DNA from: Candidatus Doudnabacteria bacterium
GTDB taxonomy: Bacteria > Patescibacteriota > Doudnabacteria > UBA920
DNA: 37,857 nucleotides
Assembly: GCA_023245895.1 (NCBI GenBank)
Contig: JAHFJJ010000012.1
Location: forward strand, 1 to 37,857
Reading direction: 5' to 3'
In this document: positions 1 to 37,857 of the stretch, one piece after another
How positions within the stretch are numbered: position 1 is the stretch's first letter
Layout of the letters: each line of letters opens with the position of its first letter
Made by a program: the position numbers and the translations under genes
Notes under the pieces: generated by a model
Told to the model about the DNA's origin: nothing
Database searches by the model: none
What the model saw: the letters and a program-made list of their open reading frames with translations, nothing else

Positions 1-1026
<1,026 letters not shown>

Positions 1027-1030
1027 AAAT

Positions 1031-2083
1031 TTACTCCAGTGCAATCCTTCCCGCGGTAATTTCGGCAAGCTCGGTGGTAATTTTGCCTTGCCTTAAGCGG
1101 TTGTAGGTTAAGGTTAAATCGCCCACTAAATCCCCTGCCGCGTCTGTGGCGTTCTTCATCATTATCATACGCGCGGAATGTTCGGACGCATCGGATTCTA
1201 AAATGGTTTGGTAGAGTTGGGATTCTATGATGCGGGGCAAGAGGTGTTCTAGGACTTGGGTTGGGTCAGGTTCAAATAAATAGTCTGTCATTGCGAGTGC
1301 ATCCGAAGCAATCTTTTTATCTGAAGATGAGATTGCTTCGTCGGTTGCACTCCTCGCAATGACAGAGGAAGTGGCAAAAGGCAACAACTGCTTCATTGTC
1401 GGCTTCTGCACCGCTGTTGATACAAAATGGTTATAAATTATTACTATTTTCTTATACTGTCCGCTCAAATAAGAATCTGTAATTAGTTTTGCCAGGGGAA
1501 AAATATCTTCTGTTGTAATAGTTTTATCTAATTTATTAAAATCCGCCATTATATTTTTGCCCATTCTTTGGGCAATGACTTTGGCTTTCTTGCCGTAAAC
1601 GATTAATTCAGCAATCATATCGTAGTGTGCCGATTTATCGGCGTCTTGGCTGCCCATAAATGGGCGCACTACGTCTTGGATTACCTTAATCAAATTACTA
1701 TTCAAACTCCCAACCAATCCCCTATTCGTAGAAAGCACAATTACGCCGACTTTTTTTGCGTTGGGGAATTGGCGGAGCAAGCTAAGCACTTGTGTCATCC
1801 CGGCCGAGTGCATCCGAGAGCCGGGATCCAGGTCTAAGCCATCTTTCTGGATCCCGGATAGATTTTCGGATGCACTCAAATCTTCGGGGATGACACCTGG
1901 GGACGCCGCCGGCATTAAATTCCCCACCAACTCCCAAGCCAAACCAGCGTAAGTCCTGCTGTTTACCACGGCAGTCTGCGCCTTGCGCATTTTGGCAGCC
2001 GAAACCATTTGCATGGCCTTGGTAACCTTGCGCATGCCTTGGATGCTCTTTATTCTGGTTTTAAGTTCTTTAGTGCCTGGCAT
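1031..2083 (-). CDS. atpG: F1Fo ATP synthase subunit gamma with repeat-derived insertions
   Basis: Central rotor stalk of F1. The N-terminal helix (IKTRI-type start, KVTKAMQMVSAAKMRKAQ) and the C-terminal helix (ASEHSARMIMMKNATDAAGDL, LTYNRLRQGKITTELAEITAG) are well conserved. At 350 aa it is about 65 aa longer than usual. The extra length comes from three segments encoded by palindromic repeats found elsewhere in the window: residues around SPGVIPEDLSASENLSG..., VRPFMGSQDADKSAHY and SVIARSATDEAISSSDKK. By comparison with bacillary gamma subunits from memory, all three fall in variable loops, so the protein is probably functional. The start ATG has only weak ribosome-binding sequence. Confidence 0.95.
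   Translation of the reverse strand: MPGTKELKTRIKSIQGMRKVTKAMQMVSAAKMRKAQTAVVNSRTYAGLAWELVGNLMPAASPGVIPEDLSASENLSGIQKDGLDLDPGSRMHSAGMTQVLSLLRQFPNAKKVGVIVLSTNRGLVGSLNSNLIKVIQDVVRPFMGSQDADKSAHYDMIAELIVYGKKAKVIAQRMGKNIMADFNKLDKTITTEDIFPLAKLITDSYLSGQYKKIVIIYNHFVSTAVQKPTMKQLLPFATSSVIARSATDEAISSSDKKIASDALAMTDYLFEPDPTQVLEHLLPRIIESQLYQTILESDASEHSARMIMMKNATDAAGDLVGDLTLTYNRLRQGKITTELAEITAGRIALE
1285..1365. repeat. In-frame palindromic repeat 3 in atpG
   Basis: Arms CTGTCATTGCGAG and CTCGCAATGACAG enclose inner arms GAAGCAATCT and AGATTGCTTC. The unit is 81 nt, exactly 27 codons, and encodes the extra gamma segment SVIARSATDEAISSSDKK plus following residues. The first 28 nt of the repeat proper recur identically at 33187 beside murD, showing it is a dispersed element and not native gamma sequence. 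Confidence 0.85.
1622..1672. repeat. In-frame palindromic repeat 2 in atpG
   Basis: 51 nt, exactly 17 codons, with arms GTAGTGTGCC... and ...GGGCGCACTAC. The same family, with central TGCCCATAAATGGGC-type arms, is at 5855-5906 between atpF and atpE and at 26626-26684 between lepA and murJ. Inside atpG it encodes VRPFMGSQDADKSAHY. Confidence 0.85.
1794..1894. repeat. In-frame palindromic repeat 1 in atpG
   Basis: Imperfect inverted repeat of about 101 nt with outer arms GTCATCCC and GGGGATGAC and inner arms containing GAGTGCATCCGA and CCGGGATCCA. It encodes about 34 residues rich in S, G and D in the loop following the first gamma helix. GTGCATCCGA-type sequence is shared with the other dispersed repeats of the window. 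Confidence 0.8.
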
Positions 2084-2118
2084 AGTTTAGACGGCTTTAC
2101 TCGCGCCGCGCCCTTATG

Positions 2119-2565
2119 CTACTCAATGTTTAAATCTAGTTTATCTTTTTTGTCGTCACCGGCATCCATATATTCTTGGGCTTTGGCAAAAATTTTACTT
2201 CTTTCTTCTTCGGTAATTACGCCTTGGCCAACAAGGCCTGATAAAAAAAGCTCCCAAAGTCTTGTTATGCCATTGTCGCCCGACTCTAAGGCGTCAATCG
2301 TCATGCTTACAGCTTCAGTCGGCAGAAGCCTGTCTCGGAGTGTCGCCACCTCGTTTCCTTTGCTGCGCTCTCCTGTCAATCCCCAGCTTCCAAGTTTATT
2401 TATTAAATTTGACCCGAATTCGTTTTTTATTTGTTCCATTTCCCGGGCAGTTTTATTGTCCTGTGAGCCCTTGAACCGTTGCTCCAACACAAACGGCTTT
2501 CTCCAACCTCCTTGGTCAGAAGATTGTTCCAGCATTGCTGTCCCGCCTATTTCGTTTCTATTCAT
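2119..2565 (-). CDS. Hypothetical 148-aa protein between atpA and atpG
   Basis: Not recognised. The protein is soluble and acidic toward the C-terminus (DAGDDKKDKLDLNIE) and has no obvious motif. A good ribosome-binding site (GAAAGGAAAT) precedes the ATG. It lies 35 nt upstream of atpG and downstream of a relic made of atpG and atpA ends, so it seems to be cargo brought in by the same rearrangement. It is unlike the 81-aa gene on the other side of the relic. Confidence 0.75.
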   Translation of the reverse strand: MNRNEIGGTAMLEQSSDQGGWRKPFVLEQRFKGSQDNKTAREMEQIKNEFGSNLINKLGSWGLTGERSKGNEVATLRDRLLPTEAVSMTIDALESGDNGITRLWELFLSGLVGQGVITEEERSKIFAKAQEYMDAGDDKKDKLDLNIE

Positions 2566-2666
2566 ATTTTATTTCCTTTCTAATGATTCCCGTCCCAATT
2601 TTAATTTGAGATAATAGGAATTTTTTTGGCGCCAGCTTAAATCCCTTCAGCGGAAGTCGGCGTCGA

Positions 2667-2786
2667 TTATTTAATTGTCTGCAAAAAAATAATTGTTTCC
2701 TTGTGCATGCCTCCGCCTTCGCTAAAGCTTCGGCGGACAAGTTGGATGCTCTTTATTCTGGTTTTTAGTTCCTTAGTACCTGGCAT
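2667..2786 (-). pseudogene. Relic: atpG 5' fragment fused to atpA 3' fragment, with palindrome
   Basis: On the minus strand 2786-2742 encodes MPGTKELKTRIKSIQ, identical in protein to the start of atpG but with three synonymous base changes. A 30-nt palindromic repeat (2712-2741) follows, then GGCATGC-CAAGG, the next atpG bases with one change. The sequence then passes directly into 2702-2667, which encodes KETIIFLQTIK and stop, matching the atpA C-terminus [12 protein letters not shown] and stop. The order atpG start then atpA end is what a staggered or tandem-duplication junction would leave. It is not expected to be functional. Confidence 0.8.
2712..2741. repeat. Palindromic repeat inside the atpG/atpA relic
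   Basis: TCCGCCTTCGC and GCTTCGGCGGA arms around a short loop. It interrupts the relic atpG fragment by 30 nt, an exact multiple of three. The junction between the atpG and atpA pieces is about 12 nt away. Confidence 0.8.
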
Positions 2787-2790
2787 TGAA

Positions 2791-3036
2791 TTAATCAATT
2801 ATCTTAAGTGTGACTTTGATATATCCGTCTTCGAGTTTAGAACAATTTTCAGCTAAGCCTACAATTTCCTCACCACTTGGAGTTTGTAAGTAAAATTTGG
2901 CACCTCTTTCAACCGGCTGGCTATATCTTGTTATGGTGATTGATGAAGATTCTTCATTGTAGTGGTTCATTTCATCTTCGGAGAGCTGGGTGTCAATGAA
3001 GTGTTTGGGCCTGGGGTGATCAAAATTGCTTTTCAT
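2791..3036 (-). CDS. Hypothetical 81-aa protein after atpA
   Basis: Not recognised. The N-terminal half is polar (MKSNFDHPRPKHFIDTQLSEDEMNHY). The C-terminal half could form a small beta domain (AKFYLQTPSGEEIVGLAENC). It starts 5 nt after the atpA stop, so it is probably read by the same ribosomes, although no clear Shine-Dalgarno is visible. The relic atpG start lies 4 nt after its stop codon. Confidence 0.7.
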   Translation of the reverse strand: MKSNFDHPRPKHFIDTQLSEDEMNHYNEESSSITITRYSQPVERGAKFYLQTPSGEEIVGLAENCSKLEDGYIKVTLKIID

Positions 3037-3041
3037 AAAGT

Positions 3042-4538
3042 TTACTTCACTGTCTGCAAAAAGTTTTTAATTGCTTCTTTCAGCTTGGCTTCGGTATCAT
3101 CGGTGAGTTCCTTAGATGAGCCAATTGCGCTTAAGATATCTTTCCCCTGGACTTCCATAAATTGGTGGAATTTGGTTTCTATTTCCTGCATTTTTTCTAC
3201 CGGGATTTCGTTGAAGTAGCCGTTGTTGACCGCGTACAAAATTGTAACCTGTTTTTCCAAGGAGTTCGGTTGGTATTGCGGCTGTTTTAAGACTTCGGTT
3301 TGACGGCGGCCTAAATCGAGGGTGGTTTTTGTGGCTTGGTCAAGGTCGGAACCGAACTGGGCAAAGGCTTCCAGTTCTCTAAATTGGGCGAGTGATAATT
3401 TTAATTTGCCGGCAACTTTCTTCATGGCTTTTGTTTGCGCGGAAGAACCTACACGGGAAACCGAAATACCTACGTTAAGCGCCGGGCGGATGCCTTTGTA
3501 GAATAAATCGGATTCCAAAAAGATTTGTCCGTCTGTAATGGAAATAACGTTGGTCGGAATGTAAGCGGAAATATCGCCGGCTTGAGTCTCAATAATTGGG
3601 AGCGCGGTAATTGAGCCGCCGCCAAAGTCAGGGTTTAATTTTGCGGCGCGCTCTAATAATCTAGAATGTAAATAAAACACATCACCCGGGTAAGCTTCAC
3701 GTCCCGGAGGGCGGCGAAGTAAAAGAGAAATTTCACGGTATGCAACGGCTTGCTTGGACAAATCATCGTAAACAATTAAAACATCCAAACCTTTGTCCAT
3801 AAAGTATTCACCCATAGCGCAACCGGCGTAAGGCGCAATGTAGGAAAGCGCCGCGGGTTCGGAGGCTGCGGCCGAGACGACTATTGTATATGCCATGGCG
3901 CCGTGCTTTTCCAGGTCAGCCACAATTTTGGCAATTTTGGACTCTTTTTGGCCTATGGCAACGTAAATACAGACCATATCCTGGCCTTTTTGGTTGATGA
4001 TGGTGTCTATGGCGACCGCAGTTTTTCCGGTCTGCCTGTCGCCAATTATAAGCTCACGCTGGCCCCTGCCAATGGGGATAAGCGCGTCTATGGCTTTAAT
4101 TCCGGTCTGTACAGGCTGTTTGACCGATTGCCGCGTAATAACACCGGGAGCGATTTTTTCCACCGGATAAAAGGCGCTTTCCTTAATGGCACCTTTGCCG
4201 TCTTTGGGTTCGCCAAGCGCGCTTACTGTCCTGCCAATTAATCCTTCTCCAACCGGCACGGACAAAATTTTTCCTGTCGCTCTTACAGTGTCCCCTACTT
4301 TAATAGTATGGAAGTCGCCAAGGATAATACTACCGATCATATTCTCTTCCAAGTTTAGAGCTACACCCATTATTCCCTTGCCGAAGTCCAACATTTCCAT
4401 GCTGGCGGCTTGAGTTAATCCGCTAACTCTTGCTACACCATCCCCCACTTCCAAAACCGTGCCGACTTTTTCAACTTTAACGTCGGGCTGGAATTGTAAG
4501 ATTTTTTCTTTTAATTGGGATACTAAGTTTTGTGACAT
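3042..4538 (-). CDS. atpA: F1Fo ATP synthase subunit alpha
   Basis: Non-catalytic nucleotide-binding subunit of F1. At 498 aa it has family length. The beta-barrel domain is followed by the P-loop [11 protein letters not shown] at about residues 166-176, then the alpha signature region [17 protein letters not shown] and the helical C-terminus ending [12 protein letters not shown]. It is preceded by a weak ribosome-binding site (ACGAAACAAT) and sits 9 nt after an 83-aa membrane protein gene. A divergent copy of its last 11 codons survives 340 bp downstream in the relic at 2667-2786. Confidence 0.97.
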
Positions 4539-4547
4539 ATTGTTTCG

Positions 4548-4799
4548 TTATATAAATAATTTTATAAAAATGACTGAATATATTCCAACGCTCATAACCT
4601 TTGCCCACTGCTTCTCATAAAAATTTCCAATTCCGCTAATGATAAAAAGTATTGCAAAGGTATAAATTACTGCTTGGTCTTGGTTGGAATAATTTTCGGA
4701 AGGAGGCCATAAAGCTAATACGCCAGCTAATGCGTTTAATATCCCAAAAATTTTCAGTAAAGGTACATCAGATGTCAGAAATTTTGATAAAGTTTTCAT
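4548..4799 (-). CDS. Hypothetical 83-aa membrane protein between atpH and atpA
   Basis: Not recognised. Three hydrophobic segments can be seen (LLKIFGILNALAGVLALW, VIYTFAILFIISGIGNF, VMSVGIYSVIFIKLFI), so it is probably an integral membrane protein. Its ATG overlaps the atpH stop as TAATG, a typical coupling arrangement, so it is a true member of the operon. It is not an AtpI homologue, since one lies at the operon head. Possible jobs are Fo assembly or an unrelated cargo function. Confidence 0.75.
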   Translation of the reverse strand: MKTLSKFLTSDVPLLKIFGILNALAGVLALWPPSENYSNQDQAVIYTFAILFIISGIGNFYEKQWAKVMSVGIYSVIFIKLFI

Positions 4800-5191
4800 T
4801 AGCTTTTTAATTCCTTATTCAAATTATTCAGCTGTGTCTTTACACTCGCGTCCAGTAAAGTATCATCCACCTTCATAATTATTCCGCCGACTATTCCTTC
4901 ATCCACTCTTTTCCTTATTTCAACTTTATTTCCAATTATTTCATTCAAATTTGCTATCAAATTTGAATTTATTTCCATATCTCTTGCTACTGTTACTTCC
5001 GCTTCTTTTATTCCGTGCGACTGATGCTCCAACTTTTTATACTCGTTTTCTATCTCGCCGTGTTTATTCAAATCCCCATTCTGCGCCAAAATTTTCACAA
5101 ACCGGTCCATAACCAGGTCGTGGTCTTTGGGCGCGGTTTCGTGAACAGCGTCGTAAAGGGCTTGGGCGTATTGTTGGCTGGTTAATTTCAT
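4799..5191 (-). CDS. atpH: F1Fo ATP synthase subunit delta (short form)
   Basis: Peripheral stalk protein linking F1 to subunit b. At 130 aa it is clearly shorter than the usual 170-180 aa. The start (SQQYAQALYDAV) and the C-terminal segment (VDEGIVGGIIMKVDDTLLDASVKTQLNNL) match the family, so the missing part is in the N-terminal helical domain. The position between atpF and atpA supports the call. The stop overlaps the next gene. Confidence 0.9.
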   Translation of the reverse strand: MKLTSQQYAQALYDAVHETAPKDHDLVMDRFVKILAQNGDLNKHGEIENEYKKLEHQSHGIKEAEVTVARDMEINSNLIANLNEIIGNKVEIRKRVDEGIVGGIIMKVDDTLLDASVKTQLNNLNKELKS

Positions 5192-5194
5192 AAT

Positions 5195-5262
5195 TGATTG
5201 ACAAGAATTAAAAGATTTAAATGATTGAACATGATTTAGTTGCAGTTAATTCTTGTCAATCA
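5195..5262. repeat. Inverted repeat between atpF and atpH
   Basis: Perfect 17-bp arms TGATTGACAAGAATTAA (5195-5211) and its complement (5246-5262), followed by further TGTCAATCTTGTCCAATC-like sequence. The transcript would form a long hairpin between the two peripheral-stalk genes. It could tune relative expression, or be simply another interspersed repeat. Confidence 0.7.
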
Positions 5263-5280
5263 TGTCAATCTTGTCCAATC

Positions 5281-5823
5281 TTACTTAATCGAAGAGAGCA
5301 TTTCCTTAACTAATTCCTGGTCCTTATGGCTGTCCATTTTCTGCTTTAAGATTTTTTCCGTGGCCATTGTGACCACATCAGCAATCTCCGACTTTGCTTC
5401 CTGCATCATTTTGGATTTTTCGGTTTCCATTTGGCTCCTGGCCTGGGCAATAAGTTTTTCCTGGTCGTTTTTGGTAATTATTAAAGTTTGGTCCTTAACT
5501 TTATTCGCGTCGGTCTGTGCCTGCGCAACTATAGCCGCGGCAGATTGTCTGGCGCTGGACATTTGCTGGTTTTTCCAGGCTTCAAATTCTGCTTTTTCCC
5601 GGGTTATGCTGTTGGCATCGCTCATTGCCTTTTCTATTTTTTCTGTGCGTTCAGTAAGTTTTTTTGCAACCGGCGTGAAAACAAATTTCCACAAAATCAA
5701 AAGCACAATTGAGAATGTTATCAATTGGCCAATAAAATATTGGAGGTTAAGGCCTAAAGTTCCGGCGACTCCACCGGATGCCGCTTCTTCAGCGGCGTGG
5801 GCAATGTGGATGAATTCAATCAT
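5281..5823 (-). CDS. atpF: F1Fo ATP synthase subunit b
   Basis: Peripheral stalk. At 180 aa it has family length. A short N-terminal extension (HIAHAAEEAASGGVAG) is followed by one membrane helix (FIGQLITFSIVLLILWKFVF), then a long charged helical dimerisation region (KKLTERTEKIEKAMSDANS onward). The position between atpE and atpH is canonical. No strong ribosome-binding site is visible before the ATG at 5823. Confidence 0.95.
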   Translation of the reverse strand: MIEFIHIAHAAEEAASGGVAGTLGLNLQYFIGQLITFSIVLLILWKFVFTPVAKKLTERTEKIEKAMSDANSITREKAEFEAWKNQQMSSARQSAAAIVAQAQTDANKVKDQTLIITKNDQEKLIAQARSQMETEKSKMMQEAKSEIADVVTMATEKILKQKMDSHKDQELVKEMLSSIK

Positions 5824-5854
5824 GGTTTATGGTTAAGTTTCAAAAGCGATGCTT

Positions 5855-5906
5855 GTAGCGTGCCGATTCATCGGCGTTCTAGATCGCCCATAAATGGGCA
5901 CGCTAC
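5855..5906. repeat. Palindromic repeat between atpE and atpF
   Basis: 52 nt with arms GTAGCGTGCC and GGGCACGCTAC and an inner GCCCATAAATGGGC motif. It belongs to the family found in frame inside atpG (1622-1672) and at the murJ stop (26626-26684). Confidence 0.85.
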
Positions 5907-5924
5907 AAAACACCAATCTAAAAC

Positions 5925-6230
<306 letters not shown>

Positions 6231-6239
6231 TCAGGAATT

Positions 6240-6280
6240 ATGTCCCGCAAAGCGGGATCCGCCTTTGGCGGAAATGACAC
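6240..6280. repeat. Tandem small hairpins between atpB and atpE
   Basis: Two adjacent hairpins, TCCCGCAAAGCGGGA and TCCGCCTTTGGCGGA, flanked by TGTC-type and GACA-type ends. They sit in the 154-nt gap between atpB and atpE and match the style of the other interspersed palindromes. A processing or terminator-attenuation role is possible. Confidence 0.6.
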
Positions 6281-6300
6281 AACCCCTGGCATTTAATCCA

Positions 6301-7158
6301 TTACGCGACGGATGCCTTTTCTTCGGCATTATGATGTCCTTCATCATGCCCGTGGATCTCAGCCGTGGCCATAGTTAAGTATACCAGAGTTAACATAGAG
6401 AATACGACAGCCTGGATAAACCCTACCAAAAGCTCCAGCCCCATAAACGGCAAAGGAATACCATAAGCGCCGAAGCCGCCAATTAAAGAGGCAATAACCG
6501 TAAGCAAAACTTCACCGGCAAAAATATTGCCAAAAAGCCTAAGCGACAAAGAAACCATTTTGGCGGCTTCGGAAAAAATTTCAATCAAGCCGACAAAAAA
6601 TTCTATAACCGCAGTCAGGATTTTTATGGGGTTGAGCGATTTAACCGCGTGGTAAATATCCCCGAGCTTAATAAACTTGTTGGCGTATTTAAAAAAGCCA
6701 ATGGTCAGAATGCCAATTATATGCGAACCAATTACGGCAAAAACCGCCATGGCAAGCGTCATATTTAAATCGGTATTTGCCGGGCGGAAAAGCGGAATAA
6801 ATTCAGCGCCTTTATGGAGGCCCAAAGAACCAGTGCCCGGAATAAGCCCCATCCAGTTGGATATGAGGATAAAAAAGAACAACGTGCCGACAATAGGCAA
6901 GAATTTTAAAGTCTTTTTGCGGTCTTTGGTGACGTTGTCTATATTAGAGAGCAGGAATTCCAAAATGCTTTCAAAAAAATTCAGCACGCCTTTGGGAGCT
7001 TTATTATCAGCGTAATATTTTTTAACGCCTTTGTTAATGAAGAAAGCAAAAATCGCGAACAGCAGCAAAGCAACAAAAGAATTAACCATTGTGTTGGATA
7101 TCGGGAAGGAGCCTATTTTAAAAACTTGTTCAGCCGCGAGCGGCGGGAGGGAAATCAT
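6301..7158 (-). CDS. atpB: F1Fo ATP synthase subunit a
   Basis: Stator channel protein of Fo. At 285 aa it has several hydrophobic helices. The essential arginine is in SLSLRLFGNIFAGEVL, and the last helix contains FIQAVVFSMLTLVYLTMA. The C-terminal tail is His-rich (EIHGHDEGHHNAEE), which is unusual but short. It follows the AtpI/AtpZ-like gene and precedes atpE as in other atp operons. The ATG at 7158 has no clear ribosome-binding site. Confidence 0.96.
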   Translation of the reverse strand: MISLPPLAAEQVFKIGSFPISNTMVNSFVALLLFAIFAFFINKGVKKYYADNKAPKGVLNFFESILEFLLSNIDNVTKDRKKTLKFLPIVGTLFFFILISNWMGLIPGTGSLGLHKGAEFIPLFRPANTDLNMTLAMAVFAVIGSHIIGILTIGFFKYANKFIKLGDIYHAVKSLNPIKILTAVIEFFVGLIEIFSEAAKMVSLSLRLFGNIFAGEVLLTVIASLIGGFGAYGIPLPFMGLELLVGFIQAVVFSMLTLVYLTMATAEIHGHDEGHHNAEEKASVA

Positions 7159-7240
7159 AAGTGAGTAGTTAGCAGATAGCAGTTAGTAGTTAGGAATCAA
7201 TTGTCTGGTGCCTAAATGCTATCTACATATATGCTGAATG

Positions 7241-7501
7241 CTATTTTAGCATATTTTTAAGGTCGTTTATCTTTCTATATATCATGTACCAACTAATGGT
7301 TAGGCCCAGCAAAATCCCGATTATGACGAAAAAATGCTTGTTCGTCTTAGCGTCCAACCACTTGCCTAAGAAGATAAAGGCTAGCAGCGGTAATGCGAGT
7401 ATTAGGGCAAACTCAATGCCCATTTCTGCCAGCAAATAATAGGCTGCTGATTTTTTGGATTTGCTTTCAGGCGAATCCGGCTTTTTTTCCTGATTTTCCA
7501 T
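7241..7501 (-). CDS. AtpI/AtpZ-like small membrane protein
   Basis: First gene of the atp operon. It has 86 aa: a polar N-terminus and two membrane helices (IEFALILALPLLAFIFLGKWLD and FFVIIGILLGLTISWYMIY), as in the AtpZ/AtpI family thought to help c-ring assembly or cation handling. The FLGKWLDAKT turn is typical of the family. Assignment rests on topology and position, so AtpI versus AtpZ is not settled. The predicted promoter leaves a leader of only about 6 nt. Confidence 0.8.
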   Translation of the reverse strand: MENQEKKPDSPESKSKKSAAYYLLAEMGIEFALILALPLLAFIFLGKWLDAKTNKHFFVIIGILLGLTISWYMIYRKINDLKNMLK

Positions 7502-7513
7502 TATGGCGGGATT

Positions 7514-7542
7514 AGTCTATATAAAATTGCGGCTTTAGTCAA
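7514..7542 (-). promoter_or_regulatory. Predicted atp operon promoter
   Basis: Minus-strand -35 TTGACT (7537-7542) and -10 TAGACT (7514-7519) with 17-bp spacing. Transcription should begin about 6 nt before the ATG at 7501, leaving no room for a Shine-Dalgarno. Confidence 0.55.
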
Positions 7543-7580
7543 GGCTGGCCTTTTTTGCCGCTCTTGACATTTGCAGTGTT

Positions 7581-7715
7581 CCCTCTCCTCTGGCAAGGGG
7601 AGATGTCATGAGTGCAGCCGAATGACAGAGAGGTCGAACGCTGATGGTACTATTCACTTTTACTTTTTGCTTCAATTCGACCTCACCCTGCCCTCTCCTT
7701 GCCAGGAGAGGAGGG
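7581..7715. repeat. Paired interspersed hairpins between atp operon and NUDIX gene
   Basis: Two related hairpins, CCCTCTCCTCTGGCAAGGGG near 7581 and CCCTCTCCTTGCCAGGAGAG near 7691, bracket a stretch without a gene. AGGTCGAA and TTCGACCTCA between them are also complementary, so the whole region could fold as one long structure. It may end transcription from the NUDIX side. No open frame in it is convincing. Confidence 0.6.
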
Positions 7716-7722
7716 ATAAAGC

Positions 7723-8283
7723 TCAGCCGAAAAATACTTTTTTAAGGTATTTCTTGTATTTTGGGTTAATTCTGGCTTTAAACATATCAATCAGCGACTC
7801 CCCCAGCCAGCGGTGGTTTTTTGGATCATCCGATAGTTTTAAGAATTCCTTAAAAGACAGCATCTTGACCTGAATTTTTTCCCCCGGGTCCAGTTTTTGT
7901 GATGTTACTTTTTGGCAGTCCCTGGCAATAAAAAAATAAACATTTTGCCTAATTTTGCCGGTATGCTTAATTGTTTTCCACAAAAAAATTTTTTTAGGCG
8001 CCATTCCGGTTTCTTCCAGTAATTCCCGTAAGGCCGCGGCTTTGGGTTTTTCTCCCGGTACGTCCATCCTGCCGGCCGGCGTGGACATAAACCAATTTGT
8101 CCCCGGCTGTTTTTGCTTTAGGCAGACAAGTTTATTTTTTATGCTCGGAATAATAATAACCGTATTTGGCCTTTGTATCCTTTCAAAAATTTGGTAAGAC
8201 CCGTCAAACATCTTCTGCCGCCATTGGTAAACGTCATAAATAATTCCTTTAAATACTTGTTTTGCGTTTTTGGGGAGGGGCAT
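7723..8283 (-). CDS. NUDIX hydrolase (ADP-ribose pyrophosphatase-like)
   Basis: Hydrolyses a nucleoside diphosphate linked to another group; the substrate cannot be told from sequence, although ADP-sugar hydrolases have a similar layout. It has 186 aa. The Nudix box reads GRMDVPGEKPKAAALRELLEETG, with one extra residue between the first Gly and Glu compared with the standard spacing. The REL-LEETG core and its metal-binding glutamates are intact. It starts 2 nt after the stop of the upstream 121-aa gene. Confidence 0.88.
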   Translation of the reverse strand: MPLPKNAKQVFKGIIYDVYQWRQKMFDGSYQIFERIQRPNTVIIIPSIKNKLVCLKQKQPGTNWFMSTPAGRMDVPGEKPKAAALRELLEETGMAPKKIFLWKTIKHTGKIRQNVYFFIARDCQKVTSQKLDPGEKIQVKMLSFKEFLKLSDDPKNHRWLGESLIDMFKARINPKYKKYLKKVFFG

Positions 8284-8285
8284 AA

Positions 8286-8651
8286 TTAAGATTCCCTTAC
8301 CTCAAAATCCCTGGCTCTTTTCCGCGGTTCTTGGCTTATGGTAATATCTCGTCCATCATGGCTGTGTGCCAATTGAATAAAATTTACTGCTCCCCAATTC
8401 ATTTGATGTTCGGCACTCCGAAATAGAGGGTCTGAACCACTATCCATAAATACTTCGGTCGCTCCTCCTGGGGGCGTATGCGGAAGATGAGAACCGCTGA
8501 TATACTCGATTTGGGCGCCTTTGCGAAAATCATTTAACCATTTATTTAACTTTGGGTCGGATGCGCCTTTATGAGTAAGAGCTATTATGGTATTGCTTCC
8601 CATTTCTTTTTGTGATTCGCTGGAGGTTTCCCTATAAAAATTTTTCGACAT
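8286..8651 (-). CDS. Hypothetical 121-aa protein
   Basis: Not recognised. The protein is soluble and polar, with a His-containing central part (GSHLPHTPPGG, LAHSHDGRD) and a basic tail (EPRKRARDFEVRES). It lies between tRNA-Thr and the NUDIX gene in the same orientation with a 2-nt gap to the latter. No Shine-Dalgarno is seen, so it may be read from a transcript processed at the tRNA 3' end. Confidence 0.65.
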   Translation of the reverse strand: MSKNFYRETSSESQKEMGSNTIIALTHKGASDPKLNKWLNDFRKGAQIEYISGSHLPHTPPGGATEVFMDSGSDPLFRSAEHQMNWGAVNFIQLAHSHDGRDITISQEPRKRARDFEVRES

Positions 8652-8678
8652 ATCGATTTTGTTAATTAATTCTTATTC

Positions 8679-8754
8679 TGGAGCCGGCTGTCGGACTTGA
8701 ACCGACCACCTGCGGTTTACGATACCGCTGCTCTACCAGATGAGCTAAGCCGGC
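8679..8754 (-). tRNA. tRNA-Thr (anticodon CGT)
   Basis: On the minus strand a complete cloverleaf can be drawn. The 7-bp acceptor stem is GCCGGCT/AGCCGGC, the D stem GCTC/GAGC and the anticodon stem GCGGT/ACCGC with loop ATCGTAA. The T stem is GTCGG/CCGAC with loop TTCAAGT. CCA is encoded at the 3' end. Anticodon CGT reads ACG codons. It is 76 nt including CCA. Confidence 0.96.
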
Positions 8755-8759
8755 GAGTT

Positions 8760-8847
8760 ATTTACCATCCCGAGTGCACCCGAGGGATCCCTTAAGCTCG
8801 GGATTAAAGGGATTCCTCGCTCAAATGCATTCGCTCGGAATGGTAAA
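8760..8847. repeat. Palindromic repeat abutting the murI stop codon
   Basis: Outer arms TTTACCATCCCGAGTGCA and its near-complement (ending GGAATGGTAAA), inner arms CGAGGGATCCCTT and AAAGGGATTCCTCG. It fills the space between tRNA-Thr and murI and ends at the base before the murI stop codon. It may act as the murI terminator. Confidence 0.8.
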
Positions 8848-9648
8848 TTATTTTAGTCTTACTAATCTTAATCCAATTTTTTTCCCAAATAACCTTTTTG
8901 CCACCGCCTTAAATCCCGGGTTAATTTTGGTGACCAGGAATTCCTTTTTACCACCGCGCGATAAAGTTTTATTTATTTCCTTATGCCGCTTTAAGTAACC
9001 AGCCAGTTTGTCGGGAATAATTTCATCCGGGCTTATCACAGCCACCTTACCTCCCATCAAACCCCTTACTTCCCTTTTCAAAATTGGATAATGAGTACAA
9101 CCCAAAATAAGCGCTTCAATTCCCTGCTCTTGAAGCGGCTTTAAGTATAATTTTAAAGCATTTTTGGCCTTTGGTAAAGCGTTTTGTTCAATTAGTTCGA
9201 CTAACTTTGGCGTAGCCAACTCGTAAATTTTTGCTGTTTTATCAATCTTAGTTAGCTCCTGCCTATATTTATGCGAGTTAATTGTTGCGCTGGTGCCGAT
9301 AACTCCGATTCTTTTTGCGCGATAATTTTTATCAGCGACCTCTAGAGTCGGAACTATCACGCCCAGCACTCTTCGGTCTGGATAATTGTTAGGCAAATAT
9401 TCATTTTGGATTTGTCGCAAAGCCAGGCTGGCGGTACCGCAGGCCACAATAACCAGTTGGCAATCCTGCTCAAACAAAAAATCCACTGCTATCTTGGTAA
9501 ATTCAAAAATTTGCCTTGGCGTTTTGGAGCCATAAGGCAAATTTTTTGTGTCGCCCAAATATATGTAATCGTACTTGGGCAACTTGGCAATTATCGAACG
9601 CGTAATAATCAAGCCTCCCAAGCCTGAATCAAAAATACCAATTTTCAT
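8848..9648 (-). CDS. murI: Glutamate racemase
   Basis: Makes D-glutamate for peptidoglycan. At 266 aa it has family length. The start MKIGIFDSGLGGL, the YLGDTKNLPYGSK segment and both catalytic cysteines (VACGTAS and LGCTHYP) are visible. The first motif normally reads CNTA; here the Asn after the cysteine is Gly. The rest of the active site looks intact, so function is expected. It stands alone between the tRNA and a membrane-anchored protein gene. Confidence 0.94.
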   Translation of the reverse strand: MKIGIFDSGLGGLIITRSIIAKLPKYDYIYLGDTKNLPYGSKTPRQIFEFTKIAVDFLFEQDCQLVIVACGTASLALRQIQNEYLPNNYPDRRVLGVIVPTLEVADKNYRAKRIGVIGTSATINSHKYRQELTKIDKTAKIYELATPKLVELIEQNALPKAKNALKLYLKPLQEQGIEALILGCTHYPILKREVRGLMGGKVAVISPDEIIPDKLAGYLKRHKEINKTLSRGGKKEFLVTKINPGFKAVAKRLFGKKIGLRLVRLK

Positions 9649-9694
9649 TCATGAAAATTTAAAAGTTAGGTTTTAGCCGAAGCTATTTAGGTGT

Positions 9695-11395
9695 CTACGG
9701 TTTGGCTGTTTTGCCTGCCGCAGCTTTGATAAGCTCCAAAAGATCAGCGGGGTTAACTGGTGCGGGCAGGTTTTCTGTTTTGCCGAAATCTGAGTAGAAT
9801 ATGTCCAGGTTTATTGCGGCGTTAAATTTTAACTTGCCGATTTTAGCCGGTATGTTGGCCGCTTCAGGCGCTACGGGCGAGGCCGCGCAGTTTGCGGGTT
9901 CAGACGAAGGGCATTTAATGTTGGCGGTTATGCCTGTTTTAGACAACGCGCCGATGCCGGCTTTGTATCCGCCGGTGTCGCTGCCCAAACAAAAAGTTAA
10001 TTTATAATCTTTGCCGTTTTGGGCGGGTTCGTACCAGTAAGTATTGTAGTAGCCGGTGCAAGTTCCGTCCGGCGGCTGAGGAGCGGCAGGCCAGCTGGCT
10101 AAATAGGCAGGAGGAACAGCCAAAGCCGCTCCGTCCTTGCCTTTAGGGTAGCTGCCGTTGTCTTTATAGTAAAGCTCCAAAGCCGACCTGAAATGCATTA
10201 TGTCGGCCAGCCTTTGGGCATCCCGGTTTTTGGTTTGGGGAGCAAAGGCCAAATCGGAAGAGCCGCTAAGGTCCTCGGTAGACGGAGCATTGGCCGCAAT
10301 ATGCACTTTGTATACCAGGTAATCCGACTGCCCCACCCAGGTATCAAATTCCCTAATTTGGATTTTGTTAATAATTGCCGTAAGCGCGCTTTTTTGTTCG
10401 GCAGTCATTTCCTTTTGCCGGCCGCCCGATTTAGCCAAACCTTGGTTTATGGAGGTAACTAACTCCGAAGCAAAAGCTTGGGAGTCTATTTCATTTTTTA
10501 AATGATAGACCTTTATGCCGTCCAGCTCCTCTTTGGCTAAGAATGTTCCCGGTTTGACCAATTTGGCCCACTTGGCAAAAGTTTCTTGCGTCAACTCTCC
10601 CCCCGGGCCAAAAGGGTTTTGGTAAGTTGAAGTGGGAGTGTTTTGGCTTGCGTATTTTTGGATTGCATCGGGATCAATTTTTATCCAGGACACATCCTGT
10701 TTGCCCAAAAAGTCCTTAAGCTGGGGAATTGTGCTTACATCAACATACAAAATTTTATTTAGAATTAAGTAGCCTAAATTAAAATTAATGTTCATTGGGT
10801 CGGCCTTTGCGCTAAGAACGATGTTGCCGGACAATTTGGGGTTCTTTAAATCCTGCCGGTCAAAATAGCCAGCGCCGCTTACGCCGAAACTAACGGGAGT
10901 GGATGAAGCAGACCCTTGTGGCTTAAAGCTGTAGGTCAAACTATAAGCAGATTTAAAAACGCTTTGCTCTTGGGTTAACAGGGCTTTGTTCCAAACCCTG
11001 TTTGGGGTATTGTAAACTTTTACGTAATAAGCATAAGCTCCGCCGGCGCAAGCTAAAATTGCAATTGCGGCGGTTAGGGCAATTGCTTTGCCCCATGACC
11101 TTGCAGGCTTTGCAGACAAGGCAAAGTGCTCCTCGGAAATGGCAATGCCCGGATTAGCAGACTGGATGCCGGGTGGTTTTTGCGCGGAGTGGGGGTTTTG
11201 TAGAGGGCTTAAAGCGGATGGGATTTCTGTTCTATAGTTTTGCGGCGGGCGGTTTTCCGCGGTTTTGGCAAAAGAAAAGCCTTCCTCCACGGGTCCGGCT
11301 TCCCAGCCGGCGTTGAGCAGGTTTTGTTTTATTTCAAAATCGCTTAAGCCATGTTTTTGGGCCTGGACAATATAATCTGTAATTTCCTGTTGCAT
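9695..11395 (-). CDS. Membrane-anchored protein with lipoprotein-like and pilin-like domains
   Basis: 566 aa of unknown function. Domains in order: an N-terminal helical UBA-like segment (residues 1-40, SDFEIKQNLLNAGW), a Pro-rich linker, one membrane helix (about 105-125, AIALTAAIAILACAGGAYAYY), and an outside beta-rich domain to about residue 380. This last is of the kind seen in LppX/DUF6612-like proteins (VDVSTIPQLKDFLG, LDGIKVYHLK). Then comes a type II pseudopilin-like region (ADIMHFRSALELYYKDNGSYPKG, with two Cys in the TCTGYYNTYW and KLTFCLGSD parts) and a C-terminal tail. The arrangement suggests a surface protein whose short N-terminus stays in the cytoplasm. Confidence 0.75.
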   Translation of the reverse strand: MQQEITDYIVQAQKHGLSDFEIKQNLLNAGWEAGPVEEGFSFAKTAENRPPQNYRTEIPSALSPLQNPHSAQKPPGIQSANPGIAISEEHFALSAKPARSWGKAIALTAAIAILACAGGAYAYYVKVYNTPNRVWNKALLTQEQSVFKSAYSLTYSFKPQGSASSTPVSFGVSGAGYFDRQDLKNPKLSGNIVLSAKADPMNINFNLGYLILNKILYVDVSTIPQLKDFLGKQDVSWIKIDPDAIQKYASQNTPTSTYQNPFGPGGELTQETFAKWAKLVKPGTFLAKEELDGIKVYHLKNEIDSQAFASELVTSINQGLAKSGGRQKEMTAEQKSALTAIINKIQIREFDTWVGQSDYLVYKVHIAANAPSTEDLSGSSDLAFAPQTKNRDAQRLADIMHFRSALELYYKDNGSYPKGKDGAALAVPPAYLASWPAAPQPPDGTCTGYYNTYWYEPAQNGKDYKLTFCLGSDTGGYKAGIGALSKTGITANIKCPSSEPANCAASPVAPEAANIPAKIGKLKFNAAINLDIFYSDFGKTENLPAPVNPADLLELIKAAAGKTAKP

Positions 11396-11507
11396 ATTTA
11401 TTTAAATTATTTAGAAAGCTCTAAATATATAACGCATCCTTCGGCCTAATGGTAATCGTAGGTACATATTCAGAGCCTGTCCTGAGCCAAGCCAAAGGGG
11501 GTAACGC

Positions 11508-12356
11508 TTAAGGCACCGTATTTATCAGCTGCCAAATTTTAAAATTTTGTTTCTGTTCAGCCAGCCAGGAATCGAAGCCCGTGATTTTTAAAAATATTTG
11601 CCTTAGGTGCAACAAACTGCCATTTTGCCCTTCTTGTTTAAGTATATGCAATCCAAGCCGGCTGGGCAAGATTTTAATTTCGCCTGTTTTTAAGGCCGCC
11701 ACAGGCTCTTTAAGTTCCAAAAGTACAGCTTCGGAATTTATAAAACCTAAATCCCCTCCCGTTGGCTTGCCGCCGTCTTCCGTATAGTCCCTCGCCATGT
11801 TCGCCATGTCTTCGCCGCTTTTTAAGCGTTCCTCTAAAGAAGCCGCCAGTGCGTAAACTTTGGGGTTAAGTTCCTGTTGGCTGTTAAACCAAATTTGTAA
11901 ATCTGCCAAAAGCAGCTCTGGCCTCAATATCGAATTTTTAAAGTCGGCCGGGCTTATGCGATTTTGGGCTAAAAGGGCGGAAAAGTCCGGCTGGGCGGAG
12001 GCTTTCTGGTAGGCTTTTTCAATTTCCCCCTGGCTTATGGTAACATTATTTTTTGCGGCAATCTGCCGAATTTTTTCCTCGTCTACTAGCTGGTTATAGG
12101 CCGCTGTTTCTATTTGCGCGGCGGCGGCCGAAGGCGGCCAGGCATTTTGCATTTTTTGTGCCACAGCTAACCTTAAAAGCAAGTCGTCCATAAAAACCGG
12201 ATGTCCGTTAACCAGCGCCAAAGGGTAGCCGGTCGCGCGGATAACTTTAAGCTTGGCGGCAGTCAGGTTTGCGTTTTTTAGCCATATGCCAAAACAAACC
12301 GCCCCCAAAATCAGTAATACCCCGACTGCCCCAAAAAGTTTAAAAAATTTTAGCAT
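11508..12356 (-). CDS. Membrane-anchored SurA/PpiC-type peptidyl-prolyl isomerase
   Basis: Extracytoplasmic folding factor. The start is at MLKFFKLFG, 4 nt after the stop of the FtsB-like gene; a longer frame reaching 12440 overlaps that gene and is less likely. A membrane anchor (LFGAVGVLLILGAVCFGIWL) is followed by a SurA-like helical region (VFMDDLLLRLAVAQKM, EEKIRQIAAKNNVTIS). A parvulin domain comes last (LEERLKSGEDMANMARDYTE, GGDLGFI, RLGLHILK). At 282 aa it has the length of PrsA-like proteins. Confidence 0.85.
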   Translation of the reverse strand: MLKFFKLFGAVGVLLILGAVCFGIWLKNANLTAAKLKVIRATGYPLALVNGHPVFMDDLLLRLAVAQKMQNAWPPSAAAAQIETAAYNQLVDEEKIRQIAAKNNVTISQGEIEKAYQKASAQPDFSALLAQNRISPADFKNSILRPELLLADLQIWFNSQQELNPKVYALAASLEERLKSGEDMANMARDYTEDGGKPTGGDLGFINSEAVLLELKEPVAALKTGEIKILPSRLGLHILKQEGQNGSLLHLRQIFLKITGFDSWLAEQKQNFKIWQLINTVP

Positions 12357-12360
12357 AGCT

Positions 12361-12771
12361 TTAACTGCCTTTAAAAAAATAGTCCCACCATTTTTGGATG
12401 TTACCCGGCCCGGAAGCTTTTTCGGTTGAAGCCCCGGCAACCTTGGGGGCGTCTGAAAAGCTGTAAACTTGCTCGCCTTGTTTTTTTAAGTCCAGCTGCT
12501 GCCGCGCCACCCTTTCCTTAAAGCCCGTGGAATTTAAGTATTGCAGGGACTGGTTAAGCTCATTGTTTTTCTTTTGTAAGCCTTCGGCTTGTTCTTTCAG
12601 GCTTAGCTTTTCTTTTTCAATCTGCCTTTGCGCCCGCCACTGTTTGAGTTTCAAATTTCCCAAAAAAACCAGCAGTATAAGCAGGGCGGCAATGGCAATT
12701 TTTGAGGAGATTGTTTTTTTGGAAAACATGCAGGCGGCTTTTGGTTTACTTAATATATTGGTTTTTGACAT
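12361..12771 (-). CDS. FtsB/DivIC-like septum formation initiator
   Basis: Small bitopic division protein. It has a membrane helix (KIAIAALLILLVFLGNL) and then a heptad-rich coiled coil (EKEKLSLKEQAEGLQKKNNELNQSLQYLN), with the typical FKERVARQQLDLKKQGEQVY motif after it. The start at 12771 overlaps the PH-domain gene by 26 nt. An internal Met (12729) would remove the overlap and give 122 aa. Layout and C-terminal motif support the call. Confidence 0.85.
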   Translation of the reverse strand: MSKTNILSKPKAACMFSKKTISSKIAIAALLILLVFLGNLKLKQWRAQRQIEKEKLSLKEQAEGLQKKNNELNQSLQYLNSTGFKERVARQQLDLKKQGEQVYSFSDAPKVAGASTEKASGPGNIQKWWDYFFKGS

Positions 12772-13264
12772 TCCAAATGAAGTCTTTGGCTTCGGAAGGC
12801 TTGGCGAGGTTTTTTAAAAGCAGCGGTTCAGACAGCCCGGCGGCCCTGGCTTCCACGCTGCCAAACCGGACAAGCGACTGCCAAAAACCGTGGATTGAAA
12901 AGCTGACGTTTAAAATTTGGTTAAGAGGGCTTTCCAAGACTCTTTTATTGAGCAGGTTAGTGTAGATAACGCAAACCAGGCGCTTGTCAGTTATTATATT
13001 TACATTCAGCAGCCAAAGCAGGTATTTGTTAAGGGCGTAAATTAATACCGCCAGCGTCCAAATAATAAGCAGGTTTTTGTAATCCAAAACCAGTCCGTAT
13101 TTAAGCAGGAGGTACCAGGGAAAATAAATTAAAACCATAACCACCAAAGCCGGTTTAAACAGCATGGATTCCGTTTGCCGGTAAATCCGGATAATTTTTT
13201 CGTTTTCTAACAGGTTAAATTTAAACACAACAAACTTTAATTTAATTATTTTAGCTGCCGCCAA
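12746..13264 (-). CDS. PH-domain membrane protein
   Basis: A bacterial PH-like (YdbT-type) protein. Two membrane helices (ALVVMVLIYFPWYLLL, LLIIWTLAVLIYALNKYLLWLL) precede a PH fold (NIITDKRLVCVIYTNLLNKRVLESPLNQILNVSF). The function is unknown; such proteins sit in the envelope. The start is uncertain: the frame opens with TTG at 13264 inside a palindromic repeat, and a GTG at 13228, just before KFNLLENEKI, is equally plausible. Confidence 0.75.
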   Translation of the reverse strand: MAAAKIIKLKFVVFKFNLLENEKIIRIYRQTESMLFKPALVVMVLIYFPWYLLLKYGLVLDYKNLLIIWTLAVLIYALNKYLLWLLNVNIITDKRLVCVIYTNLLNKRVLESPLNQILNVSFSIHGFWQSLVRFGSVEARAAGLSEPLLLKNLAKPSEAKDFIWNVKNQYIK

Positions 13265-13286
13265 AAGCCTTTGCCGAAGGCGGAGA
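13261..13286. repeat. Small palindrome at the PH-gene start
   Basis: CCGCC and GGCGG ends around AAAAGCCTTTGCCGAA. It resembles the palindrome in the atpG/atpA relic. Because it covers the possible TTG start of the PH gene, the true start is likely further in. Confidence 0.55.
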
Positions 13287-13300
13287 GTCGAACGGGCCTC

Positions 13301-13408
13301 TTATTTGTTTAAGAAAGCCGGGCCAAGCAAAGCCAAAATCATGCTTAGCACCACTATAGCCATAATAGCGGCCATTATTTTATTTAGATGTTTTCTGTTT
13401 CTTAGCAT
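13301..13408 (-). CDS. Very small membrane protein (35 aa)
   Basis: A basic N-terminus (MLRNRKHLNK) is followed by one hydrophobic helix (IMAAIMAIVVLSMILALLGP) and a short tail. It is upstream of the PH gene in the same orientation. No good ribosome-binding site is visible. The composition is typical of a real single-pass microprotein, but there is no motif to name it. Confidence 0.55.
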   Translation of the reverse strand: MLRNRKHLNKIMAAIMAIVVLSMILALLGPAFLNK

Positions 13409-13571
13409 TTATCGAGCAATTATTTTAAGAGCTCCCTTGTTCTGCTCGGGACAAAATGACCATATGTCATTTTGATTATAACACAAAAATAAAATTTTGC
13501 CCTATCTTTTATCTTACATACAGGTTATACTTAAGCAACATTAGTAACCAGTTTTAGAAAGGAAAAACACT

Positions 13572-13661
13572 ATGTCAGATGAACCAACACCAGCCCCTGC
13601 CGCACCGACAACCCCGCCTACAGATGCCCCTGCCGCTCCCGCGGCTCCGGCCGGTATGTAA
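13572..13661 (+). CDS. 29-aa Ala/Pro-rich peptide
   Basis: Begins MSDEPTPAPAAP after an AGAAAGGAAA ribosome-binding site and ends PAAPAGM. Composition is almost only A, P, T and D. It is one of the few plus-strand genes. A -10-like TATACT lies at 13526-13531 upstream. The stop codon is next to a structured RNA region ending in a terminator, so it could be a leader peptide or a small secreted or disordered peptide. Confidence 0.55.
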   Translation: MSDEPTPAPAAPTTPPTDAPAAPAAPAGM

Positions 13662-13662
13662 T

Positions 13663-13756
13663 CCCGTTAGAGAACTAACGAAGATACAAAATTTGACCCA
13701 TAAAAGATTTTGTTAATAATTATCAGCCGTTGATATTTATCGCATTCTCTAACGGG
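13663..13756 (+). ncRNA. Putative structured RNA downstream of the 29-aa peptide
   Basis: A perfect 12-bp closing stem pairs 13663-13674 (CCCGTTAGAGAA) with 13745-13756. Inside are a second stem, ACAAAAT/ATTTTGT (13686-13713), and a weaker third around TATCA/TTGATA. The 5' strand of the closing stem can instead pair locally (GTTAG-AGAA-CTAAC, 13666-13679), so two exclusive folds exist. No known RNA family is recognised. Confidence 0.5.
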
Positions 13757-13762
13757 ACAAAC

Positions 13763-13797
13763 AAAAAATCCTCCACCTAAGGGTGGAGGATTTTTTT
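13763..13797. terminator. Bidirectional intrinsic terminator
   Basis: AATCCTCCACC and GGTGGAGGATT stem with A-run on the left and T-run on the right. It should stop plus-strand transcription from the 29-aa peptide and structured RNA, and minus-strand transcription from the cold-shock gene. Confidence 0.9.
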
Positions 13798-13806
13798 GAA
13801 AGAAGA

Positions 13807-14010
13807 TTAAGCTTTCTTTACGTTGACAGCGTTCATCCCTTTGGGGGATTCTTCGGTATCAAAAGTAACGGCATCGCCTTCGTGGAGTTCTTCAAAAGTA
13901 ACGCCAACCAAAGCTTTGCTGTGAAAGAAAATATCTTTTTCCTGGCCGGCAACGGCAATAAAGCCAAAGCCTTTGTCAGAAATAAGTTTCTTAATTACAC
14001 CATTCATCAT
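13807..14010 (-). CDS. Cold-shock domain protein (CspA family)
   Basis: 67-aa single OB-fold that binds single-stranded RNA or DNA. RNP1 (KGFGFI) and RNP2 (DIFFHS) are present, with the usual acidic C-terminal half (GDAVTFDTEESPKGMNAVNV). It starts MM; either Met could be used and no clear Shine-Dalgarno is seen. An untranslated leader of about 80 nt separates it from a strong promoter, as is common for cold-shock genes. Confidence 0.95.
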   Translation of the reverse strand: MMNGVIKKLISDKGFGFIAVAGQEKDIFFHSKALVGVTFEELHEGDAVTFDTEESPKGMNAVNVKKA

Positions 14011-14098
14011 TGTAGTAATATTTTAGATAATTAGATCGCAAATTCGCCTATGTCCAGGAAATTCGACTATATTTCTGCCATAAGTAATTGCGGATATA

Positions 14099-14127
14099 AG
14101 TATAGCACATATTAAGGTTTTTGTCTA
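14099..14127 (-). promoter_or_regulatory. Promoter of the cold-shock gene
   Basis: Minus-strand -35 TAGACA (14122-14127) and -10 TATACT (14099-14104) with a 17-bp spacer. Transcription start is expected near 14092, giving a leader of about 80 nt. Confidence 0.75.
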
Positions 14128-14178
14128 GAGACCGCTTACTTATTGGCCAAAACAATTTTTTAGGCCTAATAATTTGCA

Positions 14179-14583
14179 TTACCTGCCTGCTGATGTGCCC
14201 GATTTATCCATTTGCTCCTTAACTTTGGAAAGGATTTCTTTAATGGGCGTTTGGGCTTTCATAAAGTAACCTACAGCCCCTTCCTGGATTGCCTCGGAAA
14301 TTTTTTCAACATCATTTACATTGGTAAACATAAAGACTCTGCTTTTTGGCTCCGGCTGTTGGGCGTTAAGGTTTTTTAGCACAGTCATGCCGTCCATTTT
14401 TGGCATCATAATGTCCAAAAGAATAACTACGGGCTTTTCTTCCAAAGCTATTTTTAAACCTTCCTCTCCGTCGTTGGCAACCTTAACATTGTAGCCAGCT
14501 TCTTTACAGGCGTCGCTCAGGGTCAGGGAAAGCATGGGGTCGTCTTCCACTATTAAAATGGTTTTTGTATTGTTTTCTGGCAT
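14179..14583 (-). CDS. Receiver-only response regulator (CheY-like)
   Basis: 134-aa single receiver domain. The acidic pair EDD near residue 14, the phosphorylated Asp in LLDIMMPKMDG, the conserved Thr in MFTN and the Lys in GYFMKAQ are all present. There is no output domain, so it signals through protein contact. The ATG follows an AGGAG ribosome-binding site. No histidine kinase is in the window, so its partner is elsewhere. Confidence 0.95.
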   Translation of the reverse strand: MPENNTKTILIVEDDPMLSLTLSDACKEAGYNVKVANDGEEGLKIALEEKPVVILLDIMMPKMDGMTVLKNLNAQQPEPKSRVFMFTNVNDVEKISEAIQEGAVGYFMKAQTPIKEILSKVKEQMDKSGTSAGR

Positions 14584-14606
14584 TTTTTAAATCTCCTATG
14601 TAACAT

Positions 14607-14634
14607 ATTATAGCATAAAATCCGCCGTTTGTAA
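14607..14634 (-). promoter_or_regulatory. Promoter of the response regulator
   Basis: Minus-strand -35 TTACAA (14629-14634) and perfect -10 TATAAT (14607-14612) with 16-bp spacing. It overlaps the region in front of the divergent 50-aa gene. Confidence 0.7.
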
Positions 14635-14635
14635 T

Positions 14636-14788
14636 ATGCAGGCTTTAAAGAGGGTTATAAGCTGGAAGGAAGACTGGACCAAAAAAGAGGCCACCGTTTA
14701 TCCGGCAGTTTATAACCCTCATACGGGAAGGAAGACAGTAGACGAGACCAGTCCGATGAGGCTCAGCGACCTTAAGAAGAAGTTGTAA
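14636..14788 (+). CDS. Small basic protein (50 aa)
   Basis: Not recognised. The reading frame is MQALKRVISWKEDW..., ending MRLSDLKKKL. It has balanced composition, high Lys and no rare stretches, and a strong terminator follows 8 nt after the stop. It is divergent from the response regulator. No Shine-Dalgarno is visible and the start lies on the -35 region of the divergent promoter, so translation would have to be leaderless or start elsewhere. Confidence 0.45.
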   Translation: MQALKRVISWKEDWTKKEATVYPAVYNPHTGRKTVDETSPMRLSDLKKKL

Positions 14789-14795
14789 TGTTTCT

Positions 14796-14860
14796 TTGGG
14801 CGGCATGGAATCTTCCAAGCCGCCCGCACATTCGCCTACAATTGGTTAGGCGATTTTATT
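14796..14860 (+). terminator. Two hairpins after the 50-aa gene
   Basis: GGGCGGC/GCCGCCC hairpin (14797-14823) and CGCCTA/TAGGCG hairpin (about 14832-14851) followed by ATTTTATTTT. The second has the form of an intrinsic terminator for plus-strand transcription. Confidence 0.65.
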
Positions 14861-14867
14861 TTGATCA

Positions 14868-14905
14868 TAAAAAAATCGGCTCACAGTCAGGAACAGGAGC
14901 CGATA
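14868..14905 (-). terminator. Terminator of the zinc-ribbon protein gene
   Basis: ATCGGCTC and GAGCCGAT arms. On the minus strand the hairpin is followed by a run of seven T. It lies 55 nt after the stop of the 284-aa gene. Confidence 0.8.
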
Positions 14906-14960
14906 TAAAAATCCTATCTTGCCAGTTGGATGCAAAGCTTTCGGTAAACGGGTGGGTTAG

Positions 14961-15815
14961 TCAGATTGGGCACTCCAGGCAAGTATCCAACACAGCCGTA
15001 AAGCCGTCTTTAGTTACGGAATGGAAGAATTCAGGGCTGTCCCAAAAAATGTCTCCGCACCCGCCTTTGCACGGCTTCATCTTATTATGCCTTAAATCAG
15101 AAAGTTGTCTGGATTCTAAAGTGCCTTTTTCAAACTTGGCTTTTACCCAGAATCGTCTTCGGATTTCCGCACAAATTTTTGGCCACGGCAATCCCTCGTA
15201 CATTAACCTGCTTTTTTCACTCATGCAGATTTTACACCAGTCCGAAGCCTTGCCCTTGTAAAAATTGTAAAAGTCAGGCGTGGCAAACCATTCACGCCCG
15301 CAGGCCGGACATTCTCTTTTGGATTGAGCGCTCCCCTCGGCTTCCATTTGCTTTTGCTTCCAGCACATTGTAAGAAAAAGTTTGACTCGCCTTTTTTTGT
15401 GGAAGCTTTTTTTGTTTTTTCGTCTTTCCGCCTGTACATTTTTTGCGTAGTTGTCCCGCTGGTCGGCTGTGAAGCTGAGCTGCTTTCTCAAAAGCCCGAC
15501 TGTCGGATGCGAAACGTTGAACCTGACGCCGACTTCTACGTTAGTCAGTGTGCTTCCTGCTTCTTGGAGGAAAGCTATAATGTCGCGTCTTTTACGGGCT
15601 GTCATTTGCTTTTGGCCGGCCAAAATTCCTTTAACCTTTCTCGGATTGCATAGGCCGCTGCTTCTAATTACTGAGTGTATCCGTTTGTAGTTTAGCCCTT
15701 CCAGTTCCGGCAAATTAAGCTTGGCAATCCCCCTGGCTCCAAGCCCCGCTCCCACTTGTTGTTTTATGATTTCTGCTTGTGCCTGCGTTACGACCACAGG
15801 AATCCATCTTGGCAT
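14961..15815 (-). CDS. Putative DNA-binding protein with helix-turn-helix and two zinc-ribbon units
   Basis: 284 aa of unknown family. The N-terminal part contains HTH-like helices (ARGIAKLNLPELEGLNYKRI and TNVEVGVRFNVSHPTVGLLRKQL). A basic linker follows, then two similar Cys modules: CPACGREWFATPDFYNFYKG ending CKICM, and CKGGCGDIFWDSPEFFHS ending CLEC. The modules share the pattern C-x2/3-C-G, aromatic, PDFY/PEFF, then C-x2-C, which suggests internal duplication. A strong AAGGAGG site precedes the ATG and a clear promoter lies upstream. It may regulate transcription or be a nucleic-acid-processing protein of mobile origin. Confidence 0.7.
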   Translation of the reverse strand: MPRWIPVVVTQAQAEIIKQQVGAGLGARGIAKLNLPELEGLNYKRIHSVIRSSGLCNPRKVKGILAGQKQMTARKRRDIIAFLQEAGSTLTNVEVGVRFNVSHPTVGLLRKQLSFTADQRDNYAKNVQAERRKNKKSFHKKRRVKLFLTMCWKQKQMEAEGSAQSKRECPACGREWFATPDFYNFYKGKASDWCKICMSEKSRLMYEGLPWPKICAEIRRRFWVKAKFEKGTLESRQLSDLRHNKMKPCKGGCGDIFWDSPEFFHSVTKDGFTAVLDTCLECPI

Positions 15816-15863
15816 AGGTTTTCCTCCTTTCCCCTTTTACAGGTGCGTTTGAAACGTGTAGGA

Positions 15864-15892
15864 ATGATATTCCCTTTTGGCAGTTAGGTCAA
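15864..15892 (-). promoter_or_regulatory. Promoter of the zinc-ribbon protein gene
   Basis: Minus-strand -35 TTGACC (15887-15892) and -10 TATCAT (15864-15869) with 17-bp spacing, about 50 nt before the ATG at 15815. Confidence 0.7.
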
Positions 15893-15951
15893 TACAAAAA
15901 TAGCAGAGTAATGATATTGTTGTATTTATCTTCTTTGCTTAAAAAGTCAAC

Positions 15952-16012
15952 AAAAAACCGGCTTGCGCCGGTTTTGCATAATAGGCTAATTCCCACGAAT
16001 TAGTCTATTATG
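15952..16012 (-). terminator. Palindrome plus terminator downstream of the VOC gene
   Basis: After the VOC stop the minus strand has a long hairpin, CATAATAG and CTAATTC with complementary arms (15977-16012, one mismatch), then an ACCGGC/GCCGGT stem followed by a T-run (15952-15975). The order palindrome then terminator repeats behind the ABC gene and in repeat element B, but here the palindrome sequence is different. Confidence 0.75.
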
Positions 16013-16034
16013 GGATTCTAATAAAGTTTTAAAA

Positions 16035-16421
16035 TTAACTTGCCTTCGGAATCGTTTCCCAAACGCCGATGGTGTTGCCTTCGCTATCAGTAACATAGGC
16101 TACGTAGCCCATGTCCCCTACTTTAACTTTGGGGCGGATTACTTTACTGCCCGCGACAACGGCTTTTTCCACAGCCGCATCAACGTTTGGCACGTCCAAA
16201 ACAATGGTCGGGCTTTTAATGTCTTTTCTCTGCATTATGCCGCCGTTAATAAACCCGGCTGCCTGCGGCATGCCGTTGGTGTCGTCCGTTGGGCCGCTGT
16301 GGGCCATTGTGTAATTCATTTGCGGCATAGGAATATTATGCCAGCCGAATACATCGGCATAAAACTTACTAGCCCTTGCCATATCATCCGCCGGCACCTC
16401 AAAATGTACAACTTTTCCCAT
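16035..16421 (-). CDS. VOC-superfamily protein (glyoxalase/bleomycin-resistance fold)
   Basis: 128 aa made of two beta-alpha-beta-beta-beta units. The start MGKVVHFEVPADDMARASKFYADVFGW and the end YVAYVTDSEGNTIGVWE are typical of small VOC proteins. Metal-ligand-like His7 and the Glu of GVWE are visible, and the substrate is unknown. A good GGGAGG site precedes the ATG. Copies of its first 11-12 codons occur in three repeat elements at 20158, 20879 and 21720. Confidence 0.92.
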   Translation of the reverse strand: MGKVVHFEVPADDMARASKFYADVFGWHNIPMPQMNYTMAHSGPTDDTNGMPQAAGFINGGIMQRKDIKSPTIVLDVPNVDAAVEKAVVAGSKVIRPKVKVGDMGYVAYVTDSEGNTIGVWETIPKAS

Positions 16422-16533
16422 AAATTTGCCTCCCAGGTTTTAATTATTGATAAATAATAGAACGATAAATTAAAATTTCCGTTTCCAACTTAATTATAGC
16501 AAAAAAAATATTTTGTTTGAAATGATAGATAAA

Positions 16534-16565
16534 CGAAGCGCGCCGGTGGTAACCAGCGCGCTTCG
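16534..16565 (-). terminator. Hairpin after the 53-aa gene
   Basis: CGAAGCGCGC and GCGCGCTTCG arms with further pairing inside the loop. On the minus strand it is followed by TTTATCTATC. It probably ends the transcript of the small gene upstream of the VOC gene. Confidence 0.65.
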
Positions 16566-16621
16566 GGTTAGGGTCGGGAAGTCAGCAGTTGATTGGCTTC
16601 CTGGCCGATGCTCGAAAGCCT

Positions 16622-16783
16622 TTATTGCTTGGTTTTCCGACTATTTGCGCTTTTTGAACGCTCTGAGCCGCCGGATGAGCGGCCGGATTGAAAGGGGCAT
16701 TCTTCCGCGTACCCAATAATAAGCATCGGTTCGCCGTCCACAACTGCTCTTCCAACATGGAGCTTCTTCTGTCTATTCGCCAT
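16622..16783 (-). CDS. Hypothetical 53-aa protein
   Basis: Reads MANRQKKLHVGRAVVDGEPM, then LIIGYAEECPFQSG and a Ser/Lys-rich tail ending KTKQ. A strong GGAGGAAACC ribosome-binding site lies at the right distance and a hairpin follows the stop, so it is probably real despite its size. A longer overlapping frame on the same strand (16582-16839) lacks such a start. Function not recognised; the Ser/Arg/Lys-rich tail looks disordered. Confidence 0.6.
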   Translation of the reverse strand: MANRQKKLHVGRAVVDGEPMLIIGYAEECPFQSGRSSGGSERSKSANSRKTKQ

Positions 16784-16868
16784 CTCTGGTTTCCTCCAAT
16801 TTGTTTACCGGCCAACCCGGCAGATAATAATACAAACATTAAAACATTTGTTTAAAAAAGTCAATGAC

Positions 16869-16978
16869 AAAAAACCGGCTTTTTGCCGGTTGTGCAGATA
16901 GGGAACTATTCGCGCGAATAGTTCCTAGATGTTCAGAAGATTTTAAAAATGCAGAGCTTTTCTAAATATTTTTAGTTA
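16869..16978 (-). repeat. Repeat element A: diverged copy behind the ABC gene, with terminator
   Basis: On the minus strand, AACTAAAAATAT overlaps the ABC stop codon. A diverged middle follows (AAAAG, CATTTT still match), then a perfect 24-bp palindrome with core ACTATTCGCGCGAATAGT (16902-16925), and then an ACCGGC/GCCGGT terminator with T-run (16869-16891). The order is the same as in elements B-D, but the VOC-like codons have decayed or were never there. Confidence 0.75.
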
Positions 16979-18739
16979 GGCATCCCTTGTCTTAATGTAT
17001 TTTGCCCAAAGTTTTTGGAAGGCCTTGGAAGAAGTTTTTAGCTCTTCAAAACTGCCGGAGGCGATTATTTTGCCGTCGTCAAAAAAATAGACGGCATCAA
17101 AAAGCGACAGCAAGTGCAGGCGGTGGACAGAGGCAATAATAGTTTGTTTGGGAAAAGCGGAGAAAATATTTTTGAATATTTCCAGTTCATTTTGGAAATC
17201 CACACTGCTGGTGGGTTCATCCAAAAGTATAAGGTCTTTGTCCACGGAAGCCAAGAGCCCCCTGGCCAGCGCAAGCCGCTGTTTTTCCCCACCGCTTAGA
17301 TTGACGCCTTTTTCTACAATTGACGACTCTAGACCTTTGGGCAAACGATCGATAACTTGCGTAAGAAGGGCCATATCTGTAAAAATTTTTAAATGCTGTT
17401 CTGCATATTCAACCCCAAGTGTAATATTTTCCCTAATTGTCGTTGCGAATATCTCGGGGTCCTGCGGAATCAAAGAAATTGAATCGCTAATTGCCTTAAA
17501 ACCATCCGCAATATGCCGGTCATTTATAGTTAAGTTCAAGGTTTTTGGATGGTACAGGTCGCGTAAAACTTTTAAAAAAGTGCTTTTGCCTCCCCCGCTC
17601 TCGCCAATTAACGCAATCCTTTCTCCCTTTTTAACAAGCAGGGAAATGCTGTCTAAATGAAGGTCGGCGCCGTCTTCGGCGTGGTAAGAAAAAGACAGGC
17701 CGCCAATTCCAATTGTTGACCAATTTTTTGGCAGGTATTTTTCTTCAGCCAAAGCCACATCCTGGAAATCTTTGGAAAGCTCTTCGGTGTTGCTTACAGA
17801 AGCCCTGTAGCGGACAATGTCGTTGTAAAGATAGGCAAACTTATAAAAAGTATCGCGGATTTGGTTGGTAAAACCGTAAAGGATGTAAATTGTCCCCACC
17901 AAAACCGTGCCTGTGGTCGCGTTGGAAAAAAGGTAAATGCTAATAACCGCGACAACTGCCAGCCGGCCAAAAATGGAAGCGGAAAACCATTTCCATTCGT
18001 TGAGCTTGCTGTTGATGTTAAACCGCGCGAAAGGCTTTTTAATAAAACCGTCTATGGATTTTAAGACCAGCGTTTCAACCCGCAAAATAATTACGGTTGT
18101 TACGTTGCTTAAGGCGTCAAATATTTTGGCGGAAATGGTGTTATCCATTTTGTTGACAATTTTGTAGCCCGGAACCAGCCGCCTGTCGAATAACGCCAGG
18201 ACGTAAAAGGTAAGAATGCTTATTAGCAGGGCAACCAGGCCGGCAAGGCGGTTAAAAAAGAACATTACGCCAAAAGCCACGGCCAAATGGATAACCCCCT
18301 GCAAAACTTCAAATGTCCTTTCCGAAAAATTAAACAAAGCCGTGGTGCCTTTTTCAATTTTGTCTATGGTATCGCCCGAGTGGTGGTTGGTGTGCCACTC
18401 CATAGGCAGGGCCATTGTCCCGCGCAAAAGGAAGTTTTTATAGTTCCTCCTGACCATAAAGGCATTTTTGGTTTCCATATACCTGGACGGCCCGTGGCAT
18501 GCCCAACAGAATACCTCAAGAACGGGCAGGAGGCTTAGAATAAAAAATAAATGGGGCAGGGTTTCCCTGTGGACGCCGTATGTTTGCAGGCTGTTAAGAA
18601 AAAGGCCCACAATCAGCGGTTCAAGAGCCGCAAATAAGGTTGAAGCCGCGGAAAGTAAAATGTAAAAAATTACATTCCCGCGGTTGCCCTTGGCATACGT
18701 CCACATTTTTTGGAAAAGATAAACTAAAGGGTTGTTCAT
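16976..18739 (-). CDS. ABC exporter (fused permease and ATPase)
   Basis: 587-aa half-transporter that should work as a dimer to export a lipid, peptide or drug. About six membrane helices fill the first 320 residues. The ATPase domain has Walker A GESGGGKST, Q-loop SLIPQDPEIF, signature LSGGEKQRLALARG, Walker B LILLDEPTSSVD and the H-loop His in SVHRLH, all intact. The substrate is unknown. A terminator and a TATAAT-like box lie just upstream. Confidence 0.92.
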   Translation of the reverse strand: MNNPLVYLFQKMWTYAKGNRGNVIFYILLSAASTLFAALEPLIVGLFLNSLQTYGVHRETLPHLFFILSLLPVLEVFCWACHGPSRYMETKNAFMVRRNYKNFLLRGTMALPMEWHTNHHSGDTIDKIEKGTTALFNFSERTFEVLQGVIHLAVAFGVMFFFNRLAGLVALLISILTFYVLALFDRRLVPGYKIVNKMDNTISAKIFDALSNVTTVIILRVETLVLKSIDGFIKKPFARFNINSKLNEWKWFSASIFGRLAVVAVISIYLFSNATTGTVLVGTIYILYGFTNQIRDTFYKFAYLYNDIVRYRASVSNTEELSKDFQDVALAEEKYLPKNWSTIGIGGLSFSYHAEDGADLHLDSISLLVKKGERIALIGESGGGKSTFLKVLRDLYHPKTLNLTINDRHIADGFKAISDSISLIPQDPEIFATTIRENITLGVEYAEQHLKIFTDMALLTQVIDRLPKGLESSIVEKGVNLSGGEKQRLALARGLLASVDKDLILLDEPTSSVDFQNELEIFKNIFSAFPKQTIIASVHRLHLLSLFDAVYFFDDGKIIASGSFEELKTSSKAFQKLWAKYIKTRDA

Positions 18740-18765
18740 AAAAGAATTTTACCTGCTAATTATAA

Positions 18766-18788
18766 CAAAAAATCGGCGGTTTGCCGAA
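18766..18788 (-). terminator. Terminator with adjacent -10-like box
   Basis: TCGGC/GCCGA stem followed on the minus strand by TTTTTTG and directly by TTATAATTAG. It would end the 183-aa gene transcript. The TATAAT could start the ABC transcript about 20 nt before its ATG. Confidence 0.65.
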
Positions 18789-18857
18789 ATGAAAGAAGTG
18801 AGGTGGTGCAAGCGAAAAGAATTTCGTTTGCACCACCTGTGACTGGGTGGGGCGAGC

Positions 18858-19409
18858 TTAGTCATCGCCGGGAAGAATAAGGTGAGGGTATTTGAATCGT
18901 GGGTCTCGTAAAATGTCTGTGCATTCTTTCTCACGGGCCTCTCCGAGCAACTTAACCCATTTTGGGGCGTTGAACGATATGCAGCGGAGTACCTGTCGCT
19001 CCTCCCCCTTCCTAAACGCCCCTTTGGATGCGCTCATGTAGAGAGCGCTCAGGATTCTCAAATTCTGGTTATCAGTCGGCGGTAAGTCCTTTAGAGTATG
19101 CAGTCCCCCTAGTGCCATGAAGCCTTCATTGAACATAAGCCGGTTTGCTACTGTCTCAATCCGCTGGGAAGCAGAACGGCTCGTTCCTCTTTCGGCTGCC
19201 ATTGCCAGCGAACGCAAATCGTAAGTCCATCGTGGCCAAGCCAAGTCGTTGTTCAGAGAAACTGCAGCAGACGCCTCAAACCGGATAGCGAGATAATCGG
19301 CTTCAGCCTGCGTTAGGGATAAAAATCCCTGCTTTCCAATATAAGGAGCCACGCTTCGGTTGAAGAACTGCCTGGCAAAATCCCTATTGTACATGGCAAC
19401 TAATCTCAT
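18858..19409 (-). CDS. Hypothetical 183-aa protein
   Basis: Not recognised. The protein is soluble and mostly helical by composition, rich in Ala, Leu and Arg (LTQAEADYLAIRFEASAAVSL, SASKGAFRKGEERQVL). It has one pair of cysteines and no clear motif. A very good AAAAGGAGG site precedes the ATG. Terminators flank it on both sides, so it is a one-gene transcription unit. Confidence 0.7.
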   Translation of the reverse strand: MRLVAMYNRDFARQFFNRSVAPYIGKQGFLSLTQAEADYLAIRFEASAAVSLNNDLAWPRWTYDLRSLAMAAERGTSRSASQRIETVANRLMFNEGFMALGGLHTLKDLPPTDNQNLRILSALYMSASKGAFRKGEERQVLRCISFNAPKWVKLLGEAREKECTDILRDPRFKYPHLILPGDD

Positions 19410-19467
19410 CCATAGCCTCCTTTTGAATCTTGGTAATACTATAGATCAGGCTAAGTTAATTTGCAAC

Positions 19468-19496
19468 AAAAAAATCGGCCTTTTGCCGATTTTTTT
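19468..19496. terminator. Bidirectional terminator
   Basis: AAAAAATCGGC and GCCGATTTTTT arms. On the minus strand it ends the unit encoding the 82-aa and 91-aa proteins. It is nearly identical to the hairpins at 20128 and 23926. Confidence 0.85.
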
Positions 19497-19507
19497 GTGT
19501 AATTATA

Positions 19508-19756
19508 TTATGCAGTTACAAATTTGGCGATTTTCCAACGAGAGCCTTCTTTCCTCGCCTCAATTACCTTAGCTTTATTTATTTGTGCAATACCGACAGT
19601 AGAGCGACTTTCTCGATTAAATTTTTCGTCTCCCCTTACTGTCAAAACCACCCAACTGCCATTTGGTATTTTGTCGTAGACTCCTGGATTACGGGAAGCG
19701 TAGGTGTCAAATTCAAGAGAAAGACGGATATTTTTTTGTATGAATGCTGTGCTCAT
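19508..19756 (-). CDS. DUF5647-like small protein
   Basis: 82 aa. The pattern KNIRLSLEFDTYASRNPGVYDKIPNGSWVVL, with DEKFNRES further on, resembles DUF5647 proteins as I remember them; this was not searched. It starts 4 nt after the stop of the 91-aa gene, so the two form an operon of the size and style of a toxin-antitoxin pair. Which partner would be toxic is not clear. Confidence 0.6.
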   Translation of the reverse strand: MSTAFIQKNIRLSLEFDTYASRNPGVYDKIPNGSWVVLTVRGDEKFNRESRSTVGIAQINKAKVIEARKEGSRWKIAKFVTA

Positions 19757-19760
19757 AAAA

Positions 19761-20036
19761 TTATGACGAAAATAAATAATTATCTTTAATTTTTTGAAAG
19801 TTAATTAAAATAAACTTTTGGCCGTCGTTAAAAGCTAAGTGGGGATTTTTAGAGAGTAAAGTTTTTATTTGTTTCTTGTTTTTGTGGTAGACGTGTTTGT
19901 GGGGGATGCTACCGTGTGAATTATCTATCCTTAGTATAGTATGAATTTGATTATTTATCAAGGCTTCGTATATAAGGCAAAATTTAACAATTTTTGCCTT
20001 TATTTTTGTAGAATTCGATGCGCAAATAATCAACAT
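19761..20036 (-). CDS. Hypothetical 91-aa protein (possible toxin-like partner)
   Basis: The central motif ILRIDNSHGSIPHKHVYHKN recalls the His-rich core of DUF6516/TumE-like proteins, but the match is weak. The rest is Lys- and Ile-rich. A stop codon lies just before the ATG at 20036, so the protein cannot start earlier. It is co-transcribed with the DUF5647-like gene. A TATAAT-like box lies about 80 nt upstream, after the element B terminator. Confidence 0.5.
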   Translation of the reverse strand: MLIICASNSTKIKAKIVKFCLIYEALINNQIHTILRIDNSHGSIPHKHVYHKNKKQIKTLLSKNPHLAFNDGQKFILINFQKIKDNYLFSS

Positions 20037-20127
20037 TCGTCAAAGTCTTAACAAATTCTTTGTGTTTTATATCTTTCGCCATGATTTTATTTTTATGCCT
20101 GTACAAAACCTTGAAACTAATTATAAC

Positions 20128-20150
20128 AAAAAATCGGCCTTTTGCCGATT
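20128..20150 (-). terminator. Terminator next to repeat element B
   Basis: AATCGGC/GCCGATT stem, then on the minus strand TTTTTTG followed by TTATAATTAG. Same composite as at 18766. Confidence 0.75.
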
Positions 20151-20157
20151 GTATGGG

Positions 20158-20249
20158 TATGGTACTATTCGCGCGAATAGTACCATAGGGGCCGCCGGCG
20201 CCTCAAAATGTACAACTTTTCCCATATATTTTTAGTTTAATTGTTAGAT
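20158..20249 (-). repeat. Repeat element B (leader, VOC codons, palindrome)
   Basis: Minus-strand order: conserved leader beginning ATCTAACAATTAAACTAAAA (20249 down), then the first 11 codons of the VOC gene from ATG at 20225 (one base change), a short variable spacer, then a perfect 30-bp palindrome (20158-20187) with core ACTATTCGCGCGAATAGT and outer bases TATGGT/ACCATA. It starts 5 nt after the toxin stop codon. The ATG opens a 34-codon frame that runs through the palindrome and terminator. Confidence 0.85.
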
Positions 20250-20253
20250 AACT

Positions 20254-20508
20254 TTATTTATAAACTCCTTGCCTATGGTCTACATCTACAACAACAATCA
20301 TCAACTGATTTTTATAAATTTCATAAATTATTCTATAAGGCCAAACCCGCAAAGAATACTGGCCTGAGTATTTGCCAGAAAGCTTTTTCCCTAAAAATGG
20401 GTCTTCAGCCAATGCCAAAAAAGCAATTTTTATTTTTTGCTGAAATTCCTTAGGAATTTTTTCGAAGTGCTTTTCGGCTTTTGGTTTTATTATTAGGGTG
20501 TAGCGCAT
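20254..20508 (-). CDS. RelE/ParE-family toxin
   Basis: 84 aa with the family fold: MRYTLIIKPKAEKHFEKIP, then DPFLGKKLSGKYSGQYSLRVWPYRIIYEI and the C-terminal VDVDHRQGVY. RelE-type toxins cleave ribosome-bound mRNA; the basic residues K, R and the C-terminal HR...Y fit that. It overlaps the 3' end of the antitoxin gene by 59 nt, unusually long for a coupled pair. Repeat element B follows its stop. Confidence 0.9.
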   Translation of the reverse strand: MRYTLIIKPKAEKHFEKIPKEFQQKIKIAFLALAEDPFLGKKLSGKYSGQYSLRVWPYRIIYEIYKNQLMIVVVDVDHRQGVYK

Positions 20509-20788
20509 TGTCTTTTGCTAACAGTTGCTCCAAAGTCGTATATTTTTTATAAGCTCCGCTTTTTATGTCCCTGCGCACTTGGGCAATATCTTTGTCCAAA
20601 TTGGGGAAAATCCTCATTACTTCTATTGTTTCAAGCAAGCTTTCGTACTTCTCCGCCGAAAGCATAACCGCTTTGGGCATGCCTTTGTCGGTAAAAGTAT
20701 AAACTCTTCCGGGCTTTTGTACCTGGTCAGCAAGGTCAAAAATTCTGGCCCTGGCCTGAGAAATTGATAAGGTTGTTTTTGTGTCCAT
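20450..20788 (-). CDS. Phd/YefM-family antitoxin
   Basis: 112 aa. The N-terminal DNA-binding and dimerisation part (TTLSISQARARIFDLADQVQ, YTFTDKGMPKAVMLSAEKYESLLETIE) is typical. The C-terminal tail, which should wrap the toxin, is Lys-rich and extends into the toxin gene. A good AGAAAGGAAA site and a strong promoter with an overlapping inverted repeat lie upstream, as expected for autoregulation. Confidence 0.9.
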   Translation of the reverse strand: MDTKTTLSISQARARIFDLADQVQKPGRVYTFTDKGMPKAVMLSAEKYESLLETIEVMRIFPNLDKDIAQVRRDIKSGAYKKYTTLEQLLAKDNALHPNNKTKSRKALRKNS

Positions 20789-20805
20789 AAAGCGATTTCC
20801 TTTCT

Positions 20806-20840
20806 ATGTACATAATAGCGTACATCAAAAATGCTGTCAA
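20806..20840 (-). promoter_or_regulatory. Promoter and operator of the antitoxin-toxin operon
   Basis: Minus-strand -35 TTGACA (20835-20840) and -10 TATTAT (20812-20817) with 17-bp spacing. The inverted repeat ATGTAC-N8-GTACAT (20806-20825) lies exactly over the -10 box, which suits repression by the antitoxin complex. Confidence 0.8.
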
Positions 20841-20878
20841 ATTTATCATTCTGAATTTCGAGGTTACCCGTTTACTAC

Positions 20879-20970
20879 CTAGGTACTATTCGCGCGAATA
20901 GTACCTAGAAGCTCGCCGGCACCTCAAAATGTACAACTTTTCCGATATATTTTTAGTTTAATTGTTAGAT
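20879..20970 (-). repeat. Repeat element C (leader, VOC codons, palindrome)
   Basis: Same order as element B. The leader (ending at 20970) is identical, the VOC codons run 20946-20914 with the ATG changed to ATC, and the perfect 30-bp palindrome is at 20879-20908 with outer bases CTAGGT/ACCTAG. The start-codon change and an early TAG show that protein coding is not what is conserved. It separates the retropepsin gene from the antitoxin promoter. Confidence 0.85.
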
Positions 20971-21024
20971 TTTGATAAGTTTGTGAAATGTGATAATATT
21001 TTATTATCACGAGCAGAAAAGTTC

Positions 21025-21058
21025 GCCCTATAAGGTTTTTGTCCTTATAGGGCCTTTT
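21025..21058. terminator. Hairpin overlapping the retropepsin stop codon
   Basis: GCCCTATAAGG and CCTTATAGGGC arms around TTTTTGT, followed on the plus strand by CTTTTTT. The minus-strand stop codon of the retropepsin gene lies within it. On the minus strand the T-run is absent, so it may only protect the 3' end. Confidence 0.6.
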
Positions 21059-21476
21059 TTATTTCAATCTCTTCCTTTTGATAATCAAAGTTTACTTTAA
21101 AAAGTTCAAAAAAACCTTTTTGTCCCAAAATTCCGTAGCCTTTGTTGGAAAGATCGTAAGAAAAAATGGCTGGTATGGCAAATCTATGTCCACCAAGACT
21201 CAAGTTGATTGTATGCAAATAAGCTTTTCCGGCCGTAGCGTTTTGGACTCCGCCAAATTGCATAGGAGTTCCGGCTTTAACATCAAGCCCTAGTAGTTCG
21301 CCTATGCTGCCGTCAAAAACACAAGTGTCAGCGCCGGAATCCAGCAGGACTTCGTAGTTGATTTTTTCTCCGCCTCCCAGTAATTGCACCGGAATAATCG
21401 GCCGTAGGATAGAAAATCCGAAAAGAGGTATCTTTTCGGATAAGGAAACTTTTTTGTACTTAAATTTTAACGTCAT
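21045..21476 (-). CDS. Retropepsin-like aspartic protease
   Basis: 143-aa single-domain protease of retroviral-pepsin type, which would work as a dimer. The catalytic motif is VLLDSGADTCVFD, followed by the flap-like region and the second hydrophobic motif GYGILGQKGFF. The ATG overlaps the upstream DUF5678 gene stop as ATGA, so the two are coupled; this pair is known from other bacteria and archaea as far as I recall. The role and substrate are unknown. Confidence 0.85.
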   Translation of the reverse strand: MTLKFKYKKVSLSEKIPLFGFSILRPIIPVQLLGGGEKINYEVLLDSGADTCVFDGSIGELLGLDVKAGTPMQFGGVQNATAGKAYLHTINLSLGGHRFAIPAIFSYDLSNKGYGILGQKGFFELFKVNFDYQKEEIEIKKAL

Positions 21477-21673
21477 AACCAACCACTGCCTACGTAAGTT
21501 ACAATTTCCGTAGGCACACGGTGTAAAATGGGTTCTTTAAAACCTTTTTTTTTGGCCATTTCCCAAGCTTGTTTAGCCGTTTTGCCACTACTAATAACCG
21601 TGACTTCGTCGCTTTCTAAAGCCACCCACAAACCTTTGTATTTCTTGTAAATCTTGCTCCAATTAATAGCCAT
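21473..21673 (-). CDS. DUF5678-like small protein
   Basis: 66 aa: NWSKIYKKYKGLWVALESDEVTVISSGKTAKQAWEMAKKKGFKEPILHRVP. The W-VAL..D..V...G.T..EA...A pattern is that of DUF5678. It is coupled to the retropepsin gene and may be its partner or substrate. Repeat element D lies just upstream. Confidence 0.75.
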   Translation of the reverse strand: MAINWSKIYKKYKGLWVALESDEVTVISSGKTAKQAWEMAKKKGFKEPILHRVPTEIVTYVGSGWL

Positions 21674-21719
21674 AGCTAAATTGTATAATATAAATATATT
21701 TATGCCAAGTTAATCACAC

Positions 21720-21926
21720 CTAAGGAACTATTCGCGCGAATAGTTCCTTAGGATCCGCCGGCACTTCAAAATGTACAACTTTTCCCATACCCAGTAGAAT
21801 TTCTTTGAGATTGTTTGCCTACTCGAGGCATTACAATCAACTCTGACTACTTTAAAATCCAGCAAACCAGCCTATAGTTCTCAAAGAAGCTCTACTGGGC
21901 ATATATTTTTAGTTTAATTGTTAGAT
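21720..21926 (-). repeat. Repeat element D, interrupted by a MITE-like insertion
   Basis: Leader (21926-21904), VOC codons (ATG at 21788, continuing to GCGGAT at 21753, one synonymous change) and a perfect 32-bp palindrome (21720-21751) with outer bases CTAAGGA/TCCTTAG. A 110-bp insertion splits the leader from the ATG. It is the longest of the four copies by palindrome length and the only one with an insertion. Confidence 0.85.
21790..21899. mobile_element. MITE-like insertion with terminal inverted repeats
   Basis: 110 bp with 21-bp terminal inverted repeats (CCCAGTAGAATTTCTTTGAG at the left; 19 of 21 match at the right) flanked by a CATA duplication (21786-21789 and 21900-21903). Elements B and C show the uninterrupted sequence with a single copy. 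An internal hairpin (GATTGT ... ACAATC with TGCCT/AGGCA) is present. It encodes no protein, so it needs a transposase from elsewhere. Family not recognised. Confidence 0.85.
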
Positions 21927-21961
21927 GGTTATTATAACAAAAAATCGGCGAGTTATGGACT

Positions 21962-23236
21962 TTATTTAAACCAGTTATATATATTTTTTAAAAAGTTACC
22001 GATGCCTCCGAAAAATCTTTTGACATATCCTGGTTTTTTTTCTTCACCGCTATTAGCACTCTTATCGTTGGTAGTTATAAGGTTTGTTTTATCTTGGGAC
22101 TTGCTTTCTACAGAAATATTTTCCGGCGTACTCGTAGTCTGTTTTTGAATCAAGCTAGCTATACAGCTGCTCCCTAGTTCCTTATAGCCATCATTACATT
22201 TCCAAATATCTTTGTTACTATTCAAAGTAGGATGAGAATTAACTGGAATGGATACGCACTTTTGCTTATCTAAAGTTAGTGTTTGGCCTTCCTTACATGT
22301 TTTAGGCTGAATTGACGCTAGGTTGTTATTCGTTGGGGCAGGCGAGGGTGTAATTATAGGCGTAGGGGGAACATAAGTGTAAGTAGGTTCATCGTCTGGT
22401 GTTAGTGTGGTGGATGAAGATGCTCGCTGTACATTAGTTATGTCACAGGTCTCATTATCGTCTTGTAACACAATTTTATCCCAAGTATCCAAATCAAAGT
22501 CCGTTCCTAGATTTACGACTATATCGTTGCGCAAATATCTTTTTATGCTTGAACTATAGCAACCAATTCCGTACTTGATTAGGTAGTAGGTATAATCGAA
22601 CTCACTTTTAATAATTGCCTGTTTATTATCAGTGTCAACCTCCTTTAAGTAAAAGTAAGCATTATTTTGTTTTTTTACGCATTGATTACTGTCGTCAAAA
22701 GTGTAGCCGCTATCACACTCGCATTTATTATTTAGACTATTATAATCTGAATAAAGTCCATGTTCTGTTCTGCAAACCGTATTACCATACTGACATGTGC
22801 CGCCACTAATTACATAGCCGTATCCACACTCACAAACATCTCTTAGACTGTTATAACGAGAATTGTAGCCGAGCTGGTCATGGCATTGGTCATCTTCTGA
22901 TATGCATTGAGTTCTGCCAATAGAATCTTTAGCAAAACTGTATCCATAACCGCACTTGCAAGACCCTCCTGAGTAATCTGACCTCGCATTATAGCCATAC
23001 TTTTCTTTGCAGACTTGATCTGCGGATACGCAATAGGGAGTTCCCAAAAGCCCTGTACTAAACACGTAGCCACTCATGCATTTGCAACTATCTGTCAGAC
23101 TGTCGTACATGGACATTATCCCATATTGAGTACATTCTCCGTATGCTCTAACTTTTGGAGCATAAATAAAAATGCCACTCACGAATAATGTCGCAATGAG
23201 TAGCTTTAATATTATTTTATTCGATTGCATAGCCAT
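21962..23236 (-). CDS. Exported Cys-rich repeat protein
   Basis: 424 aa with a signal peptide (IILKLLIATLFVSGIFIYAPKVRA). Four EGF-like units follow, each with Cys spacing around YN/Y-SL-D-C-C-GY (for example YNSRYNSLRDVCECGYGY). Then come a beta-like domain, a Pro/Thr-rich stretch, another Cys-containing unit and a basic amphipathic tail (VKRFFGGIGNFLKNIYNWF). Disulfides are expected, so it acts outside the cytoplasm. The start overlaps the lipoprotein gene by 20 nt. It may be a cell-surface adhesin-like or interaction protein. Confidence 0.75.
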   Translation of the reverse strand: MAMQSNKIILKLLIATLFVSGIFIYAPKVRAYGECTQYGIMSMYDSLTDSCKCMSGYVFSTGLLGTPYCVSADQVCKEKYGYNARSDYSGGSCKCGYGYSFAKDSIGRTQCISEDDQCHDQLGYNSRYNSLRDVCECGYGYVISGGTCQYGNTVCRTEHGLYSDYNSLNNKCECDSGYTFDDSNQCVKKQNNAYFYLKEVDTDNKQAIIKSEFDYTYYLIKYGIGCYSSSIKRYLRNDIVVNLGTDFDLDTWDKIVLQDDNETCDITNVQRASSSTTLTPDDEPTYTYVPPTPIITPSPAPTNNNLASIQPKTCKEGQTLTLDKQKCVSIPVNSHPTLNSNKDIWKCNDGYKELGSSCIASLIQKQTTSTPENISVESKSQDKTNLITTNDKSANSGEEKKPGYVKRFFGGIGNFLKNIYNWFK

Positions 23237-23669
23237 TATTACCCGCCCAATTTTCTATTGCGTCATCAACTATAGACGAATCCATATCCAAAGTAAAATC
23301 CCAATTATTGCCATTAACGTCTGAGTCCGAAGCAGAGCCGTCGTTATCAATATCAGCAGAGAAATCCAAATGCCCGCCATTAGTAAAATGTATTGTCTCT
23401 ATGGTACCGTTTGAGACGTCGGCATCTAAATCATAACAACTGCCAGATTCATTAGAGCATGCCTCTACGGTTTCTGTCCCGTCAACATTTTCTTTTATTT
23501 CATCCCAGTACTCATTGACAGCTTCTTGTCTAGAAATAGTTTTTTTATTCTCACTAGCCTGATAACTTGAAGAGCCGCCTTTATTAACATTGATCGTTTC
23601 GTTGCCACAGCCAGCGCTAACTAAAGCTAAAACTAGGAAAACCAAGCTAGTTTTATACTTTAATTTCAT
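23217..23669 (-). CDS. Putative lipoprotein with acidic Asp-rich motif
   Basis: 150 aa starting MKLKYKTSLVFLVLALVSAGC, a lipoprotein signal with the lipobox Cys. After a Ser/Lys-rich linker there is a folded part with one Cys pair (VEACSNESGSCYDL) and an Asp-rich stretch (DIDNDGSASDSDVNGNN) that looks like a calcium-binding loop. It is translationally overlapped with the Cys-rich protein gene. Longer frames upstream overlap the 61-aa gene and are less likely. Confidence 0.7.
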   Translation of the reverse strand: MKLKYKTSLVFLVLALVSAGCGNETINVNKGGSSSYQASENKKTISRQEAVNEYWDEIKENVDGTETVEACSNESGSCYDLDADVSNGTIETIHFTNGGHLDFSADIDNDGSASDSDVNGNNWDFTLDMDSSIVDDAIENWAGNNGYAIE

Positions 23670-23682
23670 TATATAAAAATTA

Positions 23683-23868
23683 TTATCTGCAAGCCCAGCC
23701 AGTACAGGAACGGACGTAGCCTCCGATATAGTGGCTTCCTTTGCCGCTGCTTGTATAGCCACCCACCCTGAAACTGCCATAACGACCCCTCGCTTGAGCA
23801 GTATGGCCGCCTAGAGTCAAGCTCAGTATTAAAGCAAAAACCAATAAACCAAAAGTTAGTATTTTCAT
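23683..23868 (-). CDS. Small secreted Gly/Tyr-rich protein (61 aa)
   Basis: A clean signal peptide (KILTFGLLVFALILSLTLGGHTAQA) is followed by a 36-residue mature part with a partial repeat (FRVGGYTSSGKG, HYIGGYVRSCTG) and two cysteines. It starts the operon with the lipoprotein and Cys-rich genes. It is similar in style to small secreted proteins with GGY/GYTR repeats of unknown function. Confidence 0.65.
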   Translation of the reverse strand: MKILTFGLLVFALILSLTLGGHTAQARGRYGSFRVGGYTSSGKGSHYIGGYVRSCTGWACR

Positions 23869-23925
23869 GTTTTATGATTAATTATATATGTTAGCATATA
23901 CCTAAACCAAGTTTTTGTAAATAAC

Positions 23926-23952
23926 AAAAAATCGGCAGTTTGCCGATTTTTT
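23926..23952. terminator. Bidirectional terminator
   Basis: AAAAATCGGCA and TGCCGATTTTT arms between the 176-aa gene (upstream on the minus strand) and the secreted-protein operon. It belongs to the repeated TCGGC/GCCGA terminator set. Confidence 0.85.
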
Positions 23953-24058
23953 GCATTCTAAAACATGCGTGTTTAAGAGGAAAACACGATTATTTTATTC
24001 CTATTAAGGAAGCATTATTGTAGTATCTTTTTTCATATATATAATTATAGCATATTAT

Positions 24059-24589
24059 TTAATGAAAAAGAAATACTAAAAAAAGTACAAAAAGTAATAT
24101 GATGGCTAGCCCTAAGCATATTGTTTGAAGCATCCATGTCCATTTAGGGCTAACAACTACACCTTGTTTCCCTAATGATGTCCCATTGTGGAAGGCTTTT
24201 GCTTCGTCAAAAGGCATTTTGCCCTGAGTAGCTTTAATCCAGTTGTCTCGCTTAAGGCCTTTTTCATTTGTCATATCGTCCCACCATTTCTCTTTTCTTT
24301 TTATATGAATCAACCCCATAGACAATGAAGCTATAAGGAAAAAAAGACCCGACGCATACATAAACTTTAATCCGAATATTATAGTAAGCGACAGACCCTG
24401 AATTTTTTGATTAAAATAACTTAAAAAGAGTCCCGCAAAAGCCGTAAGAATAGTTGCGATTTGGACCTCTAGTCGTGTAAATTCATCAGCCAATTCGGAA
24501 ACTCGTCTTGTGGCGAATTGTAATTCTATCGAAGAAAGTTCCCGGTAACTTTTTGCTGATTCATTTTTTTGATCATCAGTCATGTCCAT
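24059..24589 (-). CDS. Hypothetical membrane protein (176 aa)
   Basis: The helical N-terminus (YRELSSIELQFATRRVSELADEFTRLEVQ) could form a coiled coil. Three membrane helices follow (ATILTAFAGLFLSYF, MYASGLFFLIASLSMGLI, ICLGLAIILLFVLFLVFLF), with a soluble loop (KWWDDMTNEKGLKRDNW) between the second and third. Not recognised. It is flanked by the terminator at 23926 and the lepA relic. Confidence 0.7.
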   Translation of the reverse strand: MDMTDDQKNESAKSYRELSSIELQFATRRVSELADEFTRLEVQIATILTAFAGLFLSYFNQKIQGLSLTIIFGLKFMYASGLFFLIASLSMGLIHIKRKEKWWDDMTNEKGLKRDNWIKATQGKMPFDEAKAFHNGTSLGKQGVVVSPKWTWMLQTICLGLAIILLFVLFLVFLFH

Positions 24590-24661
24590 AATTCTATTGT
24601 ATCAAAGGCTAAAATAAAAAACAATATGCTATTTCAGAGTATTTTTTAGCCGTGGAGAGTG

Positions 24662-24709
24662 TTATTTCTTCAAAACCGCCAAGAAAGCTTCTTGGGGAAT
24701 TTCTACCCT
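24662..24709 (-). pseudogene. Relic of a second lepA 3' end
   Basis: Encodes RVEIPQEAFLAVLKK and stop, identical in protein to the end of the intact LepA (24765 onward). Almost every codon differs at a silent position (for example GTA/GTC, GAA/GAG, ATT/ATA, TTG/CTT). Its upstream edge touches a palindrome (24706-24745). This is the tail of a divergent lepA allele, not a recent copy. Confidence 0.9.
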
Positions 24710-24745
24710 AAACCACTCCCCGCCGGAGGCGGGTCGGGTTTAGGG
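24706..24745. repeat. Palindrome between lepA and its relic 3' end
   Basis: Arms CCCTAAACC and GGTTTAGGG (one extra base) outside, CCCCGCC and GGCGGG inside. It overlaps the first bases of the relic and lies 20 nt from the intact lepA stop codon. Confidence 0.8.
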
Positions 24746-24764
24746 CGCCGCTCTCCCAATCTGT

Positions 24765-26561
24765 TTATTTTTTAAGTACGGCAAGGAATGCCTCCTGTGG
24801 TATCTCGACCCTGCCTATTTGCTTCATCCTTTTTTTACCCTTTTTTTGCTTGTTTAGGAGTTTCATTTTGCGGGTAACATCGCCGCCGTAGAGGTAGCCG
24901 GTTACGTCTTTGCGCAGGGCGCTTATGGTTTCGCGCGCGACAATTTTACCGCCTATTGCGGCTTGGATGGCTATTTCAAATTGGTGTTTGGGGATTAGGG
25001 TTTTAAGTTTTTCTACCAGCTCTTTGCCGTCTGTGTGGGCAACACTGCGGTGCATTATGGCGGAAAGGGCCGGGACGGGTTCGCCTGCCACGACAATATC
25101 TACTTTTACTAAATCCCCTATCCGCTCTTCTATAAAGTCATAATTTAAGCTGGCATAACCGGAGGAGACGGATTTTAGCTTATCATAAAAATCTAAAATA
25201 ATATTGTTGAGCGGCATTTCAAAATGCATGTCCACGCGCGTGTTGCCAATATATTTTATGTCTTTGCTAATGCCGCGGCGCTGGGTGGCAATTTCCATAA
25301 TGGGGCCAATATATTCCTGGGGCGTTAAAATTTCCACTTTCATCCACGGCTCGTAAATGTCTTTGATGATGCTGGGGTCCGGAAATTCGGCCGGGTTGTG
25401 GATGAGCAAATCTTTGCCCGCGCTGGTGGTAATGTGATAAGCGACTGATGGAGCTGTGAGAACTAAATCAAGATTATACTCTCTAGTTAATCTTTCCTGC
25501 ACAATGTCCATATGCAAAAGACCAAGGAAGCCGGTGCGGAAACCAAAACCTATTGACGGGATATTAATCGGTTCAAATTCTAATGCCGCATCACTTAGCT
25601 TTAATTTATCCATTGCATCGCGCAGAACAGGATAGTCATCGCCAGACACAGGAAAAATAGTCGCGTAAACCATGGGCTTCACGTGTTTGTAGCCCGGGAG
25701 TTGCTGGACGTCGGTTTTTCTGTCAAAGAGCGTGATGGTGTCGCCAACGCGCGCCTTAGAAACATCGCGCAACCCGGTAACTATATAGCCGACTTCCGCG
25801 GTTTTTATTTCGTCTGACTTTTGCATTTGCGGATGGAAATAGCCGACTTCCAAACTCTCGGCTTGGGTTTTAGAGCCTATCATATAAATTTTTTCTCTAT
25901 TCTTGAGCTGACCATCAATCGCGCGCACAAAAACTACTACGCCGCGGTGAATGTCATAGAGCGAATCAAATATCAGTCCAGTAAAAGGTTTACTGCTATC
26001 CCCTTTTGGCGCAGGCACGCGTTCAATAACGGCTTTTAAAATATCTTCCACGCCTTCGCCGGTTTTACCCGAGGCGTAAAGAATTTCATCATCGGTAAAC
26101 CCAAAAGTCCTTTTAAGTTCATCCGCAGTGGTTTGCCTGTCGGAATTCGGCAAGTCTATTTTATTCACGACGGGAATAAGTTTAAGGTCATGTTCCATGG
26201 CGAGGTAGACGTTTGCTAAAGTTTGTGCCTCGATTCCTTGAGTTGAATCGACTACTAAAATTGCGCCCTCGCAACAAGCCAACGATCGGCTAACTTCATA
26301 AGTAAAATCTACGTGCCCTGGTGTGTCAATCAGATTTAGTATGTAATCTTTATTGTTATAGTTATAGTTCATCCTAACCGGCTGGAGTTTGATGGTTATT
26401 CCCCTTTCACGCTCCAAGTCCATTTGGTCTAAAAGCTGTGCCTTCATTTCCCTTTTCTCAACCGTGTGCGTCACTTCCAAAAGCCGGTCGGCTAGAGTCG
26501 ACTTTCCGTGATCTATATGAGCGATAATACAAAAATTTCTTATGTTTTCCAAGTTAGGCAT
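24765..26561 (-). CDS. lepA: Elongation factor 4 (LepA)
   Basis: Ribosome-associated GTPase that back-translocates or remodels stalled ribosomes. At 598 aa it has the usual length. The GTPase motifs AHIDHGKST, DTPGHVDF and NKIDLP are intact, and the C-terminal domain unique to LepA (YLYGGDVTRKMKLLNKQKKGKKRMK) is present, ending RVEIPQEAFLAVLKK. A TAAAAT box ends 6 nt before the ATG, so the message may be leaderless. Confidence 0.98.
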   Translation of the reverse strand: MPNLENIRNFCIIAHIDHGKSTLADRLLEVTHTVEKREMKAQLLDQMDLERERGITIKLQPVRMNYNYNNKDYILNLIDTPGHVDFTYEVSRSLACCEGAILVVDSTQGIEAQTLANVYLAMEHDLKLIPVVNKIDLPNSDRQTTADELKRTFGFTDDEILYASGKTGEGVEDILKAVIERVPAPKGDSSKPFTGLIFDSLYDIHRGVVVFVRAIDGQLKNREKIYMIGSKTQAESLEVGYFHPQMQKSDEIKTAEVGYIVTGLRDVSKARVGDTITLFDRKTDVQQLPGYKHVKPMVYATIFPVSGDDYPVLRDAMDKLKLSDAALEFEPINIPSIGFGFRTGFLGLLHMDIVQERLTREYNLDLVLTAPSVAYHITTSAGKDLLIHNPAEFPDPSIIKDIYEPWMKVEILTPQEYIGPIMEIATQRRGISKDIKYIGNTRVDMHFEMPLNNIILDFYDKLKSVSSGYASLNYDFIEERIGDLVKVDIVVAGEPVPALSAIMHRSVAHTDGKELVEKLKTLIPKHQFEIAIQAAIGGKIVARETISALRKDVTGYLYGGDVTRKMKLLNKQKKGKKRMKQIGRVEIPQEAFLAVLKK

Positions 26562-26625
26562 AAGGATATTTTAGCTTTTTTTTGGGCAAAAAGAAAGAGC
26601 AGTTGCGCCGTTCTTTGCTCTTTGG

Positions 26626-26684
26626 GTAGTTAGCTGATTTATCAGCTGTTAATATTTCGGACAGCCCATAAATGGGCTAACTAC
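26626..26684. repeat. Palindromic repeat containing the murJ stop codon
   Basis: 59 nt with arms GTAGTTAGC and GGGCTAACTAC and an inner CCCATAAATGGG motif. Same family as the repeats at 1622 and 5855. The murJ TAG stop codon is formed by its last bases on the minus strand. Confidence 0.85.
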
Positions 26685-28291
26685 AGGAAACTTAGAACCT
26701 TTTTAATATAATCCAAAATTATCTGGCTTTCTCTTAACTTCAAAAGAGTGCTGGCGGCAAAGAAAACTATTAAACCTAAGATGCCGGAGCAGCCAACCTG
26801 GATCAGAAGGCCCAAAACCGTGTCAGTGTGGACCAATGGCGCGAAAACATACAGGCTGGCGTAGCTGGTTAAGGCCATAAACACGCTGGCTAAAACAATT
26901 TTGAAGGTTGTGGCGACGAGGTCGTCGTCAAACTCTTTAAGCGCCACTGTATTGTGTGAGTGTTTGTAAAGATGGGCGCGCAGGACAATAAATAGGGTAA
27001 TGGCGTTAAAAATGCTGGCAATGGAAAAGGCCGCGGCTACGCCGATTATGCCGTAGCGGCCTTTTAGGGCGAAGGCCAGGATTATGTTAACCATAAGCGC
27101 GATTAAATTTATGGTGACGGGGGTAATTGTATTTTGGCGCGAGTAAAAAGCCCGGGCGAAAATCGGCGTAAGGCTCTGGCTTATAAGCGCAAAAACCAAA
27201 ACTCCCAGTACGCTAAAAGTTAAAATGGTATTTTCCCAGGTGAATTTGCCGTGGCCCAAGTAAAGCCTAACGCCCTGGGCGCGGAAAATTAGCATAAGCA
27301 AAGTTAAGGGAATCATAAAGTACAAAATTTGGATAAAAGTTTTTTTGAGCATTGCCAAAAATCCCGCTTCATCGCCAAGCGCGAATTTTTCTGAAAGTGA
27401 AGGGAAGATTGCGGTTGCCAAAGAAAGCGCGATAATGCTTACGGGCAGGCTTAGCAAATTAACGGCCAAGGTAAAAATGGCAATGGAACCGGTTTGTAAA
27501 TTGGACGCGATGAAAGTGGCAACTAGCAGGCTGACCACGCTTAAGTCTATGGCGAAAATGCGCGGCAAATAAAGTTTCAGGAATTGTTTTATTGCAGCAT
27601 CATCCAAATTCCAGGCCGGCCTTAGCTTAAAAGAAGTCCTGGCAAGTTCCGGCAACTGGACAATTAAATGCAAGGCCGCTCCCAACAAAACGCCGTAGCC
27701 CAAGCCCGGGATGCCAAAGCGCGGATAAAAGAAAAGGATGCCGGCAATTATGCCAATGTTGTATAGGATGGGCGCGACGCCAGCCATTATAAAACGCTTG
27801 TAGGAATAAAGAATATTGGTGCAGGTGTTGGAAAGCGTGAAAATTATCTGCGACAGGATAATTATCCGCGTTAGCCCCACGGCTTGGCTTAAAGAGTCAG
27901 CGGAAAAACCCGGTACCAAAAGTTTGGTAATTGGCCAGGCAAGAATATAGAGCAAAATAAATCCCCCGCCCATAACCAACATCGTCAGCGTGATTATAGT
28001 GTTGGCGAATGCCTGCGCCCTTTTTTTATCTTTTACGACTAAGTCCACAAATACCGGAATGAGCGCCACCGAAAGCGTGCCGAGGATAAAGACGCTAAAG
28101 ATAAAATCCGGCACGCGGAAGGCGGCGTTGTAAATGTCTAAAATATAAATTTTGTCCCCGCCAAAGTGGGATGTAAACAGCGGGTCCCTGACCAGCGCGA
28201 CGAATTTTGAAAGCAACGCAAAAAAACCTACAATGAACGCGGCCTTGGTTATGGAAAATTTTTGCTCTAAAGAAAGGATTTTTTTAAACAT
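26681..28291 (-). CDS. murJ: Lipid II flippase
   Basis: Moves lipid II across the membrane for cell-wall synthesis. At 536 aa it has about 14 hydrophobic helices. Family features include the start FSITKAAFIVGFFALLSKFVALVRDPLFTSHFG and the RPAWNLDD-type cytoplasmic loop. It follows the DUF4012 gene by 9 nt and belongs to the wall and division cluster. The stop codon lies inside a palindromic repeat. Confidence 0.92.
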   Translation of the reverse strand: MFKKILSLEQKFSITKAAFIVGFFALLSKFVALVRDPLFTSHFGGDKIYILDIYNAAFRVPDFIFSVFILGTLSVALIPVFVDLVVKDKKRAQAFANTIITLTMLVMGGGFILLYILAWPITKLLVPGFSADSLSQAVGLTRIIILSQIIFTLSNTCTNILYSYKRFIMAGVAPILYNIGIIAGILFFYPRFGIPGLGYGVLLGAALHLIVQLPELARTSFKLRPAWNLDDAAIKQFLKLYLPRIFAIDLSVVSLLVATFIASNLQTGSIAIFTLAVNLLSLPVSIIALSLATAIFPSLSEKFALGDEAGFLAMLKKTFIQILYFMIPLTLLMLIFRAQGVRLYLGHGKFTWENTILTFSVLGVLVFALISQSLTPIFARAFYSRQNTITPVTINLIALMVNIILAFALKGRYGIIGVAAAFSIASIFNAITLFIVLRAHLYKHSHNTVALKEFDDDLVATTFKIVLASVFMALTSYASLYVFAPLVHTDTVLGLLIQVGCSGILGLIVFFAASTLLKLRESQIILDYIKKVLSFL

Positions 28292-28300
28292 AAAAAGTCT

Positions 28301-30526
28301 TTATCTTTTCCCAAAAACTAGGCCAAAGAAGTAATCTTTGTTAAGTATTATACCAGAAGCAAGGGAGCTTGTATCCAGGCTGTTGGCGTCAAAGTTTTTC
28401 CACTCAATTTTTCGCTCCGAAAAGTTCACAGCCCAGTTAAAATTATTGTTTTGGGCGCCGATTTGTTTTTGGACAAGCAGGCTGTACCTGTCTACGTCAG
28501 CCAGCCTAAAAGGCAGGCGGTAAACCAGCTTGACTGTCCTGCTTTCCCCTCCTTTTAGTTCCAGCCAGTTGCCAAAAAAAGTTTTGCCGGATTCCCGGCC
28601 GATAATTGTACCTGTAAGGTTATCGGTTACTGAGTTTTTTTGCCACTCATAAACGTCGCCGTCAATTTTGTATTTTTGGCTGTCGGGGTAGTTTAATTTT
28701 TTATAATCAAAGCCAATATTGTTAACCAGTTTGCTGTCCAAAGGCACATAGACCCTTAAAAAGTCTGAATTTTTGGTCTGCGGCAAGTCTGGCATTTTAT
28801 TGGTGCGGGTAATTAACAGTTCGTTAGTGACCGAGCCGTCCTCCCCTATTGTCGTGGTTAAATTCACTTGCTGGTCCATGGCCAGGTCGGTTTTAGTGCC
28901 GCCTAAGTTGCTGGACACAACTGAAAGATAGTCTCTGTCAGCATCCTGGATACCGCCGTCCCAATGGAAAGCCGCCAGCTGTTTTTGGAGGTTCGGGTCT
29001 TTGGCGTAAACCACAATTTGTTTTTGGCTTAAATTGTCCTGGAGGCTTTGGATAACCTGCGGCCATTGAGAAGCTTCTACGGCGCTGATTTTTTGCAGCA
29101 GCAACGGAAACAAGTCAGCCAAAATTTGTTTTGGTTCGTTAGTAGGCAGGTCATTACTTAGCGTTGTTATGGCCTGGGTTTGTTCTATAAAATTGTCGGC
29201 GTTTAAAACCACCCCATACTTTGGCAAGCTGACCGGGCCTGTTATTTTGAGCCAGTCAACAATTATATTTGGCGTGACGGCTATTATCAAGTCCGGGGTT
29301 TCCCCGCCCTCCAGCTCATAAAAGTTGCTGACTTTTTTCGCGCTGGAAGGAAAGTCGGCAAACCAGTTGGCGTCGCGCAAAAACCACCTGTCGTTTATGC
29401 TTAAAATAGGCATGGGCGGTTTGATCTTTTCCCTTATTTGTCCGTCCAGGTCATAAACGCTGCTGACTTGTATTTTGTTAATATTCCCGTCCCTCATTTT
29501 TAAAGCTCCGAAAGTGCCTATAAAGCCGCCGGAGGCCCTTAACTCGTTGTTGTTTTCAAATAAAATTAAAACTGTTTTATTCCCAAGCAGAAAATTTTTG
29601 CTCAAATCAAATACGTCCTTAAAGTTGCTTAGAGCCAGTTGAGCCGCGAAAAGCTTGCTTTTTAAATCCACAAAAGCTTCTCGGTTGCTTTTTGGCAGGT
29701 TATTTTGGCCAACTTGGCCGACAAGTTCGGCGGCGCGGGAAATTTTTTGTAAGCTTTGGTTTAACACGTCTTCCAGGCGGGCAAAAATTTCGGTTGTCTG
29801 GCCCTGGACGGCGTTAATCCCGGCGGCGCTGAGTTTTATGTTTTTTGCCTGCTGTTGGAAGGTTATTGAATCCTGGCCGGCCTGCGCCACCAGGCTGGCC
29901 GCTTCAAGCAGCCTGTCAGCGTCCCTTTTTTGGGGCACCAAATTCAGCAGCTGGTTAAGGGCCTCTCCGCTTTCCTTAATTTGCGCCTGTCCCCGGCTAA
30001 AGGCCTGGTAAGCCATGCCAAAACGGTTTTGAGCCTGGCCAAAGTCCTGGGCAGCCAGCGCGTCCTTGGCCTGTGAAAGGTAGGAGTTGCCTAAGAAGGC
30101 CGAATTTACAATTTTATTTTTTATCTCAATACCTTTAGCAATTAGGTGCAGGGAGCCGACCCCGGCCCAGGCCGCGCCGATGATGCCTAAAAATAAAAGC
30201 AAAGTTTTGGCGTACTGGGCCTGCCACAGCAGGCTAAAGCGTTTGGGCCAGAGCCCTTTGGTTTTTACAAAATCGTTTTTGGCTTTTGAAAAAGTTTTAG
30301 AGGCAGAATTTACAATCAGGCTGCCGGTATGAAAACAGGCTAGGATTAAAAATCCTACCGCCGCCTGGATGAAGTTCAAAACCATAAGGCCTGTCGAGTA
30401 AAAAAAATCAAAAAGCCTGTCGGCAATTTTTGCCAGAATTTTAAGGCGCCTTTGGCCGGTTTCCAGTTTTATGGGTATATGCCTTCCGTGATAGGTGTAG
30501 AGTTTTATTTTTTTAGATTTGTTCAT
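28301..30526 (-). CDS. DUF4012 membrane protein
   Basis: 741 aa. One or two N-terminal membrane helices (LNFIQAAVGFLILACF, LLFLGIIGAAWAGVGSLHLI) precede a long helical outside region. The DUF4012 domain follows (ILFENNNELRASGGFIGTFG, DRWFLRDANWFADFPSSA, VTPNIIVDWLKITGPVSLP). DUF4012 proteins are common in CPR and Gram-positive bacteria and are of unknown role, possibly in the envelope. A TATAAT box lies only 5 nt before the ATG. Confidence 0.9.
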   Translation of the reverse strand: MNKSKKIKLYTYHGRHIPIKLETGQRRLKILAKIADRLFDFFYSTGLMVLNFIQAAVGFLILACFHTGSLIVNSASKTFSKAKNDFVKTKGLWPKRFSLLWQAQYAKTLLLFLGIIGAAWAGVGSLHLIAKGIEIKNKIVNSAFLGNSYLSQAKDALAAQDFGQAQNRFGMAYQAFSRGQAQIKESGEALNQLLNLVPQKRDADRLLEAASLVAQAGQDSITFQQQAKNIKLSAAGINAVQGQTTEIFARLEDVLNQSLQKISRAAELVGQVGQNNLPKSNREAFVDLKSKLFAAQLALSNFKDVFDLSKNFLLGNKTVLILFENNNELRASGGFIGTFGALKMRDGNINKIQVSSVYDLDGQIREKIKPPMPILSINDRWFLRDANWFADFPSSAKKVSNFYELEGGETPDLIIAVTPNIIVDWLKITGPVSLPKYGVVLNADNFIEQTQAITTLSNDLPTNEPKQILADLFPLLLQKISAVEASQWPQVIQSLQDNLSQKQIVVYAKDPNLQKQLAAFHWDGGIQDADRDYLSVVSSNLGGTKTDLAMDQQVNLTTTIGEDGSVTNELLITRTNKMPDLPQTKNSDFLRVYVPLDSKLVNNIGFDYKKLNYPDSQKYKIDGDVYEWQKNSVTDNLTGTIIGRESGKTFFGNWLELKGGESRTVKLVYRLPFRLADVDRYSLLVQKQIGAQNNNFNWAVNFSERKIEWKNFDANSLDTSSLASGIILNKDYFFGLVFGKR

Positions 30527-30531
30527 TTCTC

Positions 30532-30537
30532 ATTATA
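30532..30537 (-). promoter_or_regulatory. -10 box of the DUF4012 gene
   Basis: Minus-strand TATAAT ending 5 nt before the ATG, with a weak TTACTA -35 at 16-bp distance. Transcription would begin at or within the start codon. Confidence 0.55.
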
Positions 30538-30587
30538 GTTCGCGTTGGTATATTAGTAACCGATTCGTAGTTTGTAAAGGCAGGCAG

Positions 30588-31715
30588 TTATAAATTTTTT
30601 AAACTGCCACGATGGCTATAACGCGAAATGTTAAGCAAAATTCCAACGGCGGAAAGGTTGGCAATAAGCGCAGTGCTGCCATAGGAAAAAAATGGCAAAG
30701 GGATTCCGGTTAACGGGAGCAGGTTGATTATGGCGGCAATATTTATTAAAGCTTGGAGGGTTATCCACGATGTTATGCCAACAGCCACCAGCCTGCCAAA
30801 GTTATCCGGCGCATTTTTGGCTATTTGAAAACCCCTTACGGCAAAACTGGCAAAAAGCAAAATGGCAACCATAACCCTTATAAACCCCAGTTCCTCGCCG
30901 AATACCGCGAATATGGAATCGTTCATTACTTCAGGCAAATATTTGTGCTTTTGCCGTGAAAGCCCATAACCAAAGCCGAACCAGCCCCCCGAGCCAATTG
31001 CCAGCAAGGCTTGGTTAATTTGGTAGCTTATGCCTTTGGGATCAAGTGACGGGTTAAAAAAAGTCGCCAGCCGTTTAACGCGGTAAGGCTCAATTTTTAT
31101 AAACAAGTAAAGGCTGAGTGTCCCGAAGAACCCGCTGTAAAAAAAATATTTCCAGGGAATCCCGCCTACGAACAAAATAAAAAAAGCGACTAATAAAAGC
31201 ACCAGCATAGTGCCAAAATCAGGCTGCCATAAAATCAGCCCCGCGAAAAGGCCGATTATGCAAAGCGAGGGCAGCAGGCCGTAGTAAAAGTCGTGGAATT
31301 CTCCGCGTTTTTTGTCCACCCAGCTGGCAAGGTAAAAAATAACCACCAGCTTGGATAGTTCTGCGGGCTGGAAGGAAATTGGGCCAAAGTGTATCCAGCG
31401 GTCAGCGCCGCTGGCTGAAACGCCAAGCCCTGGAATTTTTACAAGCAATAAAAGCAGGAGGGAAATAAAAATTAAAGGGGGCAGGTATTTTTGCCAATAA
31501 TGGTAATCAATTTTTGAGCATACGAACAGGCCAATTAGCCCTAACCCCCCTCCGTAAAGAGCCTGATGAATAATGTAATGGTTGGTATTGCCAAAGTCAG
31601 CAAATGAGTCAACAGTGGAGGCTGAATAGAGCACAACTAAGCCATAGGCCAGCAAAGCAAGGACTATAAATAAGAGGCCGCGGTCAATTTTCAGGTTTGA
31701 TTTTTTTATTGCCAT
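30588..31715 (-). CDS. ftsW: FtsW/RodA-family peptidoglycan polymerase
   Basis: SEDS glycosyltransferase that polymerises lipid II. About 375 aa from the ATG at 31715; a TTG five codons earlier is possible. Ten hydrophobic helices are visible. The catalytic Asp region is WQPDFGTMLVLLLVAFF, and the signatures NDSIFAVFGEELGF and TGIPLPFFSYGSTALIAN are present. Position between murD and the DUF4012 gene favours FtsW over RodA. Confidence 0.93.
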   Translation of the reverse strand: MAIKKSNLKIDRGLLFIVLALLAYGLVVLYSASTVDSFADFGNTNHYIIHQALYGGGLGLIGLFVCSKIDYHYWQKYLPPLIFISLLLLLLVKIPGLGVSASGADRWIHFGPISFQPAELSKLVVIFYLASWVDKKRGEFHDFYYGLLPSLCIIGLFAGLILWQPDFGTMLVLLLVAFFILFVGGIPWKYFFYSGFFGTLSLYLFIKIEPYRVKRLATFFNPSLDPKGISYQINQALLAIGSGGWFGFGYGLSRQKHKYLPEVMNDSIFAVFGEELGFIRVMVAILLFASFAVRGFQIAKNAPDNFGRLVAVGITSWITLQALINIAAIINLLPLTGIPLPFFSYGSTALIANLSAVGILLNISRYSHRGSLKNL

Positions 31716-31721
31716 ACCAGT

Positions 31722-31810
31722 AAATGCCAAATATCAAATTACAAATTTAAAATCAAGTTTAAATTTTCAAATAAGTTAGCCAGTTTTTGATATTTGAAAT
31801 TGGGAATTTG
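31722..31810. repeat. AT-rich inverted repeat between murD and ftsW
   Basis: CAAATATCAAATTACAAATTT on the left pairs imperfectly with TTTGATATTTGAAATTGGGAA on the right. Typical of AT-rich intergenic palindromes. It separates the murD stop from the ftsW start and could form a large hairpin in the transcript. Confidence 0.7.
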
Positions 31811-31813
31811 AAA

Positions 31814-33175
31814 TTATTTAAAATTTTCTGCAAAAATTTTAAACTGCTCCCCCCTGTCCTTGTAGTTTTTAAACATGTCAAACGAAGCGCAGGCCGGGCT
31901 TAAAAGCACAACATCTCCCGGTTTGGCTGTAAATTTAATCTGCCAAAAAATGTCCCGCATATTTTTTGCTCCGGTAAGCAGAGTGCCGTTGAATTTTTTT
32001 TCCTGTGCCAATGAAGCGCGAATCTTGTCTGTTTCTTCGCCAATTATTATGAGGGCTTTGATATTTTTTGCTTCTGAAATCGTCCTGGCCAGTTCTGTAA
32101 AATCAGCATGCTTGGATGATCCGCCTAATATTATAATTAACGGTTGACTAAAAGATTTAATCCCCGCTATGGCTGTCTCCGGCGTTGTTGAAAATGAATC
32201 GTTATAAAATTTTATGGCATTTTTTTCGGCCGCTAACTCCAGGCGGTGTTCCAGGCCCTTAAAATGCCTGGCGGCGCGTTTTATGGAATCTGTGTCGGCT
32301 CCGGCGCAATGGGCCGCCAGCACAGCGGCGCAGACGTTTTCCCAGTTATGCTCGCCCTTTAGTTGAAGTTCGGAAACTGGCAAACGAAAGTCTGAATCAG
32401 CAATCATTATTTCGCCATTTTTAATAAAACACCCCACCCCTGTTTGGCTTTTTTTGCTGAAATAAAGCTTGCGGCCCAAACCCAGACGCCCAATTTGGAC
32501 CGAAGGCTTATAGTCCTCATTAATAATGGCAAAATCCCTTTCAGTTTGGTATTTGGTAATAGCTTCTTTGGCTGTCCTATAGTCATTTTCGTCAATGTGG
32601 TAATCAAGGTGCTCTTGGGTTACCATAAGTACTACCCCAATGTGAGGGCTTTTTGTTAAGTCCTGCAATTGGAAACTGGAAAGTTCATAAATTACCCAGT
32701 AGTCTTTGGTCAGTTTGTCCAAAAAGTCCAGGGGCTGTTCTTTGCCAATATTGCCTGTTAAAAAAACCTCGCTTTCCTTGAGCATCTCGTAAATAAGCGA
32801 TGACGTGGTGCCTTTGCCTTTTGTGCCGGTTACCCCAATAATTTTCGCCGGGCAATGCTCAAAAAACCATTTGGTTTGGGAAGTGATGACTGCGACATTT
32901 GACATTTGACATCTAACATCTGACAGACGGATCCCCGGACTCCTAAAAGCCACATCAAAACCTTTTAACTCTGTAAAAGCATCCGGTCCAAAAATAAAAT
33001 TTATTCCCAAAGATTTTATTTCTTCCTGGTCTGCCTTTTCCCATTTTTCAAAGGGTTTTTGGTCAAAAAGCACAGGCTTTATGCCGTATTTAATTAGATA
33101 TCTTGCCACAGCTCTGCCTTCAAGGCCATAACCTAAAACCGCGACAAATTTTCCCTGTAAATCTTTTATTTCCAT
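31814..33175 (-). CDS. murD: UDP-N-acetylmuramoylalanine--D-glutamate ligase
   Basis: Adds D-Glu, made by MurI, to UDP-MurNAc-L-Ala. At 453 aa it has the usual length. It opens with the Rossmann-like KFVAVLGYGLEGRAVARYL. The ATP-binding loop reads GVTGTKGKGTTSS (usually TNGKS/T). NDSFSTTPETAIAGI and LSPACASFDMF match conserved ligase motifs. The segment SDVRCQMSNV is encoded by a short tandem heptamer repeat (32894-32926), which is unusual. Confidence 0.95.
   Translation of the reverse strand: MEIKDLQGKFVAVLGYGLEGRAVARYLIKYGIKPVLFDQKPFEKWEKADQEEIKSLGINFIFGPDAFTELKGFDVAFRSPGIRLSDVRCQMSNVAVITSQTKWFFEHCPAKIIGVTGTKGKGTTSSLIYEMLKESEVFLTGNIGKEQPLDFLDKLTKDYWVIYELSSFQLQDLTKSPHIGVVLMVTQEHLDYHIDENDYRTAKEAITKYQTERDFAIINEDYKPSVQIGRLGLGRKLYFSKKSQTGVGCFIKNGEIMIADSDFRLPVSELQLKGEHNWENVCAAVLAAHCAGADTDSIKRAARHFKGLEHRLELAAEKNAIKFYNDSFSTTPETAIAGIKSFSQPLIIILGGSSKHADFTELARTISEAKNIKALIIIGEETDKIRASLAQEKKFNGTLLTGAKNMRDIFWQIKFTAKPGDVVLLSPACASFDMFKNYKDRGEQFKIFAENFK
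32894..32926. repeat. Heptamer tandem repeat inside murD
   Basis: Four to five copies of GACATTT/GACATCT-type heptamers in a row. They encode part of the segment between the N-terminal and central MurD domains. Confidence 0.7.
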
Positions 33176-33186
33176 AATCCTACGGC

Positions 33187-33271
33187 GTCATTGCGAGTGC
33201 ATCCGAAGCAATCTGAATTGTCAGCAGGAAAAGACTGCTTTGTCGTCCGCCTTAGGCGGACTCGCGATGAC
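33187..33271. repeat. Palindromic repeat upstream of murD
   Basis: Outer arms GTCATTGCGAG and CTCGCGATGAC, with GTCCGCC/GGCGGAC inside. Its first 28 nt are identical to the repeat inside atpG at 1287. It lies 12 nt upstream of the murD ATG. Confidence 0.85.
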
Positions 33272-33379
33272 AGTGAATTTCTTATTTATTTTACCATATT
33301 TTTAGTAAAAACAAAAAAACTTAGCTTTGACCTGCTAAGACATTTTTGTTAATGCAATATGGTATAAAAGGAGGCTTTG

Positions 33380-33655
33380 ATGAAATTGGAAAGTGGGGTA
33401 CTGACCGTTCCGTATGTTGAGATCGATCTCGGTGAAGATCGCTGGCGTATGTCAAAATTAAAAATCTACTCCCTTGAAATGTTGGGTATTTACCCAGGGC
33501 TTTTCCTCCTTAGATCGGACATCACCCAGGGGGAAGCCGACCAGATCCTCACGCAAGCCAAAGAGGTCAGCTTGCCGGAAAAGACGTCAGAATTTGACCT
33601 AATGTTTATTGAATCACAAATTTCACTTCCCAAAAAAATGCAAAGAGGGAAATAA
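33380..33655 (+). CDS. Hypothetical 91-aa protein
   Basis: Not recognised. It starts MKLESGVLTVPYVEIDLGED; the ATG at 33380 has a perfect AAAGGAGG site (a TTG one codon earlier is also in frame). It is soluble with mixed alpha/beta composition, no Cys and a basic C-terminus. It is one of few plus-strand genes and is followed by a hairpin terminator. Confidence 0.75.
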   Translation: MKLESGVLTVPYVEIDLGEDRWRMSKLKIYSLEMLGIYPGLFLLRSDITQGEADQILTQAKEVSLPEKTSEFDLMFIESQISLPKKMQRGK

Positions 33656-33708
33656 AAGGCAGGCGGCCAGTTTTGGATTTAACTCCAAAAATATTGCCCG
33701 CCTTTAAC
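33656..33708 (+). terminator. Terminator of the 91-aa gene
   Basis: GGCAGGCGG and CCCGCCTTT arms with additional TTTTGGA/TCCAAAA pairing around a short loop. The 3' end is AACTTTTCC. Part of it overlaps the D-aminoacylase relic. Confidence 0.6.
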
Positions 33709-33767
33709 TTTTCCTATACCATGGCCTCAGCGCCACCATTTTGGATTAAAAGCAAAACCGCTTCTAC
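33696..33767 (-). pseudogene. Relic of a second D-aminoacylase gene
   Basis: Reads [17 protein letters not shown], stop, EKLKAG, matching residues 363-386 of the intact deacylase ([17 protein letters not shown], then FEKNLDAG). There are many silent differences, one stop and one lost codon. It begins at the pilin stop codon. It is too diverged to be a recent duplication. Confidence 0.75.
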
Positions 33768-34321
33768 TGTTGCGGCTTAACCACTATTGTTATTGCCGGA
33801 GTGTAATCAAAATTGCCTCCGGGGCCTACCGAGTGCGTGCCGTCGCATAAGGTTACAAGCGGCACGGTTACGTTCTGCTGGTTTTCAAGTTTGTAAACAA
33901 ACATATACCACTGGTTCAGGCAACCATAGCCGCCTCCGCCATAGTAGGAATAATGGTAGCCGCTTTGCGCCCATTCCGAAGCATTGTTATTTTCCAAAGG
34001 ATCCTTTGGAAGTTTGGACACGTACTTAGACAACAGGCCGGAAAGAGTATCCCAGCTTGCGTCAGCGCTGTTTGACCAGGACACGTTGGGCGATGTTGCT
34101 CCGCCTGAAACGGGATATTGCTGGTTGTCGTCGTAATAAAGTTCCAAAGCTTTTTGGATTTGCGCGATGTCGGCTTTTCTTTTGGCGTCTCGGGCTTTTA
34201 TCCTGCTTGCGTTAAGAGCGACCAAAACCACGCTGGCCAAAAGCCCGATGACAGCTATGACGACCAATAGTTCAATTAAAGTGAATCCGCGCCGTATTTT
34301 TGAAGTAGTATAATGAGCCAT
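33764..34321 (-). CDS. Type IV pilin-like protein
   Basis: 185 aa with a prepilin leader and cleavage site [21 protein letters not shown], the conserved Glu at mature position 5 and a hydrophobic helix. The globular domain contains the [22 protein letters not shown] motif common in pseudopilins and two Cys. A GAGGAAAGG site precedes the ATG, which comes 1 nt after the stop of the deacylase gene, so the two are coupled. Assembly ATPase and peptidase genes are not in the window. Confidence 0.93.
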
Positions 34322-34322
34322 T

Positions 34323-35885
34323 TTAGCCTTTCCTCAAAGCGTATCCCGGCAACTGGCCGGTAGTTTTTCCTTCCGCTACCGCGGCTTTGCCGTTTACGAA
34401 AACATATTCTATGCCTTCGCTGAACTGGTAAGGGTTTTCATAAGTCGCCCTGTCCCTAATTTTTCTTTTGTCAAAAATTACCAGGTCGGCAAAGTTGCCG
34501 ATTTTTATTTCTCCGCGCTTTTTAAGGCCGAGTTTTTTAGCCGGCCCGCTCGATAGTTTTTTAATCGCGGCGGGCAAGCCCAAAGATGCCCGGGCTTGGA
34601 CCCAATTTAAAAATTTAGGCGCTGTGCCAAAGGAACGCGGGTGGACCAGGCCGTTGCCGGTTGCCCCAAAACCGGCGCCATCCGTGGCAATAAAAGACAG
34701 GGGGTGGAGCAATAATTGCTCCACTTGCCCGGCATCCAGATTTTTTTCAAAAACCATAACCTCGGCTCCCCCGTTTTGGATTAAGTGCAAAACAGCCTGC
34801 TCAGAGGAGCACTCCAAGTTTTTGGCAATTTGGCCGATGGTCTTGCCGGTAAAATTCAATTTATTAGCGGTAGAAGCCACTTTTATATCGGCAAACTTTA
34901 TGCCAAGGTTATTAAGGTAAAGCAGTATCTTATTTTTTTGCGTTGGGTCCGAGAAGTGTTTGAGCATTACTGCCCTGCCGCCCTCAATTGCCCATTTGGG
35001 CAGGTAGCTATAAAGCGGCTGCCACATTATTTCGTAAGGATATAAATCAAAATGGACGTTTACTCCCTGATGGTAAGCCGTGTCCAGCAGGCTGGTTATT
35101 TCCGGCAGCTTGTGCCAGTTATTTTCATTCCTGACTTTAAGGTGAGATATTTTTAAATTGCTTTCCGTTGCCCTGGCAATTTCCAGGGCTTCATCCACTG
35201 CTTCCACGACCTGTTCGCTCTCGCTCCTTAAATGGATTACAAAAAGCCCGTTTTTAGCTTTAACCACTTTTGCCATTTCAAACAATTCCAATTCCGAAAT
35301 AATTATTTCGTGGGAATAGGAAAGCCCGTTGGACAGGCCAAACGCGCCGGCGTCCATACTTTCTTCCAAAACTTTTTTTATAGAATCAGCTTCACCTTTC
35401 TCCAAACTCCGGATCTGGTCGCCCACAATAGCACGGCGCAAAGTGGCGTAGCCGACTAAACTGCCAACGTTGCAGGCAAATCGCTTTTTGGAAAGTTCCT
35501 CCATAAATTCGGAAAAGGTTTGCCAGTTAAGGTTAATGCCTTCCAGATTATGCCATTTTTGCATGGCTAAAATCGCGTCCGGGCTCAGCAGGGGCGCCAG
35601 GCTGGCCCCGCAGTTGCCGACTAAAATAGTGGTGTAGCCTTGGGTAATTAAGCTGTCCAAAGACGGGTTGTCAAAAATTTGCCAGTAGCTGTCGCTGTGG
35701 TTTTGCAAGTCTACAAAACCGGGGGCTAAAACTTTATCTGCCGCGTCCACAACCGACCGGGCCTGTGAATCTATGCGCGGCGCGATATTTACAATTTGGT
35801 CGCCCTGGACGGCCACGTCCAAAATTTCCCCGGGTTTTCCGGTGCCGTCAATGACTGTGGCGTTTTTGATTAAGAGAGAGTACAT
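34323..35885 (-). CDS. N-acyl-D-amino-acid deacylase family amidohydrolase
   Basis: 520 aa. The composite barrel start and [20 protein letters not shown] (Cys92), VIHLRSE (His218), ISHLKV (His248) and IATDGAG (Asp402) match the D-aminoacylase family. The first metal motif, normally HxH, reads QNH, so one ligand of the weaker metal site is missing. It may release D-amino acids from N-acyl forms or act on wall-derived peptides. It lies between mraY and a pilin gene. Confidence 0.88.
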
Positions 35886-35980
35886 TTGTTTTTTATTTCA
35901 ATCTAGTTTAACTTATTTCCATTATATTTCATTTTTCAAGAAATAGATTGAAGTACAATAGAAATATTTGGAAATAATTA

Positions 35981-37018
35981 TTAGCCTACAAAATAAACTA
36001 TCACGCCAATTATCGCCGTTACCGCCGAAATTATCCAAAACCTCATGGTAACTTTGGCTTCCGGCCAGCCTAAGGCCTGGAAGTGATGGTGGATGGGAGC
36101 GGAAAGGAATAACTTCCTTTTAAAAAATCTTTTCCAAAATAACTGTAGAACGGTGGAAAGGGCCTCAATTACAAAAATAAAACCAATGATTGGCAAAAGG
36201 AGTATTGAGTTTGTCAAAAAAGCAACCACGGCCAATAGCACCCCCAAGCCCATAGACCCCGTGTCTCCCATAATAAACCGGGCGGGAAAAACGTTAAACC
36301 ATAAAAATGCCAACAGGCCGCCGCAAATTACCCCAATAAAGGCAGCCAGGTCGTACTTGCCTTCCAAAAAAGCAATTAACCCAAAGGCAAAAAAAGATAT
36401 CATCAGCGTCCCGCCGGCAAGCCCGTCTAGTCCGTCAGTTTGGTTTACGGAAAAGCTGGTGGCAATAACAACAAAAATAAAGAACGGAATAAATAGCCAA
36501 CCCAGGGCAATATTTCCTGCAAAAGGGACATGTGTATAATCAAAGCCCAACTTAGAATAAAACCACCACGCGCCGACAATTGCAACTACGGCGTATAGCC
36601 AAATTTTAACCGTAAACCTCAACCCCCTGCCTTTATGGCCTAGCCGGCGGATGTCGAGCCAATCATCAAGGGCCCCCACTATGGAAGCCCCAATAAGGGC
36701 TCCCAATGGCAGTAAGGTTTCCTTCCTGGAATAAAAGTCAAAGTAGCTAAAAAATTCAATGTGTAAAACGCGCCCAAAAAACCAAAACACTCCGATTGTA
36801 ATAACCAAAGTACCCCATACAAGTATCCCTCCCATGGTCGGGGTGCCTGCTTTGTGCTTGTGCATTTCAGAAAACAAAGGGGTGGAACCGTCATTCCTTA
36901 TTTGCTTACCCAGCTTATTGCGGTATAAAAAAGTTGTTAAAAGAGGCGTAACCGCCAGGGCAAAAATAAAAGCCAGAGAGGTTAAAGTAAAGATTTTAGT
37001 CAAAACGGAGTATCCCAT
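35981..37018 (-). CDS. mraY: Phospho-N-acetylmuramoyl-pentapeptide transferase
   Basis: Transfers phospho-MurNAc-pentapeptide to undecaprenyl phosphate, forming lipid I. 345 aa, about ten helices. Conserved motifs include HKHKAGTPTMGG, DDWLDIRR, NQTDGLDGLAGG, FPARFIMGDTGSMGLG and APIHHHFQALGWPE, so the active-site Asp and His residues are present. An extended -10 (TGTTATAAT, 37028-37036) ends about 9 nt before the ATG. Confidence 0.97.
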   Translation of the reverse strand: MGYSVLTKIFTLTSLAFIFALAVTPLLTTFLYRNKLGKQIRNDGSTPLFSEMHKHKAGTPTMGGILVWGTLVITIGVFWFFGRVLHIEFFSYFDFYSRKETLLPLGALIGASIVGALDDWLDIRRLGHKGRGLRFTVKIWLYAVVAIVGAWWFYSKLGFDYTHVPFAGNIALGWLFIPFFIFVVIATSFSVNQTDGLDGLAGGTLMISFFAFGLIAFLEGKYDLAAFIGVICGGLLAFLWFNVFPARFIMGDTGSMGLGVLLAVVAFLTNSILLLPIIGFIFVIEALSTVLQLFWKRFFKRKLFLSAPIHHHFQALGWPEAKVTMRFWIISAVTAIIGVIVYFVG

Positions 37019-37027
37019 ATTACTATA

Positions 37028-37036
37028 ATTATAACA
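37028..37036 (-). promoter_or_regulatory. Extended -10 promoter of mraY
   Basis: Minus-strand TGTTATAAT, with no good -35. The start site would be about 3 nt before the ATG, so the transcript is nearly leaderless. Confidence 0.55.
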
Positions 37037-37083
37037 TACTTTTGCGTTTTATTATTTCACCCTACATAAACTTGCGAAAATAA

Positions 37084-37121
37084 ATACACCAGGACAGTTA
37101 AGACTAGCTGTCCTGGTGTAT
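37084..37121 (-). terminator. Strong hairpin after the 84-aa gene
   Basis: Perfect 14-bp arms ATACACCAGGACAG and their complement around a 10-nt loop. On the minus strand it is followed by TTATTTTCG. It should end the radical SAM transcript before mraY. Confidence 0.85.
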
Positions 37122-37154
37122 CTTTGTTTTCTAAACTCTCGAAGTGTCTTACCT

Positions 37155-37409
37155 CTACCCGAAACAGCCAGAACTACCTCTTTCGACACGTTCAGGTTTC
37201 TTAAGTTGACCTCTGGCCCGGTCAATTTGTTCTTGCAGAGAGTTAGCTTTAATAGCTATCTCCCGCAACTCTTGGCTAATTGGCTTAGATTGAGCGTGGA
37301 GCTCCTCTTTTTTGGCTTGCAACTGGTGTGAGAGTTCTTCTTTCCTGGCTCTCAGCTTACTTAGCTGTTCTTCCCATTCCTGAACCACTTTAGCGACAAA
37401 ATCGTCCAT
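37155..37409 (-). CDS. Small coiled-coil protein, possible modified-peptide precursor
   Basis: 84 aa. Residues 1-70 form a long charged coiled coil (EWEEQLSKLRARKEELSHQL, QELREIAIKANSLQEQIDRA). The end is RVERGSSGCFG, a short Gly/Ser/Cys/Phe tail. An AAGGAGC site overlapping the stop of the radical SAM gene precedes the ATG, so the genes are coupled. Small proteins next to SPASM radical SAM enzymes are sometimes their substrates; this is only a suggestion here. Confidence 0.7.
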   Translation of the reverse strand: MDDFVAKVVQEWEEQLSKLRARKEELSHQLQAKKEELHAQSKPISQELREIAIKANSLQEQIDRARGQLKKPERVERGSSGCFG

Positions 37410-37418
37410 AGTTGCTCC

Positions 37419-37857
37419 TTAGTGAACCGTAGGTTTTGCTCCCAGTTCGGAAAAGTCAGTTTGTAAAGTCTTTAGGTTCGGCGCGTGGCACGGAGTCAGT
37501 CCGGTAACTCCTCTGTCTCCGAGCTTTCTCGTGTAGTTAAAATAAGGCGAAGCCATTATTTCAAGGATGGTTTTTTGTCCCACATTAAATTCCGGCGCGG
37601 CCCACTGCACGAACGGGCAAGTTTCAACTTGGCCCGTAGGTAAAATGTGCATGAACTGTTTTGCGGCCGCGCAGTCATTGACCCGGCTTGTGCCATTGCG
37701 GCCAACAGTCGGGAACATTGGAAAATTTGCGTGGATGAAATCAACCATGCCGTCCAACTGTTCGGATTCAATATAGTTGATTTGCCACTCCGGGTGCGGA
37801 TCACGGCCAATCGGTACGTAGCAGGAATAACTGATCGCGCAGCACCGAAGCTGGGTT
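37419..37857 (-). CDS. Radical SAM protein with SPASM domain (C-terminal part)
   Basis: About 145 C-terminal residues; the start is beyond the window. The visible part has CAAAKQFMHILPTGQVETC, which fits the SPASM pattern C-x(9-15)-G-x4-C, and a later Cys in TPCHAPNLKT. ILEIMASPYFNYTR is also typical of this family. SPASM enzymes carry auxiliary iron-sulfur clusters and often modify peptides. The CxxxCxxC radical SAM motif cannot be seen because it lies outside. Confidence 0.75.
   Translation of the reverse strand, partial: TQLRCCAISYSCYVPIGRDPHPEWQINYIESEQLDGMVDFIHANFPMFPTVGRNGTSRVNDCAAAKQFMHILPTGQVETCPFVQWAAPEFNVGQKTILEIMASPYFNYTRKLGDRGVTGLTPCHAPNLKTLQTDFSELGAKPTVH

Follow-up and report, generated by a model that had tools for sequence, protein, structure and literature searches.

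The question raised by this locus is how the gene for the gamma subunit of an ATP synthase came to hold three palindromic repeats of different families, all in frame, and what has kept the gene open. The locus lies in the window, i.e., the whole stretch of 37,857 nucleotides that was analyzed (contig JAHFJJ010000012.1 of the Candidatus Doudnabacteria bacterium assembly GCA_023245895.1), and the genome under study, denoted G000, comprises 1,140,015 bases (1.14 Mb) in 41 contigs. The features to which the argument refers are the following, with coordinates in the window:

1031–2083, minus strand: atpG, coding for the F1F0 ATP synthase gamma subunit of 350 aa, with three inserts (TIGR01146, E=6.6e-75)
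1286–1364 (outer stem 1284–1366), minus strand: insert A, of the TGTCATTGC..GCAATGACA family, 79 nt, found at about 40 places in the genome
1622–1672, minus strand: insert B, a REPIN-like pair of hairpins with GTAG..CTAC ends, 51 nt, found at about 34 places in the genome, with the architecture of the ends that flank the RAYT gene
1793–1895, minus strand: insert C, of the TGTCATCCCGG..GGGATGACA family, 103 nt, found at about 12 places in the genome
2712–2737, plus strand: palindrome D, TCCGCC..GGCGGA, located within a partial duplicate of atpG that covers its start
2742–2786, minus strand: a second copy of codons 1–15 of atpG, sharing 93% identity with 2039–2083 and lying upstream of the real gene
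5855–5906, plus strand: an intergenic B-family copy adjoining atpF
26626–26684, plus strand: an intergenic copy of the B superfamily (the GTAGTTAGC.. variant) in the lepA/murJ gap
33187–33272, plus strand: an intergenic A-family copy with a TCCGCC..GGCGGA palindrome nested in one loop

That three palindromic repeats lie in frame within a 350-aa atpG, as an earlier note on this DNA had claimed, is borne out by the reading frame, the predicted folds and the copies across the genome. The ORF list and the TIGR01146 match agree on an intact gene, PDB gamma chains match its product (E=3.5e-49), and the AtpG proteins of relatives that lack the inserts measure about 291–300 aa. The three segments belong to different families, each a dispersed repeat in its own genome, with folding energies of -44.6 kcal/mol for A (1284–1366), -28.4 for B (1622–1672) and -59.7 for C (1793–1895) and fold z-scores against shuffles (coding-strand loops) of -6.8, -4.9 and -5.6, respectively. 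The recurrence outside genes described in the note likewise stands: 1287–1314 equals 33187–33214 at 28/28 nt, and the element at 1622 is encountered again at 5855 and 26626. A and C have in common the ends TGTCAT..ATGACA and the loop motif GAGTGCATCCGA, and a search of the literature with the letters of both turned up nothing apparently related. The copy counts are of places found by similarity searches, with the stretches around repeat copies, rather than of a full census; for B, only clearly recognizable GTAG..CTAC copies were kept after a noisy first pass with fuzzy regular expressions.

Several further repeats surround these families. Palindrome D, which has about 9 copies genome-wide, is present in the duplicated atpG start (window 2706–2790) as a clean 30-nt insertion, giving an empty-site pair within the window. 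Some A copies have their loop replaced by TCCGCC..GGCGGA or similar modules, and a similar nesting occurs in the sister species G005 inside a C copy within a glycosyltransferase gene. An A element also lies between atpD and atpC on another contig (C24, L054, 850–946), which appears to carry the missing part of atpD, a gene truncated where the window contig ends. A further abundant family of G000, CCCTCACCCCGGCCCTCTCCC..GGGAGAGGG, occupies about 34 places (e.g., C15:21869, C39:10668 and C27:5027), and elements related to it lie in frame within G005 prfB and G001 purH. Finally, the perfect palindrome GG(T/A)ACTATTCGCGCGAATAGT(A/T)CC, unrelated to A–C, has four copies (20161–20184, 20882–20905, 21724–21747 and 16902–16925), three of which head a repeated block.

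An AlphaFold2 model of AtpG, built from 19 sequences, has a mean pLDDT of 71, and its best match among solved gamma structures is 9itj_G (E=5.4e-19). Values of pLDDT below 50 fall mainly at residues 59–98, 143–154 and 242–268, corresponding to the three inserts, i.e., C at about residues 64–97 (loop 1), B at residues 138–154 (loop 2) and A at about residues 240–266 (loop 3, which links a beta strand to the C-terminal helix). Each of these low-confidence segments is placed between secondary-structure elements, and the rest of the gamma fold is well modelled; thus, the model agrees with the earlier placement of all three inserts in loops of the gamma fold. The insert regions would be translated as part of AtpG, yielding predicted peptides such as SAHYDMIAELIVYGK and SATDEAISSSDK. 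Loop 2 has grown by a net 12 residues or so rather than by 17, some of its native residues having been lost. A chimeric origin of this loop from two GTAG families was considered and set aside, as simple substitutions account for it.

In an alignment of 25 family members, most AtpG proteins have a loop 1 of 11 aa and a loop 2 of about 10–16 aa; loops are mostly short in relatives without palindromes, with longer non-palindromic ones in a few (e.g., G003 and G016). In G005, loop 1 holds A instead of the C of G000, and the loop-2 position of B is taken by another 51-nt palindrome with GTAG..CTAC ends. In G001, loop 1 contains a C that has decayed and loop 2 a further palindrome, of which no other copy was found in that genome; G006, the sister of G001, has neither. 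A is also found in loop 1 of G012, which belongs to a genus other than that of G000 and whose own A-type element gives 24 matches in its genome. G013, from the genus of G012, has no A copies, a loop 1 of 11 aa and a palindrome in loop 3 instead. The refuting condition named in the earlier note was thus checked and did not hold, for the relative lacking the family also lacks the extra residues. As read from the AtpG gene tree, elements entered loop 1 at least three times (G000/G005, G001 and G012) and loop 2 at least twice; the relatives are too divergent for exact empty sites in genes to be fixed. In chloroplasts and mycobacteria, loops of the gamma subunit serve regulatory purposes, and the inserts, which have persisted, could in principle have been adopted for a function of this kind. 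However, the peptide at the same loop differs by species or is absent, AlphaFold2 assigns low confidence to the inserted parts, and the same peptides are found in unrelated proteins, all of which makes such an adoption very unlikely.

The intrusion of these families into coding sequence extends well beyond atpG. A search of the genome for A, B and C placed 37 of 86 non-redundant places within ORFs of at least 130 aa; with genes covering roughly 84% of the window, the elements are depleted in genes, yet far from excluded from them. At least 29 internal copies are in frame, in about 20 genes, counts that vary with the ORF thresholds. The presence of three in one gene, which the earlier note had singled out, holds for atpG but is not unique to it, since three are likewise present in purH, and two each in five further genes (mnmA, leuS, dnaE and those for a glycosyltransferase and a Zn-dehydrogenase). 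Other insert-bearing genes, named from NCBIfam/Pfam, include purD, secA, prfB, rnhB, dnaX, cox1 and those for an M16 peptidase, an M24 peptidase, a PfkB kinase and an O-antigen ligase, and two more such ORFs, of 437 and 307 aa, gave no Pfam family match. Those genes among them that are normally essential appear, from their sequences, to stay open, with conserved stretches flanking the insert. The leuS gene (L032:1895–4861) also has, besides its two palindromes, a serine-hydrolase-like domain (PF06821) inside the synthetase at residues of about 242–396, upstream of the editing-domain match.

All the internal genic copies examined are free of stops and preserve the frame, an outcome that the ORF screen by itself favors; the independent part of the evidence is a test for split genes, which found no gene split by a palindrome among the flanking-ORF pairs tested (a subset of the copies, with both halves required to match Pfam). 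These observations bear on whether the palindromes are absent from the mature protein, the ribosome hopping over the hairpin or the RNA being trimmed. The hairpins are very stable, and there is a precedent in the byps of Magnusiomyces mitochondria, mentioned in PMC6649704 as translational bypassing elements, i.e., short hairpins inside coding genes that are not translated. The likeness to byps ends with the short hairpins in coding genes, for in the present case the frame is kept and stops are absent, even though one of the three frames of B has a TAG; bypassing would need neither, and together with the lack of split genes among the pairs tested this leaves it a very improbable account.

The intact frames might alternatively be attributed to a transposition that itself keeps the reading frame, as the earlier note suggested in speaking of repeats that move while doing so. 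In keeping with this, insert B is 51 nt long, and several genic B-type copies are of 51 or 60 nt and in phase 0. The related claim that the insert lengths are multiples of three stands for B, the only one with a natural boundary (GTAG..CTAC; GTAGTGCGCCCATTTATGGGC..GCCGATAAATCGGCACACTAC in atpG), whereas the 81 nt given for A depends on where it is cut, its length being 79 nt from TGTCAT to ATGACA or 83 nt with the full outer stem. Across full-length copies, however, lengths fall into all classes modulo 3 (0/1/2), both between genes (4/5/5 for A, 3/3/6 for B) and within them (2/2/4 for A, 6/3/3 for B), the latter including B copies of 52–53 nt. Moreover, A has entered genes in all three codon frames and B in both of its stop-free ones. 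With lengths in every class and several entry frames, frame-preserving movement is unsupported and is largely refuted as an explanation. Blind insertion, followed by purifying selection in permissive loops, would suffice for the intact frames seen in these sequences.

How the elements move is best discernible for B. The only Y1/RAYT (REP-associated tyrosine transposase) gene found in G000 (C15:9513–9836, L020) lies between purC-like and purB-like genes and exactly between the two halves of B, GTAGCGTGCCCATTTATGGGC and GCCGATAAATCGGCACGCTAC. It matches NF047646 with E=8.5e-21, at 74.4 bits just under the curated cut-off of 80, and its nearest solved structure is the E. coli TnpAREP 4er8 (E=1.8e-7). 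The RAYT of G002 has the same layout, with similar GTAG..CTAC hairpins on its flanks, and that of G005 is flanked by a GTAG-type element. GTAG-tagged REPs or REPINs with a RAYT constitute REPtrons (Di Nocera 2013, PMC3733652; PMC8049555), and B has the GTAG 5' end with a CTAC counterpart, the pair of inverted hairpins, the tens of copies and a cognate RAYT between the same hairpins. Judged by its sequence, B is therefore a REPIN, formed by two GTAG-tagged REPs, and the RAYT locus is its resident REPtron as those two works use the term. REPs have been reported mostly as extragenic (PMC3733652; PMC8049555), although intragenic ones are known, and two Xanthomonas species carry different REPs at nearly the same site of recB (PMC3733652); the present case differs in the large share of A, B and C places within ORFs given above and in up to three of them per gene. 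As the halves of B flank the sole RAYT gene detected, mobilization by that enzyme, a Y1/HUH transposase of the IS200-like superfamily that would copy B as hairpin DNA, is the most likely mechanism. A and C have no GTAG tag, ending instead in TGTCAT..ATGACA, and were not seen next to any Y1 transposase locus that was inspected; they probably move in a way similar to B.

Taken together, we consider it very probable that the extra segments of atpG are insertions of dispersed palindromic elements into loops, translated with the rest of the protein and retained by tolerance after an entry blind to frame and subsequent selection. The elements, each consisting of two inverted hairpins, would be non-autonomous and would have inserted into surface loops of AtpG; insertions that broke the gene would have been lost, whereas those that were in frame, free of stops and lodged in flexible loops would have survived, the loops tolerating the additional residues in what may be a neutral state.

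In purH, dnaE, prfB and rnhB as well, a given loop is occupied by different palindromes from one species to another, with up to six species concerned. At purH site 1, palindromes of differing sequence are found in G000, G005, G003, G001 and G006. The prfB site holds GTAGTGCAGG in G000, CCCTCACCCC..GGGAGAGGG in G005 and GTAGGGGC..GCCCCTAC in G007 and is empty in G001, G006 and G003; rnhB has A in G000 and GTAGTGC-type elements in G005 and G006. Most species have differing inverted repeats at dnaE site 1, and dnaE site 2 is occupied only in G000, with a 5–6-aa turn in six relatives; clean absence is also seen at purD and at the second glycosyltransferase site. A local, non-mobile origin, in which hypervariable loops grow by replication template switching that makes inverted repeats in place, could draw on the tandem sub-repeats in some loop palindromes (dnaE of G005, G001 and G003) and on the single-copy loop-2 palindrome of G001, but it is very improbable, given that A, B and C are dispersed repeats of G000 and that, among the slot palindromes tested for other species, most (those of G003 dnaE, G007 prfB, G012 atpG and the G005 prfB type) are likewise dispersed in their own genomes. 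Under the insertion of dispersed elements, the same loops would be filled repeatedly by each species' own families because each protein offers few permissive loops. More tentatively, and as a possibility to which we lean less than to its opposite, the permissive loops of essential Doudnabacteria proteins (candidates being atpG loops 1–3, purH sites 1–3, prfB, rnhB and dnaE) may act as standing landing slots, entered repeatedly by unrelated palindrome families, such that the surface of the core proteome is continually rewritten by REPIN-type elements, possibly through replacement of element by element rather than independent hits.

A parallel exists in the Rickettsia palindromic elements (RPE), reportedly described by Ogata in 2000 and 2002 and by Claverie and Ogata in 2003, and in the coding palindromes of Wolbachia, reportedly described by Ogata in 2005. 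Palindromic repeats inside coding genes are indeed known from both genera (review PMC2229807), and an RPE-bearing guanylate kinase is active according to the same review. The comparison with Rickettsia made in the earlier note is apt, and its reading of the inserts as dispersed, mobile-type palindromes that lie in frame in loops is likewise supported. The likeness to the Rickettsia and Wolbachia elements, with palindromes intergenic as well as in frame in conserved genes, absent from the orthologs of relatives and affecting many genes, is one of kind; the present case differs in belonging to Patescibacteria, in having several families per gene, in the tie of one family to a RAYT and in sister-species loops re-filled by other families. 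Nematomorpha mitochondria also have coding palindromes, reported as perfect repeats that are actively maintained (PMC6649704), which resemble the present ones as inverted repeats within coding sequence; the elements described here differ in forming dispersed families and in being subject to decay (as in loop 1 of G001).

Thus, the kind of element is already known, and what is new is the phylum, the occurrence of three families in one gene, the cognate transposase for one of them and the slots re-filled across species; the literature searched, the coverage of which is incomplete, held no earlier report of coding palindromes in Patescibacteria. Earlier examples of coding palindromes come mainly from Rickettsia and Wolbachia, together with scattered intragenic REPs. 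In the present case, in a phylum of reduced genomes, they are found in about 20 genes, many of them normally essential, making this an unusually dense case in which one family, lying beside a likely transposase, is traceable to it. The filling of the same loops across sister species amounts to a natural map of insertion tolerance in essential proteins and makes it testable whether protein loops evolve by the capture of mobile DNA.

Follow-up and report, generated by a model that had tools for sequence, protein, structure and literature searches.

How does the beginning of atpG come to lie in front of the end of atpA, between two different small genes, in an operon in which both genes are also present intact? 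The stretch of DNA analysed here (the window, 37,857 nucleotides, free of Ns) comes from a metagenome-assembled genome (MAG) of Doudnabacteria (Patescibacteria), designated G000. It opens within atpD, and on the minus strand the order is atpB-E-F-H, an 83-aa membrane ORF, atpA, an 81-aa ORF, the composite fragment (the relic), a 148-aa ORF, atpG, a 114-aa ORF, and atpD (Table 1). The initial annotation, made from the sequence alone, had proposed that a chromosome carrying atpA-81aa-atpG recombined out of register with another carrying atpA-148aa-atpG, by which two cargo genes were stacked at the same operon position.

The composite relic between atpA and atpG

The relic spans positions 2667-2786 of the minus strand, exactly as annotated initially. 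Its first 45 nt (2786 to 2742, ATGCCAGGTACTAAGGAACTAAAAACCAGAATAAAGAGCATCCAA) specify the same 15 residues as the first 45 nt of the resident atpG (2083 to 2039), and the 3 differing sites are all silent; this match has a z value of 26 and was reached by none of 200 dinucleotide shuffles of the interval. The palindrome that had been described as separating the atpG and atpA pieces is present, but does not form the junction, since it is placed within the atpG piece (2741-2712); on its 3' side atpG resumes (GGCATGCACAAGG vs GGCATGCGCAAGG, 1 mismatch in 13, P ~6e-7 for a fixed place). Because it is a dispersed repeat of the family genomes, we read the palindrome as a separate insertion into the stump after atpG codon 15 and not as the join itself. 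The atpA 3' fragment (KETIIFLQTIK-stop) is weaker when taken alone (P = 0.0016) and is corroborated by a matching atpG-to-atpA fusion in the related genome G004; compared with the corresponding 12 residues at the end of the resident atpA, one codon has been lost in the relic. The reversed order, with the atpG start ahead of the atpA end between the 81-aa and the 148-aa ORF, was likewise found to be correct. In 629 kb (604 genes) of G000, the relic is the only accepted non-repeat copy of a gene end; a looser scan yielded three extra hits, each of which lies within another ORF.

Table 1 Features of the atpA-atpG interval of the window (G000) and gene-end stumps found beside other genes of related genomes
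Feature	Position	Strand	Evidence or content
Intact atpA (498 aa), left-hand neighbour from which the relic tail derives	3042..4538	-	83-91% identity to atpA of genus members
Cargo 1, 81-aa orphan ORF	2791..3036	-	No relative or domain/fold match
Relic part 1, atpG codons 1-15	2742..2786	-	3 silent differences vs resident; z = 26
30-bp quasi-palindrome in the atpG piece, in frame, CTTGTCCGCCGAAGCTTTAGCGAAGGCGGA	2712..2741	-	Dispersed repeat
Relic part 2, atpG codons 16-19, GMHK for GMRK (R to H)	2700..2711	-	Alignment with resident atpG
Relic part 3, decayed atpA 3' end, last ~12 codons, overlapping the last atpG codon	2667..2702	-	P = 0.0016; G004 fusion
Cargo 2, 148-aa orphan ORF	2119..2565	-	No relative or domain match
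Intact atpG (350 aa), resident counterpart of the relic in its first 19 codons	1031..2083	-	Enlarged by in-frame palindromic elements
G004 gatA stump			PemK/MazF-type gene between
G004 glpX stump			ParE-type pair between; ~50 bp of upstream DNA likewise duplicated
G004 stump of 425-aa membrane protein gene			DUF433/DUF5615 pair
G004 alcohol dehydrogenase-like gene			Two stumps in series and NYN-like fragment
G004 ftsA stump			AbiEii-type gene
G004 stump of RecX-like gene			Palindrome only
G002 RNase J stump			Palindromes between
G002 stump of 852-aa gene			Palindromes between

No relative of the 81-aa or the 148-aa gene was found among the 48 other genomes of the order or in viral contigs, and neither gene gave a match in Pfam, NCBIfam or PADLOC or contains a recognised toxin or antitoxin domain. 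Single-sequence models predict a small, beta-rich protein for the former (pLDDT 73), for which a PDB fold search gave no significant match, and a helical protein of low confidence for the latter (pLDDT 48). The two single-cargo alleles that had been named as parents were sought in 49 genomes of the order, and none was found. Either cargo gene may be the newcomer.

Stumps at the atp loci of relatives and beside other genes

atpA was found in all 22 family genomes, and in these the gaps between atp genes range from a few nucleotides to ~1 kb and contain small ORFs that vary by species. A few ORF types recur, namely an 85-aa ORF at atpH-atpA (G002, G007), an acidic ORF of ~110 aa at atpG-atpD (G002, G006, G007) and a P-loop ORF at atpA-atpG (G015, G016). 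Genes for GxxExxY-type nucleases are located at three atp junctions (A-G and D-C in G003, F-H in G004, D-C in G006), which is more than their genome frequency predicts (P ~1e-6, based on an approximate gene count). These GxxExxY / PD-(D/E)XK_3 genes lie in L035 (G006), L038 (G003) and L041 (G004), and the copy at the A-G junction of G003 has a 74% identical homologue outside the atp locus in G004 (C71).

Stumps of atpG are present in 4 of the 21 family genomes in which the atpA-atpG interval was read (G000, G002, G004 and G013). In G004, which is the closest relative with 91% aa identity in atpA, a 98-113-aa ORF is followed by ATGCCGGGTACGAAAGAGATTAAAACC...GGCGGACAGGTGCGCAAATTGAAAGAAGCTATTAAATTT...TAA and then by a 135-aa ORF; this relic (L041 oriented 5712-5812) again consists of an atpG start fused to an atpA end, together with a palindrome remnant, and its atpA tail matches atpA of G000 with P = 0.0004 and that of G004 itself with P = 0.017. 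Because the closest relative thus carries the same composite relic between two cargo genes, which are unrelated to those of G000, we regard the G000 case as one instance of a recurrent process. In both relics the fusion falls at the same point, with atpG codon 19 joined to the final 12-14 codons of atpA, an agreement suggestive of shared descent; at the join, the atpG and atpA sequences have ~3 nt (AAG/AAA, read by eye) in common. The G000 stump is, however, only 7% diverged from the resident atpG, whereas the fourfold sites of G000 and G004 differ at ~50%, so that shared ancestry and independent recurrence each need an extra step; either the site would have been reused or the stump refreshed by re-import. 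Plain inheritance of the G000 arrangement as an explanation for the wide atpA-atpG interval of G004 was not adopted, as the cargo differs and the stump ages conflict. In G002, the atpG stump contains a different palindrome, and in G013 two stumps in series, each followed by a palindrome, precede the real atpG; in neither genome does a cargo gene lie between stump and atpG. At a further atp junction of G004 the order is atpH, a gene with a NYN domain, an 85-nt copy of the atpH 3' end (95%), a membrane ORF and atpA.

A scan for stumps covered ~1.2 Mb from five family genomes, in which the 5' 150 nt of each gene were compared with the 1.5 kb upstream and the 3' 90 nt with the 1.5 kb downstream after removal of repeats. 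The resulting counts are approximate, with genes called simply as the longest ORFs, the atpH case added by hand, and hits inside other ORFs and spurious repeat ORFs put aside on inspection. The stumps found align from the start codon or to the stop codon, and the cargo beside them has recognisable toxin domains of type II / IV toxin-antitoxin systems at gatA (PemK/MazF), glpX (ParE), the 425-aa gene (DUF5615 with a DUF433 partner) and ftsA (AbiEii). By hand count, the rates are clearly uneven among genomes, with 7/307 genes in G004, 2/164 in G002, 1/259 in G013, 1/604 in G000 and 0/85 in G003, compared to 1/944 in a control set composed of atp loci of other bacteria and of other families of the order; on these approximate counts the family differs from the control with P = 0.02 and G004 with P = 3e-4. 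The notion of the atp operon as a special hotspot was abandoned, since this baseline scan gave stumps at other genes. Two stacked cargo genes at one position, as had been proposed for the atp operon, hold as a geometry, but the scope was wider than atp and included gatA, glpX, ftsA, the alcohol dehydrogenase-like gene, RNase J and others. Within the window, a fragment just past a pilin-like gene (33709-33763) resembles residues 359-388 of an amidohydrolase-like gene (34323-35885; tblastn 1e-5, 60% identity) and is possibly another, older stump.

Origin of the two copies and rival explanations

The differences between stumps and resident genes bear on whether the copies arose in place or came from different chromosomes. 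In 14 codon-aligned comparisons, 107 nucleotide differences cause 26 residue changes, while neutral decay predicts 70.6 (lowest of 5000 simulations, 57) and even a generous null in which half of the changes are silent predicts 42.5 (minimum 32), since in a spare copy made in place most later changes would alter the residue. Coding constraint must therefore have acted on both copies during their divergence, which took place mostly in working genes of separate lineages and preceded the join. Certain stumps are nearer to genes of other species than to their own resident: over 36 nt, the atpG stump of G002 differs from atpG of four other species at 4-5 positions and from its own atpG at 9, and the ftsA stump of G004 is 79% identical to the ftsA end of G000, compared to 72% for the resident end of G004. 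ftsA is followed by a PIN-domain pair in G000 (L196:12914-13500) and by an AbiEii-type gene in G004 (L270:9380-10254).

For the 425-aa gene an empty site is available. In G004, the resident gene end and the DUF433/DUF5615 pair lie upstream of the stump, and the stump plus ~700 bp of downstream DNA is collinear with the intact gene end and downstream region of G000 (66%, 780 columns, E = 7.5e-49), where the gene end directly abuts this DNA. The stump of G004 is therefore the native end, and the end on the working gene came with or beside the cargo. An origin between chromosomes, as the initial annotation had it, is borne out by the overwhelmingly protein-conserving differences between relic and resident and by the fact that the sequence upstream of the relic is unrelated to that preceding the real atpG. 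Its recombination out of register survives to the extent that an atpA-X-atpG arrangement was joined to an atpA-Y-atpG arrangement with copies from different alleles, while the parents with the 81-aa and 148-aa genes were not seen. What had been observed is confirmed and its interpretation is partly supported, with the geometry right, the parents unproven and the scope too narrow.

All compared genomes were treated as MAGs, and part of the signal could be imitated by strain chimeras. If the assembly had joined, end to end, contigs from two strains that differ in cargo, the overlapping gene ends would be doubled, and silent-biased differences and the same order of parts would result as well; at gatA of G004, 10 Ns indeed lie between cargo and stump. 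This explanation is quite improbable, as Ns are absent from the atp, glpX, 425-aa, alcohol dehydrogenase, RNase J and 852-aa loci and the gatA stump itself is joined on its inner side to non-gatA DNA without Ns. Moreover, internal palindromes, frameshifts and stops, together with the loss of a codon and the replacement of a conserved arginine, show that the stumps are not functional alleles of a co-resident strain. Two separate MAGs contain the same composite relic, with cargo that differs between them, and two serial stumps are present in G013, an assembly of 8 contigs.

Tandem duplication in place, by slippage or unequal crossing-over between sister chromatids, of the segment from atpA end through cargo to atpG start, followed by decay of the spare copy, would fit the geometry, and a clear array formed in place exists in G013, with three near-identical 3'-end units (L224:13310-13360, minus strand). 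Each unit of this array (L224:13068-13360, minus strand) consists of the 3' end of a 181-aa gene rich in lysine together with ~95 bp, and the array is unlike the stumps. Against duplication in place, the cargo on one side is unrelated to that on the other, also at atpH of G004 with its ~95% identical copies; in addition, the divergence has a silent bias far above that of neutral decay, and some stumps are nearer to genes of other species than to their own resident. It is strongly disfavoured as a general explanation, for which we see very little probability, and refuted at loci where unrelated cargo is flanked by allelic copies.

Integrative elements are known that attach at the ends of tRNA genes or of some protein genes and bring a substitute end with them; a site-specific mobile element of this type would likewise restore one gene end and displace the other, and toxin-antitoxin cargo is common on such elements. 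However, in the intervals (~0.05-1.1 kb, each with a small gene or two) neither an integrase nor a transposase was recognised, and the break point is different at every gene (at its start or its end, between codons 8 and 19 or 41-87 nt before the stop) across many target genes. A search of the cargo intervals gave neither an integrase gene nor the fixed attachment core expected of an integrative element at a gene end. Duplication of a transposon target site is not in agreement with the copies either, which differ by up to about a third with a silent bias, whereas target-site repeats would diverge neutrally because they are created at insertion; no transposase was recognised in the cargo intervals. 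We consider a site-specific mobile element very improbable. A role of the relic as a functional leader that sets atpG translation, be it as an upstream ORF or as an RNA element, is hardly credible. The relic does contain the atpG start codon and first residues, but stumps occur in just 4 of the 21 family genomes read, the frame closes after 12 codons in G004 and is different in each case, and the G000 copy lies ~650 nt ahead of the atpG start codon, beyond an entire gene.

Probable import anchored in conserved genes

We consider it likely that the relic is a stump left behind when DNA anchored in a conserved gene arrived from a related strain with cargo and a new gene end. DNA of a related strain, carrying a small cargo gene and the adjoining end of a conserved gene, would enter the cell and recombine by homology inside the conserved gene, while its other end would be joined without extended homology near the recipient's own gene end. 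The essential gene would remain whole, with an end that is partly the newcomer's and with the cargo adjoining, and the old gene end would stay as a stump of ~20-90 nt, later decaying and gathering palindromic repeats. In G000, the first 19 codons of one atpG allele would thereby have come to abut the final ~12 codons of an atpA allele, with two cargo genes stacked between atpA and atpG. A single crossover with a trimmed and re-circularised fragment would be an alternative route to the same product, and the exact recombination chemistry (one-sided homology or such a crossover) is inferred. A homology anchor is consistent with the intact gene on one side, the ends of which resemble those of other lineages. 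Uptake probably occurs by natural transformation: comEC is present in 21 of the 22 family genomes, dprA scored above the cut-off in 20 of 22 (not in the fragmented assembly of G004), and comEC-dependent transformation works in a cultured Patescibacterium of the Saccharibacteria (PMC10633639). Against the import reading speak the lack of a single-cargo donor allele, the conflicting stump ages in G000 and G004, a duplication instead of the classical deletion, the absence of an above-cut-off dprA in G004 and the chance of strain chimeras among the MAGs.

Homology-facilitated illegitimate recombination (HFIR) during natural transformation in S. pneumoniae, A. baylyi and P. stutzeri (reviewed in PMC3240628) similarly has one homologous and one illegitimate end and brings in foreign genes in inserts of ~1 kb without an integrase. 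Its classical product, however, includes a deletion of recipient DNA of about the size of the insert, whereas at the 425-aa gene, the one locus with a known empty site, the native downstream DNA was kept and the gene end duplicated, and we therefore say that the process works like HFIR, not that it is HFIR. HFIR as such depends on RecA and often leaves 3-10 bp of microhomology at its illegitimate join. The duplication class would survive because a join that deletes downstream DNA would be lethal in tightly packed operons. An experiment in E. coli gave partial gene duplication in 56 of 60 clones through single crossover with an incoming fragment that had been trimmed and re-circularised (PMC3240628); the resulting order of gene, insert and partial gene end is also seen at the 425-aa gene, gatA, ftsA and atpH. 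Those duplications measured 109-950 bp and are longer than the stumps described here, which would be trimmed or older, and a crossover would have needed to take place within a short homologous segment. In the type VI secretion clusters of Vibrio cholerae, arrays of orphan immunity genes have been explained by homology-anchored illegitimate recombination (PMC5361080). There too, a conserved gene serves as anchor, the new module is placed beside it, the older end or module is displaced yet kept, and repetition builds arrays; these arrays mainly keep whole immunity genes and variable effector ends, whereas here 20-90 nt ends of housekeeping genes are found at many unrelated loci of an uncultured lineage with reduced genomes.

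Gene gain by the host-dependent Patescibacteria with their reduced genomes is poorly known. Stumps offer a simple directional signature of import from related lineages, which indicates the gene end that served as anchor and the order of cargo arrival, and no reference is required to count them in any given genome. In addition, they hint at a way for toxin-antitoxin genes to come to lie within operons of essential genes, and a gene-end fragment in a genome of this type should not be taken automatically for an assembly error or for the pseudogene of a duplicated gene. As an extension that we hold to be unlikely, small selfish modules (toxin-antitoxin pairs, NYN, PIN and PD-(D/E)XK nucleases) would spread without an integrase by using the end of an essential gene as a homing arm that is rebuilt at each transfer, with addiction fixing the modules and each round leaving a stump; stumps would then be a readable record of successive imports.

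Palindromes occur in most atpG stumps. The 30-bp element of the relic is present in 6 copies in G000 (at most 2 mismatches) and in 12 of the 22 family genomes. Short dispersed palindromes form a class that includes the Rickettsia palindromic elements, with which the elements described here share a likeness of kind, namely palindromes in coding DNA, some of them in frame; in contrast, the palindromes here are secondary, sitting in stumps and in the resident atpG. Two sets of candidates were discarded on account of such repeats: a match of the atpA-atpG gap of G001 to atpG residues 59-103 looked like an atpG relic and proved to be a shared palindromic element, and direct repeats at several other atp loci are intergenic palindromic repeats, not gene ends. 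Three differing palindromic elements are apparently in frame inside atpG of the window (1797-1906, 1284-1366 and 1621-1673) and account for most of its 350-aa length, and in-frame inserts are also found in atpG and atpA of G004, including atpA hairpins at L041 oriented 3925-3985. Finally, several dispersed repeat units (GGTACTATTCGCGCGAATAGTACC palindromes with a common flank) are located at 20158-21926 of the window around a Phd/ParE-type pair (20254-20788).
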